Positions 1-64,000 of a stretch of 64,000 nucleotides of DNA are shown here, piece after piece. Both the position numbers and the translations under genes were made by a program. How positions within the stretch are numbered: position 1 is the stretch's first letter; the number at the start of each line of letters is the position of its first letter. The notes beneath the pieces are model-generated. The model made no database searches. It had not been told where the DNA came from and saw only the letters and a program-made list of their open reading frames with translations. This stretch comes from Opitutia bacterium (GTDB lineage: Bacteria > Verrucomicrobiota > Verrucomicrobiia > Opitutales > Opitutaceae). The stretch covers positions 248,001 to 312,000 of the forward strand of contig JACPIS010000001.1 in the NCBI GenBank assembly GCA_016187925.1, given 5' to 3'.

Positions 1-20
1 GGAAGGGGTCTGTTTTGTGC

Positions 21-818
21 TCATGCAGTGTGAAATTCTCGGATGAGTCCGGCCGGGTCGGCGGCCTTCATGAGCGCCTCGCCCACGAGCACGGCGTGCG
101 CGCCGCAAGCGCGGGCGCGGGCGGCGTCGGCCGCGGTGAAGATGCCGCTCTCGCTGACGGCGGTGACGTTTTTCGGAAATTGCGGAATGAGGTGCTCGGA
201 CAGGCCGAGGTCGGTCTTGAAGATAGCGAGGTCGCGGTTGTTCACGCCGATGATGCGGGCGCCGTGGCGCATCGCGCGGGCGAGCTCGGCTTCGGTATGG
301 ATCTCGAACAGCGCGTCGAGTCCGGCGGCGTTGGCGGCGGCGAACAGCGTGGCGATGTCGTCGTCCGTCAGCGCGCGGACGATGATCAGGATGGCGCTGG
401 CGCCAGCCTCACGGGCCTGGAGCACCTGGATCGGGTGCACCATGAAATCTTTCCGGATGCAGGGCTTCGCGGGCGCGTGGGACGCGAAGTGCGCCGTGAC
501 TTCGCGCAAGTCGTCGAGGTGGCCGCCAAAATATTTCTCGTCGGTCAACACGGAGAGCGCGTCAGCGCCGGCGGTTTGGTAACGACGGGCTTGTTCGAGG
601 GCGGAGATGCCTTCCTTGATGGCGCCGGCGGACGGCGAACGGCGCTTGATCTCGGCGATGACGGCCAGGCGGCCGTCGGCCCGGCGCAGCGCAGTGGCGA
701 AGGAGGGCGGCCGGGGCAGGGCGGTGTTCAGCCGGGCGAGTTCCTCCAAAGGCACGGGCCGGACGAGCGGGGTGATTTCCACCCGCTTGTGCGCCATGAT
801 CTCGGTGAGCTTGTCCAT
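21..818 (-). CDS. trpC: Indole-3-glycerol phosphate synthase
   Basis: Cytosolic TIM-barrel enzyme that closes the indole ring in tryptophan synthesis, converting carboxyphenylamino-deoxyribulose phosphate to indole-glycerol phosphate. The 265-residue product has the family signatures in order: VIAEIKRRSPSAG near residue 53, SVLTDEKYFGG near 90, CIRKDFMV near 118, IIGVNNRDL and SESGI in the C-terminal third. Length matches stand-alone TrpC. I start it at 818 (MDKLTEIMAHKR), because the reading frame stays open far upstream but that stretch has no homologous look. A 9-nt periodic repeat (825-852) lies directly upstream and there is no Shine-Dalgarno. No other trp gene is visible, so it is isolated here; the next gene, mazG, is divergent. 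Confidence 0.96.
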   Translation of the reverse strand: MDKLTEIMAHKRVEITPLVRPVPLEELARLNTALPRPPSFATALRRADGRLAVIAEIKRRSPSAGAIKEGISALEQARRYQTAGADALSVLTDEKYFGGHLDDLREVTAHFASHAPAKPCIRKDFMVHPIQVLQAREAGASAILIIVRALTDDDIATLFAAANAAGLDALFEIHTEAELARAMRHGARIIGVNNRDLAIFKTDLGLSEHLIPQFPKNVTAVSESGIFTAADAARARACGAHAVLVGEALMKAADPAGLIREFHTA

Positions 819-824
819 CGGGTC

Positions 825-852
825 ACCACGAAACACACGAAACTCACGAAAG
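825..852. repeat. Degenerate 9-nt periodic repeat (CACGAA units)
   Basis: Three consecutive CACGAA-type units spaced 9 nt apart lie 7 nt upstream of the trpC start codon. A closely similar array occurs at 5793-5824 beside another minus-strand gene start. What it does is unknown; it may be a dispersed low-complexity element or a leader sequence. Confidence 0.5.
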
Positions 853-914
853 GAACAGGAAAATCTCCCGGCTTTTGAGTGGATTTTGGCGGTTTCGCGG
901 TTACTCACAAACCA

Positions 915-1586
915 ATGACCGCCATCGAAGAATTGCGCCAGACGGTGGCCCGGCTCCGCGGGCCGGGCGGCTGCCCCTGGGACATCGAGCAGACCCACCA
1001 GTCGCTCACGCGCTGCCTGATCGACGAGTGCAGCGAGTTGCTCGACACGATCGACCGCCACGACATCCCGCACATGCGCGAGGAGCTCGGCGACGTGCTC
1101 ATTCAGGTGGTCTTTCACGCGCAGCTGGCGGAGGAGCGCGGTGATTTCGACTTCGAGGACGTGGCCCGCGAGATCAACGAGAAGCTCATCCGCCGGCACC
1201 CGCACGTCTTTGGCGACCACGCCAAGCTCGGCACCGCGGCCGACGTGATCGTGAAGTGGGAGGAGATCAAGTCTCAGGAGAAGGTCGCCGCCGGCAAGCA
1301 GGAGTCGCATCTCTTCAAGCCCCAGCCGCCGCGCCTGCCGGCGTTGATGTTCGCCGAGGCCGTCGCCAAACAGATCGAGAAGAAACAACTGCCGGTCGCC
1401 GGCATCGTCGATCAGCAGCACATCGAGAATCTCGCCGCGAGCCTGACCGAGTCCGAGGCCGGGCGGAAACTCTACGAGCTGGCCGCGGCCTGCCGCCGGC
1501 GCGGCATCGATCCCGAGACGGCTCTGCGCCTCGAGTGCGACCGGGTGATGCGCGATGTCGAAAGCCGCGTCCAATCCCGCGCCTGA
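915..1586 (+). CDS. mazG: Nucleoside triphosphate pyrophosphohydrolase MazG
   Basis: House-cleaning enzyme that hydrolyses NTPs and dNTPs to the monophosphate plus pyrophosphate. The 223-residue product starts MTAIEELRQ and carries the MazG hallmark GGCPWDIEQTHQSL near residue 16, followed by the metal-binding EELGDVLIQVVFHAQ helix near 55. A second MazG-like half follows (EEIKSQEK, then a weaker repeat), as in the full-length two-domain form. I prefer 915 to the in-frame upstream start at 879 because homology begins at MTAIEEL. It is divergent from trpC with about 96 nt between them, and its 3' end overlaps the Xer recombinase gene by 32 nt, which implies cotranscription. Confidence 0.95.
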   Translation: MTAIEELRQTVARLRGPGGCPWDIEQTHQSLTRCLIDECSELLDTIDRHDIPHMREELGDVLIQVVFHAQLAEERGDFDFEDVAREINEKLIRRHPHVFGDHAKLGTAADVIVKWEEIKSQEKVAAGKQESHLFKPQPPRLPALMFAEAVAKQIEKKQLPVAGIVDQQHIENLAASLTESEAGRKLYELAAACRRRGIDPETALRLECDRVMRDVESRVQSRA

Positions 1587-2526
1587 GCCGCTGCCGGCGG
1601 ACATCGTCCGCGCGTGGCTGCAGCCGTTCCTCGATCATCTGGCGAAGGAGCGCCGCTACTCCGCCTACACGTCGCGCAACTACCGGCAGGCTTTCGCCGA
1701 CTTCTTCGTTTGGCTGCAGCGCAGCCAGCTGGGCGAGGGCGGCTTCGACGCGCTTTCCCCGCGCGACGCCCGGGGTTACATCATCGAGCGCCAGAGCCCG
1801 CGGGCCGGCCTGTCGCGTTTGGACCGGCGCACACTGCACAACCACATCTCCGGTCTGCGCTCCTTCTACCGGTATTGGATGCAGCGCGGACGGCTGGAAC
1901 GGAATCCCTTCGCCGATGTGCCGCTGCCGAAACTGGAAAAGACCCTGCCAAAGTTTCTGACCGAAACCCAGATGACGGCGTTGCTCGGCGGTCCGCAAAA
2001 GCTGCTGCAGAACGAAGCGCTCGACGCCTTCACCGCCTGGCGCGACCGGCTGGTGCTCGAATTGCTCTACGGCGGCGGGCTGCGGGTGAGCGAGCTCGTG
2101 GGACTCAACTACGGCGCAATCGATTTCGGCAGCGGCAGCGCGCGAGTCCTCGGCAAGGGCCGTAAGGAACGCATCTGTCCGCTCGGTGCGGTCGCCCTGG
2201 CCACGCTCAAGAAATTTCGCGACGACCACGCCAAGCGCGCCGGCCCGGCCGACCCCGTGGTGATCACGGCACAGCACAAGCGCCTGCCGGTGCGCGCGGT
2301 GCAGCTGCTCGTGAAGCGCTACCTCGCGCTCGCCGACCTGCCGATGGACCTGTCGCCGCACAAGCTGCGGCACTCCTACGCCACGCACCTGCTCAACGCC
2401 GGTGCCGACCTGCGCGCCGTGCAGGAACTGCTCGGTCACGCGAACCTGACCACCACGCAGATCTACACGCACACCAGCGTCGCGCGGCTGAAAGAAATCT
2501 ACGCCAAGGCCCATCCGCGGGCCTAG
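1555..2526 (+). CDS. xerC: Tyrosine recombinase XerC/XerD
   Basis: Site-specific recombinase, most likely one of the Xer pair that resolves chromosome dimers at dif during division. The 323-residue protein has an N-terminal SAM-like core-binding domain (about 15-115) and a catalytic domain with all expected residues: Arg177 (GGGLRVSEL), Lys201, His269 and Arg272 (SPHKLRHSYATHLL), His295 (LLGHANL) and nucleophile Tyr304 (QIYTHT). The end with A-K-A-H-P-R is typical of Xer proteins rather than phage integrases. Its start lies inside mazG (32-nt overlap). No integrase partner genes or att sites are nearby, so a housekeeping role is favoured. XerC versus XerD cannot be decided from this gene alone. 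Confidence 0.9.
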   Translation: MSKAASNPAPEPLPADIVRAWLQPFLDHLAKERRYSAYTSRNYRQAFADFFVWLQRSQLGEGGFDALSPRDARGYIIERQSPRAGLSRLDRRTLHNHISGLRSFYRYWMQRGRLERNPFADVPLPKLEKTLPKFLTETQMTALLGGPQKLLQNEALDAFTAWRDRLVLELLYGGGLRVSELVGLNYGAIDFGSGSARVLGKGRKERICPLGAVALATLKKFRDDHAKRAGPADPVVITAQHKRLPVRAVQLLVKRYLALADLPMDLSPHKLRHSYATHLLNAGADLRAVQELLGHANLTTTQIYTHTSVARLKEIYAKAHPRA

Positions 2527-2580
2527 GTGGCACGGATGCGGGCAGGATGGCCGGAGCCGGCGGGACGGCGAAAACATGTC

Positions 2581-2612
2581 TGCGGTAGGGCGGGACCGCT
2601 GGGCCCGCCGCG
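2581..2612 (+). repeat. REP-like palindrome, GGTAGGGCG family
   Basis: Between the convergent xerC and CvfB-like genes lies a GC-rich hairpin: GGCGGG pairs with CCCGCC across a short loop. The leading GGTAGGGCG matches repeats at 20481-20510, 28392-28419 and 28445-28472. The rest of this 139-nt gap contains a second short palindrome (GGCAAGCGCTTGCC, 2622-2635) but no gene. Either hairpin could help end transcription from both sides, though neither is followed by a T-run. Confidence 0.5.
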
Positions 2613-2665
2613 AAAAACATCAGGCAAGCGCTTGCCGGTCGGCAACGCCTGCTGGTTGATCGCGC

Positions 2666-3514
2666 TCAGGTCTCGTCTGGATTCACCAAGCGGATGCCGT
2701 CGGGCTCGATCAGGATGCGGCGGTCGCGGTAGAGGGTTCCGATGGCCTGCTTGAAGGCCTTCTTGCTCACGCCGAAGGCATCGCGGATTTCCTCGGGAAT
2801 GCTGTTGTCGTTGTAAGGCAGCCGGCCGCCCTTGGCCTCCAGCGCCGCGAGGATTTGGTCCGTCAGCGCCGCGATGCGGCGATAGCCGGCCTTGCCGAGC
2901 GCGAGGTCGAGCTTCCCGTCGGGGCGGATGGCGCGCACGTAGCCCTCGACCAGCTGGCCGATCGTCAGCGGGCCGGGCAGGTCGGTGTGATAAAGCAAGC
3001 CGCGGTGCGCATTGTTCACGATCATGTTGTAGCCGATCGGGCTCCGGCTGGCGACGAGCAGGCGGACGGATTCGCCCTCGTGATAGCGGGCGGGCGTCAG
3101 GTCGAGGAAGCGATTGAAGCGCGCGGTGGCGATCAGCCGGTCGGTGTGCGGGTCGACCATCACGAGCACCACGACCATGTCGCCCAGGTGGAGCGGGCCG
3201 GAAGTTTCGCGGATCGGCAGCAGCAGATCCTTCTCCAATCCCCAGTCGAGAAACGCGCCGATGCGCGGGGTCAGGCTCACCACGCGCAACGCGACGAATT
3301 CGCCGGCGTAGGCGTGGGGCTTGTCCGTGGTCGCAACGAGGCGGTCCTCGGTGTCGCGGTACACCATCACCTCGATCTGATCGCCCGGACCCTTGCCGGC
3401 GGGAATGTAGCGGCTGGGCAGCAGAATCTCTCCGTGGCTGCCGCCATCCAGGTAGAATCCCGGTTGCGCGAAGCGCACGATGCGGAGCCGATTGAGTTTG
3501 CCGAGGAGAGCCAT
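2666..3514 (-). CDS. CvfB-like S1 RNA-binding protein
   Basis: Resembles the CvfB/YitL family: RNA-binding proteins with several S1-like OB folds and a C-terminal winged helix. CvfB of Staphylococcus affects virulence factor expression; the role elsewhere is unclear. The 282-residue product starts MALLGKLNRL. OB-fold segments run from about 1 to 215 (for example PRIGAFLDWGLEKDLLLP near 98 and a third S1 block, LTIGQLVEGYVRAIRPDGKLDL, near 195). A final winged-helix segment contains AFGVSKKAFKQAIGTLYR. An upstream in-frame start (3562) would add 16 residues with no family match, so I use 3514. It converges on xerC. The family is clear; the function is not. Confidence 0.85.
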   Translation of the reverse strand: MALLGKLNRLRIVRFAQPGFYLDGGSHGEILLPSRYIPAGKGPGDQIEVMVYRDTEDRLVATTDKPHAYAGEFVALRVVSLTPRIGAFLDWGLEKDLLLPIRETSGPLHLGDMVVVLVMVDPHTDRLIATARFNRFLDLTPARYHEGESVRLLVASRSPIGYNMIVNNAHRGLLYHTDLPGPLTIGQLVEGYVRAIRPDGKLDLALGKAGYRRIAALTDQILAALEAKGGRLPYNDNSIPEEIRDAFGVSKKAFKQAIGTLYRDRRILIEPDGIRLVNPDET

Positions 3515-3564
3515 AAAGCGGCCACCGTGGACAGGTTTCCGCGTGATGGGGAGTAAATTCACCA

Positions 3565-3581
3565 GGCGGGCGAATCCCGCC
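3565..3581. other. Intergenic hairpin
   Basis: GGCGGG and CCCGCC arms around a 5-nt loop, just 3' of the secreted propeller-like gene and upstream of the CvfB-like gene on the same strand. No T-run follows, so it may be an RNA-stabilising or attenuating hairpin rather than a full terminator. Confidence 0.3.
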
Positions 3582-3586
3582 GGCGT

Positions 3587-5851
3587 TCATTTGACCGGCA
3601 GGCGTTTCGAGCTGCTGTTGCCGGAGGCGTCGTAGACGATGATCTCGACCGAGGAAGCGCCGGCGGCCTTCGGCTCGGCAAATTCCACGACGAAGGTCTC
3701 GGTCTTGCCGTCAAGGATGCCGTCGGTGGGATGCTCGGTCTGCTCGCGGGTGCCGTTGTTCAGCACGAACTCGGCGCCTTCGAGTAGGCTGAGCGCGTCG
3801 CGCGCGATGACGGTCAGGACCAGTTTGCCGTCGCGGCGCTCGGCCTTGGCATCGGTGATCGCCGGCGGTGTGCGATCGATGGTCAGGTAGTCGGTCTCGA
3901 ACGCGTAGGTGAGGCGCTGTTTCTCGGGACGCGGCGCCTGCTCGGTGACGGTCAGGTGGGTGAGATAGAGTCCTTCGGCGAGGCCGCCGGTCTCGAATTG
4001 CACATAGGAATCCCGCGTTTCGACCGCGAGGTCCGTCCACGTGTCGCTGGTTTCCGGCCGGAGGGAGAGCGTGTAGGCGAGATTGTCGCCGTCGGAATCG
4101 GACACGGACCAATAGATGACCTGGGCGCCGTTCTGCGGCACGACCTGGCTGCCAAGGAAATGGTTCTTCCGTTTGTCGCCGACCTCATCCTTGCCCGCGC
4201 CTTGCTGCCCCGGGAAAAGCACCTGGCCGAGCGTCGTGATCACGGACGCGCCGGGCTCCGGCGCCGGCACCAGCCCGAGATTGGCCGGGAAAATCCGGAA
4301 ATCGTTCAGCTGGGGACGATGATTCTGCGGCAGCGAAAACACCGTGGCCTTGTCGATCTGGAAGTCGCCCGCGCTGGCCGGCACCGTGAGGCGCAGCTTG
4401 AGATAACGGCCGCGCAGACCCTCGGCGGAGAAGGCGTCATCGCGCGGCTTGAGCTCGGTCCAGGCGGTCCAGCCCTCGAGCTCGTCGCTGCCGAAATTGG
4501 TCCGGGCTTCGAGTTTGAGCATCGCGAGATCAAGCCCGCGCACCCGGGCGAAGCGGATCAGGCCCAGTTCGCTGGGGGCGCCGAGGTCGAGCCGCTTGGT
4601 TTCGAGTTCGCGCGCCGGTGCGGGCACGAACGAGAGCAGAGCCAGGCCGGGAGCGTTGTTGCGCAGGGCGAGGAAACGGCCGTCGCCGAGCGGCGCGAGG
4701 TCGTTCAGCTGGGCCGAGGCGCTGCCGGCGAAGGTCAGCGCGCGGCGCGCGACGGGATCGTAGCCGAGGGTGTCGCCCTGCTCGCCGGCCGTCATGACCA
4801 GCCAGTCCTTGTGCTGGGCGACGCGGTAGAGCGAGATGCCCGCCCGCGACACGACCGTCTCGGGAAAACCGTCGACCGGGAAACGTACGAGCGTGCTGCG
4901 TCCGCCGAACGCGGGCGGCGCGGCATCCTTGTCGTCCTTGCTGTCGTCGGCGGGTGCGGCGATCGCGGGCTTCGTCCGCACGATGCGCGCGACCTCGCCG
5001 GGCGATTGCACGATGGCGGCGTAGAAACTGCCGTCGTCCTGCGGGAGAAAATCGAGCACCTCGGCGTCGCGACCCTCCTGCAGCAGGGCGGGCGCGCCGC
5101 CCGTCGCCGCGAAGGCGTAGACGTTGCCCTTGGGCGAGGAGCCGGCGACCACGCGGCCGTCGCTCAGCCGGGCGAGCCGGCGGACGTTGCGGTCGCGCAC
5201 CTCGGCGAAGAGCGTCACGCCCTTGTCGGCGAGCACCTTGCCGTCGCCGATCTTGCCCTCGATGACGCCGGCCTTCGCCAGCTTGGCGGGATCAAGCCGG
5301 TAGATTTTCCCGGGGTTCCCGGTGGAGGCGAGCACGCTGCCGTCGGGGAGGGCCAGGAAGTCGAACACCGAGTCGGCCGGCAGCGGCACGCGGGCGAGCA
5401 GCTTGCCGTCGCGCGCCACATAGACCGCGGCGGTCGGCGACGTGCCGATGAGGAAACTGCCGTCGGCGAGCGGTTGCACGGCGATGGCCTGGGCTTCGTT
5501 GACATCAGCCACCTCGCGCGCCGCGTAGGTGGAGTCCTTCGGGTTGAACGCGACCTCGAACACCTTGCCGTCGGGCCCGGTGCCGACGAGGAAACGGTTC
5601 GCGCCGGCCGGCCGCAGTGTCCAGAGGATGTCGGCGATCTTCGGGCCGGCGAGGTCGGTGAAGACCGGACCGGGCAGCACGCGACCGTCGGAGCGAGTGG
5701 CGAGACCCTTGAGGTTGCGGCTGGCGACCTCGCGCCCGAAGTCGATCTCGGTCTGCTTGGTCAACGGGTCGGCGCGCAGGCCGGTGAAGGTCGCCATGAA
5801 GCACACGAAGCACACGAAAGGGAAGCGAGCACGGGAGAAACGATGGGACAT
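3587..5851 (-). CDS. Secreted propeller-like protein of unknown function
   Basis: No function recognised. The 754-residue product begins with a signal-peptide-like stretch (MSHRFSRARF followed by FPFVCFVCFMATFTGLRA). The first half contains repeated blades of the type F-L-V-G-T-G-P-D-G-K-V-F and S-S-P-K-G-N-V-Y-A-F, which suggest a six- or seven-bladed WD40/NHL-like propeller. The second half looks like immunoglobulin/fibronectin-type beta domains (for example VIYWSVSDSDGDNLAYTLSLRP). Possible starts are 5872 (inside a repeat arm), 5851 and 5797; I chose 5851 because it gives the best signal peptide. The S55 gene lies upstream on the same strand, but a 108-nt gap holding a REP-like inverted repeat separates them. 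Probably periplasmic or extracellular. Confidence 0.7.
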   Translation of the reverse strand: MSHRFSRARFPFVCFVCFMATFTGLRADPLTKQTEIDFGREVASRNLKGLATRSDGRVLPGPVFTDLAGPKIADILWTLRPAGANRFLVGTGPDGKVFEVAFNPKDSTYAAREVADVNEAQAIAVQPLADGSFLIGTSPTAAVYVARDGKLLARVPLPADSVFDFLALPDGSVLASTGNPGKIYRLDPAKLAKAGVIEGKIGDGKVLADKGVTLFAEVRDRNVRRLARLSDGRVVAGSSPKGNVYAFAATGGAPALLQEGRDAEVLDFLPQDDGSFYAAIVQSPGEVARIVRTKPAIAAPADDSKDDKDAAPPAFGGRSTLVRFPVDGFPETVVSRAGISLYRVAQHKDWLVMTAGEQGDTLGYDPVARRALTFAGSASAQLNDLAPLGDGRFLALRNNAPGLALLSFVPAPARELETKRLDLGAPSELGLIRFARVRGLDLAMLKLEARTNFGSDELEGWTAWTELKPRDDAFSAEGLRGRYLKLRLTVPASAGDFQIDKATVFSLPQNHRPQLNDFRIFPANLGLVPAPEPGASVITTLGQVLFPGQQGAGKDEVGDKRKNHFLGSQVVPQNGAQVIYWSVSDSDGDNLAYTLSLRPETSDTWTDLAVETRDSYVQFETGGLAEGLYLTHLTVTEQAPRPEKQRLTYAFETDYLTIDRTPPAITDAKAERRDGKLVLTVIARDALSLLEGAEFVLNNGTREQTEHPTDGILDGKTETFVVEFAEPKAAGASSVEIIVYDASGNSSSKRLPVK
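5793..5824. repeat. Degenerate 9-nt periodic repeat (CACACGAAG units)
   Basis: Tandem CACACGAAG-type units at the 5' end of the secreted propeller-like gene. They resemble the array upstream of trpC (825-852). Here the array is read as part of the signal peptide (FVCFVCF), unless translation begins at the ATG at 5797. Confidence 0.5.
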
Positions 5852-5867
5852 GAGAAAAGAAGGACGT

Positions 5868-5940
5868 GTCATACTGAACGAAGTGAAGGATCCAGTGTTT
5901 TAGTAAGTGCGACTGGATTCTTCGCTGCGCTCAGAATGAC
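5868..5940. repeat. Imperfect inverted repeat (GTCATTCTGAGCG type)
   Basis: Two 29-nt arms, 5868-5896 and 5912-5940, are reverse complements at 24 of 29 positions around a 15-nt loop. The arms run from GTCATWCTGARCG to GGATCCAGT (GAATCCAGT in the other arm). This resembles a short palindromic element that I associate with many unrelated bacterial genomes. It fills the gap between the S55 gene and the propeller-like gene, and the outermost possible start codon of the latter lies inside the arm. Confidence 0.75.
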
Positions 5941-5959
5941 AGGCATGGACGGGGGAAGC

Positions 5960-7744
5960 TCAATCCGTGACCGTCAGCGGCCGGCGGACTTGGGCGTTGA
6001 ACAGCCGCCCGGCGATCAGGCGCGTCTCCCAGAGCGGGGTCGCCGCCTCGCGCCGTTGGTAGCGCACTTCGTCGGCGCCGCGGGCGATGCGCTCGAGCGA
6101 GCCGGGCATCTCGGGCGTGAGCGTCTGCTGGTCGGAGAAGAGCTTGGTGCGCTCGACGACGGCGAGATAAAGGCCGTCCGTCGCGCGGCGGGCGCGGAGC
6201 GCGTTCAGGTATTCGTCGAAGTTGCGGAGGCGCGTGACCGGGACGGCCTTCGGGCGGCCGGTGAGTTCGTCGAGCATCGGGCCGGTGGCGAGCACGACCT
6301 CGAGGTTCTTGCCGGCCCACTCGGCGGGGACGGCGATGGCGATGGTTTCGGCCACGCCGGTTTGCTGGAAGCCGTGCCAGTTGAGCGAGACGGTGATCTC
6401 CGAGCCCGGGGCGGTCTCGGCGCGCGAGAGCTGCAGGTTGTCAACATAACCGATCGGCACGTCGGGTGTTTCCTCGACGGCGAAGCGGATGTGCTCGGGG
6501 AAAGTGCGCTCGTAGGGGTTGAACAGCCACTGCTGCAGGTTGCCGACGAATTCATTGATGCCTTGGTTGAAGCCCTGCGGGCCGGGGTAAACCTGGGTGA
6601 ATTGCAGCGGCGCTTCGCCGGGAAACTCCACCGTGGTGGTGAGCCGGAAGCCATTGGTCAGGCCGGATTCGTTCGAGCCGGTCACGGCTTGCGCGATGCC
6701 GGTGGCGGCGATGACGGGCAGGATCTGTTCCTGGCGCACGACTGAGAAATGCAGGGCCTTGCGGTTCAGGCGGGCGGGCAGCTCAATGTCGACCGGCACG
6801 AGATGCGGCTGGCGGCCGAGTTCGCCGTAGACACCCGAGAGGCGGTCCTGGCTGAAGGCGCCGATGACCGGGCCGGTATTGCTGACCTTGATGGAATTGA
6901 ACTGGCTCGGGAGAATCGTGACGACCTCGGCGGCCGTCATCGGCAGCTCCGTGGCGCCGAGCGAGAGCATGGGATGGCCAAATGCCAGCACGCGCTGGCC
7001 GTCGACATGCGAGACCGTGCCCGTGGCGGCGATGCTGATGTCGCCCACGGCGAGCGCGGCGGCGACGACATCGCCGGGCTTGAGCGCGACCGGGGCGGGG
7101 ATTTCCGGGCCGGCCCCGGTGGAGCCGCTGGCGTTGCCGCCGAGCGAGGTGAAGCTGACGCCGAGCGACTGCAGTTGCGGCTCGAGCAGGGCGGCCACGC
7201 TGGGCGTGAGGCCGCTGACGGAGAAGACGGGCGCCAGCGCGCGCATCTCGGGCTGGGCGGAGTTGGCGAGCGTGCTGCGGCCGTCACGCGCTCCCTTGAC
7301 CGGGATCGGCAACGGCACGCCCGGCGGCGTGAGCGGCGTCGGCAGGGCGCTGACTTCGAGCATGTCGCTGATCGGCGTGAAGCCGGCGTAGCGCACGGTC
7401 TCGAAACGCTGGATCTGGTAGGAAAGCACGCCGACGATCTTGCCGTCGATGTAGAGCGGGCTGCCGCTCATGCCGGCGACCGCGCCCATGTTTTGCACGC
7501 GTGGGTCGGTGAGCTCGCACAGGATGAGATCCTTGCCCGGGCCGAGCGCGTTCTGCACGATGCCGGTCACCTGCACGGCGAACGGCTCGGGTTGGCTGCC
7601 CTTGAACACTGTCCAGACCTCGCCTTTCTGGCCCGGCTTCAATTCGCCGACGGGCAGCACGGGCGCACCGACCGGTTGCGCGAGGCCCGCCGCCGCCGCG
7701 ATGGCGGTGAGCAGAAGTGTCGGCAAAATGCGCGAGAGTGACAT
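5960..7744 (-). CDS. SpoIVB-type S55 peptidase domain protein
   Basis: The 594-residue exported protein begins with a clear signal peptide (MSLSRILPTLLLTAIAAAAGLAQ). Near residue 90 is the S55 serine peptidase motif GMSGSPLYIDGKIVGVLSY, whose serine is the catalytic residue in SpoIVB, the sporulation signalling protease of Bacillus. This organism's relatives do not sporulate, and here the motif is N-terminal rather than near the C terminus, so this is a distant branch with another role. The remaining 450 residues are beta-rich and unrecognised. The start at 7744 was chosen over 7828 because the signal peptide begins there. It follows hemL on the same strand with a 37-nt gap. Confidence 0.75.
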   Translation of the reverse strand: MSLSRILPTLLLTAIAAAAGLAQPVGAPVLPVGELKPGQKGEVWTVFKGSQPEPFAVQVTGIVQNALGPGKDLILCELTDPRVQNMGAVAGMSGSPLYIDGKIVGVLSYQIQRFETVRYAGFTPISDMLEVSALPTPLTPPGVPLPIPVKGARDGRSTLANSAQPEMRALAPVFSVSGLTPSVAALLEPQLQSLGVSFTSLGGNASGSTGAGPEIPAPVALKPGDVVAAALAVGDISIAATGTVSHVDGQRVLAFGHPMLSLGATELPMTAAEVVTILPSQFNSIKVSNTGPVIGAFSQDRLSGVYGELGRQPHLVPVDIELPARLNRKALHFSVVRQEQILPVIAATGIAQAVTGSNESGLTNGFRLTTTVEFPGEAPLQFTQVYPGPQGFNQGINEFVGNLQQWLFNPYERTFPEHIRFAVEETPDVPIGYVDNLQLSRAETAPGSEITVSLNWHGFQQTGVAETIAIAVPAEWAGKNLEVVLATGPMLDELTGRPKAVPVTRLRNFDEYLNALRARRATDGLYLAVVERTKLFSDQQTLTPEMPGSLERIARGADEVRYQRREAATPLWETRLIAGRLFNAQVRRPLTVTD

Positions 7745-7781
7745 GGGTAACTTTAAGGTAACGGCCACAGCCGGCCGAAAC

Positions 7782-9059
<1,278 letters not shown>

Positions 9060-9070
9060 GGGAAAAGGGG

Positions 9071-9101
9071 AACCACTAATTCACACTAACGAGACACTAA
9101 T
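9071..9101 (+). repeat. Left inverted repeat flanking the GxxExxY gene
   Basis: A 31-nt sequence beginning AACCACTAATTCACACTAAC. Its reverse complement matches 9501-9531 at 28 of 31 positions. The pair brackets the GxxExxY gene. Confidence 0.8.
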
Positions 9102-9108
9102 CGGGCGG

Positions 9109-9489
9109 TCACAGAACCATTCGTTTCCATTCGAGGCGAGGAAATGAGCCAAAATTGACGAGGTAGCCGACCCGCTTCCCGGTCGCTTTAAGATAGTTGA
9201 TAAGTTGCGTCTCGTGTTCGGGGACCAAGGACTTGACGGCCTTCAATTCTACGACGATCTCTCCGATTACGATCAAGTCGGCCTCATAGTGCTTCCGCAA
9301 AACGCGTCCCTTGTAGAACAGGGGCAACGCCGGCTTCGAAACGAACGGGATGCCGCGCTCGCCCAACTCTAGCTCAAGACTTTCGTGATAGACCTCCTCA
9401 AGGAAGCCGTTTCCCATCTCGTTATAGACTGCAAACGCCGCGGCCATGAAATCATAGCCCTCCTGCTGAAACAGGCCAGTCGTGCTCAT
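9109..9489 (-). CDS. GxxExxY protein (PD-(D/E)XK-like fold)
   Basis: A 126-residue member of the GxxExxY family, common and often multicopy in Verrucomicrobiota and related phyla; its biological role is not established. The name-giving motif is seen as GNGFLEEVY (residues 26-34). A possible nuclease-type active site follows: Asp71 (HYEAD), Glu81 and Lys83 (VVELKAVKSL), the D-x9-ExK spacing of PD-(D/E)XK folds. It ends at VNFGSFPRLEWKRMVL, a usual family C terminus. The gene plus short flanks is bracketed by 31-nt imperfect inverted repeats (9071-9101 and 9501-9531), so it may be a small mobile or mobilisable cassette. The genes on either side are housekeeping. Confidence 0.88.
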   Translation of the reverse strand: MSTTGLFQQEGYDFMAAAFAVYNEMGNGFLEEVYHESLELELGERGIPFVSKPALPLFYKGRVLRKHYEADLIVIGEIVVELKAVKSLVPEHETQLINYLKATGKRVGYLVNFGSFPRLEWKRMVL

Positions 9490-9500
9490 ACGTCACTTTC

Positions 9501-9531
9501 ATTAGTGGCCCGTTAGTGTGGATTAGTGGTT
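9501..9531 (+). repeat. Right inverted repeat flanking the GxxExxY gene
   Basis: A 31-nt sequence beginning ATTAGTGGCCCGTTAGTGTG that mirrors 9071-9101 with three mismatches. It lies 11 nt upstream of the GxxExxY start codon, so it could also act as that gene's leader or promoter region. Confidence 0.8.
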
Positions 9532-9549
9532 TCCAAGGGGTGACCAAAA

Positions 9550-11220
9550 TCAGCTCACGTATTTCTGGACGATCGGGATGCGGCGGCCGACGCCGAAGGC
9601 GAGGGGGGTGATCTTGAGGCCGGGGGCGGCTTGCTTGCGCTTGTACTCGGCGAGGTCGACCTTGCGGACGACATCGTTGACCACGGTGGCGTCGAAGCCG
9701 GCGGCGACGAGGTCGCGGCGCCCGAGGCCTTCCTCGACGTAGCCTTTGAGGATGGCGTCGAGCACGTCGTAGGGTGGCAGGCTGTCCTGGTCGGTCTGGT
9801 TGGGCCGCAGCTCGGCGCTGGGCGCCTTGTCGATGGTGTTCTGCGGGATGATCTCGCGTGTGCGGTTGATCCAGCGCGAGAGCGCGTAGACCTGCATCTT
9901 GAAGACATCGCTGATGACCGCGAGGCCGCCGCACATGTCGCCGTAGAGCGTGCAATAGCCGACGGCCAGCTCGCTCTTGTTGCCGGTGGTGAGCAGCAGC
10001 GAGTTGAACTTGTTGGAGAGCGCCATGAGCAGCAGGCCGCGGGCGCGGGCCTGGATGTTCTCCTCCGCGATGTCGCGCGGCCGGCCGGCGAAGACCGGGG
10101 CGAGCGTGCCCTCGGCGGCGGAGACGACATCGGCGATCGGGAGCGTGTGGAAGCGGATGCCGAGGTTGCGGGCCAGGTTCGCGGCATCGTCCTTCGAGTG
10201 GCCGCTGGAGATGGCCGAGGGCAGGCTGATGCCGAGGACGTTCTCCGGGCCCAGCGCCTCGGCGGCGATGACGGCGACGAGAGCGGAGTCGATGCCGCCG
10301 GAGAGGCCGAGCAGCGCCTGCTTGAAGCCGGTCTTGTGCGCGTAATCACGCACGCCGAGCACGAGCGCGTCGTAGATGTCGGCGAGTTCCTCCTGTCGGT
10401 AGGTCGGCGCAAGGGCCGCCTGACCGTTGGCCGGGCGGGCGGCGGGCGGGGGCGCCGCCACGTCGACGACGCGCAACTCCTCGCGGAAGGCGGCGAGGCC
10501 GGCGAGCAGCGTGCCATCCGCCGTGCAGACGATGCTGCGGCCGTCGAAGAGCAGTTCGTCGTTGCCGCCGACGGCGTTGACGTAGGCGACGGGGCAGCCG
10601 AGCGCGCGGGCGGTGTCGGCCACGAGTGTCTGGCGCACGAGGCCCTTGCCGCAGTTCCACGGGCTGGCGGAGAGGTTGAGCACCACGTCGCAACGTTGCG
10701 CGGCGAGCTGGCTGACCGGCGTGGCGTGGCTGTAGAGGCGGCCGGTCGCGATCATCGCATGCGTCCAGATGTCCTCGCAAATGGTCACACCGATGCGCCG
10801 CCGGCCGAGCGTGATGACCACCGGGGTGGTGGCGGGTTCGAAGTAGCGGTCTTCGTCAAAGACGTCGTAGGTCGGCAGGAGGCACTTGCGCGCGGAGTAG
10901 GCGATGCGGCCGTGCTGGCAGAAAGCGGCGGCGTTGAACGCCGCGCGGCCGTGCCCGGACGGGTTGGCCTCGGTGTAGCCGATGACGGCCGGCACTGCGC
11001 CGATCTCGGCGGCGATCTCGCGGGCGGCCTGCTCGACGTCGGCGACGAAGTGTTTCTTGAACAGCAGATCGCGCGGCGGGTAGCCGCACACGACGAGTTC
11101 CGGGTAAAGGACCAGCTCGGCGCCCTGCGCGACGAGCGCGCGGTAGGCATCGAGGATCCGCCGGCGGTTGCCGGCGAGGTCGCCAACGATGGTGTTGATT
11201 TGGGCGAGACCGATGCGCAT
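9550..11220 (-). CDS. nadE: Glutamine-dependent NAD+ synthetase
   Basis: Final step of NAD synthesis: amidation of nicotinate adenine dinucleotide using glutamine. The 556-residue protein has an N-terminal nitrilase-type glutaminase with triad Glu41 (LYPELVV), Lys112 (ARKCLLP) and Cys148 (GVTICEDIW). A C-terminal ATP-dependent synthetase follows, with the P-loop-like [12 protein letters not shown] near residue 310, then SSGHSKDDA and [12 protein letters not shown]. The frame remains open well upstream, but MRIGLAQIN at 11220 is the family's usual start. It is divergent from maf with about 100 nt between them. Confidence 0.96.
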
Positions 11221-11322
11221 GCGGAGAGGCAGCCAATTTGCGGGCTCCGGCCCGGACTGCAACCCGAAGCTGCAAAATCCTCCTAGCCGCCGCCGGAAAC
11301 GCCGCCTACTGTGCCGCCCCGC

Positions 11323-11895
11323 ATGGCCCGCCTCATCCTCGCCTCCGCCTCGCCCCGCCGCCGCGAATTGCTCGCGCAACTCGGGGTGCCCTTCGACGTC
11401 ATGCCCGCCGAGGTCACCGAGCACGAGGCGCCCGACGCCGACCCGCGCGTCATGGTGCAGCACAACGCCGCGCTCAAGGCCGACTGGGTCGCCGCACGCC
11501 ACCCCGACGCCACCGTGCTCGGCGCCGACACGACGGTCTTCATCGAGAACACCGTGCTCAACAAGCCCGCCGGCGCCGCCGAGGCCCGGGCCATGCTCCA
11601 GCGGCTCAGCGGCCGGACACACACGGTTTTCACCGGGCTGGCCGTCCGCCGGCTCGCCGACGGCCTGAAACTCGACCTCGGCGTGGCGAGCGACGTGACC
11701 TTCAAGCCGCTCACCGACGAGATCATCGCCGAATACCTGCGCCATGTGCACACCCTCGACAAGGCCGGCGGCTACGCCATCCAGGAGCGCAGCGAGCTGA
11801 TCGTGGACGGGTTCCGCGGCTCTTTGACAAATATTATCGGACTTCCGCTCGAAGAGACGAAACAACTTTTGACTAGGGCGGGTCTGTTGCGTTGA
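11323..11895 (+). CDS. maf: Maf nucleotide pyrophosphatase
   Basis: Maf-family nucleoside triphosphate pyrophosphatase that hydrolyses non-canonical or pyrimidine nucleotides. The 190-residue product has the P-loop-like [14 protein letters not shown] at residues 4-17, the catalytic [16 protein letters not shown] near 70, and [28 protein letters not shown] near 150. I use ATG 11323; a GTG at 11311 would add four residues. A TonB-like protein gene follows 9 nt downstream and a pseudouridine synthase directly after it, so the three form a likely operon. It is divergent from nadE. Confidence 0.93.
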
Positions 11896-11904
11896 TTTTC
11901 CCCA

Positions 11905-13032
11905 GTGCCGACTTCCGAAATCGACATCTTCACCCGCCGCGCGTCCCCCGTGCCGCCCGCGCCCGAGGAGCGCGAGCCCAAGAGCCGCTCCATCGCCATC
12001 GGCATCGCCTGCACGATCCTGTTCCACGTGCTGCTGTTCTCGCTCGCGCCGCTGTTCCCGGTCGAGAAGTTCTCCGGCACGCACTCGAACCTCTCCGCCA
12101 TCGCCAAGGCCAAGCGCGCCAAGTCGTTCGATTTCCAGCTCGTCAACCCGCCGGTCGAGAAGCCGCAGCCGCCGGCCATGAAGTTCGTCGAGACCAACCC
12201 CGATGCCCCCGAGAACACGCCGGACAAGACGCCCAACGTCTCCAACCGCAACCAGCAGTCCGCGCAGGCGGAGGCCGCCAAGGAGAAGGACCCGGAGAAC
12301 CGCCCGAGCGTGAAGGGCAAGGACGACATCAAGAGCGACGCCATCGTCTCCGGCGAGCATGCCCAGTCGCAGCAGGGCGAGGCCGCGACGCCGATCGCAG
12401 TGCAAAATCCTACCGCCGCAGCCCAGGAGCAGCAGCAAGCCCGCGCGGAGCAGATTCCGCTCACGGGTTTCGACAAGAAGGAAGGCCAGAACCCCGACGG
12501 CGTCGGCACCAACATCGCCCGCGCCCAGGCGCCCGCCACCGGGGCCGACCAGTTGATCGAAGGCTCGCGCGACGCCAAGAACGCCGACGGCGCCCTGACC
12601 GCTTCCAATCAAACCAGCCCGAACCGGCCGACGCCCAGGCCGCGCCCGCGCCTGACCGCCGCCCGGTCGACCATCCTGGAGAACCGCATCACGGGCACGC
12701 CGAACGTCGGCATCCTCGGCATCGATGCCCGCTGGAGCGAATACGGCGAGTACATGAACGAATTCGTCGGCATCATCGACGCGCAGTGGCACAAGATCGT
12801 CGAAGCCAGTTCGGTCTATCCGAAGTCGGGTTCGCACGTCATCGTCACCTTCAAGCTGAACTCCGACGGCGAGGTCGTGGTGCAGAGCGTCGAGGAGACG
12901 GCGGGGGGCGTGGCGGTCAGCCAGAGCACCTCGGCCATCACCACGCGCCAGCCCTACCGCAAATGGACCGACCAGATGATCGCCGTGCTTGGCAAGGAGC
13001 AGACGATCAAGTTTGGTTTCTACTATTACTGA
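11905..13032 (+). CDS. TonB-like inner-membrane protein
   Basis: A 375-residue protein with the layout of TonB/TolA-type energy transducers. It has a short basic cytosolic N terminus, one membrane segment (about 29-51, [20 protein letters not shown]), a long periplasmic linker rich in Pro, Gln, Glu and Lys, and a C-terminal globular domain from about residue 270. That domain contains the beta strand [19 protein letters not shown] and resembles TonB_C. Translation seems to start at GTG. No ExbB/ExbD genes are adjacent; the nearest proton-channel pair is at 21274-22418, which has its own transducer. Its partner receptor cannot be told from the sequence. Confidence 0.65.
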
Positions 13033-13794
13033 GTGAGCGCGGCCCCGGCAGAGTTCTGGAACACCCTGCCGCTCGGGCGCGACGTCCATCTGCTCACGCA
13101 CGACGTCAACGGCCTCGCCGCCTTCGACAAGCCGGCCGGCATCCTCTCGCATCCGAACGACTCCGGCGATGCGCCGCGGTCGCTGCTGACCTGCCGCTAC
13201 GACAAGGCCGGCGAGTGCTTCGTCTGGAAGGACGCCGCCGGGGCCGAGCGCCGCCTCTGGCTGCTCAACCGGCTCGATGGCGCCACCTCGGGCGTGCTCC
13301 TGTGCGCCGCCACGGAGGCGCTGGCGTCGGCGATCAAGACGCAGTTCGCCAAGAAGCAGGTGCGGAAAATCTACCACGCGCTCGTCTTCGGCAAACCGGC
13401 CGAGAAAACCCAACTGTGGCGCGATCTGCTCGCCGTGCAGAAGGCCGGCGGCGTCATCCGCACCACCGCGACGCGCGGCAACATCCCCGCGCACACCCAG
13501 ATGACGTTCGTGCGGCACGGGCAGGGGACGTTCTCCACTTCGCTCGTCCGCCTCGAGCCGCACACCGGCCGCAGCCACCAACTGCGCGTGCAATGCGCCA
13601 AGCGCAGCCTGCCCATCGTCGGCGACCAGACCTACGGCGACTTCGCGCTCAACCGGACCTTCGCCAAGACCACGGGCAGCAAACGGCTGTTCCTGCACTC
13701 GCTGGAAACCAGCTTCACCTACGAGTTCTCCGGCCGCAGCCACCCCTTCAAAGCCGTCGCACCGCTGCCGCGCGAGTTTCAGGTGGCGTATTGA
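13033..13794 (+). CDS. RluA-family pseudouridine synthase
   Basis: Isomerises uridine to pseudouridine in structured RNA; the target (rRNA or tRNA) cannot be assigned. The 253-residue product has the RluA-type order: [20 protein letters not shown] near residue 25, [14 protein letters not shown] near 76 with the catalytic Asp, [16 protein letters not shown] near 106, and [17 protein letters not shown] near 175. The catalytic motif reads NRLD instead of the more usual HRLD. It starts with GTG immediately after the TonB-like gene's stop, so it is very probably cotranscribed with it. Confidence 0.9.
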
Positions 13795-13880
13795 GAGCGG
13801 AGTAGTTTGCGCTTGGCGAGTGGGTGGGTGGGCCCGCGTCCCGGGGACCGCTGCGGCGCGCCGAGCGAGTTGGCCGGCAG

Positions 13881-13903
13881 GAGGGCCCGCGTCCCCGCGG
13901 GCC
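13881..13903 (+). repeat. REP palindrome, left of RAYT
   Basis: A 23-nt GC palindrome with stem GGCCCGCG/CGCGGGCC and loop TCCC. It is an exact reverse complement of 14444-14466. A degraded half copy (GGGCCCGCGTCCC) lies at 13830-13842. It is placed 7 nt beyond the 3' end of the RAYT gene. Confidence 0.85.
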
Positions 13904-13910
13904 GAGAAGG

Positions 13911-14390
13911 TCATTCGTGCCAGCGCAGCAAATTCAATTCCCCCTGATACGGCCAGTCTTCCGTCCGGGTTACCAAGCCGGCTCGAACAGGATTATTGCG
14001 CACGTATTCCCATTTGAGCGCGTAGCTTTCGTGACCGCGCAGCTGAGTATCCCAGAAATTTTTCTGCCAGAGCCGCTGACCAGTCGCTTGGGCGACCAAG
14101 CGCTTCCAATAGGCGACCCAATGAGTCAGAGATTCCGGGGGATGGATTGCCGGAGCGCAAAACAGGTGGAGGTGATCGGGCATGAGAACATAGCGCCCGA
14201 TGGACCAGTGCGTGGCCTTGGCCCATGCATCCATCAGGTGTTGCCGTATGCGCGGATTATCAAGGACGTGCTGGCGAGATTTCGCACAAACCGTGAGGAA
14301 TATGATGCTCGATTTGTTCCTTACCTCGAAAGCAGGCAGGTGGATAGGTCGGCTACGATCTGGGCAAGGTGACGACTCATGAACATGCAT
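13911..14390 (-). CDS. REP-associated tyrosine transposase (RAYT)
   Basis: A 159-residue Y1/IS200-like HUH protein of the RAYT group, single-copy transposases thought to spread REP palindromes. It shows the metal-binding HLH of MPDHLHLF (His73, His75) and the catalytic-tyrosine helix [12 protein letters not shown] (Tyr129), the typical RAYT signature. The start at 14390 gives [10 protein letters not shown]; a start slightly downstream is possible. Exact 23-nt inverted REP copies lie on both sides (13881-13903, 14444-14466), which supports an active or recently active RAYT/REP pair. It sits between a pseudouridine synthase gene and mutS with no link to either. Confidence 0.9.
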
Positions 14391-14443
14391 AGGAGCGGCC
14401 CGCCTGCAGGCTGCTTATGGGTGGCTTGAGCGCGAGGATTTTC

Positions 14444-14466
14444 GGCCCGCGGGGACGCGGGCCCTC
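14444..14466 (-). repeat. REP palindrome, right of RAYT
   Basis: Exact reverse complement of 13881-13903, 53 nt upstream of the RAYT start codon. The hairpin stem is 8 bp with a GGGA loop. Together the two copies form a REPIN-like pair around the transposase gene. The rest of the 131-nt gap to mutS shows no gene. Confidence 0.85.
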
Positions 14467-14521
14467 CATGCCTGCTCATCGGGCCGCACACCGCGGACCC
14501 TCCCAGTCGCGCCTTATTTTT

Positions 14522-17095
<2,574 letters not shown>

Positions 17096-17110
17096 CGGAA
17101 AGAGCGGAGA

Positions 17111-17140
17111 GGCTCACGCAAAGCCGCGCAGGCGCAAAGG
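17111..17140. repeat. Short periodic GCAAAG-type repeat
   Basis: Near-tandem units (CACGCAAAG, GCCGCGCAG, GCGCAAAG) upstream of mutS. They differ in sequence from the CACGAA arrays at 825-852 and 5793-5824 but share the about 9-nt spacing and the position next to a minus-strand start codon. Confidence 0.4.
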
Positions 17141-17185
17141 AAAAAGTTTGCTTGGCGTCCCCGCGGCTTGGCGTGAAACAAGGGC

Positions 17186-17953
17186 ATGCTTCTCCACCAC
17201 GTCGACCTGGGCGGGGCCGGCCGGCCGCCGATGCTCGTGCTGCACGGGCTGCTCGGCTCGTCGCGCAACTGGCAGACGACCGGGCGCGACCTTGCCGCGC
17301 ATTACCACGTGATCGCCCTCGACGCCCGCAACCACGGCCGTTCGCCGCACGCGCCGGAGATGGACACGGAGGTGATGGCGGCCGACGTGCTCGCGTGGAT
17401 GGACGCCCACGGGCTCGCCCGCGCGGCGCTGGTCGGCCACAGCATGGGCGGGCGCACGGCGATGCTCGCCGCCTGCCGGCACCCGGAGCGCGTGGAACGG
17501 CTGGTGGTCGTCGACGTCGCCCCGCGCAACTACAGCTGGCAGGGACACCGGGCGGAATTCGCCGCCATGCACGAGCTCGCCCTCGCCAGCCTGCAGTCGC
17601 GGCAGGAGGCCGAGCTGCGCTTCGAGGCGCGTGTGCCGGACCTCGGCATGAGAAAATTCCTCGCGACCAATCTCGCCCGCGACGAGCACGGCCGCTGGCA
17701 CTGGGCCATTAATCTCCCGGTGCTGACCGAGGCGCTGCCGGGCATGGAGAAGGATCCGCTCACGCCGAGCGACCGCTACGAGGGCCCGGCGCTTTTCATC
17801 GTCGGCGGCAAGTCCAACTATGTGCGCGCCGCGGACCACGTGGTCATCCGCGCGCATTTTCCGGCGGCGCGCATCGAGACAATCGCCGACTCCGGCCACA
17901 ACCCGCACATGGACCGCCGCGAGGAGTTCGTGCGGCTCGTGCTCGGCGCATAG
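17186..17953 (+). CDS. Alpha/beta-hydrolase (YbfF-like esterase)
   Basis: A 255-residue serine hydrolase of the alpha/beta fold; true substrate unknown. It has the oxyanion motif VLHGLLGSSRNW (residues 18-29), ALDARNHGRSPH (45-55), the nucleophile elbow VGHSMGG with Ser86, and the C-terminal catalytic His in DSGHNPHMD near 236. The layout matches YbfF/acyl-CoA esterase-like proteins. The start codon has a weak AAGGG upstream, one of the few purine-rich leaders here. It is divergent from mutS and converges on the MATE gene, with a short GCCCG/CGGGC hairpin at 17956-17972 between the two stop codons. Confidence 0.85.
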   Translation: MLLHHVDLGGAGRPPMLVLHGLLGSSRNWQTTGRDLAAHYHVIALDARNHGRSPHAPEMDTEVMAADVLAWMDAHGLARAALVGHSMGGRTAMLAACRHPERVERLVVVDVAPRNYSWQGHRAEFAAMHELALASLQSRQEAELRFEARVPDLGMRKFLATNLARDEHGRWHWAINLPVLTEALPGMEKDPLTPSDRYEGPALFIVGGKSNYVRAADHVVIRAHFPAARIETIADSGHNPHMDRREEFVRLVLGA

Positions 17954-17975
17954 CCGCCCGACGGCGCCGGGCGCT

Positions 17976-19367
17976 TCAGACTTCAGGCGCGAGGGGCAGT
18001 TCGCGGCCGTCCGAGACGGCGCTGCGGCTGCGCCGGGCGTGCGGCAGCCAGTCGCGCCGTTTCCAGCGCCAGTACATGATGAGCCCGCGCACCCACTCCT
18101 CGACGAGCATGGTCAGCCAGATGCCGGTGAGACCGTAGCCGAGTTTCAAGCCGACCAACCAGCAGAGCGGCACGCTGACGCACCATTGGGAAAAGGCGGC
18201 GACCGAAACCGGGAAGCGCGCGTCCCCGGTGGCGCGAAGCGCGTTGATGATGACGATATTCAACACCCGGCCGGGTTCGTAGATCACCGCCAGGCGCAAC
18301 AGCAGAGCGCCGGCCGCGATGACCGCAGGCGTATGAGAGAACAAGCCCAGCAGGGAAGCGCCGAAGACCGCCACGATGACGCTCAATCCGCCCGCGAGCA
18401 TGAAGCCGAGGCGCACGCTCTTCAACACCTCGCGATAGGCGCGCTCGAAGTCGCCCGCGCCGATCATGCGGCCGATATAGATTTCCGTGCCGAGCCCCAG
18501 CGCCACGGCGAACAGGATGACGAGCAGCTGGACCTGGCGCGTGTAGGTGATGGCGGCGAGGCTTTCGGAGCCGAGGCGCGCGGCGAAACTCGTGATCACC
18601 ATCAGGAACAGCCAGTAGCTCAGGTGCTCGCCCGCCGCCGGCAGTCCGATGTGCAGGATGCGCTTGATGCGGTCGAGCCGCAGCTCGACGAAGTCGCGCG
18701 CCCGGAGCATGAGCTTGAGCCGACGGTCGAGCAATATCCACAGGGCGATGCAGCTCACCACGCGGCTGAACACGCTCGCGAGCGCGACGCCTGTCACTCC
18801 CATTTTCGGGGCGCCGAACAGGCCGAAAAGCAGCACGCAGCTGCCGGCGATGTTGATGAGATTCTGGGCGACGGTGACGACCATCGCGTCGCGGGTGTGG
18901 CCGTGGGCGCGGAGCGACGCGCCGATGGCGGTGTTCATCGCCTCGATGAAGAGCGTGCCGCCCATCAGGGTGAGGAACGGCCGCGCGTAGGCCATGAGTT
19001 CGTCGGGCAGTTGCATCAAGCGCAGCAGCGGCGCCGCGCAGGTGAAGGCGATGGCGCTCACCAGCACGCCGATCCAGGTGTTCACCGCGATGGCGGTCGT
19101 CACGATCTTCTCCGCGCCGGCCCGGTCGCCCGCGCCGACGTGGTGCGTGATGACCACGCTCGCGCCGATGCCGATGAAGTTGAAGCAAATCAGCGCCAGC
19201 ACGACGAACTGGTTGGCGATGCCCAGCCCGGCGACCGCACCGTCGGACACATGGCTGACCATGAACGTATCGACCACACCGATGAGGATGCGCAGCGCCT
19301 GCTCGACGAAGATCGGCCAGGCGATGACGAGGAGGGTCGGTTGTTTGACTGAGACGGTCTTGGTCAC
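17976..19367 (-). CDS. MATE-family multidrug/Na+ antiporter
   Basis: A 463-residue inner-membrane protein with about 12 hydrophobic segments in two similar halves, as in MATE exporters that use Na+ or H+ gradients to extrude cationic compounds. The first helix carries PTLLVIAWPIFVEQALRILIG and MVSHVSDGAVAGLGIANQF, the usual MATE opening; the second half begins near residue 235 with RILHIGLPAAGEHLSYWLF. It appears to start with GTG. It stands alone between an esterase (convergent) and holB (same strand, 90 nt upstream). Substrate cannot be predicted. Confidence 0.9.
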   Translation of the reverse strand: MTKTVSVKQPTLLVIAWPIFVEQALRILIGVVDTFMVSHVSDGAVAGLGIANQFVVLALICFNFIGIGASVVITHHVGAGDRAGAEKIVTTAIAVNTWIGVLVSAIAFTCAAPLLRLMQLPDELMAYARPFLTLMGGTLFIEAMNTAIGASLRAHGHTRDAMVVTVAQNLINIAGSCVLLFGLFGAPKMGVTGVALASVFSRVVSCIALWILLDRRLKLMLRARDFVELRLDRIKRILHIGLPAAGEHLSYWLFLMVITSFAARLGSESLAAITYTRQVQLLVILFAVALGLGTEIYIGRMIGAGDFERAYREVLKSVRLGFMLAGGLSVIVAVFGASLLGLFSHTPAVIAAGALLLRLAVIYEPGRVLNIVIINALRATGDARFPVSVAAFSQWCVSVPLCWLVGLKLGYGLTGIWLTMLVEEWVRGLIMYWRWKRRDWLPHARRSRSAVSDGRELPLAPEV

Positions 19368-19457
19368 GGAAGAAAGCGACCACTCACAGCCAACGCCGCC
19401 GCGAGTAAAGCCGATTCCCCGGCGGAGGCCTATGCATTAGGCGAAGGGCGGAGGATG

Positions 19458-20438
19458 TCAGCGCCGGCTCCACAGGCGCAGCGACGAGAGCAGGAAATCC
19501 TCGAGGACGGCGGCTTCGTTGAGATTCAGGCGGAGCAGACCGACGTCGTGTTCGAGGCGCTCGATGGCGGCGGCGAGGGAACGGCGGGCGGCCTCGTCAC
19601 CGGTGGCGAGGCGCTGGAGGGCGAACTCGCTGGTGGTGTACTCCAGCTCGGCAAAGAGTTTCAGGCGGATGCCGTTGGCGATGCCGGTCTCGATGGCGGC
19701 CTGCTCATCGTCGTCGATGTCGTCGGGCAGTTTCTCCTTCTGCTGCTTCCACGCCTGGTCGGTGGCGGCGGAGAGCACGGCGTTGAAGCGGGTGATGAGA
19801 CCGTAGACCGCCATGACCTGGCTGGCGACGGCGCGCTTCTCGGTGACACCGTCGGCCAGCTGGCCGAGCCACGCGGAGTAATCGGCGCGCGTGGCCCGCC
19901 ACAGCTCCTGCGTCGCAGCCTCGCAGCCCGCGAGCGCGGCATGGCCGGCGTCGGTGAAGCGGAAATGCAGGCAGCGGCTGCGGATGGTCGTGAGCAGCGA
20001 GTAGGGGCGCGTGGTGAGCAGCAGGATGGTGGTGCTCGCGGGCGGCTCTTCGAGGGTCTTGAGAAAAATGTTGGCCGCGGCGACGTTCATGCGATCGGCC
20101 TCGTAGATGACGGCGACCTTGCGGTGCGAGACCTGCGGCGAGACCTGGATGCGGCCGATGAGGTCGCGCGTGGCCTCGGCGGAAATCTGCCGCATCTTGC
20201 CGGCGGGGCGCAGGGCGAAGAAATCCGGGTGCTGCTTCGGCGGGAATTGCTGCGTCTTTTGCCGCGGGTCGTTGAGCATCCGGTCGGCGATGCCGTGGGC
20301 GACGGTGGCCAGCGTGCCGAGATTCTCGCCGTGGAGCAGCAGGCTGTTGGCCAGCCGCTGCCGCTCGATGGCGCGCTCGATCACGGCGACGGCCGGCGTG
20401 CCGGCGAGAGTGTCGGGCCAGGGGAGCGGGGAAGTCAT
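19458..20438 (-). CDS. holB: DNA polymerase III delta-prime-like subunit
   Basis: Clamp-loader subunit of the replicative polymerase. The 326-residue product has LANSLLLHGENLGTLATVAHGIA where RuvB-like AAA+ ATPases have a Walker A; the motif is degenerate, as in delta-prime, which does not hydrolyse ATP. It also has KVAVIYEADRMNVAAANIFLKTLEEPP near residue 120 and the SRC arginine-finger motif in TIRSRCLHFRF. The zinc-binding cysteines of some homologues are not evident. It is directly downstream of tmk on the same strand, the usual bacterial tmk-holB pairing. Confidence 0.9.
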   Translation of the reverse strand: MTSPLPWPDTLAGTPAVAVIERAIERQRLANSLLLHGENLGTLATVAHGIADRMLNDPRQKTQQFPPKQHPDFFALRPAGKMRQISAEATRDLIGRIQVSPQVSHRKVAVIYEADRMNVAAANIFLKTLEEPPASTTILLLTTRPYSLLTTIRSRCLHFRFTDAGHAALAGCEAATQELWRATRADYSAWLGQLADGVTEKRAVASQVMAVYGLITRFNAVLSAATDQAWKQQKEKLPDDIDDDEQAAIETGIANGIRLKLFAELEYTTSEFALQRLATGDEAARRSLAAAIERLEHDVGLLRLNLNEAAVLEDFLLSSLRLWSRR

Positions 20439-20480
20439 CGGGAGCGGATGGCGGAGAACGGAAGACAGCGGATGGGGAAA

Positions 20481-20510
20481 GACGGCTCAGCAGGACGTTT
20501 CGCCCTACCC
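20481..20510 (-). repeat. GGTAGGGCG-family repeat at the tmk 3' end
   Basis: On the minus strand it reads GGGTAGGGCGAAACGTCC and onward, related to 28392-28419 and 28445-28472. The TAG inside GGTAGGG is the tmk stop codon, so this element may have been inserted at, and may define, the end of tmk. Confidence 0.5.
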
Positions 20511-21152
20511 AAGGCGTTTTTCCACTTCGGCCCAGATTTGTTGCTCGATGGCATCGGGCGTCTGCGTGCCGTCGACCACGACGACGCGCTCGGGCCATTG
20601 CGTGGCGAGGAGCAGGTAGCCGTCGCGGACCTTTTTGTAGAAGGTGATGTTCTCGCGCTCCATGCGGTCGGGCAGGTCGGAGGCGCGCTGGCGGATGCGT
20701 TTGAGGCTGACGTCGGTCGGCACGTCGATGACGACCGTGAGATGCGGCATGACGTCGCCGACCGCGAAGCGGTTGATCTGGTTGACGGGGTCGGGCGCGA
20801 GGTTGCGGGCGATGCCTTGGTAGACCGTGGAAGAGTCGAGAAAGCGGTCGGTCAGGACGATGGCGCCGCGGGTGAGGGCGGGGGTGATGACTTCGCGGAC
20901 GACCTGGGCGCGGGCGGCCGTGAAGAGCAGCAGCTCGGTCTCGGGGCACATCTCGTCGCCCTTGGAGTTGTGGACGATGATGTTGCGGATCTGCTCGCCG
21001 ATCTCGGTGCCGCCCGGCTCGCGAGTGGCGACGACCTCGCGCCCGAGCTTCTGCAGGCGCTCGGCGAGGCGGGCGATCTGGGTGGACTTGCCGCTGCCTT
21101 CGGAGCCCTCGAAGGAGATGAGTTTGCCGGCGAGCTTGGACTTGGTGACCAT
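20505..21152 (-). CDS. tmk: Thymidylate kinase
   Basis: Phosphorylates dTMP to dTDP for DNA synthesis. The 215-residue protein has the P-loop FEGSEGSGKSTQIARL near residue 14, the DR-x motif TREPGGTEIGEQIR near 42, and TDRFLDSSTVYQGIARNL near 100; length is normal. I start at 21152 (MVTKSKLAGK) rather than 21200, because the extra 16 residues match nothing. The end RLG-stop is formed by a GGTAGGG repeat. holB follows on the same strand. The leader is pyrimidine-rich with no Shine-Dalgarno. Confidence 0.95.
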   Translation of the reverse strand: MVTKSKLAGKLISFEGSEGSGKSTQIARLAERLQKLGREVVATREPGGTEIGEQIRNIIVHNSKGDEMCPETELLLFTAARAQVVREVITPALTRGAIVLTDRFLDSSTVYQGIARNLAPDPVNQINRFAVGDVMPHLTVVIDVPTDVSLKRIRQRASDLPDRMERENITFYKKVRDGYLLLATQWPERVVVVDGTQTPDAIEQQIWAEVEKRLG

Positions 21153-21273
21153 GGGAAGGAGAGGTGCGCCCACGAAACGCCCCGGCGAGATTCTCGGCAA
21201 CCAGATTTGTGCGCGCGGGTCGGAGATTTCCCGTTGATTGCGCGAACCAAACGCGCCAACACTCCGTCACCTT

Positions 21274-21981
21274 ATGCTTGGTCTCCTCACTGCTCCCGTT
21301 TTTCTCGCCACCACCAACATCATCCAGGTCTTCCTGCGCTGCGATCCGGTCGGCCAGGTGATCACCATCCTGCTGCTCATCTTCAGCATCTTCGCCTGGT
21401 CGGTGATGCTCGGGAAGAACGGCGAACTGGCCAAGCTGCGCCGGCTCAACCAGAGCTTCGAGCGCCGCCTGCGCGACGAGCGCCGCATCCTCGATCTGCC
21501 GGAGTCGATGCGCTCCATGCGCCACATCCCCTATGCCGACCTGCTGGCCGACGCCGTCGAGTCCTACTGGCGCGCCACGGCCATCGGCAAGGAGAAGGGC
21601 GAGGACAGCCTCTCCGCCCGGCTCGAGCACGCGGAGAACGCCATCGCCCGCGCGCTGGCCCAGCAGGTTTTGCGTTACGAGGAGAACATGGTCTGGCTGG
21701 CCACGATGGTCACCGTCGCGCCGTTCATGGGCCTGCTCGGGACCGTGTGGGGCGTCATGGAGGCGTTCAGCTCCGTGTCGCTGCAGGCCACGGCGAGCAT
21801 CCAGACGCTGGCGCCCGGTGTCTCGGCCGCGTTGCTCACGACGATTTCCGGCCTGATCGTGGCGATTCCCTCGGTGGTGGGCTATAATGTGCTCCTCAAC
21901 AAAACCAAGATTCTGACGACCGAGATCGAGAACTACGCCAGCACGCTGGCCGACCGCATCGAGCTCGAGATGCAGAAATAA
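21274..21981 (+). CDS. tolQ: TolQ/ExbB-type proton channel
   Basis: Inner-membrane channel subunit that uses the proton-motive force to energise a TolA/TonB-type transducer. The 235-residue product has three membrane segments: about 22-42 (VITILLLIFSIFAWSVML), 135-158 (MVTVAPFMGLLGTVWGVMEAF) and 175-197 (ALLTTISGLIVAIPSVVGYNV). The conserved pore region GLLGTVWG is intact. The ATG at 21274 is preferred to a TTG at 21238. The genes for the TolR- and TolA/TonB-like partners follow at 8 and 15 nt, so this is one operon, either Tol-Pal (outer-membrane integrity) or a TonB system. Confidence 0.88.
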   Translation: MLGLLTAPVFLATTNIIQVFLRCDPVGQVITILLLIFSIFAWSVMLGKNGELAKLRRLNQSFERRLRDERRILDLPESMRSMRHIPYADLLADAVESYWRATAIGKEKGEDSLSARLEHAENAIARALAQQVLRYEENMVWLATMVTVAPFMGLLGTVWGVMEAFSSVSLQATASIQTLAPGVSAALLTTISGLIVAIPSVVGYNVLLNKTKILTTEIENYASTLADRIELEMQK

Positions 21982-21989
21982 GGCACGCC

Positions 21990-22418
21990 ATGGCCCGCAC
22001 CTTTCGACGCCCCCGCACGGCTCATCCGATCTCGGAGCTGAACGTCACCAACCTCATCGACCTGGCGTTCACACTGCTGATCATCTTCATGATCGCCACG
22101 CCGCTCATCCAGCAGGAGCAGACCATCCCGGTCAACCTGCCGACCGAGTCGACCAAGTCGCAGCAGAAGCCGCCGTCCGACACGGAATTCCAGGCCGTGT
22201 CGATCGACCGCTCCGGGAATTACTATCTCGGCACCCGCCGCGTCACGCTCACGGAGCTGTCGAGCGCGTTCTCGGCCTTCTCCGCCAAGCCCAAGCAGCC
22301 CGTCATCCGCATCCGCGCGGACCTCACGCTCCAATGGCAGCAGGTCGTGCGCCTGATGGACGAGATCAAGAAGCACAACCTCACCCGGATCACGTTCGAC
22401 ACCCAGTCGCCGCAGTAA
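21990..22418 (+). CDS. tolR: TolR/ExbD-family protein
   Basis: Partner of the TolQ-type channel. The 142-residue protein has one membrane segment (about 20-40) with the key acidic residue in NLIDLAFTLLIIFMIATP, where an Asp is essential for proton transfer in this family. A periplasmic domain ends ...IKKHNLTRITFDTQ. Its length equals that of typical TolR. It lies between tolQ and the transducer gene with short spacers. Confidence 0.9.
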   Translation: MARTFRRPRTAHPISELNVTNLIDLAFTLLIIFMIATPLIQQEQTIPVNLPTESTKSQQKPPSDTEFQAVSIDRSGNYYLGTRRVTLTELSSAFSAFSAKPKQPVIRIRADLTLQWQQVVRLMDEIKKHNLTRITFDTQSPQ

Positions 22419-22433
22419 CCCGCGTCCGCCGCG

Positions 22434-23258
22434 ATGCGCGCCACCTCGCCCAGTGCCTTCTTCACCTCGCTCACGCTCCACGGCGTGGTGGCCGGCCTGA
22501 TCATTTTTCTGACCTACTACGCCGCGCGGCAGGAAAGCACGCCGCCGGTGATCTTCGAACTCGTGGCCGGCCCGCCGACCGCGCCCGACGAGCTCGTGGC
22601 GCCGGCCCTCGGGAATTCCGCCACACCGGTCAAGCTGGACCTGCCCAAGGTCGAGCCGCAGCCCGAGAAACCCCAGCCGCAGGCGGTCACCAAGGCCCCC
22701 GAACCCGAGGTCGCGGAACCGGTGCCGCCACCGAAGACGACCCCGACCAAGCCCAAGCCCGACACTTCCCTCGTCAAGGAGCTCAAGAAGAGCGAAAAGA
22801 TGTCCTATAAGGACTACCTGAAGAAGCACCCGATCCCGAAGGACCCGCCCAAGACCGCCACGGTCGCCAAAGGCGGCAAAGTCCCGCGCATCGACGCCGA
22901 GGGGATCGCCGAGGGCGTGCGCGGCGGCTCGACCGCCAACAAGCGCGGCGGCGGGGGCGGCAAGGCGCTCACCCGCGAGGAGCAGAGCCAGCTGAACACC
23001 TACATTTCGTTTCTCCTCAACGCGCTCAAGGAAGCCCACGAGCCGCCGCCCGGCGTCAGCGACCAACTGGTCACCCAGGTGACCTTCGACATCACCGCCA
23101 GCGGCTCCATTCTCAATCCGCGCATCACCAAGTCCTCCGGCAACCGCGAGTTCGACGAATCGGTGTTGGACGCCTTCCGACGGGTGAAGACCATCGGCGA
23201 CGTACCCACCGGCAAATCCGAGACCTGGACGCTGAAATTCCGGATGCGCGACGAGTAG
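22434..23258 (+). CDS. TolA/TonB-like energy transducer
   Basis: A 274-residue protein with a cytosolic N terminus, a membrane segment at about 10-30 (SLTLHGVVAGLIIFLTYYAA), a long Pro/Lys/Glu linker (PKVEPQPEKPQPQ) and a C-terminal TonB/TolA-type domain with TFDITASGSILNPRITKSSGN and EFDESVLDAFRRV. As third gene after the TolQ and TolR homologues it is probably the transducer that spans the periplasm. TolA versus TonB cannot be decided without a neighbouring pal or receptor gene; tolB/pal are not in the window. Confidence 0.8.
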   Translation: MRATSPSAFFTSLTLHGVVAGLIIFLTYYAARQESTPPVIFELVAGPPTAPDELVAPALGNSATPVKLDLPKVEPQPEKPQPQAVTKAPEPEVAEPVPPPKTTPTKPKPDTSLVKELKKSEKMSYKDYLKKHPIPKDPPKTATVAKGGKVPRIDAEGIAEGVRGGSTANKRGGGGGKALTREEQSQLNTYISFLLNALKEAHEPPPGVSDQLVTQVTFDITASGSILNPRITKSSGNREFDESVLDAFRRVKTIGDVPTGKSETWTLKFRMRDE

Positions 23259-23267
23259 GTAAGCGCC

Positions 23268-23305
23268 ACGCCGCCCGGGTATTGCCGTGGTTGCGGGGCG
23301 TTTTT
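23268..23305 (+). terminator. Possible Rho-independent terminator of the tol operon
   Basis: ACGCC at 23268 pairs with GGCGT at 23297-23301, with further imperfect pairing inside, and a TTTTT tract follows. The stem is imperfect, so support is moderate. Confidence 0.4.
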
Positions 23306-23337
23306 CAGAGGGGAAAAGCAGCCCGGTGAAAAAGTCC

Positions 23338-23364
23338 TTGCGTTCGCTCCGCAAAAACTACTTT
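23338..23364 (+). promoter_or_regulatory. Possible sigma-70-type promoter for tRNA-Ala
   Basis: TTGCGT (23338-23343) and TACTTT (23359-23364) resemble -35 and -10 boxes, with a short 15-nt spacer. The -10 box ends 24 nt before the mature tRNA 5' end. Tentative. Confidence 0.3.
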
Positions 23365-23388
23365 TAGGCCCTTCACATCGTTCCTTAT

Positions 23389-23464
23389 GGGCTCGTAGCT
23401 CAGTTGGCAGAGCGCCTCAATGGCATTGAGGAGGTCGTCAGTTCGATTCTGATCGGGTCCACCA
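23389..23464 (+). tRNA. tRNA-Ala (anticodon GGC)
   Basis: A 76-nt cloverleaf with encoded CCA. The acceptor stem is GGGCTCG/CGGGTCC (one G-U pair), the D arm GCTC..GAGC, the anticodon arm CCTCA/TGAGG with loop ATGGCAT (GGC reads GCC alanine codons), and the T arm has TTCGATT. Alanine GCC codons are very frequent in the surrounding genes. A strong terminator follows 6 nt downstream. Confidence 0.97.
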
Positions 23465-23469
23465 CTTTG

Positions 23470-23499
23470 AAAGCCGCCGGAGCAATCCGGCGGCTTTTT
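23470..23499 (+). terminator. Rho-independent terminator after tRNA-Ala
   Basis: GCCGCCGGA and TCCGGCGGC form a perfect 9-bp stem around a GCAA loop, followed by TTTTT. It is the clearest terminator in the window. Confidence 0.9.
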
Positions 23500-23572
23500 C
23501 ATGCTCAAAACAAAGGGCAGGACGGAGTGGATGAACTGGCGCGGTGCTCATGGGGTGGGATGAGGTGGCGGA

Positions 23573-24355
23573 TCAGTTGGGACCGTGGAAAAGCAGAGGC
23601 GGCGGGGCGGGCGGCTCATTTCCATCCGCAGGTGGTGTCGTGGCCAGCCGCCGGGCCATCTCCGCCCAGTAAGCGGCCTCCTGCTCGCGTCGGAGGACGG
23701 TTTTGTACTCGGCGTCGGCGGCGAAGAGGATGAAAAGGAACAACGCGGCCAGCAGGTAGTGATGCCAGTAAAGGCCGGCCACGAGCGCGAAGACCAGCGC
23801 GAGACTCTTGCCGATCAGCGCGGCCCAGTAGGTGGCGCGCAGGTAGGGGAGCTTGATCGCGAGCAGTGCCCGGAAAATACGCCCGCCGTCCATCGGGAAA
23901 ACCGGCAGCAGGTTGAACACGCCCATGACGGCGTTGGCCGCCAGCAGCTGCACGCCCAGCGCGCGCAGGTTCGGCTCGGTTGTGGGTGCTTCGCTCAGCA
24001 AGTCACGCCACAGGAACGGAGCCATCAGGAGCACGATCCCGAAGTTCACGGCCGGCCCGGCGATGGTGATGAGCAGCTCCGCGCGCGGCTGGCGGGGGAT
24101 GCGATCCATCTCGGCCATGCCGCCGATCGGCATCAGCAGGATGCGCGGCACGCGCACGCCGTAGCGCCGCGCGGTGAGCGAGTGGCCCAGTTCGTGCAGT
24201 ACGACGCAGCCGAAGAACAAGAGTATCAGTCCCACATTCCATGTCATCCCGGCCAGCCCTCCTTCCGACCAGCCCTCGTAGGCATAGTACGCGAGCAAGA
24301 GCACAAAGCTGACGTGCACCGCGAGCTGTATGCCAAAGATACGAAACAAGTTCAT
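23573..24355 (-). CDS. Site-2 protease family (M50) membrane protein
   Basis: A 260-residue multi-pass membrane metalloprotease. It has the zinc motif HELGH (His54, Glu55, His58) inside the second hydrophobic segment, and the third ligand in FPMDGGRIF (Asp156). About six membrane segments are visible, and there is no PDZ or CBS domain, so it is a minimal M50 protein. Such enzymes cut substrates within the membrane, often releasing regulators, but its target is unknown. It is divergent from the NtrC-type regulator gene (63-nt gap). I chose 24355 (MNLFRIFGIQL) rather than 24370. Confidence 0.85.
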   Translation of the reverse strand: MNLFRIFGIQLAVHVSFVLLLAYYAYEGWSEGGLAGMTWNVGLILLFFGCVVLHELGHSLTARRYGVRVPRILLMPIGGMAEMDRIPRQPRAELLITIAGPAVNFGIVLLMAPFLWRDLLSEAPTTEPNLRALGVQLLAANAVMGVFNLLPVFPMDGGRIFRALLAIKLPYLRATYWAALIGKSLALVFALVAGLYWHHYLLAALFLFILFAADAEYKTVLRREQEAAYWAEMARRLATTPPADGNEPPAPPPLLFHGPN

Positions 24356-24418
24356 TGACCACCCGAGCATGGGGGGTAGTAGAACGAGCTTCAGCGAAAG
24401 CGCTAACTAATTTCCCAC

Positions 24419-25777
24419 ATGTCCAACGACGCACCCGCTCCCGCCATTCTGGTCATCGATGATGACGCCGAGGTGCGTTACTCACTCAACCGCGTGCTGT
24501 CCTCGCAACATTACCGGGTCCAGGAGGCGCCGAGCGGCGAGGAAGGCGTGGCGGCGGTCAAGAAGCAGGCGCCCGACGTCGTGTTGCTCGACAACCGCAT
24601 GACCGGCATGACCGGCCTCGAGACGCTCCAGCACATCCGCGCGGCCAACCCGAAGCAGCTGGTGATCTTCATGACAGCGTTCGGCACGGCGCAGACGGCC
24701 ATCGAGGCGATGAAGTACGGCGCGTTCGATTACGTGGTGAAGCCCTTCGATCCGCCCAAGCTGCTCGCACTGGTCGACAGCGCCCTGCGCACGCAGGCCG
24801 ACAGCCGCTCCGCCGCCGGCTACCAGCCGGTCGTCAACACCGAGGATCACAAGGAGGGCATCGTTGGCGCTTCGCCCGCGATGCAGCAGGTGTTCAAGAT
24901 CATCGGCCAGTTCGCCACCAGCGACGCCTCGGTCATGGTCACCGGCGAGAGCGGCACGGGCAAGGAGCTCGTCGCCCGCAGCATCCACCGGCACAGCCAC
25001 CGCGCCGCGAAGCCTTTCGTGGCGGTCAACTGCGCCGCCATTCCCGAGAATCTCATCGAGAGCGAACTCTTCGGCCACGAGCGCGGTTCGTTCACCGGCG
25101 CCACGGCGCAACGCCTGGGTAAGTTCGAGGTCTGCGACGGCGGCACCATCTTTCTCGACGAGATCGGCGACATGACGCCGACCACTCAGACCAAGATCCT
25201 GCGCGTCCTGCAGGAGGGCGAAATCCAGCGCGTGGGCGCCAGTGAAACCACGAAGGTCAACGTGCGCGTCATCGCCGCGACGAACAAGGATCTCGAGACG
25301 CTCGTGCGCGAAAAGAAATTCCGCGAGGATCTCTATTACCGGCTCAACGTCGTGCGCGTGAAGCTGCCGCCGCTGCGCGAACGGCCGGAGGATATTCCGC
25401 AGATCGTCGACTTTTTCGTTCAAAGCCTGGCCAAGGCCAAGAAGGTGAAGGCCCGCAAAGTCTCGCCCGAGGCATTGGAGCTCCTCTGCCGCTATCCCTG
25501 GCCGGGCAACGTGCGCGAGTTGGAGAACGTCGTCTACCGCAGCGCCGTTGCGGCGACCGGCGACACCATCCTGCCGAAGGACCTGCCGGATGAGGTGCGC
25601 ACGGGCGAAGGCGGCCCGGCCGGCGAAGAACCGCTCGAATCGCTTTTCGACCGCCTCGCCAAGGCCCTGCGCGCGTCGCACCCCGGCGAGGAGCTGAAGG
25701 TGCTGCAGGAAGCGATGGAGTCCCGCCTGCCCGAATCGGACGGCAAGTCCGCCGCGAAGAAACGCGCGAAGAAGTAA
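24419..25777 (+). CDS. NtrC-family response regulator lacking a DNA-binding domain
   Basis: A 452-residue sigma-54 activator-type protein. The receiver domain (about 8-122) has acidic pocket IDDDAE, phospho-acceptor Asp58 (VVLLDNRM) and Lys108 (VVKPFD). The AAA+ domain has Walker A GESGTGKE (176-183), the sigma-54 contact loop GSFTGA (223-228; the usual form is GAFTGA), Walker [11 protein letters not shown], and [13 protein letters not shown]. After about residue 405 one expects a Fis-type helix-turn-helix; instead the protein ends [19 protein letters not shown], a lysine-rich tail. No sensor kinase gene is adjacent. It converges on galE with 3 nt between stop codons. Confidence 0.92.
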
Positions 25778-25780
25778 GAT

Positions 25781-26779
25781 TCAGCGCTGGCGGTCGCCGT
25801 AACCTTGCGGGTGCGCCTTATGCCAGCGCCAGGCCGTCTCGACGATGGCGTCGATGGTGGCGAATTTCGGCGTCCAGCCGAGTTCGCGCCGGGCCTTGCC
25901 GGAGTCGGCATAAAGCGCCGGTGGGTCGCCGGCGCGGCGTGGCGCGTAGTTCACCGGCACCTTGAGGCCGGTGACCTTTTCGACGGCGCGAATGACCTCC
26001 TTGACCGAAGTGGGCGTGCCGGTGCCGAGGTTGTAGAAGAATTGCGCGCCGGGCGTGGCGAGTTTGTCGAAGATGGCGATGTGCGCGCGGCTGAGGTCGT
26101 CGACGTGCACGTAGTCGCGCTGGCAGGTGCCGTCTGGCGTTGGGTAGTCGGTGCCGAAGACCTGCAGGGCAGGGCGGAGCCCCTGCGCCGCGCCGATGGC
26201 GAGTGGGATGAGGTGCGTCTCCGGCTCGTGGTCCTCGCCGATGCTGCCGTCCTCGGCGGCGCCGGCGGCGTTGAAGTAGCGGAAGGCCGCGAAGCTCAGT
26301 CCGTACGCGCGCGCGAAGGCCTTGAGCATGTTCTCCACGTCGAGCTTGGTCTGGCCGTAGGGGTTGATCGGCGCCTGCGGCAGATCCTCCGTCATCGGCA
26401 TCTTTTCCGGGATGCCGAAGGTCGCGCAGGTGGAGGAGAACACGAATTTCTTTACGCCGTGCCGCAGCATGGCGTCGAGCAAGGCGAGAGGGGCGGCGAA
26501 ATTGTTTTGGTAGTATTTCAGCGGATCGGCGACGGATTCGCCGACGTAGCAATACGCGGCAAAGTGCATGACCACGTCGATCTTCTCGGCGGCGAAGAGG
26601 CGGTCCAGCGCGGCGGCATCAGCCAGATTGGCCTCGTGCAGGCGCACCCCGGCCGGGATCGCGGCGCGGTGGCCGTAGACGAAATTGTCGAGCACCACGG
26701 GTTCATGCCCCGCGGCCAGAAGCTGGCGGACGCAATGGCTGCCGATATAGCCGGCTCCGCCGGCGACGAGGACTTTCAT
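25781..26779 (-). CDS. galE: UDP-glucose 4-epimerase
   Basis: Interconverts UDP-glucose and UDP-galactose using bound NAD+. The 332-residue SDR protein has the nucleotide motif GGAGYIGSH (residues 7-15), FSSTCATFG with the catalytic Ser/Thr (115-117), and Tyr141/Lys145 in NPYGQTK. C-terminal VNYAPRRAGDPPALYADSGKARRELGW is typical of GalE. It lies between the sigma-54 regulator (convergent) and the lipid cluster (divergent, 72 nt). It may supply sugar nucleotides for polysaccharide or for galactose use. The leader is C-rich (CTCCACCC) with no Shine-Dalgarno. Confidence 0.95.
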   Translation of the reverse strand: MKVLVAGGAGYIGSHCVRQLLAAGHEPVVLDNFVYGHRAAIPAGVRLHEANLADAAALDRLFAAEKIDVVMHFAAYCYVGESVADPLKYYQNNFAAPLALLDAMLRHGVKKFVFSSTCATFGIPEKMPMTEDLPQAPINPYGQTKLDVENMLKAFARAYGLSFAAFRYFNAAGAAEDGSIGEDHEPETHLIPLAIGAAQGLRPALQVFGTDYPTPDGTCQRDYVHVDDLSRAHIAIFDKLATPGAQFFYNLGTGTPTSVKEVIRAVEKVTGLKVPVNYAPRRAGDPPALYADSGKARRELGWTPKFATIDAIVETAWRWHKAHPQGYGDRQR

Positions 26780-26851
26780 GGGTGGAGCCTGCTATTGATT
26801 TTCGAATTCCCCTGGCTAGGCAATGCTGTTCCTTTCCTTGGAACCAACTCA

Positions 26852-28090
26852 ATGAAGCACGCTCGCATCGTCATCACCGGCATCGGTCTCACCGCCCCCA
26901 ACGGCAATACACTGGCCGAATTCCGGAAAAACCTCCTGGCCGGTGTCTCGGGCATCACGACGATCGACGTCCGCTACATGGGCCGCTGGCCCGCGGGCAT
27001 GTGCACGTTCGACCCGCTGAAATATCAGAAAAAGAAGGACGTCCGCATCGGCACCCGCGCCGGCAGCATCAGCATCTATTGCGCCCGCGAGGCGCTGGCC
27101 GACGCCGGCGTCGATCTGGCCCAGCGCGACCGCAGCATGGTCGGCATCTACATCGGCATCACCGAGCACGGCAACGTCGAGACCGAGAACGAGGTCTACA
27201 ACATCTCCCAGTTCAAGTACGACACGAAGTTCTGGACGCACCACCACAACCCGCGCACGGTCGCCAACAACCCCGCGGGCGAGGCGTCGATGAACCTCGG
27301 TGTGACCGGCCCCGCCTACACGATCGGCGCCGCTTGCGCCGCTGGCAACATGGGCCTGATCCACGCCGCGCAGATGCTGCGCCTCGGCGAAGTCGACTTC
27401 GCCATCGCGGGCGGCGTCAGCGAGAGTCCGCAGACCTTCGGCATCTTCGCCGGCTTCAAGAGCCAGAACGCCCTCGCAGTCCACGCCGACCCGACCAAGG
27501 CCAGCCGTCCCTTCGACAAGGCGCGCAACGGCATCGTCATCTCCGAGGGCGGCTGCCTCTACACGCTCGAACGCCTCGAGGACGCGCAGGCGCGCGGCGC
27601 CAAGATTTACGGCGAGATCGCCGGCTATTGCGTCAACTCCGACGCCACCGATGCCGTGCTGCCCAATCCCGAGCGCCAGACCGAGTGCGTGCGCAAGGCC
27701 CTCGCCAACGCCGGCATGACCGTCGACGACATCGACATCGTCAACACCCACGCCACCTCGACCCCGCAGGGCGACATTCAGGAATGCCTGGCCATCGCCG
27801 CCGCTTTCAAGGACCGCAAGGAGCCCGTGGCCATCAACAACACCAAGAGCTTCATCGGCCACGCCATGGGCGCGGCGGGAGCGCTCGAGTTGGCGGGCAA
27901 CCTGCCGAGCTTCGACGATCTTATTGTGCATCCCACCATCAATGTGGATGAGCTTGACCCCCAGTGTGATATCCCCGGCTTGGTCATCAACCAGCCGCGG
28001 ACCGTTAAACGGGTTGACGCCATCCTGAATAACTCTTTCGGTATGCTTGGAATTAACTCCACGCTCATCATCAAGCGCTTCAAAGCCTGA
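26852..28090 (+). CDS. Beta-ketoacyl-ACP synthase, FabF-like (lipid cluster)
   Basis: Elongating ketosynthase that condenses malonyl-ACP with an acyl chain. The 412-residue protein has the Cys-His-His triad: Cys162 (GAACAAGNMG), His300 (NTHATSTPQGD) and His337 (NTKSFIGHAMGAAGALEL). It starts MKHARIVITGIGLTAPNG; the frame is open far upstream but only antisense to galE. As first gene of an eight-gene plus-strand run (ACP, two flavoproteins, FabZ-, FabI-, OleA- and OleB-like) it is probably a dedicated paralogue, not the housekeeping FabF. A possible -35 TTGATT lies about 60 nt upstream, with no convincing -10. Confidence 0.93.
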   Translation: MKHARIVITGIGLTAPNGNTLAEFRKNLLAGVSGITTIDVRYMGRWPAGMCTFDPLKYQKKKDVRIGTRAGSISIYCAREALADAGVDLAQRDRSMVGIYIGITEHGNVETENEVYNISQFKYDTKFWTHHHNPRTVANNPAGEASMNLGVTGPAYTIGAACAAGNMGLIHAAQMLRLGEVDFAIAGGVSESPQTFGIFAGFKSQNALAVHADPTKASRPFDKARNGIVISEGGCLYTLERLEDAQARGAKIYGEIAGYCVNSDATDAVLPNPERQTECVRKALANAGMTVDDIDIVNTHATSTPQGDIQECLAIAAAFKDRKEPVAINNTKSFIGHAMGAAGALELAGNLPSFDDLIVHPTINVDELDPQCDIPGLVINQPRTVKRVDAILNNSFGMLGINSTLIIKRFKA

Positions 28091-28109
28091 CCCACACCAC
28101 TGCACACCC

Positions 28110-28364
28110 ATGACGAAGGACGCCTGCAAAAAGCTGGTTATCGACATCATCTCCGACATCGCGCCGGATGAGGACCTGAGCAACATCAAGCCCGAGGTGC
28201 GCCTGCGCGACCAGCTGCAGCTCGATTCGATGGACTTCCTCGACATCGTCATGGAGCTCCGCAAGCGCCACGGCATCGAGGTCCCCGAGGCCGACTACAT
28301 GCAGCTCGCCTCGCTCGACAGCTGCGCGGAGTATCTGACCCCGAAGTTCCAGGCCAAGGGCTGA
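28110..28364 (+). CDS. Acyl carrier protein (lipid cluster)
   Basis: An 84-residue acidic carrier protein that would hold the growing acyl chain on phosphopantetheine. Ser40 in LDSMD is the attachment site; the helix I and IV patterns are normal. The start at 28110 (MTKDACKKLV) is 19 nt after the ketosynthase stop. It differs clearly in sequence from the usual AcpP (for example QLQLDSMDFLDIVMELRKRHGIEVPEADY), as expected for a pathway-specific ACP. A REPIN-like repeat pair follows before the next gene. Confidence 0.92.
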   Translation: MTKDACKKLVIDIISDIAPDEDLSNIKPEVRLRDQLQLDSMDFLDIVMELRKRHGIEVPEADYMQLASLDSCAEYLTPKFQAKG

Positions 28365-28391
28365 GCTCACATTTTCCCTCGAATTCGAATC

Positions 28392-28472
28392 GGGTAGGGC
28401 GAGTTCTCCGAACGAGCCGACCCGATTTTTAGTTGGCGATTGCGACGGCCCGTCCGGAGGACTCGCCCTACC
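28392..28472. repeat. REPIN-like inverted pair (GGTAGGGCG family)
   Basis: Two copies, 28392-28419 (GGGTAGGGCGAGTTCTCC...) and 28445-28472 (its near-complement ending CTCGCCCTACC), face each other, matching at about 23 of 26 aligned positions. They fill the ACP-flavoprotein gap and end 4 nt before the flavoprotein start codon. They could form a long mRNA hairpin within the operon that tunes expression of downstream genes. Confidence 0.75.
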
Positions 28473-28476
28473 AGAC

Positions 28477-29913
28477 ATGAAAGCCACCCACTACGATGCC
28501 GCCATCATCGGCGCCGGCATGTCTGGGCTCGCCGCCGGCATCCGTCTGGCCCACTTCGGCAAGAAGGTCTGCATCTTCGAGCGCCACAACGCGCCGGGCG
28601 GCCTGAACAGCTTCTACAGCCTCGCCGGCCGCAAATTCGACGTCGGCCTGCACGCGCTGACCAACTACGTGCCGCCGGGCGTGAAGGGCACGCCGCTCGG
28701 CAAGCTGCTCCGCCAGCTGCGGATCGACCGCGAGGAGTTCGCCCTCTGTCCGCAGAAGCAGTCGAAGATCTCCTTCGGCCCGCGCGGCGGGACCACGCTG
28801 CGTTTCACGAACGACTTCGCCGTGCTCGACGCCGAGGTTGCGGCGAGATTTCCCGCGCAAGCCGACGGCTGGCGTGCGCTCGTGCAGGTCGTGAAGACCT
28901 ACGACGACGTTTCGCTCGACGCCCAGCCCGTCTCGGCGCGCGAGGTCGTCGGCCGGCACATTACCGATCCGCTGCTCACCGACATGCTTTTCTGCCCGGT
29001 GATGTATTACGGCAGCGCGCAGGAGCGCGACATGGAGTTCGGCCAGTTCGTCATCATGTTCAAGGCGCTTTTCCTCGAGGGCTTCGCGCGCCCGCTTGAC
29101 GGCGTGCGCGTCATCATCCGCGTGCTGCTGGAGAAATTCCGGCAGGCCGGCGGCGAGCGCCGGATGAAGTGCGGCGTCAGCCGGATCATCGAGCACGCGG
29201 GCCGGGCGGCCGTGCTGGTGCTGGACGACGGCAGCGAAGTGACGGCCGAGCATGTCATCTCCTCCGCGGGCTATCCCGAGACGATGCGGCTCTGCGAGCC
29301 GGCGCACGCCGCCGAGGCCGACGCCAACACCGGCGCACTCTCGTTCACGGAAACCATCTCCGTCTTCAAGCAGCCGCCGGCCACGTGGGGATGGGGCGAC
29401 GACACGATCATCTTCTTCAACGATTCGGAGCGCTTCGACTACGTGCGCGCCGCCGCGCAGGTCGACACCCGCAGCGGCGTCATCTGTTTTCCCAACAACT
29501 TCGACTACGCCGGCGCGCAGCTGCCCGAGGGTCTCTTCCGCGTGACCTGCCTCGCCAACTACGCCGCGTGGGCCGGCCTGCCGGAAGAACAATACCAAGC
29601 CGACAAGCGCCGCTGGTTCGCCGACATCCAGCGCAGCGCGCGGCGCTTCCTGCCATCGGTCGACGACGCCACGCTCGCAGCCAATCTGGTGACGACCGAC
29701 ATGTTCACGCCGCGCACGGTCCGGAAATTCACCGGCCACTGCAACGGCGCCATCTACGGCGCGCCGCGCAAAATCCGCCACGGCCGCACGCATCTCAGCA
29801 ACCTCTACCTCTGCGGCACCGACCAGGGATTCTTGGGCATCATCGGCGCGATGCTCAGCGGCATCTCCATGGCCAATTACCATGTGCTGCAGGGTTCGGC
29901 CGGACGCGGCTGA
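28477..29913 (+). CDS. FAD-dependent CrtI/phytoene-desaturase-like oxidoreductase 1
   Basis: A 478-residue flavoprotein with the N-terminal Rossmann motif IIGAGMSGLAAGIRL (residues 10-24), the acidic FERHNAPGGLNSFYS segment that follows in CrtI/amine-oxidase-type proteins, and a C-terminal FAD motif LYLCGTDQGFLGIIGAMLSG. This superfamily includes carotenoid desaturases and isomerases and retinol saturases. No carotenoid genes are nearby; the context of ACP, ketosynthase, FabZ and FabI suggests an acyl-ACP or acyl substrate. Its pairing with a second such gene resembles the proposed ladderane gene sets of anammox bacteria. The exact reaction is unknown. Confidence 0.85.
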   Translation: MKATHYDAAIIGAGMSGLAAGIRLAHFGKKVCIFERHNAPGGLNSFYSLAGRKFDVGLHALTNYVPPGVKGTPLGKLLRQLRIDREEFALCPQKQSKISFGPRGGTTLRFTNDFAVLDAEVAARFPAQADGWRALVQVVKTYDDVSLDAQPVSAREVVGRHITDPLLTDMLFCPVMYYGSAQERDMEFGQFVIMFKALFLEGFARPLDGVRVIIRVLLEKFRQAGGERRMKCGVSRIIEHAGRAAVLVLDDGSEVTAEHVISSAGYPETMRLCEPAHAAEADANTGALSFTETISVFKQPPATWGWGDDTIIFFNDSERFDYVRAAAQVDTRSGVICFPNNFDYAGAQLPEGLFRVTCLANYAAWAGLPEEQYQADKRRWFADIQRSARRFLPSVDDATLAANLVTTDMFTPRTVRKFTGHCNGAIYGAPRKIRHGRTHLSNLYLCGTDQGFLGIIGAMLSGISMANYHVLQGSAGRG

Positions 29914-29969
29914 CGTGACCTACTTCCGCGTTGCCCTTTGCGGGGGCGCAAACTTACTCAGACAGTTCC

Positions 29970-31415
29970 ATGGCTTACGACTGGCTCAAAGGCATCGAGG
30001 ATCACTACGACGTTGTCGTGATTGGCAGCGGCTTGGGCGGCTTGACCAGCGCCAACATCCTGGCCAAATGCGGCCACAAGGTCCTGCTGCTCGAGCACCA
30101 TTACCAGCTCGGCGGCCTGGCGACGTGGTTCACGCGCAAGGGCGGGCACATCTTCGACATCTCCCTGCACGGCTTTCCGGTTGGCATGATCAAGTCCGTG
30201 CGCAAGTACTGGAGCCAGGACATCGCCGACTCCATCATCCAGCTCAAGGGCGTGCGCTTCATCAACCCGCAGTTCTCCGTCGACACGACGTTCGACCGCG
30301 AGGATTTCACGCGGCTGCTCATCGAAAAATTCCGGATCCCCGCCGAGACCGTGGAGCGGTTCTTCACCGACCTGCGGGCGATGAATTTCTACGACAACAG
30401 CACCGAGACGACCGGGCAGATGTTCGAGCGCTATTTCCCGGGCCGCGACGACGTGCAGCGCCTGCTGATGGAGCCCATCGCCTACGCCAACGGCTCCACA
30501 CAGGACGACCCCGCCATCACCTTCGGCATCGTCTTCTCGAACTTCATGAGCAAGGGCGTCTACACCTTCCAGGGCGGCACCGACACGCTCATCAAGAAGA
30601 TGGCCGCCGAGCTCAAGCAGAACGGCGTCGACGTCCGCAAGCATGTCGCCGTGGAGAAAATCCTCACCGAGGAGCGCGACGGCCGGAAGCGCGTCGTGGG
30701 CGTGATGGCCAACGGCCGCACGATCCGTTGCGACGCGGTACTGTCGAATTCCAACATCAAGAACACCGTCCTGCGCCTCGCCGGCGAAGAGAACTTCACG
30801 CCGGAGTTCGTCGCCCAGACCCAGGCCGTGCGCGTCAACAGCAGCTCGTGTCAGGTCTACCTCGGCATCAAAAAGGGCGAGACGCTGCCGCATATCGGAG
30901 ACTTGGTTTTCACCTCGGACGAGACGCATTTCTCGAGCGAAAAGTTGGTCGACCTGCACACGACGAGCCGGACTTTTTCGCTGTATTACCCGGATACCCG
31001 GCCGGGCTCGGACCGCTACACCGTCGTCGTGTCGCTCAACGCCCGCTACGAGGATTGGAAGAACCTCACCGACGAGGAATACCAGCGCGAGAAGCAGCGC
31101 CTCATCGACGAGTCCATCGCCTCGTTGGAAAAATTCATCCCGGACGTGCGCGCCAAGATCGACTGGATGGAGGCCGCCACGCCGCGCACCATCGAGTATT
31201 ACACGCACCACTGGAACGGCACGTCGTTCGGCACGAAGTTCGAGGGCCTGAAGATCTCCATGGACCTGCCCAACCAACTGCCCGGCCTCTACCACGCCGG
31301 CTCGGTCGGCATCATCATGTCCGGCTGGCTCGGCACCATCAATTACGGCGTCATCGTCGCCAACCAGGTCGACAAGTTTCTCTCTGCTCAAAAACGCACC
31401 GCCGCCACCGTCTGA
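29970..31415 (+). CDS. FAD-dependent CrtI/phytoene-desaturase-like oxidoreductase 2
   Basis: A 481-residue paralogue of the preceding gene, with [19 protein letters not shown] (FAD Rossmann, residues 15-33), [20 protein letters not shown], and a C-terminal [21 protein letters not shown] in place of the usual FAD-closing motif. The start at 29970 ([14 protein letters not shown]) is preferred to 29931. It is 56 nt after oxidoreductase 1 and 7 nt before the FabZ-like gene. The two paralogues are diverged and probably act in sequence or as a heterodimer on acyl chains. Which bonds they oxidise, isomerise or cyclise cannot be read from the sequence. Confidence 0.85.
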
Positions 31416-31422
31416 TTTCCCC

Positions 31423-31875
31423 GTGACCGAAGTCGAATCCCTCATCCCGCACCGTCCGCCGTTCCTGTTCGTCGACGCAATCGTCGCGCGCACCGACAGC
31501 ACGCTCACCGCCCGGCGCACCTGGCGCGCCGACGAGGATTTCTACCAGGGCCATTATCCCGGCGCCCCCATCACGCCCGGCGTGATTCTCTGCGAGTCCG
31601 TCTTCCAGACCGGCGCGCTGCTGCTCGCGGGCAAACTGGCGGGGCAGGGGAAGCCCAGCGGCGTGCCGCTGCTCGCCAAGATCGAGAACGTCCGCTTCCG
31701 CAGCCCCGTCTACCCGGGCGACACCATCACGATCGACGTGAAGATCAACGAAGTCGCCGGCGGTTTCTACCTAATGTCCGGCGCGATCAAGAACGGCGAC
31801 AAGCGCGTGCTGAACGTCGATTTCTCCGTCGCCTGGAAAACGCCCGAGGGACAGGTCACCACTCCGACCGCATGA
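31423..31875 (+). CDS. FabZ-like 3-hydroxyacyl-ACP dehydratase
   Basis: A 150-residue hot-dog-fold dehydratase. SLIPHRPPFLFVDAI opens it, and the catalytic His44 and Glu58 lie in GHYPGAPITPGVILCES with the 14-residue spacing of FabZ. It removes water from 3-hydroxyacyl-ACP to give the trans-2-enoyl chain; some FabZ/FabA relatives also isomerise. Translation seems to start with GTG. It overlaps the FabI-like gene by 4 nt (ATGA), implying translational coupling. No ketoacyl reductase (FabG) is in the cluster, so that step would be borrowed from the housekeeping pathway. Confidence 0.9.
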   Translation: MTEVESLIPHRPPFLFVDAIVARTDSTLTARRTWRADEDFYQGHYPGAPITPGVILCESVFQTGALLLAGKLAGQGKPSGVPLLAKIENVRFRSPVYPGDTITIDVKINEVAGGFYLMSGAIKNGDKRVLNVDFSVAWKTPEGQVTTPTA

Positions 31876-32732
31876 GTGATTTCCTCCAACTCGCGGGCAA
31901 GACCTTCCTCGTCCAGGGCGTCGCCAACAAGAAGAGCGTCGCCTGGTTCATCGCCAAGACGCTGGAGGAGCAGGGCGCCCGTGTGGTCTACGCCGTGCGC
32001 TCCGAGGCGCGGAAGAAGTCCCTCGAGGCGCTGCTCGCCGGCAAGCCGGTGTTCCTCTGCGACGTCGAGGAGGAGGGCGCCTGCGAGCGTCTCGCGGTGG
32101 AGGTCGCCGCCGCCGGGTTCGCGCCGCTGCATGGCGTCGTGCACTCCGTGGCGTTCGCCAACTACAGCGACGGCTTCAAGACCTTCGCCGAGACCCAGCG
32201 CAAAGATTTCCTCCAGGCGTCCGCCATCTCCGCGTTCTCGCTCGTCGAGTTGGCGCGCGCGCTCAAGCCGCACCTCACGCCCGACGCCTCGGTGGTGACC
32301 ATCGGCATCTCGTCGCTCGTCGTCACGCCCGACAACTACGGCTACATGGGCCCGATCAAGGCCGCGCTGGATTCCTGCGCGCGGTTCCTCGCCAAGTCCT
32401 TCAGCGCCGATACCGCCGTGCGCTTCAACGTCGTCGGCTCCGGTCCGCTCAAGACCAGCGCGTCGGCCGGCATCCCCGGTTACCTCGAGAGCTATCTCTA
32501 CGCCGAGAAGATGACCTACCGGAAGCGCGCGCTCGACACGCAGGAGGTCGCCAACACCGCCGTCTTCCTGCTCAGCCCGCGCAGCAGCGGCGTCAACGGC
32601 ACGACGCTCGTCGTCGACGCCGGCCTCGGTGCGAACTATTTCGACAAGGACATCATCCGGCTCGCCATGCGCCCGGAAACCCCGGCTTCACCGGAGCAAA
32701 GCCCAAGCGCCAAAATCCAAACGCCAAAATGA
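31872..32732 (+). CDS. FabI-like enoyl-ACP reductase (variant active site)
   Basis: A 286-residue SDR resembling FabI, which reduces trans-2-enoyl-ACP. It has the NADH-site motif VQGVANKKSVAWFIA (14-28), AVRSEARK, HSVAFA, and the Tyr156-Met159-Lys163 set in NYGYMGPIKAAL. By simple spacing, the position of the conserved second tyrosine of E. coli FabI (Tyr146) is Ile here (VVTIGISSLV), so activity or substrate may differ. The last 18 or so residues (PASPEQSPSAKIQTPK) are not FabI-like and are encoded by the start of a repeat element. It is coupled to the FabZ-like gene; OleA follows 55 nt downstream. Confidence 0.85.
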   Translation: MSDFLQLAGKTFLVQGVANKKSVAWFIAKTLEEQGARVVYAVRSEARKKSLEALLAGKPVFLCDVEEEGACERLAVEVAAAGFAPLHGVVHSVAFANYSDGFKTFAETQRKDFLQASAISAFSLVELARALKPHLTPDASVVTIGISSLVVTPDNYGYMGPIKAALDSCARFLAKSFSADTAVRFNVVGSGPLKTSASAGIPGYLESYLYAEKMTYRKRALDTQEVANTAVFLLSPRSSGVNGTTLVVDAGLGANYFDKDIIRLAMRPETPASPEQSPSAKIQTPK

Positions 32733-32784
32733 AAACCCTGCTGGCATCCGGTTTGGAGTTTGGCCGTTGGAGTTTGGAATTTTG
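32701..32784. repeat. Imperfect palindromic CCAAA/TTTGG repeat
   Basis: Left arm 32701-32730 repeats GCCAAAAT/CCAAACG words; right arm 32751-32784 has the complementary TTTGGAGTTTGG and TTGGAGTTTGGAATTTT words. It spans the 3' end of the FabI-like gene and the gap before OleA, and could fold into a hairpin inside the operon message. Its A/T-rich, periodic make-up stands out in this GC-rich DNA. Confidence 0.6.
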
Positions 32785-32787
32785 CGA

Positions 32788-33825
32788 ATGAAATTCGCGC
32801 ACGCCTGCATCGAGTCCATCGCCGCCGTGCTGCCCGAGGAGGTTTGGACCTCCGCGGCCATCGAGCAGCAGCTCAGACCGCTCTACGAACGCCTGCGCCT
32901 ACCCGAGGGACGCCTCGAGCTGATGTCCGGCATCCGCGAGCGCCGCATGTGGCCCGCCGGTACGCGTCCGTCCACCGCGAGCGCCGCCGCCGGCCGCAAA
33001 GTGCTTGCGCAATCGCGCCTCGCGCCGGAGCGGATCCAGGCCTTGGCGCACAGTGCCGTCTGCCGCGACATGCTCGAGCCCGCCACGGCGACCTTCGTGC
33101 ACCACGCGCTCGGTCTCGGCGACCGCGTCCAGATCTTCGATCTTTCGAACGCGTGCCTCGGCTTCATGAACAGCCTCGTGCTGCTCGGCGGCCTGATCGA
33201 TGCCGGGCAGATCCGCGCCGCGCTCGTCGTGTCGGGCGAGAACGGCCGGCCGCTCGTCGAGCGCACGATCCAGCACCTGCTCAAGGCGCCGCTCGACCGC
33301 AACGCCATCAAGCCGTTCTTCGCCAACCTGACCATCGGCTCCGCCGCCGTCGCCGCCGTCATCTGCCACGAGGACGAATTGCCGGCCGGTGCGCCGCGGC
33401 ATCGGTTGGTGGCCGGCAGCTATCTGACGAACACGACGCACAGCGATCTCTGCCAGGGCGACAGCTCCGGCGACGGACTCGACATGCAGACCGACTCCGA
33501 GCAACTGCTGCTCGCCGGCGTCGAGGTCGCGCGCCGCACGTGGGCGGATTTCACCGCCGAGACCGGCTGGACCAAGGACACACCGGACCGCTTCATCTGC
33601 CACCAGGTCGGCTCCCTGCACCGCCGCAAGCTCTACGAAACGCTCAGCCTCGACCTCGCGAAGGATTTCTCGACGTTCGAGACGCTCGGCAACACCGGTT
33701 CGGCCGCGCTGCCATCGGCGCTCGCACTCGCCGCGGAGCAGGGCGCCGTCCGCTCCGGCGACAAGGTCGCGCTGCTCGGCATCGGCAGCGGCATCAACTG
33801 CCTGATGCTGGCTCTCGAATGGTGA
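32788..33825 (+). CDS. oleA: OleA-like thiolase (3-oxoacyl synthase III family)
   Basis: A 345-residue thiolase-fold enzyme. OleA joins two acyl-CoA chains head-to-head by a non-decarboxylative Claisen condensation, giving a long beta-keto acid. The triad Cys123 (NACLGFMNSL), His272 (FICHQVG) and Asn302 (TLGNTGSAALPSAL) is intact. Glu97 in SAVCRDMLEPATATFVHHALGL matches the OleA-specific glutamate region, and the ending GIGSGINCLMLALEW is OleA-like, so OleA fits better than FabH. I start at 32788 (MKFAHACIES). OleB overlaps its end. In this cluster it may condense the product of the upstream FAS-like genes. Confidence 0.85.
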   Translation: MKFAHACIESIAAVLPEEVWTSAAIEQQLRPLYERLRLPEGRLELMSGIRERRMWPAGTRPSTASAAAGRKVLAQSRLAPERIQALAHSAVCRDMLEPATATFVHHALGLGDRVQIFDLSNACLGFMNSLVLLGGLIDAGQIRAALVVSGENGRPLVERTIQHLLKAPLDRNAIKPFFANLTIGSAAVAAVICHEDELPAGAPRHRLVAGSYLTNTTHSDLCQGDSSGDGLDMQTDSEQLLLAGVEVARRTWADFTAETGWTKDTPDRFICHQVGSLHRRKLYETLSLDLAKDFSTFETLGNTGSAALPSALALAAEQGAVRSGDKVALLGIGSGINCLMLALEW

Positions 33826-34703
33826 GCACGCCGGCACAGCTTCCGGGTTGGTTGCGGGGAATATATCCCTTCACGCCGAAGCGCTTCACGACCGCTGCCG
33901 GCACGCTCAGCTATCTGGACGAAGGCGAGGGCGACGAGGCCGTCGTGATGGTCCACGGCAACCCGACGTGGTCGTTCTACTATCGCAACGTCGTGCTCGC
34001 GCTGCGGGGCCGCATGCGCTGCATCGTGCCGGATCACCTCGGCTGCGGCCTGTCCGACAAGCCGCAGCAGTGGAGCTACCGGCTGGCCGACCACATCGCG
34101 AACCTCCGCGCGCTGCTCGACAGCCTGCAGCTCAAGCGCGTGCATCTGATCGTGCACGACTGGGGTGGCCCGATCGGTTTGGGCGCGACGCTCCCGCTGG
34201 GCGACCGGCTCGGCAAGGTCGTCATCCTGAACACGGCGGCGTTCGCCGACACCATTGTTCCGGCGCGCATCAATTTCTGCCGGCTACCGTTCATCGGCGA
34301 ACTCGCGGTGCGCGGCTTCAACGGCTTCGCGTGGCCCGCGACGTGGATGTCGGTCACCCGGCCGCTGCCGGACGCCGTGAAGCGCGGCTTCCTGTTCCCC
34401 TACGATTCCTGGGCCAACCGCATCGCCACGCACCGCTTCGTCGTGGATATCCCGACTGGGAAAAACCATCCGAGCGACGCCGCCTTGGCCGAGATCGAAC
34501 GCCAGCTGCCCGCGCTCCGCGCCAGACCCGTGCGGATTCTTTGGGGCGGCCAGGATTTCTGTTTCAACCGGCATTACTACGACCGCTGGACGCAGCTCGT
34601 CCCGCAGGCGCAGGCCACCTACCTGGCCGACGCCGGTCACTACGTGCTCGAGGACGCGCGCGAGACGTGCATCGCGGCGATCCAGGAGTTCCTGCTGGAT
34701 TGA
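33819..34703 (+). CDS. oleB: OleB-like alpha/beta hydrolase
   Basis: A 294-residue protein of the haloalkane-dehalogenase-like branch. OleB in known olefin pathways decarboxylates a beta-lactone to the cis-olefin. It shows HGNPTWSFYYR (46-56, with the halide/oxyanion Asn48), the nucleophile Asp114 in IVHDWGGPIG, and catalytic His274 in DAGHYVLED. An Asp nucleophile, not Ser, fits OleB and dehalogenases. The start at 33819 overlaps oleA by 7 nt. OleC and OleD, needed to make the beta-lactone, do not follow: the next gene is convergent, 24 nt away. Confidence 0.82.
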   Translation: MVSTPAQLPGWLRGIYPFTPKRFTTAAGTLSYLDEGEGDEAVVMVHGNPTWSFYYRNVVLALRGRMRCIVPDHLGCGLSDKPQQWSYRLADHIANLRALLDSLQLKRVHLIVHDWGGPIGLGATLPLGDRLGKVVILNTAAFADTIVPARINFCRLPFIGELAVRGFNGFAWPATWMSVTRPLPDAVKRGFLFPYDSWANRIATHRFVVDIPTGKNHPSDAALAEIERQLPALRARPVRILWGGQDFCFNRHYYDRWTQLVPQAQATYLADAGHYVLEDARETCIAAIQEFLLD

Positions 34704-34727
34704 GCGCCCGTTCGGCGCGGACTCGTC

Positions 34728-37526
34728 TCAGCCGATGATCAGTTCGCCCTCGGCGGCGCCGGACGGCAAGGTGATCTCCAGCGTGCCGGGCTGCCGCACG
34801 ACGACCGGGACCGGCGCGCCGCGCCAGCGCACGCTGCCCGGATTGGCGCGAGGCACGACGGCCACGACCACTGGCTTTCGCTCGGACTTTCCGCCCAAGC
34901 GAAGCCGCGCGCGGAGCGAGGTGTCGTCGGCCGTCTGCTCCAGCACCCAGCAGTCGAGTCCGCCCGTGAGCGTGCCGGGACGGAAATACGTCGCGAACCA
35001 GCCGAGCACCGGGGACGACAAGCCGCCGAATTGATGCCAGCCCGCGCCGCGTCCGGTCTTGATGATGAAATGCTCGAAGCAACTGCCGGTCGCTCGCACC
35101 TCGTTTTCCCAAGTGCGCAACGCGGTGTGCGCGACCTGCCAGGCGAGTTCGCCCTGGCCGAGATCGAGGAGGGTTTTCCAGATGAACCACTGGTGGGGCA
35201 TCCACACGGTCCCGTTCCAATAGCCGTCATCGCGAAAATACGGCGCGCTTTGGTCGACCGTGCTCAGCCCGCAACGGCTCCAGAAGACCTTCTCGTCGCG
35301 GAGACGCCGGAGGAAGAGAGTCTCCTGCTCCGGCGTGCAGGCGTCGGCCATGAGCGGATAAATACCGTCGAAACCCCGGTTGAAGTCCGCGCCGCTCTCG
35401 TGCAGCAGCGGACCGACCGGGCGGCCGGCCTCGTCGTGGCGGACGTAGCTGAACCAGCCGCTGGCCGGATTCCATGCGTGCTGCTGCAGCGCGGCGGTGA
35501 ACGCCGCGATGTCCGCCTCGAACTCATCGGTCGGCTCGCCGAGCAGGGCCGCCATGACGCGCAACTGGCGCGCCGTGCGGATGGCGTGCGCGGTATTGAC
35601 GACCGGAGCGGTGGTGCGCGTCAGGGCTGTCCCACGAATGAATTTCTGCGGCGGGTAATCGTCCCAGCCGCCGGAGTTGTAGAAATAGTCCCACGTGCGG
35701 AGCAGTCCGGACTGGAGCGTGCGCGTGCGCGAGCCGTCGCCGCGGCCGGCGAGAAAGCGGTGCATGCGCCGCGCGCCGGGGAAAAGTTTGCGCAACACGT
35801 CGCGATCCTGCGTGCGGTTCCAGAGGCCTTGCAGTTGGTAGATCTGCACCGGCACCGGGCTGCCGTGGTGCACGAACGCACAGTCGTCGCTCGCGTCGGT
35901 CAGGTAGGCGGCGAGATTGTCGACCGAGCGCGCCGGAGCGAGTTCGAGCAGGCCGAGGCCGATGAAGCCCGAGTCCCAGGTGTAGAGCGAGTCCCACCAG
36001 CGTCCCGGAGTGTAGTGCCGGAAGAACCGTCCGCGGCGCCGGACGGGGTAGACGATGTTGGTCGCGACCGTCGCAGCCAGCCGCTCGACGCCGTAAGCAT
36101 AGGCACGCCCCGGCTCGGTGTGCGCCGGCAGCGCCGGAGTCTCCTGAACGAGTGCGGTCAGCGCTGCTTTGAAGGCTTCGGGCCGCGCCATGAATTCCGA
36201 GAGGCGGGCGTGCACCTTGGTGGCGTCGGGGTTGTGACAGACGAAGGCGAACAAGTCCTTGGTCTCACCCGGCGCGAGCAGCACCGGCCGCACGAAGACG
36301 TTCGTGTAGTGCTGCTTCCCGCCCTGATCGAATTTCTTCTTCACGTGCTCGTGGGTGAAGAGGGCGAAATCCCGTTCGAGATTGTCGCTCAGCCACTCGC
36401 GCACCTCGTGGTCACCGTCCTCCCAGGCGAGGCCGTAGCAGCCGGCCACCGCGGAATATTGCATGGTCAGCGCGGGCTTCTCGCCGTCGCGTTCGATCAC
36501 AGGACGCCGTTCAAGCGGCGGCACGTGAAAGCCCACGCGCTCGCGCTGGTCGCGCGGCACGAGGGCGATGCCGTCGAGTTCGAGTTCCGCGCCTGCAGCC
36601 GGCTCGAGTTGAAACGAGAGAGCGGCGCCGGAGACCGGGGCGAGCTCCGCGAGCTGGAATTCGCCGGTGCCCTCCAGCGTCAGCGTCCCCGCGTAAGCTC
36701 CGGTGGCGTTCACGGTGGAGTGCGCGCCGCGGGCGAGCCGGTAGCGCAGCAGCGCAACCGTGCCGGTTGTGGAAAATTCCGCGGGCAACGCGTAGCCGAC
36801 GCGGTGTCCGGGCTTGCTCCCGAAACCCTTGCCCAGCGCGATGCCGTGCACGAATCCGTCGCCGCGCACTTCGCCCCAGATCTCGGCATTGTCCGGCAGG
36901 TGGCGTTGCGGCTGGTCGTCATCGAGCGACAGTTCGGAGTAGTGCGAACCGTCGATCCAGACCGCGCCCCGGGGCAATATCACCTCGGCCGGCTGGATGG
37001 CGGGCTGGCGGTAGGGGCCGATTTCCGGAAAGTGCAGCGAGGCGAGATAATGCAGGGCGGTCTGTTGGGGCAGCGGCGTGCGATTGACGAACCGCGCCCG
37101 GATCACGCGGCCATCCGCGTGCTCGGCATACGTGAGGTCGACGTAGAGCGACTCGAGTCCGTCGAGCACATGGCGCAGCGTGTACGTACGCAGGTCGGCG
37201 TCCGCGCTCCAGGCATAGAAGCCGGTGTCGGAGTTGACCGAAGGAACTATCTGCCGCCGGCGATTGAGCGCCGGGAACACCGAGAGGTCGAACCGGATTC
37301 CCCGCTCGATTGCCGGGATGTGCGAGATGCCGGCGAATTCCTTGGTGTAAGGTCCCCAAGCCGGCAGGCGGAGGTCGCCCTCGGGCGAGAGACCGGCGGC
37401 AAGACGCTCGGCGGGAGTGAGGGACGCGTCGCCGAAGAGCGGCCGGGCCATCAGGCCCGCGGTGGCGAGCAACGACGTGCGCACAAGAAAATCGCGGCGG
37501 GTCATGCGCGGTTGCTTAGCCGACAT
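34728..37526 (-). CDS. Tat-exported GH63-like glycoside hydrolase
   Basis: A 932-residue secreted enzyme with a twin-arginine signal (MTRRDFLVRTSLLATAGL; RRDFL) read from MSAKQPRMTRRDF at 37526. The first 480 residues are beta-rich. The second half is an (alpha/alpha)6 barrel of the GH63/MGH1-like type, with RWWDSLYTWDSGFIGLGLLEL near 560, DDGYWNGTVWMPHQWFIWKTL near 785 and HQFGGLSSPVLGWF near 840. Related enzymes remove alpha-linked glucose, mannosyl- or glucosylglycerate; the substrate here is not predictable. It is divergent from a LacI-type regulator, which probably controls it, and convergent to oleB. Confidence 0.8.
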   Translation of the reverse strand: MSAKQPRMTRRDFLVRTSLLATAGLMARPLFGDASLTPAERLAAGLSPEGDLRLPAWGPYTKEFAGISHIPAIERGIRFDLSVFPALNRRRQIVPSVNSDTGFYAWSADADLRTYTLRHVLDGLESLYVDLTYAEHADGRVIRARFVNRTPLPQQTALHYLASLHFPEIGPYRQPAIQPAEVILPRGAVWIDGSHYSELSLDDDQPQRHLPDNAEIWGEVRGDGFVHGIALGKGFGSKPGHRVGYALPAEFSTTGTVALLRYRLARGAHSTVNATGAYAGTLTLEGTGEFQLAELAPVSGAALSFQLEPAAGAELELDGIALVPRDQRERVGFHVPPLERRPVIERDGEKPALTMQYSAVAGCYGLAWEDGDHEVREWLSDNLERDFALFTHEHVKKKFDQGGKQHYTNVFVRPVLLAPGETKDLFAFVCHNPDATKVHARLSEFMARPEAFKAALTALVQETPALPAHTEPGRAYAYGVERLAATVATNIVYPVRRRGRFFRHYTPGRWWDSLYTWDSGFIGLGLLELAPARSVDNLAAYLTDASDDCAFVHHGSPVPVQIYQLQGLWNRTQDRDVLRKLFPGARRMHRFLAGRGDGSRTRTLQSGLLRTWDYFYNSGGWDDYPPQKFIRGTALTRTTAPVVNTAHAIRTARQLRVMAALLGEPTDEFEADIAAFTAALQQHAWNPASGWFSYVRHDEAGRPVGPLLHESGADFNRGFDGIYPLMADACTPEQETLFLRRLRDEKVFWSRCGLSTVDQSAPYFRDDGYWNGTVWMPHQWFIWKTLLDLGQGELAWQVAHTALRTWENEVRATGSCFEHFIIKTGRGAGWHQFGGLSSPVLGWFATYFRPGTLTGGLDCWVLEQTADDTSLRARLRLGGKSERKPVVVAVVPRANPGSVRWRGAPVPVVVRQPGTLEITLPSGAAEGELIIG

Positions 37527-37742
37527 TTCCCGTTTGCCAACCTGCATTTTCAGGGGCGCGCGGGAAATCGCCGCGTTCGCACGCTGTTTTGACTCCGAAA
37601 AAACTCCGGGCGGGCCCGGGAAAAACCGGACCGGGAGCGGACGACAAACGCCACGGACGGAGGAAAAACCTTGAGCAGCTCCGGTTGCCGCGAAATAAGC
37701 ACACGCAAGGCGGGAGTCCGCGCAACCCTTACCCCAGCAGCG

Positions 37743-38807
37743 ATGCCGATTACGATGAAAGATGTGGCCGCCCGGGCCAAGACCTCGGTGGCGACCGTCT
37801 CCAAATGCCTGCGCGGCGTGCCGACGATCCCGGCCAGCACCCGCGAACGGGTGAACCGCATTGCGCAGCAGATGGGCTACCGGCTGCACCCCTACATCTC
37901 CGCGTTGATGCGCAACCGCCGCAAGCGGCGCGCCGCCGTGGCGCAAGCGCCGACGCTCGCGTATGTCACCGCCTTCCCGACGGAAAACGGCTGGCAGCGG
38001 GAAATGTTCTTCCGCTCCCTGTACGCCGGAGCGCGCCACCGCGCCGAGGCGCGCGGCTACGTGCTGCAGCCGTTCTGGCTCTACCGGGACGACATGACGA
38101 ACGAGCGCTTCAGCGAAATCCTCTGGGCCCGCGGCATTCGCGGGATGCTGCTCAGCCCGTTTCCGCGGCTCGGCATGGAGATCCACCTGCAATGGGAGCA
38201 TTTCTCCGTGGTTGCGCACGGTCTGAGCCTGGCGCACCCGGTGTTTCACCGCACCTCGAACGACCACTACCAGTCGATGATGCTGGTCATGGCCGAGTGC
38301 CGCCGCCGCGGTTACACGCGTCCGGGATTCGCCCTCGACGTGCCGACCGGCGAACGCCTGGAGTTCCGGTGGGAGGCGGCCTACCGGGTCTCGGGGGAGA
38401 AACTCGGATTCAAGATGAGCGTTCCGCCCTTGATGACGTCCACACGCTGGGAGCCGGAGCGGATGTGCAAGTGGATCAAGCGGGAGAAGCCCGATGTCGT
38501 CATTACGCTGATGCTGGAGGATCAGGTGCGCGAGCTGACGAAGCGCGGGCTGCGCATTCCAGAGGACGTCGGCCTGGCCAGTCTCTCCGTTTCGCAGCCG
38601 GGCAGTCCGCTGTCGGGCGTCCTGCAGAATCCGTCCGCGATGGGCGCGGTGGCCGTGGAACAGCTGATCAACATGGTCGAGCGAAACGAAACCGGCGTCC
38701 CGGAGGACCCGATCACGTTGACGTTGAGCGGACGCTGGAATCCCGGTCGCACGGTGCGGAAGCTCGCTGCGGAGGCGTCCGAGGGCGGGTTGCCCGCGCC
38801 GGGCTGA
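37743..38807 (+). CDS. LacI-family transcriptional regulator
   Basis: A 354-residue sugar-responsive repressor/activator. The helix-turn-helix and hinge are MKDVAARAKTSVATVSKCLRG (residues 5-25), then a periplasmic-binding-like effector domain to about 340 (for example EDVGLASLSVSQPGSPLSG). I start at 37743 (MPITMKDVAARA); another ATG at 37755 is possible and an in-frame upstream start is unlikely. It is divergent from the Tat-exported glycoside hydrolase with about 217 nt between starts, the natural place for its operator; the CCCGGGCGGGCCCGGG-like palindromic DNA at 37606-37620 is a candidate. The effector is unknown. Confidence 0.92.
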   Translation: MPITMKDVAARAKTSVATVSKCLRGVPTIPASTRERVNRIAQQMGYRLHPYISALMRNRRKRRAAVAQAPTLAYVTAFPTENGWQREMFFRSLYAGARHRAEARGYVLQPFWLYRDDMTNERFSEILWARGIRGMLLSPFPRLGMEIHLQWEHFSVVAHGLSLAHPVFHRTSNDHYQSMMLVMAECRRRGYTRPGFALDVPTGERLEFRWEAAYRVSGEKLGFKMSVPPLMTSTRWEPERMCKWIKREKPDVVITLMLEDQVRELTKRGLRIPEDVGLASLSVSQPGSPLSGVLQNPSAMGAVAVEQLINMVERNETGVPEDPITLTLSGRWNPGRTVRKLAAEASEGGLPAPG

Positions 38808-38821
38808 AGCGCGGACGCCGC

Positions 38822-40108
38822 CTAGGTGGTGGGAGTGTCGGCGGGGTGGGCGAGGTTGTCGTGCCGCAGCCGGCGCACCACCAGCCAGGCGCAAGGATGC
38901 ATCAGGGCCCCGCCGGTCAGGACGGCGGTGTGCCCAAAGGCATCGATCAAAGGTCCGGACACGAGGTTGAACACGATGCTCGTCAATCCGCCGCACGCGG
39001 AGACCAACCCGAAGGCGGTGCCGACGGAGCGCGCGGGCATGATGTCGGTCACGATCATGTTGGTCAGCAGGAGCCAGGCGTTGCACATCGCGTACACCAG
39101 CGTCAGGGCGCTGACCGACGCCACGGGACTGTGCAGCCAGGGCAGCAGGAGCGTCAGCGGCGCGACCACGGTGATCGCACCGAGCAGGCGAAGCCGCGTT
39201 GACAAGGGAGCGCGTCCGGTGCCGATCATCCGGTCGTTCAGCCGGCCCAGCACGAGTGTGGCGACGACCGAGACCGTCGGCGGAATCCAAGTCCAGCGGC
39301 CCAGGTCGGCCAAGGTCAGCCCGACCCGCTCCTGCAGGTAGGCGGACTGCCAGTAGAAGAGAAAAAACCAGAACGGGTCGCTGCACATGCGGGCCAAAAT
39401 CAGTTGTTGGAGCGGCCGGGAGCGGAGCAGCTCCATCCACGGCGTGGCGGCATGCCGGGTTTCGGGTGAAGGCTTGAAGGGAGCTTCGCCATCCGCCAGA
39501 CGCAGCGCGATCGCGATGCCCAAGCCCGCCAAGCCGGGCAGGAGAAAGGCGGCGGGCCAGCCGGAAAGCAGGCTGATGCCGGCCACCAACGGCGGAGCGA
39601 GGATGGCTCCGCAATTGTGCAGCGCGCTCTGGATCGTGATGGCGGAGGTGCGCCGCTCGACGGGAAACCATTGCGTGACGGCGACGAGCACGGCCGGCAT
39701 GACGCCCGCGGCTGCAATCCCGAGCGTGATGCGCGCCACGAACAACCCCGGGAAGTCCTGTGCCAAGCCGAGCGCGATGGTGGAAAGCGACATGCCGATG
39801 ACGAAAAGCCAGAGCGTACGCTGGGTTCCCCAGCGGTCCACCACGCGCCCCGCGAACAGAAATCCCAGCGTGAACGGCAGCATGAAGGCGGCGACCAGCA
39901 GGCTGTAGTCCGTGTTGCTCAACCCCAGGTCGCCCGACATCGTCGCTTTCAGGATCGAGAAGACCTGCCGGTCGAAACGGAAGAGAAACCCGGTGGCGCC
40001 AAGCAGCAGCAGGACCAGCCACGCTCGCGGCATAAATCCCGCGGTCCGCTTACCCGCGGCGCTCGCTGGAGTTGTCGGCTGCGCGCTGTCTGGCTTGGGA
40101 TGGTTCAT
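38822..40108 (-). CDS. MFS transporter (hexuronate/ACS-like)
   Basis: A 428-residue inner-membrane protein with about 12 hydrophobic segments. FRFDRQVFSILKATMSGDLGLSNTDYSLL in the first loop and DRWGTQRTLWLFV between helices 2 and 3 are typical of the anion:cation symporter group (ExuT/GarP-like sugar-acid transporters). I start at 40108 (MNHPKPDSAQ). It converges on the LacI regulator (14 nt) and is divergent from the GH28 gene, which releases galacturonate-type sugars, so uptake of uronates or oligouronides is plausible but not shown. Confidence 0.85.
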   Translation of the reverse strand: MNHPKPDSAQPTTPASAAGKRTAGFMPRAWLVLLLLGATGFLFRFDRQVFSILKATMSGDLGLSNTDYSLLVAAFMLPFTLGFLFAGRVVDRWGTQRTLWLFVIGMSLSTIALGLAQDFPGLFVARITLGIAAAGVMPAVLVAVTQWFPVERRTSAITIQSALHNCGAILAPPLVAGISLLSGWPAAFLLPGLAGLGIAIALRLADGEAPFKPSPETRHAATPWMELLRSRPLQQLILARMCSDPFWFFLFYWQSAYLQERVGLTLADLGRWTWIPPTVSVVATLVLGRLNDRMIGTGRAPLSTRLRLLGAITVVAPLTLLLPWLHSPVASVSALTLVYAMCNAWLLLTNMIVTDIMPARSVGTAFGLVSACGGLTSIVFNLVSGPLIDAFGHTAVLTGGALMHPCAWLVVRRLRHDNLAHPADTPTT

Positions 40109-40552
40109 CGAACGCGGGCGGGAGCGCCCAGGCATTGTGCCGGGCGTGGGGCGCGTGCGCACGGCGTCGCCGGGGCGCGGCGGTAGAGCGGGGGTGGGGC
40201 GGACGGCAGCATCGGGTGCCCGGCGATATGAACAGCCGCCCGTCCGGTCGCAAGCGAGGTTTCGCGCTGCGGTCGCCGGGGAATGCGGCGGAGCACGTCT
40301 GCGCCGCGACCGGCACAACGCGCCGCCAGTCCGGGTAACGATATACTCATCCGGGCACTTTACTCACCGAGCCCATCGCGGAAACTCGCCGCACCTCCGC
40401 GCTCCCCAGCAGTTCGCACGCCCTCTCGCCCGACCGCGCGCCACCCCAACTTCATTCCGGTCCTGCCCCACGTCCGCTCTATGCCATATCCGTTCCGCAC
40501 ACCGCCGCTTCTCCTGTCGTTTCCACGTCGCAGCATCTGGTGCCGTCTCCGG
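40109..40552. other. 444-nt divergent intergenic region
   Basis: Gap between the MFS and GH28 genes. No convincing ORF. A TATACT hexamer at 40342-40347 could be a -10 box for the GH28 gene but no good -35 is visible 15-18 nt upstream. An alternative GH28 start at 40481 falls inside it. The sequence is GC-rich with no clear repeat. Confidence 0.4.
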
Positions 40553-41965
40553 ATGGAGCGTTTGCCGCTGCTGCTCGGTTTGGCGGCCGTCTTCGCCGTC
40601 GGCGCGCCGGCCACCGCGGCCGAATCGCTGGAATGGAGCGATGTGCCGGCGATCCTCGCCCGCATCCGCGCCCCCGAGTTTCCCGCGCGCGATTTCGACG
40701 TGACCGCCTACGGCGCGAAAGGCGACGGCGTCACCGACAACCTGCCGGCCGTCCGCGCGGCCATCGCCGCCTGCGCCGAGGCGGGCGGCGGGCATGTGGT
40801 CGTTTCCGCCGGCACCTACCTGCTCAACGGCCCGATCCACCTCCGCAGTAATGTCGATCTGCACTTGGAGGAGGGGAGCACGATCCTCTTCAGCGGAAAG
40901 CCCGAGCACTTTCTGCCCGTGGTCCTGACGCGTTGGGAAGGCGTCATCATCTACAATTACTCGCCGTTCATCTACGCCCGCGGAGCGGAAAACATCGCGA
41001 TCACTGGCAAAGGCGTGATCGACGGCAATACCCGCCGCGAATTCCACGGCTGGGCGATGGGCATCTCCAAGCTGCAGGACAAGGCGCAGGAACTCAGCCG
41101 CCAGATGGGCGCGGCCGGCACGCCCATCGAGCAACGGCGGTTCGGCGAAGGCTCCTACCTGCGCCCGAGCATGATCCAACCCTACGAATGCCGCAACGTG
41201 CTGATCGAGGGCGTCACCATCAAGGACGCGCCTTTCTGGGTCGTCCATCCGACCTTCTGCACCAACGTCACCGTGCGCGGCGTCACGGTCGACAGCCTGC
41301 TGATCAACAACGACGGCTGCGATCCCGACTCCTGCACGGACGTGCTGATCGAGAACTGCCGCTTCCATACGGGCGACGACGGCGTGGCGCTCAAGGCCGG
41401 ACGCGACGCCGATGCCTGGCGCGACGGCCGGGTCACGCAGAACGTCATCATCCGCAATTGCGTCTTCCAATCCAAGATCAACGCCCTGTGCATCGGCAGC
41501 GAGATGTCGGCTGGCGTGCGGCACGTTTTCATGGAAAACTGCCGGGTGGAGGAGGGGGAGTCCTGCATTTACTTCAAGTCCAACGCCGACCGGGGCGGCT
41601 TCATCGAGAACGTACGCGTCCGGCACGTGCAGATCGATCTGTCCCGCGCCGGAGTGGTGCGCTTCGAGACGAACTACCACAGCTACCGCGGGGGCAAGGC
41701 GCCGACGAGTTACCGCGATTTTGTGATCGAGGACGTGACCTGCGCCAACGCCACCAACTATGCGGTGTTCGCCGAGGGCACGACCGAGGCGCCGATCAAA
41801 GACGTGTTGCTGCGCAACGTGACCGTCGCCAAGGCGCGCGAGCCGCTCTTCCTCCGCAACGCCACGACCCTGCGCCTGGTGAACGTGCTGGTCAACGGCG
41901 CCCAACTCCCCGAGCACCCGCCCGCCACGCCGGCGGACGCCAAGAAACTCGAAATCCGGCTCTGA
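40553..41965 (+). CDS. GH28 polygalacturonase-like enzyme
   Basis: A 470-residue secreted right-handed beta-helix hydrolase. Signal peptide MERLPLLLGLAAVFAVGAPATAAE; mature start FDVTAYGAKGDGVTDNLPAVRAAI, the usual GH28/pectin-lyase-fold opening. Catalytic acids appear in NNDGCDPDSC and HTGDDGVALKAG; IGSEMSAGV and YFKSNADRGG correspond to the later GH28 motifs. Pectin or rhamnogalacturonan is the likely substrate class. I use 40553 because it gives a compact signal peptide; 40481 would add 24 residues. The TonB receptor follows 31 nt downstream. Confidence 0.88.
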   Translation: MERLPLLLGLAAVFAVGAPATAAESLEWSDVPAILARIRAPEFPARDFDVTAYGAKGDGVTDNLPAVRAAIAACAEAGGGHVVVSAGTYLLNGPIHLRSNVDLHLEEGSTILFSGKPEHFLPVVLTRWEGVIIYNYSPFIYARGAENIAITGKGVIDGNTRREFHGWAMGISKLQDKAQELSRQMGAAGTPIEQRRFGEGSYLRPSMIQPYECRNVLIEGVTIKDAPFWVVHPTFCTNVTVRGVTVDSLLINNDGCDPDSCTDVLIENCRFHTGDDGVALKAGRDADAWRDGRVTQNVIIRNCVFQSKINALCIGSEMSAGVRHVFMENCRVEEGESCIYFKSNADRGGFIENVRVRHVQIDLSRAGVVRFETNYHSYRGGKAPTSYRDFVIEDVTCANATNYAVFAEGTTEAPIKDVLLRNVTVAKAREPLFLRNATTLRLVNVLVNGAQLPEHPPATPADAKKLEIRL

Positions 41966-41996
41966 GCACCGTCTTTCCCCGAACCCTGAGAACATC

Positions 41997-44837
41997 ATGC
42001 ACCCCACAAACGCCACCCCCCGCCACACACGAACCGTGACCCTGCTCGCGGCTTTCGTGTTTTCCGTCCTGCCGGCACGGGCCCAAACCCAGTCGCCTGC
42101 CCCCGCCGCAACCGCCGCTCCGACCAAGGATGCCGCCGCACTCAAGGGCGAGCAGGAGCCCCTCAAGCTGGACACGTTCGTCGTCACCGGCATCCGCGCC
42201 GGCATCGAGTCGGCCATCGAATCCAAGAGGGAAAACACCTCGATCGTGGAGACGATCACCGCCGAGGACATCGGCAAGCTGCCCGACATCAGCATCGCCG
42301 AATCCATCGCGCGCCTGCCCGGCCTCGCCGCCCAGCGCGTCGACGGCGCCGCCCAGGTCATCTCCGTCCGCGGCCTGGCGCCGGATTTCGCCACCACGCT
42401 GCTCAACGGTCGCGAGCAGGTCAGCACCGGCGACAACCGCGGCGTCGAGTTCGACCAGTATCCTTCCGAGCTGATCCACCGCGTCCTGGTGCAGAAGACT
42501 CCGGATGCGAGTCTCGTCAGCCAGGGCCTGTCGGGCACGCTCGGCCTGCAGGCCGTCAGGCCGCTCTCGCTGGGCAAGCGCGTGCTGGCCTTCAATGTGC
42601 GCGGTGAGCGCAAGTCGCTGAACAACCTCGGTTCCGACTCGAAGGTGGTCGGCAATCGCATCAGCGGCACCTACGTGGACCAGTTTGCTAACAAGACCGT
42701 GGGCGTCGCGCTCGGCTACGCCCATCTGGAGTCGCCGATTCTCTCCCAGGAATTCGGCACCTACGGCTGGAGCACGAACCAGGTTCCCAATGCCGACCGC
42801 ACGGGCTTCGTCGCAGGCACCACCCTGACCAGCGGCATCAAGACTTTTGCGCGCAGCGGCATGAGCACGCGTGATGGCCTGATGGGAGTGCTTGAATGGC
42901 GCCCCAACAGTTCCTTCTCCTCCGTCATCGACGCCTATTATTCGAAATTCCGCCGCGAGCAGACCAACCGCGGCATCGAGACCCGCCTCGACGGCAACCG
43001 TGGCAGCCTGCCCGGAAACGCCGCGTCACCTTTCCTGCCGACTCGGGCCCTGGCCTTCACTCCCGGCAAGCTCAGCAACAACGCGCTGCTGTCGGCCACG
43101 GTCGCGAATGTCTACCCGGCGGTCCGCAACATGTATAACGACCGCAAGGACAAGCTCACCGCCTTCGGCTGGAACGGCCAGTACCACGGCGGCAAATGGA
43201 TCGTCACCGGCGACGTCAGCTACTCCAAGGCCGAGCGCACCGAACTGAATCTGGAAACCCAGGCCGCCCAACGCTCGGCGACCAACCTGCCCGTCGGCGA
43301 CACCGTCAGCTACGATCTGACTCCCGACGGTTTCCCCACCGTCAGCTACGGCCTCAACTACGCCGACCCGGCCAGCGTCAAGATCGGGCCCACGGTCTTC
43401 CGCGCCGGCTACGGCAAGGTGCCGCAGATTAAAGACGAGCTGACCTCGTACCGGGTGACCGCTTCGCGCAGCCTCAACCGGTTCTTCGACAATATCGAAG
43501 TCGGCTTCAACTACGGTGACCGCCAGAAAAAGAAGGATCAGCCGGAGTCCCGCCTGCAGGAAGTCGTCGCCAACGTGCCGGTGCCCGTGGCCGGCGCCGC
43601 CCTGCTGCCTGACACGACGCTGAATTTTGCCGGCACACCCGGGGCCTTGAGCTGGAATGTCCCGACCGTGATGGCACTGGGGGTCAACTTCCTGCCGTTC
43701 ACGCCGGGCTACGGCACCGCCGGCATCGGTTCCTCCAGTGGCGCCGCCGCCGCCCTCGTGCAAAAGCGCTGGACCGTGTACGAAGACGTCGCCACCTCCT
43801 ACGCACAGTTCAATCTCGACTCGCACCTCGGTTCCATCCGCGTGCGCGGCAACGTCGGCGTGCAGGTCAAGGCCGTCGATCAGTCCTCGAAGGCCGACTA
43901 CCTCGACCGCACCGAGCCCGTCCTCACCAACCAGATCAAGCAACGCACCGACGGCAAGACCTACACCGACGTCCTGCCGAGCCTCAACCTCGCCTTCGAA
44001 CTGCCCCACCAGCAGGTCCTGCGTGTCGCCGCCGCCAAGCAGGTGGCGCGCCCGCGCCTCGACCAGCTCCGGGCGTCGTTCGACTTCAGCATCAACGGCG
44101 TCAACGGCGAGCCCAGCGGCAGCGGCGGCAATCCCCGCCTCGCTCCGTGGCGTGCCAACGCCTTCGACGTTTCCTACGAAAAATACTTCGCCAAGAAGGG
44201 CTACATCGCGGTGGCGGGCTTCTACAAGGACATCAAGAGCTACATCTTCGACCTGACCACCGAGCACTATGACTTCTCCGAGTTCACCGCCGGCGATCCG
44301 CTGGCCACGACCAACTTCGGCCGCTTCGCGCAGCCGTTGAACGGTCGGGGCGGCAAACTGAAGGGCTTGGAGTTCACGCTGTCCGTGCCGCTCAATCTCC
44401 TGACCGAGACCCTCGACGGCTTCGGCGTCATCGCCAGCCTCTCGAAGACCGACAGCGCCATCACGCTCGACAATACCAATCTGGGCAGCAGCGTCAAACT
44501 GCCCGGCCTGTCCGACACGGTGACGAACCTGACGGCGTATTACGAGAAGAGCGGATTTTCCGCCCGGGTGAGCCGCCGCTGGCGCTCCGACTTTGTCGGC
44601 GAAATCACCGCCTTCGCCAATGACCGCGCCCTGCGCTTTGTCAGCGGCGAGGCGGTCGTCGACATGCAGGTCGGTTACACGTTCCAATCCGGGCCGCTCA
44701 AGGGGCTTGGCCTGCTGCTCCAGGCCTATAACGTCACGGACGCGGCCTACCGCACCTACCGTCAGACCCACGCGCAGATTGAAGAATTCCAGAAATACGG
44801 ACGGACCTACCTCCTCGGGGCGAATTACCGCTTCTGA
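41997..44837 (+). CDS. TonB-dependent receptor
   Basis: A 946-residue outer-membrane importer. Signal peptide to about residue 29 (ending ARAQ), a TonB box-like LDTFVVTGIR, plug domain with IAESIARLPGLAAQRVDG and ISVRGLAPDFATTLLNGREQ, then a long 22-strand barrel ending YGRTYLLGANYRF, where the terminal Phe is the assembly signal. It matches the large proteobacterial-style receptor group used for oligosaccharides. No SusD-like partner lies beside it. It is flanked by GH28 and GH13 genes on the same strand with short gaps (31 and 22 nt), so it probably imports their products. Confidence 0.93.
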   Translation: MHPTNATPRHTRTVTLLAAFVFSVLPARAQTQSPAPAATAAPTKDAAALKGEQEPLKLDTFVVTGIRAGIESAIESKRENTSIVETITAEDIGKLPDISIAESIARLPGLAAQRVDGAAQVISVRGLAPDFATTLLNGREQVSTGDNRGVEFDQYPSELIHRVLVQKTPDASLVSQGLSGTLGLQAVRPLSLGKRVLAFNVRGERKSLNNLGSDSKVVGNRISGTYVDQFANKTVGVALGYAHLESPILSQEFGTYGWSTNQVPNADRTGFVAGTTLTSGIKTFARSGMSTRDGLMGVLEWRPNSSFSSVIDAYYSKFRREQTNRGIETRLDGNRGSLPGNAASPFLPTRALAFTPGKLSNNALLSATVANVYPAVRNMYNDRKDKLTAFGWNGQYHGGKWIVTGDVSYSKAERTELNLETQAAQRSATNLPVGDTVSYDLTPDGFPTVSYGLNYADPASVKIGPTVFRAGYGKVPQIKDELTSYRVTASRSLNRFFDNIEVGFNYGDRQKKKDQPESRLQEVVANVPVPVAGAALLPDTTLNFAGTPGALSWNVPTVMALGVNFLPFTPGYGTAGIGSSSGAAAALVQKRWTVYEDVATSYAQFNLDSHLGSIRVRGNVGVQVKAVDQSSKADYLDRTEPVLTNQIKQRTDGKTYTDVLPSLNLAFELPHQQVLRVAAAKQVARPRLDQLRASFDFSINGVNGEPSGSGGNPRLAPWRANAFDVSYEKYFAKKGYIAVAGFYKDIKSYIFDLTTEHYDFSEFTAGDPLATTNFGRFAQPLNGRGGKLKGLEFTLSVPLNLLTETLDGFGVIASLSKTDSAITLDNTNLGSSVKLPGLSDTVTNLTAYYEKSGFSARVSRRWRSDFVGEITAFANDRALRFVSGEAVVDMQVGYTFQSGPLKGLGLLLQAYNVTDAAYRTYRQTHAQIEEFQKYGRTYLLGANYRF

Positions 44838-44859
44838 CGGCGGCAGTCGCCCGTTCCGC

Positions 44860-47370
44860 ATGATGCGGGCGACTGCGCGGTCCTTTCGTCTCCTGACGGC
44901 CAGCGTTGTGCTCTGCACGGCGCTGGCCGCTCTGCGCGCCGTCCCGGCGGCGCCGCTCGTCAGCGTGCCGCGCTTCACGCATCCGGGCGCAGGTCAGACT
45001 TTCTACTTCGTCGTCACCGACCGGTTCGCCAACGGTTCGGCCGCCAACGACACCGGTGGCTATCCCGGCGGCGTCGAAGCGCACGGTTTCGATCCTGCGC
45101 GGATCAATCACTATCACGGCGGCGATCTCGCCGGTCTCATCGCGCGGCTCGACTACGTGAAGGACCTGGGGATCACCGCGCTCTGGGTGACACCGCCCTT
45201 CAAGAATCAGACGGTGCGCGTGCGGGCGGGGCAGGGTGGCTCGACCGGTTATCACGGCTATTGGATTCTGGATTTCGAGCACGTCGACCCGCACCTCGGC
45301 ACCGACGCCGAGTTTCGCGAGTTGGTGAAGCAGGCGCACGCCCGCGGCCTGCGCGTCTACCTCGACATCGTCGTCAACCACACCGGCGACATCATCGGCT
45401 ACGGCGGCGAGACGGCCTATCGTGACACCGCCACGGCACCTTATCGCGACGCTGCCGGCCAAGTCTTCGACCTCCATGCCGTCGCCTTCAACGGCCTGAA
45501 TTCCGCCGCTGGTTTTCCCGCCTTGTCCGCCGAGCGGAGTTTCGCCTACCGGCCGGTTGTGGCGCCGGCCAACACCTCGGCGAAAAATCCCGCGTGGCTC
45601 AACGATGTCACGCTCTACCACAACCGCGGCAGCCGCAACCGCACGTCCGGCGAGTCCGCCGTGCAGGGCGATTTCGGCGGACTCGACGACGTGCTCACCG
45701 AGCACCCGCGCGTCGTGCAGGGGTTCATCGAGGTGTTCCGACGCTGGGTCGAGGATTTCGGCGTCGACGGGTTCCGCATCGACACGGCGCGGCACGTGAA
45801 CCTCGAGTTCTGGCAGGCGTTCATTCCCGCGCTGCGCGCGAAGGCGCGCGCGGCCGGCCATCCGGATTTCCTGCAGTTCGGCGAAGTCTACAACGATACC
45901 GATGGTCCGGCCGTCCTGAGCGAGTTCTCCACCGGCGCGGGCGTGCTCGACACGACGCTCGACTTCGGGTTTTTCGCGGCCGCCCGGAAGTTCGTCTCCC
46001 AAGGTGGCACAGCCGCCGCGCTGACCGATTTTTTCGCGCGGGACGATTACTACACCGATCACGATAGCAACGTCCACTCGACCACGACCTTCCTCGGCAA
46101 CCACGACGCCGGACGCTTCGCGCATTTTCTCCAGCAGGACAATCCCGGCGCGACCCCGGCGCAGCTGGCCGAGTTGCTCAAGCTCGGGCACGGTCTGCTC
46201 TACCTCGTCCGCGGCCAGCCGGTGCTCTACTACGGCGACGAGCAGGGCATGCTCGGCCGCGGCGGCGATCACGACCACGCCCGCGAGGACATGTTTGCGG
46301 CGCAGGCGCCGGAGTTCAGGGACGCTGCGCTGCTCGGCACCACGCGCACCGGAGCCGATGACAAGTTCGACGAAACCCATCCTCTCTTCCAGTTCTTCCG
46401 TCGACTGGCCGCTCTGCGGGCGGCACACCAGGCGCTGCGCTCCGGCGCCATGCTCGTGCGGACAACGAGTGAAGCGGCAGTGTTCGCCTTCTCCCGCATC
46501 GCCCGGGACGAGAAGCAGGAATACCTTGTCGTCTTGAACAATTCCCGCGCGGCCACGCTCACCGTGCGCGTGCCGACCAATCAGCCCGCGGGCACTCAGC
46601 TCCACGAGCTGTTCGATTCGAGGGCCGCGGAACACGACGCTCATGAGTTGCGTACGGTCAGTGACCAAGGAGAGTTGGAGCTGACCCTCGCGCCGCTGCA
46701 GCTCTCGGTTTGGTACGCCCCGCGTGCGCTGACCCCGCCTGCGGAAGCGCCGCAAATCGCCCTCGCCACGCCGGTCTCCGGAGCGTCGTTGTCGTTCGGC
46801 ACCCGCGAAGTCGATGGCCAGACCTTCCCCACGCGCCGGGAAATCCGCGCGGAGGTCTCCGGCGGCGACGGTTTCGCCGAGGTGACGTTTGCCCTGATGC
46901 GCAGCTCGCGTCCCGGTCAGTTTGACTATCTGGGCACCGACGATGCCACGCCTTACCGGATCTTCTGGCGTCCGCCGGCCGATCTGGCGCCAGACGAGGA
47001 ACTGACCTTCATCGCCACCGTCAGCGATCTGCGCGGCCACCGGGCATCGGCCCAGAGCGAGCACATCAAGGTTGCCCCCGGGAAAGCCGAGTTCGGCATT
47101 CGCGGCGCCGTCGGGCCGATTTTGCTCAAGGCGCCACCCGCCAGCGTCACGCTACTTGCCGGACAATCGCTAACTCTGACCGTCGAGGCCACCGGCACCG
47201 CCCCGCTCGAATACCAATGGATCCGCGACGACACGGAAATTCCTGGAGCCATGTCGGCAACCCTCGCGCTGGCTGCGGGACAAGCGGTGCCCGGGCGCTA
47301 CGCGGTGCTGGTCCGCAATCTCGCCGGCGCGGTGGTCAGCTCCGGCACCACCGTCCGGGTCGCACCGTGA
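44860..47370 (+). CDS. Secreted GH13 alpha-amylase-type enzyme
   Basis: An 836-residue extracellular or periplasmic alpha-glucanase. Signal peptide of about 30 residues (SVVLCTALAALRAVPAAP). The GH13 (beta/alpha)8 motifs are all present: DIVVNHTGD, DGFRIDTARH with the nucleophile Asp, FGEVYN with the acid Glu, and TTTFLGNHDAGR. The last 200 residues hold two beta-sandwich regions, the final one immunoglobulin-like (PPASVTLLAGQSLTLTVEATG). It starts with ATG ATG at 44860, 22 nt after the TonB receptor gene. It probably cuts starch, glycogen or related alpha-glucans and feeds the receptor. Confidence 0.92.
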   Translation: MMRATARSFRLLTASVVLCTALAALRAVPAAPLVSVPRFTHPGAGQTFYFVVTDRFANGSAANDTGGYPGGVEAHGFDPARINHYHGGDLAGLIARLDYVKDLGITALWVTPPFKNQTVRVRAGQGGSTGYHGYWILDFEHVDPHLGTDAEFRELVKQAHARGLRVYLDIVVNHTGDIIGYGGETAYRDTATAPYRDAAGQVFDLHAVAFNGLNSAAGFPALSAERSFAYRPVVAPANTSAKNPAWLNDVTLYHNRGSRNRTSGESAVQGDFGGLDDVLTEHPRVVQGFIEVFRRWVEDFGVDGFRIDTARHVNLEFWQAFIPALRAKARAAGHPDFLQFGEVYNDTDGPAVLSEFSTGAGVLDTTLDFGFFAAARKFVSQGGTAAALTDFFARDDYYTDHDSNVHSTTTFLGNHDAGRFAHFLQQDNPGATPAQLAELLKLGHGLLYLVRGQPVLYYGDEQGMLGRGGDHDHAREDMFAAQAPEFRDAALLGTTRTGADDKFDETHPLFQFFRRLAALRAAHQALRSGAMLVRTTSEAAVFAFSRIARDEKQEYLVVLNNSRAATLTVRVPTNQPAGTQLHELFDSRAAEHDAHELRTVSDQGELELTLAPLQLSVWYAPRALTPPAEAPQIALATPVSGASLSFGTREVDGQTFPTRREIRAEVSGGDGFAEVTFALMRSSRPGQFDYLGTDDATPYRIFWRPPADLAPDEELTFIATVSDLRGHRASAQSEHIKVAPGKAEFGIRGAVGPILLKAPPASVTLLAGQSLTLTVEATGTAPLEYQWIRDDTEIPGAMSATLALAAGQAVPGRYAVLVRNLAGAVVSSGTTVRVAP

Positions 47371-47398
47371 GCCGCACTGCGAATGACGTGGCGAAGCT

Positions 47399-48943
47399 TT
47401 AGCGCGAAAAGGTCGGAGCGGACGCTTCGCCGACCAAATGGACCGGGTGTCGCTCCCCGAAATTAAGCTCCTGGTCCAGATCCACCGCCACTTGGTTACC
47501 CGCGAAGCGCAGACGGAGCTGCAGCGTAAACGGAGTTTGGTAGCGGACGATTTTCACCGTGTAGGTGTCATCGGCTGTCCAGGCGCCACTGGCCGCGATC
47601 GGCGCGGGATCGCCCAGGCCGGGCGGAGTGTGCGGTGCCGGCCATACGCCTTTGCGCCAGGAACCTTGCCCGCAGACGATACGTTGCCCGATCCCCGCCA
47701 GCTTGCACTCGACCGTCATGGCTCCGGTCCGGTCCTTTGCGGGCACGAGCGCCAAGGTCTCGAGGCCGAGCGCATTGTCGGCAAAGGTAAACTGCTTCCG
47801 TGCGACGTCCGCCGCGATGGGTGAGCTTGCCCGGCCTTCCTGCACGGGCAGGCTTAAGCCGGCCAGTCGTTCGCGCAATCGACGGTTGGCAGCCGGATCC
47901 GGCTGCAACGGCGCCCCGGCGAAGGCGGGCAGGAGATGCTCCCAGGTCAGGTTGAACTCCGGGCCCAGTTCGTCGGTCCCGGCGGTCACGACCAGCACCG
48001 CGTCCGCCTCGGGCATCACGACGCAGAGTTGTCCGAAGGCCCCGTCACCCCGGTAGCAATTGTGGGGGCAGCGCCAGAATTGGTAGCCGTAGCCTTGGTC
48101 CCAGTTGCCGTCGGGATCGCTGCCGTTGGCGGTCTGCAGCGCCGTCGCCTCGTCGACCCAGGCCGCCGGTACCAACTGCCGGCCGTTCCAGCGGCCCCGT
48201 TGCAGATAGAGCTGACCGAAGCAGGCGATGTCCTCCGTGCGCAGACTCAGGCCGTAGCCGCCCAAGGTGATGCCTTGGGCGCTGGCATCCCAGCGCGGGT
48301 CGGCCATGCCGAGGGGTTCGAACAGGCGCGGCCCGAGGTAGTCGCGCACGGTCTGTCCGGTGACCTTTTGCACGATCGCCGAGAGCATGTAGGTGCCGGC
48401 GGTGTTGTAAAAGAAATGAGTCCCCGGCCTGTGCGCCACCGGCTTCGCGAGAAACACCCGGACGAGGTCCTGATCGGTATTGAAGGGAAACGGGTCGACG
48501 TCCTCGCCATGCTGGCCGCTGGACATCCGCAACAGGTCCCGCACTCGCATCGCCTGCAGATTCGGGCTCGGATTCGCCGGTGCCTTCTCCGGAAAAAATC
48601 CGATCACGGGGTCGGACACGCGCAGCTTGCCCTCGCTGATCGCCAGCCCCACGGCGGTGGAAGTGAAACTCTTGCTGAGCGAGAACAGGGCGTGCGGCTC
48701 GGCGGCGGCGTAAGGTGTCCACCAGCCTTCGGCCACCACCCGGCCGTGACGGACCAGCATGAAGCTGTGCGGCGACCTGACCTTGGTCTCCAGCGCATCG
48801 ACATAACGGAGGATGGCCGCCGCGGAAATTCCCTGTTCCTCGGGAGTGCTGCGCGGAAGCCGTTCGAGCGGCGAAGCCGCGGAAACACCCGGGACCGTGG
48901 ACAAGCCCGCAGCTAGGAACACGAGCAACGAGACCGGTTTCAT
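47399..48943 (-). CDS. Secreted serine hydrolase (beta-lactamase/CubicO type)
   Basis: A 514-residue exported enzyme with signal peptide MKPVSLLVFLAAGLSTVPGVSA. The class C beta-lactamase-like core has the SxxK motif FSLSKSFT (Ser88, Lys91) and a YNTAGTY motif in the YxN position. A C-terminal beta domain (about 370-514) is extra. Such proteins are esterases, transesterases or peptidases rather than antibiotic resistance enzymes; here, as the last gene of a glycosidase run (3 nt after the GH144-like gene), a carbohydrate esterase role is possible but unproven. Confidence 0.85.
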   Translation of the reverse strand: MKPVSLLVFLAAGLSTVPGVSAASPLERLPRSTPEEQGISAAAILRYVDALETKVRSPHSFMLVRHGRVVAEGWWTPYAAAEPHALFSLSKSFTSTAVGLAISEGKLRVSDPVIGFFPEKAPANPSPNLQAMRVRDLLRMSSGQHGEDVDPFPFNTDQDLVRVFLAKPVAHRPGTHFFYNTAGTYMLSAIVQKVTGQTVRDYLGPRLFEPLGMADPRWDASAQGITLGGYGLSLRTEDIACFGQLYLQRGRWNGRQLVPAAWVDEATALQTANGSDPDGNWDQGYGYQFWRCPHNCYRGDGAFGQLCVVMPEADAVLVVTAGTDELGPEFNLTWEHLLPAFAGAPLQPDPAANRRLRERLAGLSLPVQEGRASSPIAADVARKQFTFADNALGLETLALVPAKDRTGAMTVECKLAGIGQRIVCGQGSWRKGVWPAPHTPPGLGDPAPIAASGAWTADDTYTVKIVRYQTPFTLQLRLRFAGNQVAVDLDQELNFGERHPVHLVGEASAPTFSR

Positions 48944-48946
48944 GAC

Positions 48947-51166
48947 TCACTTGTCCGGTTGGAAGCCGATGGCCTTGAGGGCGGGCGCGATTTCGGGATT
49001 CGCCATGAACTTTTTCCAGATGAGTCCGGAACGGTGGTTCTCGATCATGACGACAATGGGCGCCTGGTTCAGGGCCATGTAGTCCTTGTCGAAACGGTTC
49101 TGCGTCTCGTTGAAGCCGTCGTAGAACCCGTAGGGTCCCCACGTGCGGTCGCCGAGGTCGCGATAGAAATGCCGGAGCGCGGCCATGGACTCGGCGGGCG
49201 TGTACGGCATCGACGAAAGCGAGGCCATGATGTTGATCGTGCCGTTGTCGTCGCGGGGCAGCGCCCGTCCGCCGCCGGAGTTCACGCCGGCGGAGCGTCC
49301 CCAGCAGTCCGCGCCATAGCCGGCGAACTTGCGCGGATTCTCGATGGCGTAGGCCTGCTGGATCAGCGCGATGGCCCGGTTGTTCGTGAAATAGTTCGTG
49401 TAGCGGTCGCGGAGGCCGCGCGGGTCGAAGCCCATGAACGAGAAGTGCGTGAAGAACAACTCGGCGCCGTTGCCTTCGCCGACCTCGAGCTTGATGCCGT
49501 AGTAGGAGTTGCCGTTGGTGAAATGGTCGCCCTGGGTCGTGCGGCTCCAGCCCTGCCGGTAGGCGATGTGGCGCGGCGACTGGCCGGCCCAGCCGGTGTG
49601 CCACATGCTCGCCGGCACCGGATGCGTCGGCGAGGCGATGGCGAGCAGGTAGATGATGAGCGTCTCGTTCCAGCCGATGAGCGGATGGCTGATGTGAAAA
49701 CCATGATCGGGCGACCAGTGCCAGTAGAGCACGTCGCTGTCGGGCGTCTTGCGATACCAGTCCCACTCGACCTCGTGCCAGAGACGGGTGGTCGTCTCGC
49801 GGATTTCGCGCTCGGCGGGATTGTCCCGGTCGAAATACTGCCGCGCCGCGAGCAGACCCTGGATGATGAACGCCGTCTCGACGAGGTCGCCGCCGTTGTC
49901 GTATTTGCCGAAGTAGGGGATGACCTTGCCGGTGCGTCCGTCGAGGAAGTGCGCCCACGCGCCGTGGAAGCGGTCGGCCTTGGCGAGGAAGCGGACGATC
50001 TTGAGCATGCGTTCGGCGCCTTGCTCGCGGGTGACGAACTGCCGGTCCGTCGCGGCGATGAGCGCCATGACGCCGAAGCCGTTTCCGCCCAGCGCCATCA
50101 TCTGCTCGTTGCCGGGAAGAATTTCCGGCCCCATGCCGGCGTTGGGATGGCCCGCCTCCCAATAATAGCGGAAGCACCCGAGCTGCACCATATCGAGCAG
50201 CTCCTCGTCGGTCAGCGTCCGGGTCGAGGCATCGGCGACAGCGGAAAGGGGCGACTCGTTGCCCTCCACGTCGACGGCACTGATCTTGTAGTAAGCATGA
50301 CGGCCGGGCTCGCCCGCGAAATCCTCGTAGCGCGTCCAGTCGCCGCGTTGCGTACCGACCGGTTGAAACTCCTTGCCGTCCCACGAGCGATAAATGCGGT
50401 AGGCGAGCAGATCGTCGTCGTCGGCCGGCTGCCAATGAAGGTCGCAATGCTTTTCGTAGCCTTGGGCGGTCAGGCCCGTGGGTGCCGCCGGCGGCGTGCG
50501 GTCGGTGCTGTCGCCGTCGAGTACGACAAGGTCGTCAATGTAGACCGTGTGCTCGGCGCCGTCGTCGAGCCCCTGCGTGAAGGAAACGCCAACCGTGTCG
50601 GCCACCCGAAAGGCATCATCCGTCGTGTCGCCGTAAAGCGGGTCGGCCTTCCCGAGCGGCAGCTTGACGCGCACCCATTGGTGCGCCGGCAGGTGGACGT
50701 CGTCCTTGACGAACGTCGCGGTCGTGGACCACCGGCCGTGCTGATCGACCAGCGTCACACGCGGCGAATTGGCCGCCGTAATCTCCGTTTCGGACCAGCA
50801 CCAGAAGGCGAGCGTGTCGCCCAGCATGGCGAACTTCCGCCAGTCGCGCCCCGGCGCCCGCAGGGTGACGCGCCAGTCGCCGCCGACGGCGGATTCCCAT
50901 TTCAGCCGCAGCGCATTGGGCGGACTGACGAAGTGGTCGGTGACGACGGACGCGTTGCCGTTGATCTGCTCCAACGTACTGGGCGCCACCACATAGGTCT
51001 CCGCGTAGGGGTAGGGGCCGGTCGCCAGCGCGTTGTCGAAAAGGACATGCTGGTCGAAGTTTCCGGCGCGCACAGGCGCGGCGGTCGTCAGCAGGGCAAG
51101 GCCGCACGCCGTCAGTAAGCACAGCGAACGCGCGGGACGGGAAAACACCGGAATCATCGTTTTCAT
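48947..51166 (-). CDS. Glucoamylase-domain (GH144-like) secreted glycosidase
   Basis: A 739-residue secreted protein. Signal peptide to about residue 34 (LLTTAAPVRA); a carbohydrate-binding-like beta domain about 40-200; a fibronectin type III domain (TPPAAPTGLTAQGYEKHCDLHW) about 215-310; then an (alpha/alpha)6 glucoamylase-like domain with GCFRYYWEAGHPNAGMGPE, LVETAFIIQGLLAARQYF and DWYRKTPDSDVLYWHWSP. This domain is found in GH144 endo-beta-1,2-glucanases and in cyclic glucan synthases. With two GH3 enzymes upstream, beta-1,2-glucan breakdown is a reasonable guess. I use 51166; the upstream in-frame start adds no signal. Confidence 0.8.
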   Translation of the reverse strand: MKTMIPVFSRPARSLCLLTACGLALLTTAAPVRAGNFDQHVLFDNALATGPYPYAETYVVAPSTLEQINGNASVVTDHFVSPPNALRLKWESAVGGDWRVTLRAPGRDWRKFAMLGDTLAFWCWSETEITAANSPRVTLVDQHGRWSTTATFVKDDVHLPAHQWVRVKLPLGKADPLYGDTTDDAFRVADTVGVSFTQGLDDGAEHTVYIDDLVVLDGDSTDRTPPAAPTGLTAQGYEKHCDLHWQPADDDDLLAYRIYRSWDGKEFQPVGTQRGDWTRYEDFAGEPGRHAYYKISAVDVEGNESPLSAVADASTRTLTDEELLDMVQLGCFRYYWEAGHPNAGMGPEILPGNEQMMALGGNGFGVMALIAATDRQFVTREQGAERMLKIVRFLAKADRFHGAWAHFLDGRTGKVIPYFGKYDNGGDLVETAFIIQGLLAARQYFDRDNPAEREIRETTTRLWHEVEWDWYRKTPDSDVLYWHWSPDHGFHISHPLIGWNETLIIYLLAIASPTHPVPASMWHTGWAGQSPRHIAYRQGWSRTTQGDHFTNGNSYYGIKLEVGEGNGAELFFTHFSFMGFDPRGLRDRYTNYFTNNRAIALIQQAYAIENPRKFAGYGADCWGRSAGVNSGGGRALPRDDNGTINIMASLSSMPYTPAESMAALRHFYRDLGDRTWGPYGFYDGFNETQNRFDKDYMALNQAPIVVMIENHRSGLIWKKFMANPEIAPALKAIGFQPDK

Positions 51167-51231
51167 GGCGGTGAGAGCTGGAGGTTTTTTAATCGGACGG
51201 AAAGCCGTGTCCGGCAGACCGGCTGGGGAAA

Positions 51232-53577
51232 TCAGACGGTGAACCACGCGGAGGCGCGGGCCTCAAGGCGGCGGCCGGTCGCCTGCCAGGAGAAGGGGCG
51301 CAGCACGAGCCGCCGTTCGTCGGAGGCCGTGGCAAGAGTCAGTCGGCCGGCCGAGGCGTAGGAAACGACCCGCACGCGCAGCGGGCCGAAGCCGGCGCGG
51401 AGTTTTTCGACGCCAAGCGCAAGCGAGCCGTCACGTTCGATCCGGGCGGAAAAGCGCACCGTGGTGCGCCGGCCGCGTTGGTAGCCGAACGTTGCGCCGT
51501 CGTCGGCGGAGTATTCGCCCACCGCCTCGCGGCGCGTCGTCTCGTCGAGAAAAACATGCAGCTCTATCTCGCGCAAATCGGTCGTCTGGTCGGCGGTCTG
51601 CCCGGCCCGCAGCGGCACGAGCGATCCCTCGCGGGCGAACAGCGGCGTGGTGTCTTCCGGGGCGCGGACGGAGAGCGTCTGCCCGCCCTGATGCCAGCGG
51701 CCGTCGGCGAGGGAAAACCAGCGGCAACCCGCCGGCAGCACGACCGCGCGCGCCGCCTTCCCCTGGTCGACCACCGGTGCGTGCAGCAACGCAGGGCCGA
51801 CCATGAATTGATCACTGATTTTCCCGAGCGACTGCGCCTTCCGGTCGGCGAAGTCGTGGAAAAGCGGCCGGAGGATGGCTTCGCCGCTTTGCTCCTGCGC
51901 CACGAAGAGCTGATAGAGATACGGCAGGAACTTGTAGCGCAGCCGGACATAGCGGGCGAGGATGCGCTCGGCGGACTTGCCGAAGGTCCACGGCTCCTGC
52001 GCGCGGGCGAGGGCGGAGTTGTGGTTGCGGAAAAACGGAAAGAGAAACCCCGCCTTGTACCACGCGAGGATGAGCTCGCGTGAAGCATCGTCGGCGAATC
52101 CGCCGGCATCGGCGCCGTTGAACGGGATGCCGGAGAGAGCGAGGCCCAGCGTGACCGGGATCGCCATGCGCAGGTGGTGCCAGTTGGACATGTTGTCGCC
52201 GGTCCACACGGCGGTGTAGCGCGAGCTGGAAATGAACGCACTGCGCGAAAGCAGAAACGGGCGCTCGTCGGGCCGCGCCGCGAGGAATCCCGCGCGCGAG
52301 GCCTGCGCCATGCCGAGGGCGTATTGGTTGTGATAGCTCTCGTGCGGTTGGCGGCCGCGGTCGAAGAGCATCGACTCCAGCGTGACCATGCCGGTCGCCG
52401 GATCGTTCATGTCGAGCCATGCCCCGGCCATGCCGGAGCGCGCAAAGTCGGTGACGCGACGGGCCCACCACGCGCGCCCGTCGGCCCGGCTGAAGTCGGG
52501 GAAGTAGGTCTGCCCCGGCCAGACAAAGCCCACAAAGGGACGCCCTTCGCGGTTGCGGCAGAAGATGTCGCGCTTGAGTCCATCGTCGCAGGCTTCGTAG
52601 CCGCGCTCGACTTTCACGCCGGGATCGAGGATCGCCACCACGCGCCGGCCGCGGCGTCGGAGAGCCGCGAGCGTGCGCTTGGCCTTCGCGCGGCTGCCCC
52701 ATTCGCGCGGCGAGAAGGTGAAGACCTTGTAGCGGTCCATGTAGTCGATATCGAGCCACAGTCCGTCGCAGGGAATGCCGCGCCGGCGCATCTCGCGGTC
52801 GAGCCAGTTGAGGTGCCGCGGACCGGCGTAGCCCCAGCGACACTGGTGGTAGCCAAGCGCCCAGAGCGGCGGCAGCGGCGTCCGGCCGACGAGCGCCTGG
52901 AGTTTGCGCGTCAGCGCGGGCAGGTCGGGTCCGATGATGAGATAAACATCCGGCTGGCCGTCCGGTGCGCCGACATAGAAGGAGCGCCGCGCCAGGTCGG
53001 CCTTGTCCTCGGCGTTCCAGATGAAATTCGAGGCCAGGTCCATGAAGACCTCGCCGGGATGATGCACGAGGATGCCCGCGTAGAAATTGCCGCGCTTCAC
53101 GATGACCCACGGCACGCTGACGTACATCGGGTTCGTATGGTCGTGCCGGATCTGGTCGAAGGGATAGTCGGCGATGAGATCGGTGTTCCAGAACTTCACC
53201 CGCTGGCCGCTTTTCTCAAAGTCGCGGCTGTGCTCGCCGAGACCGTAGAACTGCATGTCGCGCTCATGCCGGAGCTGCAGCAACCACGCGGGCCCGCTGC
53301 GGCCGAGCGTCGCTCCCGGTACGCTGCTCAGGACGACACGACCGCGGGCGTCCTTCACGCGCAGCGTGCCGTCGCGCAGCACCGTGACCCCGTGCGTGCT
53401 CGCGCCCTCAATGCGCGCGGCGAGCTTTGCCTGGCTGGGGTTGCGCCAACCGTGGCCGCGCCGGGCGCGGAGACGAAAAACGTCGCCGCCGAGCGGGGTG
53501 ACCGCCAGGGCGTCCTTCGCCCCGGAAAACACGAAGTTCGCCGGATGCGGGATTTTGTCGGTGTAGAGGAGAGCCAT
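51232..53577 (-). CDS. GH31 alpha-glycosidase (no signal peptide)
   Basis: A 781-residue family 31 enzyme (alpha-glucosidase/alpha-xylosidase type). It has GLWLDIDYMDRYKVFTFSP near residue 275, the catalytic nucleophile region AGAWLDMNDP (usually WNDMNEP) near 385, and the acid/base region AVWTGDNMSNWHHLR near 460. No signal peptide is seen, so it probably acts in the cytoplasm on imported oligosaccharides, unlike the second GH31 (58027-60201). Upstream on the same strand is the first GH3 gene (8-nt gap). WLDMNDP for WNDMNEP marks a less common subgroup. Confidence 0.9.
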   Translation of the reverse strand: MALLYTDKIPHPANFVFSGAKDALAVTPLGGDVFRLRARRGHGWRNPSQAKLAARIEGASTHGVTVLRDGTLRVKDARGRVVLSSVPGATLGRSGPAWLLQLRHERDMQFYGLGEHSRDFEKSGQRVKFWNTDLIADYPFDQIRHDHTNPMYVSVPWVIVKRGNFYAGILVHHPGEVFMDLASNFIWNAEDKADLARRSFYVGAPDGQPDVYLIIGPDLPALTRKLQALVGRTPLPPLWALGYHQCRWGYAGPRHLNWLDREMRRRGIPCDGLWLDIDYMDRYKVFTFSPREWGSRAKAKRTLAALRRRGRRVVAILDPGVKVERGYEACDDGLKRDIFCRNREGRPFVGFVWPGQTYFPDFSRADGRAWWARRVTDFARSGMAGAWLDMNDPATGMVTLESMLFDRGRQPHESYHNQYALGMAQASRAGFLAARPDERPFLLSRSAFISSSRYTAVWTGDNMSNWHHLRMAIPVTLGLALSGIPFNGADAGGFADDASRELILAWYKAGFLFPFFRNHNSALARAQEPWTFGKSAERILARYVRLRYKFLPYLYQLFVAQEQSGEAILRPLFHDFADRKAQSLGKISDQFMVGPALLHAPVVDQGKAARAVVLPAGCRWFSLADGRWHQGGQTLSVRAPEDTTPLFAREGSLVPLRAGQTADQTTDLREIELHVFLDETTRREAVGEYSADDGATFGYQRGRRTTVRFSARIERDGSLALGVEKLRAGFGPLRVRVVSYASAGRLTLATASDERRLVLRPFSWQATGRRLEARASAWFTV

Positions 53578-53585
53578 GCGAAAGA

Positions 53586-55733
53586 TCAGCGCGTGACGCG
53601 GAAGCTGGCGCTCTGTCCGCCCACCAGCAGGATGATTTCACCCGGCTCGAGCACGCTCCGGCCGTCGTCGTCGGGAAACGAGAGATCACGCCGGGGTTCG
53701 ATCGCAAAGCGAAACACCCGGCTGGCGCCCGGAGCGAGCGAAGCCTGCTCGAAATGCTTCAGCTCCTTCAGCGGACGCGTGATGCTGGCCGCGGGATCGC
53801 GGATAAACCAGAAGACCGTTTCGACGCCTTCGCAGGCGCCCGTGTTCGTGACCGTGACCTCGGCCACCAGCCGGCCGTCCGGCTTCACTTCGGTGCGGTC
53901 CAAGCGCAGCGCGCCATAGCCGAACGTCGTGTAGCCCAGTCCATGCGCGAATTCGTAGAGCGGCGTCGTGGGCATGTCGCGATAAGCGCCCTGATCGCCG
54001 CCGCGGCCGCGGGGCCGCATGTTGTGGTACAGCGGAATCTGTCCGGTGGTGCGCGGCCAGGTGACGGCGAGACGCCCGGAGGGATTGCGCCGGCCCAGCA
54101 GCGTGTCCGCCAATGCGGCGGCGGCCCGCGTGCCGCCGGCCCAGGCGGCGACGATAGCCGACATCTTTCCCTCGAACGCCGCCAATTCGAGCGGTCGACC
54201 GGAGACGAGCACCAACACGATGGGTTTGCCCGTGGCGGCGACGGCCTGCACGAGTTCTTCCTGACGGCCGGCCAGACGGAGCGTGGTGCGTGAGGCATTT
54301 TCTCCGCTCATCGGGCCGTCTTCACCCACACAGAGAATCACGAGGTCCGACTCGCGGGCGACCTCGACGGCCGCCGCGGGATTGTCAGAGGCTGCGCCTT
54401 GGATGGAGCAACCTTGTTCAACCCGGAGTTGGACGCCGGCGGGCAAGCGCTCCTTGAGGGCCTGCGCGATGGATTGGGTCTCGGCCGGCTGGCCGTACTG
54501 CGCCCAACAGCCGAGCAGCGGGGCGCTGTCGGCGGCGAGCGGACCGAGGAGAGCGATGCGCCGGGCGCTCGCGGCCAGTGGAAGGACGCCGTCGTTCTTC
54601 AACAACACGAGTGAGCGGGCGGCGAGTTCCTCCAGCAATGCGAACTGGCCGGGATCGGGCGCGGCGTCGGTGAGGGCGTTGGCTTCGGCGTAAGGGCGCT
54701 CGAAGAGTCCGAGCTCGAACTTCAGACGGAGCACGCGACGGACCGCCTCATCGACGGCCGCGAGCGTGACACGGCCCGCCGCGACGTGGGCGGCGAGATG
54801 ATCCCGGTAGAGGCCGGAGGACATGTCGATGTCCAGGCCGGCGGTGAAGGCCTTCTCGGCGGCCTCGGCGTCATCGGCGGCGAAGCCCTGGTTGACGAGC
54901 TGCACAACGGAATCCCAATCGGAGACGACCGGCCCCGTCAGACCCCAGCGACGGCGGAGGATTTCCGTCAGGGTGTACTGATTGGCGCTGGCGGGAACTC
55001 CGTTGAGGTCGTTGAACCCGCTCATCACCGTCCGTGCGCCGGCGCGGATGCCGGCCTCGAACGGCGGCAGGTGCATTTCCCAGAGACTTTGCGGAGATAT
55101 CCCGGTGTAGACGTAATCGCGCCCGCCCTCGGAGGCGCCGTAACCCACGTAGTGCTTGAGACACGCCGCGACCGAATCACGGCCGCCGAGCTGCTCGCCT
55201 TGAAAGCCGCGGACCGAGGCGGCGCTGAAAGCCGAGGCGGCGTGGGGGGACTCGCCAAATGTCTCGGCAATGCGACCCCAGCGGGCGTCCACGCAATGGT
55301 CGACCATCGGGGCGAAGGTCCAGTCGATGCCTTGGGCCCGGGCTTCCGCGGCGGCCAGGGCGCACCCCCGGCGGACGAGCTCGGGATCCCACGTGCAGGC
55401 CTGCGCGAGCGGAAGGGGTGCTAAGGCGCGATACCCATGAATGACGTCGGCCGCGAAGACCGCGGGAATACCGAGGCGCGATTCGGTGACGACACGGCGC
55501 TGGCAGGCGTTGCGCACCTCCAGCACCGCGGGCGAGCCTCCGACGATGAAGGAGCCGTAGGTCGGCCGGAACGCATCGGGCCGCAGCGCGAGGTTGTTGG
55601 GATTGGTGTCGCTGGCGCCGCACTGGTGGAGCTGGTCGATCTTTTCCTCCAGCGTCATGCGACCGAGCAGGTCATCGACGCGCAGCTCGACCGGCAGGTC
55701 GGTCCGGCGAAATGGCGGCGGTGGTTCGGACAT
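53586..55733 (-). CDS. GH3 beta-glucosidase-like, first copy
   Basis: A 715-residue family 3 enzyme. Active-site elements are LLGRMTLEEKIDQL, a KHYVGYGASEGGRDY motif, and the nucleophile Asp in GPVVSDWDSV near residue 275, followed by the alpha/beta sandwich (RLAVTWPRTTGQIPLYHN) and the C-terminal fibronectin-like domain. No signal peptide is obvious with the start at 55733 (MSEPPPPFRR), so this copy may be cytosolic. It is related to, but clearly diverged from, the adjacent copy at 55757-58000 (23-nt gap). It would release beta-linked glucose or xylose from oligosaccharides. Confidence 0.9.
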   Translation of the reverse strand: MSEPPPPFRRTDLPVELRVDDLLGRMTLEEKIDQLHQCGASDTNPNNLALRPDAFRPTYGSFIVGGSPAVLEVRNACQRRVVTESRLGIPAVFAADVIHGYRALAPLPLAQACTWDPELVRRGCALAAAEARAQGIDWTFAPMVDHCVDARWGRIAETFGESPHAASAFSAASVRGFQGEQLGGRDSVAACLKHYVGYGASEGGRDYVYTGISPQSLWEMHLPPFEAGIRAGARTVMSGFNDLNGVPASANQYTLTEILRRRWGLTGPVVSDWDSVVQLVNQGFAADDAEAAEKAFTAGLDIDMSSGLYRDHLAAHVAAGRVTLAAVDEAVRRVLRLKFELGLFERPYAEANALTDAAPDPGQFALLEELAARSLVLLKNDGVLPLAASARRIALLGPLAADSAPLLGCWAQYGQPAETQSIAQALKERLPAGVQLRVEQGCSIQGAASDNPAAAVEVARESDLVILCVGEDGPMSGENASRTTLRLAGRQEELVQAVAATGKPIVLVLVSGRPLELAAFEGKMSAIVAAWAGGTRAAAALADTLLGRRNPSGRLAVTWPRTTGQIPLYHNMRPRGRGGDQGAYRDMPTTPLYEFAHGLGYTTFGYGALRLDRTEVKPDGRLVAEVTVTNTGACEGVETVFWFIRDPAASITRPLKELKHFEQASLAPGASRVFRFAIEPRRDLSFPDDDGRSVLEPGEIILLVGGQSASFRVTR

Positions 55734-55756
55734 GGACGGGCGGGCCAGGGTGAACC

Positions 55757-58000
55757 TCAGCGGGAAGCCTCGAGCTTGAACGGCATCGTGAGCCAAGCCG
55801 TGGAGTCACCGCCCACGAAAACATCGAAGTCCCCCGGTTCGGCGCCAAACGTCATGTCGGCGCGCCAGAAGGCGAGGTCGGCCGGCGTGAGCGAGAATTC
55901 CACGTCGCGCGACTCGTCGGCGGCGAGCTCGATCTTTTTGAACCCCTTCAACTCGCGCACGGGCCGCGTGACGGAGCCGACGCGATCGCGCACGTAGAGT
56001 TGCACGACCTCCTCGCCGGCGCGCTTGCCGATGTTGGTGACGCGGGCGGTCACCGTGAGCGGGGCGCCGCCCTCGCGGATCGTCGGGGCGCTCAGCCGCA
56101 GCCGGTCGTAGCCAAAGCTGGTGTAGCTCAGTCCGAAACCGAACGGATAGCTCGGGGTGTTGAGCGAGTCGATGTAGCGGGAATAATACGGGTCGTCCTG
56201 CTTGAGCGGGGCAGGGCGGCCGGAGTTCTTGTGGGCGTAGAAGAGCGGGATCTGACCGACCGAGCGCGGCCAGGTGAGCGGCAGATGGCCGGAGGGATTG
56301 TAGGCGCCGGTCAGTACGTCCGCGACGGCCGGACCGCCCATCGTGCCGGGATGCCACGCCACGAGGATGGCGTCGACCAGCGGCTCGACGGCCTCCAGCA
56401 GCAGCGGACGGCCGGTCATGAGCAGGAGCACGATCGGCTTGCCGGCCGAGTTGAGCTCCTTCAACAGCGCGAGCTGCGGGCCGGAGAGATCGAGCGAGGT
56501 GCGGCTGGTGGATTCGCCGGTCTGATAGACGTCCTCGCCGACCGCGACCACGACCACGTCGGAATCAACGGCGGCGCGCTTGGCCTTTTCGATGCCCTGG
56601 GTGTCGTTGCCGCGCACGTCGCATCCGTAGGCATAGTGCAACCGGCGGCCGGGGTAGATCTGCTCGAGGGCGGTGCGCACGGTGACGACATCCTCCTTGC
56701 GGCCCTGGCCGCGCCAGGTGCCCATCTGATGGAGCGGCGCGTCGGCGAGCGGGCCGACCAGCGCCACCGTGAGATCGGCGGTGCGCAGCGGCAGCACGCC
56801 GTTGTTCTTCAGCAGCACCATCGAGCGGCGGGCGAGGTCGCGCGCGGCCTCGAGCGACTCGGGATGCAGCATCGCGGTCTTCTCGCGCTCCTCGTTGCTG
56901 AAACGGTAGGGATCGTCGAAGAGGCCGAGGCGGAACTTGGCGCCGAGAATCGCGCCGACCGCGGCATCCAGCCGCGACGGCGGAATCTCGCCGGCGCGGA
57001 CGAGCCCGGCGATGTACGGACCGAATGCCTCGCTCTGCATGTCGACGTCCATGCCCGCGAGAAACGCCTTTTTGGCGGCATCACGCAGGTCGGTGACGTT
57101 GCCGTGGGCGCGCAATTCCTCGACGGCCGCCCAGTCGGAGACGAGGAAGCCGCGGAAACCCCACTCGCGGCGGAGCACCTGGTCGAGCAGGAAGGGATTG
57201 GCCGAGCACGGCGTGCCATCGAGGTCGTTGAACGCGGGCATGAGCGTGCCGACGCCGGCCTCGACGGCGGCCTTGAACGGCGGGAGATAGACCTCGCGCA
57301 GCACGCGCTCGGTCACATCGGTCGTGAAGTAGTCGCGGCCGGCCTGGGCGGCGCCGTAGGCGGCAAAGTGTTTCGCGCAGGCGAGAATGGTTTCGGTCGT
57401 GGCGAACGAGCCGTCGCCCTGGAAACCGTGCACGCGCGCGCGGGCGATGGCGGAGCCGAGGTAGGGGTCCTCGCCGGCGCCCTCGGCGATGCGACCCCAG
57501 CGCGGATCACGGGCGATGTCGACCATCGGGGCGAAGGTCCAGTTGATGCCCGCGGCGGCGGCCTCCGTGGCGGCGATGCGCTCCGCCTTCTCGATGCGCT
57601 CCAGGTCCCAGGACGCCGCGCTGGCCAGCGGGATGGGGAAGATGGTCCGGTAGCCGTGGATGACATCCAGGCCGAAAAGCAGCGGGATGTGCAGGCGCGA
57701 GGATTCGACGGCAAGCTTCTGCCACTTGCGCGTCTCGGCGGCGCCGACGATGTTCAGCATGCTGCCCACGCCGCCCGACTGCATCTGGGGCGCAATGGAG
57801 GAGGCCGTGGCCGGGCCGGTCATGTCCTCGCGCGAGGAATACTGGACGAGTTGCCCGACTTTTTCTTCGAGCGTCATGCGCCCGAGCAATTCCTTGACCC
57901 GCTCCTCGACGGAGGCGGCGGGAGCAGCGAAGAGGGCGGCGCCGAGGGCGATAGCGGACAGCGAGACGACGAGACGACGGAGTGATGGCAGGATGCGCAT
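55757..58000 (-). CDS. GH3 beta-glucosidase-like, second copy (BglX-like, exported)
   Basis: A 747-residue family 3 enzyme with a signal peptide (MRILPSLRRLVVSLSAIALGAALFAAPA). Motifs: LLGRMTLEEKVGQLVQYSS, ACAKHFAAYGAAQAGRDY, nucleophile Asp in GFLVSDWAAVEEL near residue 285, GHLPLTWPRSVGQIP, and a fibronectin-like C terminus. Length and layout match periplasmic BglX. The frame is open far upstream but only antisense to GH31. Signal versus no signal suggests that the two GH3 copies work in different compartments. Confidence 0.92.
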   Translation of the reverse strand: MRILPSLRRLVVSLSAIALGAALFAAPAASVEERVKELLGRMTLEEKVGQLVQYSSREDMTGPATASSIAPQMQSGGVGSMLNIVGAAETRKWQKLAVESSRLHIPLLFGLDVIHGYRTIFPIPLASAASWDLERIEKAERIAATEAAAAGINWTFAPMVDIARDPRWGRIAEGAGEDPYLGSAIARARVHGFQGDGSFATTETILACAKHFAAYGAAQAGRDYFTTDVTERVLREVYLPPFKAAVEAGVGTLMPAFNDLDGTPCSANPFLLDQVLRREWGFRGFLVSDWAAVEELRAHGNVTDLRDAAKKAFLAGMDVDMQSEAFGPYIAGLVRAGEIPPSRLDAAVGAILGAKFRLGLFDDPYRFSNEEREKTAMLHPESLEAARDLARRSMVLLKNNGVLPLRTADLTVALVGPLADAPLHQMGTWRGQGRKEDVVTVRTALEQIYPGRRLHYAYGCDVRGNDTQGIEKAKRAAVDSDVVVVAVGEDVYQTGESTSRTSLDLSGPQLALLKELNSAGKPIVLLLMTGRPLLLEAVEPLVDAILVAWHPGTMGGPAVADVLTGAYNPSGHLPLTWPRSVGQIPLFYAHKNSGRPAPLKQDDPYYSRYIDSLNTPSYPFGFGLSYTSFGYDRLRLSAPTIREGGAPLTVTARVTNIGKRAGEEVVQLYVRDRVGSVTRPVRELKGFKKIELAADESRDVEFSLTPADLAFWRADMTFGAEPGDFDVFVGGDSTAWLTMPFKLEASR

Positions 58001-58026
58001 GGAGAGTGGGTTTAAAGATTGGCGGA

Positions 58027-60201
58027 TTACGGAGAGGGCAGGCGGACGGTGACCGGCTGGCCGTCGGTGCCCTCGGCGGTGACGGTGCCGGCATCGGTGA
58101 CGAGCTGCACGACGACCGGGCGTGCCGGGCGCGCGCGGTGGCCCTCTGAACGTGCGACGGAGACCGTGACGGCTCCGTCCTTCTGGACCGCCTCGTAGGT
58201 GGTCAGCAGAAAATCGCCTTCGCGGTAGGCGAAGCCCTCGCCGGCGTCCTCGTAAAGTTGCCCGCTGGCCCGGCCCTGCGCGTCGAGCGAGACGAGCAGC
58301 GTGAGCGGGGCGAGCGATTCTTCCGCCGTGCTCTGGATGACGCGCCCGAGCGGGACGATGGCGCCGCCGCGCAGTTTGAGATCGGGTTGGTATTTGTCGG
58401 TCGTGGAATTCTCGCCGACGAGCGAGACGGTGCGCCAGAGGCCGCGTGGCAGATTGGGTTTCTCCGCCCATTTCGGCACGACGAGGAGATCGTCGCCCAG
58501 CAGGAACACCCGGTCCTCGGTGCGCAGCGCCGGATCGCGCGGGTCGGCGAAGAACGCCGGGCGCATGATCGGCTGGCCGTCGAGCGAGCTGGCGTGGAAG
58601 AGTGTGTAGAGATAAGGCAGCAGCCGATAGCGGCGCTCCAGCGCCACGCGGGCGACGTTTTCCACCTCCGGACCGAACGCCCACGGCTCCTTCTGCGGCT
58701 CGCTCTTCTGCGCGTGTCCGCGGGCGAAGGGGAAGAGCGTGCCCATGGCGACCCAATGCGCCCAGAGATCGGCGGTGGGCGCCTTGCCGAAGCCGCCGAG
58801 ATCGGGCCCGTTGAAAGGCTGGCCGGACAGGCCGAGGTTCAGCGTCATCGGGATCGCGAGACGCAGATGATCCCACGTCGAGTAATTGTCGCCGGTCCAC
58901 GTCGCGGCGTAGCGCTGGCCGCCGAGGTAGCTGGCGCGGGTGAGGACGAAGGGACGTTTGTCGGGATTGGCGGCGAGGATGCCCTCGCGCGTGGCCCGGA
59001 CCATCAGCAAGCCGTAGACGTTGTGGTAGCGCGCATGCGGCCCGGCGGGCAGATCACCGCCGCCGCGGTGCCAGTTGTGCACGGGCATCGTTTTGCGCGG
59101 CTCGGAATTGAAGACGGCGGGCTCGTTCATGTCGTTCCAAACGCCGTCGATTCCCTGCGCCATGAAGTCCTTGTAGAGCGCGGACCACCAGGCGCGCGTC
59201 TCGGGCCGGGTGAAGTCCGGAAACACGCAGTCGCCCGGCCAGACCGGGCCATGGAAGGTGGCGCCGAAGGCGTCGCGCACCCACACGTCAGCCGCGGTGC
59301 CGGTGTCGTAGACCGCGTAGCCGGGATCGGCCTTCACACCGGGATCGATCATCCATACGCTCTTGAAACCGCGCTCGTGCAGGTAGGCGTTGAGGCCCTT
59401 GGGATCGGGAAATTCCTTCGGATTGAACGTGAACACGCGGAAGCCGTCCATGTAATCGATATCCATCCAGATGACGTCGCAGGGCAGGCGGCGCCGGCGG
59501 AATTCGTCGGCAACCTCGCGCACGCGCGCGTCGGGGTTGTAGGACCAGCGGCTCTGTTGGTAGCCGAGCGCCCACTTCGGCGGCAGCGCCATCGTGCCGG
59601 TCAGTTCGCCCAACGCGTGCATGACGGCCTGCGGCGATTCGCGGTCGACGATGATCAGCGGAAACGACGGGCCGTCGCTCGTGAATTCGATTTTGCCGTC
59701 GAGTACGAGTTCCGTCCGCCAGGTCGTGTCGGCCAGCACACCGAACGCCGTGCCGTCGGGGCGAACCGCGAGGACCCACGGGTGCGATTGATAGAGCCGG
59801 CGGCCCTCGTGGCTCTTGTAGCCGAAGTTGTCGGTGTTCCAGAGCGTGACGTTGACGCCGTTGCGCAGAAGCGGCGCCGCCACCTCGCCGGTGCCGTAAA
59901 GGCTGGTGCCCTCGGGCACCGCTACGGTCGCGCGCACCTGTTTCTCGCCGAAAGAAAACGCCGGCGCGACCCGCCAGCCGGCGGCGAGCGGACCAGTGGG
60001 CGCGGGACGCGAGACCAGCGCCAGGGAAGGCGGCAGGCGGTCCAGCGGCAGATCGTCGGGCAGGAAGAGCCCGATGCCCTGGCCCAACTGGCCGGAGTAG
60101 CCGGTGGCGCGAGGGGCGAAGGTCTCCGCGAAGACCTGGCTGACGAAGGCGACCGCCGCAACCAGCAGCGCGAAACGGAATCCGTAACGGAGGGATTTCA
60201 T
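58027..60201 (-). CDS. GH31 alpha-glycosidase, exported
   Basis: A 724-residue family 31 enzyme with signal peptide MKSLRYGFRFALLVAAVAFVSQVFA. Key regions: VIWMDIDYMDGFRVFTFNP near residue 250, nucleophile in GVWNDMNEPAVF near 365, acid/base in ATWTGDNYSTWDHLR near 435, and PFNGPDLGGF. It is the canonical form, in contrast to the WLDMNDP variant in the cluster. Located between an upstream discoidin-containing glycosidase and GH3 genes on the same strand with 26-nt spacing, it probably acts in the periplasm on alpha-glucosyl or alpha-xylosyl side groups. Confidence 0.92.
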   Translation of the reverse strand: MKSLRYGFRFALLVAAVAFVSQVFAETFAPRATGYSGQLGQGIGLFLPDDLPLDRLPPSLALVSRPAPTGPLAAGWRVAPAFSFGEKQVRATVAVPEGTSLYGTGEVAAPLLRNGVNVTLWNTDNFGYKSHEGRRLYQSHPWVLAVRPDGTAFGVLADTTWRTELVLDGKIEFTSDGPSFPLIIVDRESPQAVMHALGELTGTMALPPKWALGYQQSRWSYNPDARVREVADEFRRRRLPCDVIWMDIDYMDGFRVFTFNPKEFPDPKGLNAYLHERGFKSVWMIDPGVKADPGYAVYDTGTAADVWVRDAFGATFHGPVWPGDCVFPDFTRPETRAWWSALYKDFMAQGIDGVWNDMNEPAVFNSEPRKTMPVHNWHRGGGDLPAGPHARYHNVYGLLMVRATREGILAANPDKRPFVLTRASYLGGQRYAATWTGDNYSTWDHLRLAIPMTLNLGLSGQPFNGPDLGGFGKAPTADLWAHWVAMGTLFPFARGHAQKSEPQKEPWAFGPEVENVARVALERRYRLLPYLYTLFHASSLDGQPIMRPAFFADPRDPALRTEDRVFLLGDDLLVVPKWAEKPNLPRGLWRTVSLVGENSTTDKYQPDLKLRGGAIVPLGRVIQSTAEESLAPLTLLVSLDAQGRASGQLYEDAGEGFAYREGDFLLTTYEAVQKDGAVTVSVARSEGHRARPARPVVVQLVTDAGTVTAEGTDGQPVTVRLPSP

Positions 60202-60358
60202 GGGCATCGAAGGGGGATTTTTATCAACTGTCCGTTTCAGAAAAGCGAAAACCTTTTTCTGTTCCGGCCGATCAAGTTGGTAGGCGTCTCGACCCGGCTG
60301 GTCGGCCGTGCCGTCGCGGCGTGGCGTGAGGCGCGAGGAATTCAACCGGCGACATGAC

Positions 60359-63300
60359 TCAGTAGGTGATGACCAGTTTTGCCGGCAGGCGTTCGATCAG
60401 AATTTCACCGGAACCCGGCGCGACCAGATGGCCGTCGCCGGAGACGGCGACGATCGGACGCGACAGCGGCGACTTCATGATGACCCCGCCGGTCGGCACG
60501 GTGACGCCCTGGCCGATGGTCGCGGTGACTTCGGTGCCGGTGGCGGTGGCGCGGCTCTTGAGCGTGTAGTCGAGGTTGCCGTAGTAAGTCGGCAGACCGA
60601 GAACCTCGACGCCGGCCGGGTCGGTGACCCACGCGTCGGGAATGCCGGCGGCGAGCACGAGCGCCTCATCCTGCTCGCGCTCGTAGACGAACATCAGCCG
60701 GACGGAGCGGATGAAGTCCGACCCGCACCAGGTGTGGGGCATGTCGCCGATCATCTTCGGGGTCTTCGGGTCGGGGAAGACCACTTCGGCCCATTGGTTC
60801 CAGGCGGCGGGGCGGCGCAGGCCCATGAAGTAGTCCAGCACCGCGGTCGAGCGGTCTTTCTGGCCGAGCAGCACGAAGGAGCCGATCACGCGGTTCTCGT
60901 AAGGCGTGAGGTCATACCAGTCCTGCGGTCCGTCGCGGCGCCGGAGGAATTTTTCGTAATAGCGATCGAAGGTGCGCTGCAACGCGGGCTGAGGCAGACG
61001 ACCGAGTTCATAGCCCGGGGCGAGCGCCACGGTGGTCGAGGTGGCGTCGTGGTCGCCCAGCTCGGCGCAACCGGGGATGAAGTCGATGTTCAGGTTCTTC
61101 ATCGCGCGGTTGATGGAGGCGTAGAAGTCCTTGGCGAAGTCGTCGCGCTCGGCGGCGAACTCGGCCTCGGCCTGTTTTTCTCCGAGGATGCCGGCGATGG
61201 TGGTGGCGTCCTTGAGCCCGCGCAGGATGAAGGTGTCGTCCCAGTAGGAATGCATCGGCTTGGCACCGTAGCCCTCGTGGCTGATGGACTCGGGCACGAG
61301 GCCGTAGCAGGCCTGCTGCTCGGGCGTGCCGTGCAAGTACAGGTCGGTCTTCCGCTGCGCGCGCAGGCCCTGGATGAAATGCACCGTCTTCACCACCGTC
61401 TCCCACTTGGTGCGCAGCCAGGCTTTGTCGTGCGTGTAGTGATAGACCTGCATGATGAGGTAAATCAGCTGGCCGTGGCTGTCGTGCTCGTCGGTCGGGT
61501 CGGCGCCGTTGGCGTCGACCACGCAGGGAACCTTGCCGCTGGGAAACTGATAACCGGAAAACCAGTCGGCGAACGCACGCACCTCGTCCTTGAGTCCGAG
61601 TTCGAGCAGGGCGGTCGAGGTCAGCGAGCCGTCGCGGATCCACGAGCGCTGGTAATTGCGGGAACCGGGCTGGATGCGCGGGCCGTCCTGGTTGATGAAG
61701 ATGTAGGCGAGGTTGGACTTGATGGTGTCGATGACCGGCTGCGCGGCGGGCGGGAGCTTCACCTGGAAAAGGTCGACCATCGACTCCCAAGTGCGCCGGG
61801 TGGCGTCGTGCGCGTCACCCATGTAGCGCGCGGCGGCGTCGGGCGGCAGGTTGGGACGGGGCGCGCCGGACCAGCCGTGGAAAGGTACGGCGAGGTGGAA
61901 CTCCTGCGTGGCACCGGCGGCCAGGTCGAACTCGTAGACAAGCGCGGCGGACGCCGAACCGGAAGCGTCCTCCACCGACTGGTCGGCCGGCACGTGGCCT
62001 TGCTGGAGATGCTCGGTGATTTCGCCGGCTTCGAAAGGCGTGGCGCCGAAACCGGCGGGACGGTCGAGCGGGACGATGGTGTGGTCGCTCACGCGGACGA
62101 CGCCGTCCTGCAGCGCGATGCGCTCGGTGCGGGCCCAGCCGGCGGGACGGAAAATGCTTTGCCACGGCGGATTCACTTGGAACGGGCGGATGGCGAGGAA
62201 GAGCCTGCCCTTGAGCGGCGCGCCGGTCGACGCGATGCGGTAAGTCGCGAGCAGCCGGCTGTCCGGGCCGGCCGCACCGGCGGCGAACGCCGTGGTCGTC
62301 AGCGTGAGGCCGCTGGTCTGCCACTCGACGGAGGGAATCGGCAGGTAGTTTTTCTCGAGCGACTGCTTGAGGCTCACGTCGCCCCACGTGATGAGTTTGC
62401 CGTCGACGAGGAGGAAGGGTTCGATGGTGAAACAACCCTGATCGATCTCGATGGCGCCGGTCTCGCTGACCAAGGCCTCGGTCATGTCGGCCGGACTGCC
62501 GACGACCGTCCAATAATTCTGCTCGGGCAAAAGGTACTTCGGGTAGGTGCCGCGCGGCTGGTCGTGGGCGACGGTCGAGAAGAAGGCGTTTTTGCTCATG
62601 CCGGTTTCCGGACCCTTGACCTCGAGGCGCGCGAGGGACGCGGCCTGACCCGTGCGGGCCGGGGCGCGAACGACGAGCTTGAGCCAGCGGCCCTGCTGCT
62701 CCGGCAGGTAGAGATAATCGCGTCCGCCGTTGCCGCGGGTGATGGAGGCGGCCGTCGTCCACTTTTTCCCGTCGGAGGACAGGAGCACGTCGTAGGCGGT
62801 GGCGTGCGCCCCCGGAGCCCAATCGAGCACGAGGGCACCGAGTTCGCGGAGGTAGCCGAAGTTGACCGCCAGCCATTCGCCGGACGCAGGAGCGGCGGTG
62901 GTCCAACCCGTGACGACGGTGCCGGACTGATCGGCAACGGGAGCGCGGCCGGGAGCTTCTGGCTGCGAGGTGGCGACGAAAGCGCGGGCGTTTTTCGCCG
63001 CCGCATCGTCGATCGGCTCGAAGCGGAGATTGTCGATGAAAACCCGGCCGCGGCCACCGGTGCCGGAGGCGACGGTGAACTCGATCGCCTTGATGCGGCG
63101 GATCTCGGGTTTCTTCGACGGACCCCAGGCATAGGTGAAATGGCGCCGGCGGAGGTGCTGGGTCTCCCATGTCTTCGGGAAAGTCACCGACAGGCGCCGG
63201 TGCCACCAGACGTTGTTGTCGTCGTCGACGAGCTTGACCTCGAAATTATTGACCGGCGAATCGGCCCGCAGATCGAAGGTAAACTGGTAATTGTCCGGCA

Positions 63301-63568
63301 ACTCGAGGGCGAGGTCCTTGTGGGCGGTGGCGTAGCCGTAGGACCGGCTCAGGTCGAATTCCAGCGCGAGAGCCCGGCCGGTCTCGCCCGGCACAGTGGC
63401 GATGCTGGCCTGCGCGCCTTCGGAATGGGCGGCCTGCCAGCCGGACAGCGACTCGCCCTCGTCGAGCACACGCGGCTGGGCCAGGGCGGGGGTGGCGAGC
63501 AAAAGCAACGTCGGGCCGATCAGGGTCTGCACGGCGACGCGGTGGAAACGGGAGGCGAGCGAGGTCAT
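60359..63568 (-). CDS. Discoidin and six-hairpin glycosidase-domain protein
   Basis: A 1069-residue exported protein with signal peptide ending TPALAQP. About residues 30-190 look like a carbohydrate-binding beta-sandwich (FDLRADSPVNNFEVKLVDDDNNVWWHR). A discoidin/F5/8 type C-like domain follows (about 200-330, GEWLAVNFGYLRELGALVLDW). The second half is a six-hairpin (alpha/alpha)6 glycosidase domain with SNLAYIFINQDGP, YQRSWIRDGSLTSTALLELG and ISHEGYGAKPMHSYWDDTFILRGL. Family and substrate are not recognised. It lies between the GPH sugar symporter upstream and GH31 downstream on the same strand, so it is probably part of the same glucan-use operon. Confidence 0.78.
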   Translation of the reverse strand: MTSLASRFHRVAVQTLIGPTLLLLATPALAQPRVLDEGESLSGWQAAHSEGAQASIATVPGETGRALALEFDLSRSYGYATAHKDLALELPDNYQFTFDLRADSPVNNFEVKLVDDDNNVWWHRRLSVTFPKTWETQHLRRRHFTYAWGPSKKPEIRRIKAIEFTVASGTGGRGRVFIDNLRFEPIDDAAAKNARAFVATSQPEAPGRAPVADQSGTVVTGWTTAAPASGEWLAVNFGYLRELGALVLDWAPGAHATAYDVLLSSDGKKWTTAASITRGNGGRDYLYLPEQQGRWLKLVVRAPARTGQAASLARLEVKGPETGMSKNAFFSTVAHDQPRGTYPKYLLPEQNYWTVVGSPADMTEALVSETGAIEIDQGCFTIEPFLLVDGKLITWGDVSLKQSLEKNYLPIPSVEWQTSGLTLTTTAFAAGAAGPDSRLLATYRIASTGAPLKGRLFLAIRPFQVNPPWQSIFRPAGWARTERIALQDGVVRVSDHTIVPLDRPAGFGATPFEAGEITEHLQQGHVPADQSVEDASGSASAALVYEFDLAAGATQEFHLAVPFHGWSGAPRPNLPPDAAARYMGDAHDATRRTWESMVDLFQVKLPPAAQPVIDTIKSNLAYIFINQDGPRIQPGSRNYQRSWIRDGSLTSTALLELGLKDEVRAFADWFSGYQFPSGKVPCVVDANGADPTDEHDSHGQLIYLIMQVYHYTHDKAWLRTKWETVVKTVHFIQGLRAQRKTDLYLHGTPEQQACYGLVPESISHEGYGAKPMHSYWDDTFILRGLKDATTIAGILGEKQAEAEFAAERDDFAKDFYASINRAMKNLNIDFIPGCAELGDHDATSTTVALAPGYELGRLPQPALQRTFDRYYEKFLRRRDGPQDWYDLTPYENRVIGSFVLLGQKDRSTAVLDYFMGLRRPAAWNQWAEVVFPDPKTPKMIGDMPHTWCGSDFIRSVRLMFVYEREQDEALVLAAGIPDAWVTDPAGVEVLGLPTYYGNLDYTLKSRATATGTEVTATIGQGVTVPTGGVIMKSPLSRPIVAVSGDGHLVAPGSGEILIERLPAKLVITY

Positions 63569-63703
63569 GGGGAAAATTGCGGGAGAGTTCTCAACGTTGA
63601 CGGATTTGATTCCTGAAAGCCGGGAGCCGGGCGCGCATCCGCCGGCCGGTGCGGCCGACTCCATCCCACGGAAGAGCGCAACCGCCGGTGTGCGGCGGGA
63701 CCG

Positions 63704-64000
63704 CTAGGCCGGCGCGGCGGTGGGCGCGGCCTGGGCCGCCTTGCGCGCGGCGAGCAGGCCCTTGATTTCGTACACCCGCGCTTCGGTCAGCGGATATTTG
63801 AGCAGGAGCCAGACACTGACCAGGCAGATGGCCGCCGGCAGGCCGATTTCCCACGCGCGCAACTGAAAGAGCGTGGTTTCGCTCTGCGTCTTGGCGCCTT
63901 CGACGAAGCCGGTGAAGCGCTGCAGATAGCCGCTGATGACCGTGGCGATGGAGACGGCGACCTTCCACCACCAGTTGTACACGGCGAAGTAGATGCCTTC
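63704..64000 (-). CDS. GPH-type sugar symporter, C-terminal part (truncated by window end)
   Basis: The last 98 residues of a gene that continues past the window. The visible part reads FAVYNWWWKVAVSIATVISGY and LPAAICLVSVWLLLKYPLTE, matching the final helices of glycoside-pentoside-hexuronide (MelB-like) cation symporters. The tail KAAQAAPTAAPA is alanine-rich. It is the most upstream gene seen of the minus-strand glycosidase run and would import the released sugars. The true start is outside the window. Confidence 0.75.
   Translation of the reverse strand, partial: EGIYFAVYNWWWKVAVSIATVISGYLQRFTGFVEGAKTQSETTLFQLRAWEIGLPAAICLVSVWLLLKYPLTEARVYEIKGLLAARKAAQAAPTAAPA

Follow-up and report, generated by a model that had tools for sequence, protein, structure and literature searches.

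Among the described systems, the closest to the locus studied here are RAYT genes and their REP or REPIN repeats. In the accessible parts of PMC3116915 and PMC8266576, protein and repeat co-evolve: a resident, mostly inherited gene goes with a cognate word, gene-less inverted doublets are spread between genes, and several words accompany several genes within one genome. GxxExxY genes resemble them in these respects, with cognate palindromes around the gene and dispersed doublets elsewhere. RAYTs are HuH/Y1 proteins acting on single-strand hairpins, whereas GxxExxY is a predicted PD-(D/E)XK protein, and the gene in our window matches PF13366 only, with no HuH/Y1 transposase domain. Besides, GxxExxY arms are arrays of three heptamers with a period of 8-11 nt, and the gene lies between them.

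Other known systems share part of this layout. Insertion sequences and MITEs also combine terminal inverted repeats, one small gene and gene-less derivatives with the same ends, but GxxExxY elements lack a transposase domain, no target duplication was seen at them, their arms contain internal repeats, and their terminal words differ between paralogs. Homing endonucleases are likewise small nuclease genes that could split their own palindromic site; GxxExxY sites, in contrast, are intergenic, with no intron or intein. S23 (TIGR02436) genes and 23S rRNA intervening sequences likewise place a small gene in a stem-forming element; the TIGR02436 genes analysed here also have flanking inverted repeats, and the Coxiella element has been called selfish (PMC4990558, in its accessible part). 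However, their protein is unrelated, their arms are made of 7-nt words, and the elements considered here lie between protein genes.

The name GxxExxY and PF13366 are nearly absent from the open-licence literature, occurring in 2 and 1 of 5.39 million papers, respectively. In the accessible parts of the papers, GxxExxY is named in an algal virus gene table (PMC12085832), a GxxExxY gene stands beside a reverse transcriptase (PMC8934634), and PF13366 is mentioned once more (PMC9756366). Among the papers listed, no description of a pairing between GxxExxY and palindromes was found. One of twelve typical arm strings occurred, in two animal papers judging by their titles, and a set of six arm strings was absent from the open-licence literature.

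The GxxExxY gene and its arms in the window

The window is the whole 64-kb stretch of DNA that was analysed. The element and its neighbours are as follows.

9071-9101, plus strand: left arm, with the AACC outer end at 9071-9074 and heptamers CACTAAT at 9074-9080, CACTAAC at 9084-9090 and CACTAAT at 9095-9101 (sequence, inverted repeat, motif scan)
9501-9531, minus strand: right arm, mirror of the left arm, with minus-strand heptamers at 9522-9528, 9512-9518 and 9501-9507 and the plus-strand outer end GGTT at 9528-9531 (sequence, inverted repeat, motif scan)
9109-9489, minus strand: GxxExxY protein of 126 aa, predicted PD-(D/E)XK nuclease, with E31, D71, E81, K83, Q95 and Y99 and the word-linked M15, Y22 and N23 (ORF, PF13366, TIGR04256, conservation, fold model)
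7782-9059, minus strand: hemL, neighbour outside the element (ORF, conserved neighbour; name from the sequence-only reading)
9550-11220, minus strand: nadE, neighbour outside the element (ORF, conserved neighbour; start chosen within a longer open frame; name from the sequence-only reading)

The sequence-only reading had described inverted-repeat arms with a gene just inside them, and both were found: the arms extend over 9068-9101 and 9501-9534 (34 nt, 88% complementary, 399 nt apart), form the longest and best inverted repeat within 8500-10200, and enclose the 126-aa ORF. Each arm is a triplet of heptamers, CACTAAT-tca-CACTAAC-gaga-CACTAAT with AACC outside, and the spacers (outer 3 nt, inner 4 nt) are equal in both arms. 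Allowing up to two mismatches, TTAGTGNNNNTTAGTG matched three times in the window versus 0.46 expected, a count reached in 0 of 100 shuffles; its two perfect matches are the arms themselves. When the whole 64-kb window was scanned for facing heptamer triplets with matching words, none appeared beyond this arm pair. The arms stop 7 to 11 nt short of the stop and start codons of the gene, and the only notable ORF between them is the PF13366 protein, with no transposase gene of the DDE, serine, tyrosine or HuH type. Directly outside the right arm, ggtgaccaaaatcag occurs at the window gene (9536-9549) and at its paralog L004, beside a neighbouring stop codon.

The same reading had proposed a minimal inverted-repeat cassette with a possible PD-(D/E)XK nuclease, and profiles and fold model agree on such a protein. 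It matched PF13366 (PDDEXK_3) with E 1.4e-39 and 135.5 bits (cut-off 22), its sole domain match, and TIGR04256 (GxxExxY) with E 2.5e-39 and 134.2 bits (cut-off 35). Across 30 aligned rows of the E...D...E-x-K active site, E31, D71 and K83 are invariant and E81 is present in at least 90%; a Q-x-x-x-Y motif is conserved C-terminal to them. The fold was modelled with pLDDT 94.9 and pTM 0.86 and, together with its fold matches, is restriction-endonuclease-like, as in the PD-(D/E)XK superfamily. Its best match among solved folds, and the only one with Z of at least 8, was SSO0001 (E 4.9e-5, Z 9.2), which we take to be a Cas4; lambda and LHK exonucleases came next. Q-x-x-x-Y after the active site is linked to the Cas4/lambda-exonuclease type of PD-(D/E)XK proteins, which GxxExxY resembles in motif and best fold match. 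The resemblance seen to Cas4 itself is one of fold. A sequence search among solved structures gave no relatives (one match at E 0.88), and the SSO0001 match spans residues 26-126, leaving out the predicted first helix (8-25), which in the model holds the word-linked residues 15, 22 and 23.

Some copies deviate. The paralog L006 of the window genome (G000:C6:20310-20651) carries D-P-K in place of the usual E-L-K. This may alter its nuclease site; its arms are intact. Some GxxExxY frames contain one in-frame TAA (G049, G095, G080, G127) and are perhaps decayed copies.

The window copy is old and inherited at its site rather than a recent hop. Counting the window, 12 distinct records have the gene between nadE and hemL (L124 is identical to L248), and one more record shows hemL only. 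In the protein tree, the genes from this site form one clade together with a few relatives from other sites. Their words are CACTAAT, CGCTAAT or CACTGAT, the six heptamers of a locus are mostly alike, and all six change together between orthologous elements. Among the matches listed, nadE and hemL are adjacent without the gene in G004, G007, G008, G009, G019, G021 and G028, and G001 retains the 3′ end of the gene and one arm. Losses, or repeated gains, came after. The sequence-only reading had advised a search for vacant sites between hemL and nadE, and had held that a widely conserved spacing with the gene would speak against its idea. Such conservation holds in part: seven relatives have the two genes adjacent, but 12 records share the gene, and a recent insertion was rejected on that ground.

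Arms and gene-less palindromes across genomes

GxxExxY genes are almost certainly associated with heptamer-arm inverted repeats as a family. Flanking inverted repeats exceeded the 99th percentile of 354 shifted control windows at 28 of 32 Opitutales loci. Among named genomes (drawn from the best 80 of 555 matches), the 95th percentile of 911 windows was exceeded at 65 of 78 loci and the 99th at 56, and of 100 loci fetched later, 95 and 90 passed the respective limits of the Opitutales set; these percentages are not strictly comparable, since the 99th percentile was 12.6 for the Opitutales set, the 100 loci and the ORF comparison below and 15.2 for the named genomes. By title, the named genomes included Verrucomicrobia, Planctomycetes, Bacteroidetes, Chloroflexi, Proteobacteria, Nitrospira, Acidobacteria and others. 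A score above 12.6 was obtained by 60 of 65 GxxExxY genes versus 10 of 181 other ORFs of 70-400 aa at the same named loci. Chance origin of the arms was rejected on the evidence of shuffles, control windows and control ORFs. The locus sets that preceded the 100 later loci are best-scoring matches rather than random samples, L082 (Opitutales) and L154 and L155 (named genomes, 80 reduced to 78) were excluded, and shifted windows served as controls because cross-locus controls contain shared repeats.

Most arms are triplets of the form C-R-C-N-N-A-N; their spacers measure 1 to 4 nt and tend to be equal in both arms (equal spacers earn a small bonus in the arm scan). A high inverted-repeat score is not proof of heptamer arms, as the best repeat is of another kind in, e.g., L294 and L345, and 41 of 81 and 20 of 60 GxxExxY arms received no period in the period count. 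A subgroup among L258-L357 (e.g. L271, L277, L330) has spacer 1, period 8 and the outer end CTCAC instead of AACC. The word varies from gene to gene, even inside one genome: of the four GxxExxY genes in the window genome, three have clear arms (CACTAAT in the window copy, CACGAAA in L004, CGCGGAT in L006), and L003 has a weak pair read as CACRGAG. Thus, the suggestion that the same repeats might flank other GxxExxY genes stands for the architecture, but not for the word, which goes with the protein; that other copies might lack such repeats is contradicted by the counts above.

Arms also surround the four-helix-bundle S23 genes of TIGR02436. After 7 of 30 loci (L094-L123) near contig ends were dropped, 22 of the 23 usable ones exceeded the 99th percentile of controls; their arms consist of 7-nt words, with period 7 or 14 in 16 of 21. 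The window genome has nine such genes. Elsewhere, either of two GxxExxY queries matched 8 of 72,556 plasmid records, no match occurred in 50,697 phage records, and no relative was present among 67 candidate viral stretches; on this near-absence, plasmid or phage carriage was rejected as the main route. No known RNA family matched in 11 loci.

Palindromes with the same kind of arms and no gene are spread between genes. The window genome has 38 CACTAAT-type end matches (19 per strand, up to two mismatches; control 0), including nine facing pairs 43 to 75 nt apart. Among 132 Opitutales genomes, a generic triplet pattern occurred in 53 (its reversed control once overall): 50 of 62 with a GxxExxY gene versus 3 of 70 without. 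The contrast was kept in genomes of at least 2 Mb (49/60 versus 2/33) and within six gene-variable families (19/27 versus 3/17, p 0.0016). Genomes with the gene hold 802 of the 809 matches, the gene's own arms being counted too, and 12 of the 62 lack the pattern. It was also found in 2 of 8 genomes with TIGR02436 and no GxxExxY, in a TIGR02436 search that spanned 115 genomes instead of 132. In some genomes (e.g. G100), CACGAAG palindromes occur, and none of the loci read has a GxxExxY gene with this word.

From their sequences, the gene-less palindromes look like inserted, multi-copy elements, in agreement with the mobile-cassette idea of the sequence-only reading. Among 20 palindromes from five genomes, pairs at unrelated sites had interiors in common (L361/L362, 76% over 235 columns; L369/L372, 83% over 186; L367/L368, 78% over 170), and the homology ended 4 to 9 nt beyond the arms, or 24 to 28 nt further on one side for L366/L372. 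Among the 19 with an interior long enough, eight contained a strong inner palindrome (score of at least 15; shuffles below 10), centred within 2 nt of the outer centre in seven; several of these are related, which may reduce the independent nesting events to three or four. For one CACTAAT palindrome of the window genome (L015 region, G000:C40), the corresponding site lacks the palindrome in G006, G010, G005 and, within the window genome itself, a paralogous operon. No arms are present there in G008 and G009 either, and G004 is uninformative because its flank does not align.

Flanking direct repeats showed no excess at 29 palindromes (mean longest 2.69 versus 2.49 in shuffles, 5-95% 2.10-2.90); the ends often read TTAACC...GGTTAA, which would hide a TTAA or TA duplication. 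AAGGGG, which had been put forward as a target duplication at the window gene, was rejected given this lack of excess; it lies next to the left arm but a few nt outside the right one.

Other repeats accompany these palindromes. At about 1070-1190 of L015 (G000:C40), a second palindrome with 7-nt words (TTGAGAG type) lies between two genes of the operon with the CACTAAT palindrome; a similar, shorter insert is present at this place in G006, and none in G010, G005, G008, G009 or the paralogous operon. The CACTAAT palindromes L007, L023 and L037 of the window genome enclose a further inverted family, tcatcctgagcgaagcgaaggatc ... cttcgttcagaatgaca.

Correspondence between protein residues and arm words

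From the arrangement of residues and bases, we consider it very probable that GxxExxY proteins recognise their heptamers specifically. The rules were derived from the first 96 loci with a clear word, out of 132 scanned. Base 7 was T with N23, G with H22 in proteins without N23, and A with Y22 in proteins without N23 (95/96 loci); residue 15 called base 5 as A when it was Q, M, V, T or F and as G when it was R, K or L, correctly for 64 of the 65 called. Three of the pairings (R with G, Q with A, H with G) are in line with the known preferences of these side chains.

The rules were fixed before 100 further loci were fetched; 99 were parsed (L347 has no protein), and a scan that allowed only spacers of 2-4 found words in 40. 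Base 7 was predicted correctly in 34 of the 40, versus a mean of 18.7 and a maximum of 28 after permutation and 28 for always calling T. By residue, N23-T was right in 22/22, Y22-A in 10/10 and H22-G in 2/6; in each of the six misses, the base is T and residue 23 is S, T or R. For base 5, 21 of 24 calls were right (permuted mean 15.4), a figure that the best of 2000 permutations also reached. Frozen rules for base 4 (26/40 versus 28 for the majority base) and base 2 (29/40 versus a permuted maximum of 33) did no better than controls. Two test loci (L350, L351) come from a site already met in the nadE-hemL comparison, and the test genomes belong to an order that gave part of the training loci. 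A wider scan including spacer 1 was made after the test set had been seen and is secondary: over 162 loci, it gave N23-T in 46/47, Y22 plus K/R23-A in 59/59 and H22 plus K/R23-G in 38/41, and 58 of 65 test loci were right, with one gapped locus omitted.

Paralogs within one genome were compared as well. In 16 genomes whose arms differ in the last base, a protein's own base 7 was predicted in 43 of 45 cases, whereas 5000 shuffles that exchanged arms among paralogs of the same genome averaged 24.7 and never exceeded 37.

Co-changes were counted on a tree built without the columns up to residue 36, with 154 rows kept after near-identical ones were removed. N23 changed 18 times and T7 13 times; 10 of these changes coincided in branch and direction and none ran opposite, versus a null mean of 1.28 and a maximum of 6 in 5000. 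R, K or L15 with G5 changed together 12 times (null maximum 5) and H22 with G7 five times (null maximum 3); R/K106 with A2, at six, was not above chance (P 0.07). Branch support is low in a tree of such short proteins, and on the well-supported branches of a set reduced from 136 to 126 rows by removal of near-identical ones, few independent pairs are left and none of the tests was significant. No other single residue goes with T7 as closely as N23 (phi 0.89, versus 0.70 for the runner-up). For G or A at base 7, residues 121 and 98 or 74 and 66 correlate as well as or better than residue 22, which could therefore be a clade marker.

Proposed mechanism and rival explanations

Our main reading, from sequence comparison, is that a class of palindromic repeats would have GxxExxY as its cognate protein, a pairing that resembles RAYT/REPIN but has a PD-(D/E)XK protein at its base; we give it a probability of roughly 0.58. 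The protein would bind the heptamers directly through its first helix, perhaps one protein per heptamer, with the two arms held as a symmetric assembly. Cutting is a natural inference because the active-site residues are conserved and the fold matches PD-(D/E)XK nucleases. That GxxExxY cleaves and mobilises the palindromes appears slightly favoured: the nuclease site would cut them, either in the middle or once they are extruded as hairpins, and their spread would be the work of host repair or replication. The centred nesting points to the palindrome centre or loop as the place of cutting or insertion. The gene copy itself would mostly stay put and be inherited, as RAYT genes are for REPINs.

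A fuller version falls a little short of even odds and is put forward tentatively. In it, a lone PD-(D/E)XK protein would read heptamer arrays by a simple code, cut its cognate palindromes at the centre, and spread and nest them, each paralog with its own word and across many phyla; S23 genes would be a second, unrelated protein in the same arrangement, with 7-nt words. The code, as part of this version, would pair R, K or L15 with G5; Q, M or V15 with A5; N23 with T7; Y22 plus K/R23 with A7; and H22 plus K/R23 with G7.

Self-regulation, in line with the regulatory ends that the sequence-only reading had also considered, is an unlikely alternative that would also produce a code, as expected for any specific DNA binder. 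The protein would bind the heptamers flanking its own gene to control expression, the palindromes would be extra operators or decoys spread otherwise, and the nuclease site would have another task or none. Arms within about 11 nt of the start and stop codons, and a gene long inherited at one site, would suit it. A regulator, however, needs no arm beyond the stop codon, the active-site residues are conserved, and the palindromes are multi-copy and nested with shared interiors, as operators need not be. The gene is placed exactly between its arms, where a palindrome would hold an insert, which recalls instead a homing-type selfish gene: the nuclease would cut the palindrome centre, and the gene, copied into the cut, would split the half sites and so protect its copy. 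Palindromes at the centres of others, and gene-less adjacent nadE-hemL pairs coexisting with occupied sites, fit this as well, but those gene-less sites show no empty palindrome, each resident gene of the window genome has a different word, so that no single gene was seen to have spread recently into many palindromes, and arms of 30 nt are short for homologous repair; we hold it to be quite improbable.

The two remaining alternatives deny the protein an active part. Another recombinase, e.g. a Y1 (HuH) transposase, could move the palindromes with GxxExxY as a passenger: Y1_Tnp is encoded by 64 of the 132 Opitutales genomes, 50 of which have both families, and TIGR02436 genes also lie between arms, whose presence by itself therefore does not point to a particular protein. 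Yet the palindrome pattern was present in 7 of the 12 genomes that have the gene but lack Y1_Tnp versus 2 of the 14 that have Y1_Tnp but lack the gene (p=0.038), in 43 of 50 with both and in 1 of 56 with neither. A passenger would not have residues matching its word, TIGR02436 arms differ in make-up, with their 7-nt words, and we consider this explanation very unlikely. Y1_Tnp as the driver was rejected, as the pattern does not follow PF01797. Under shared descent, protein clades and arm words would have been inherited together, with residues 15, 22 and 23 as mere clade markers and nothing recognised. The low branch support, the few independent pairs on well-supported branches and the other residues that follow a G or A at base 7 no less closely than residue 22 does are what it would lead one to expect. 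Against it stand N23, by far the best residue for T7 and with 10 co-changes, and the six heptamers that change together at one locus, as drifting heptamers would not stay alike if they were not recognised; it seems scarcely credible.

GxxExxY genes are widespread and often multicopy, with no assigned role, and the pairing with palindromes supplies a concrete partner for them and accounts for a class of intergenic repeats. If GxxExxY does mobilise its palindromes, it would be a class of its own. The correspondence of residues and bases offers a natural amino acid-base code in a nuclease family, which might serve DNA recognition by design.
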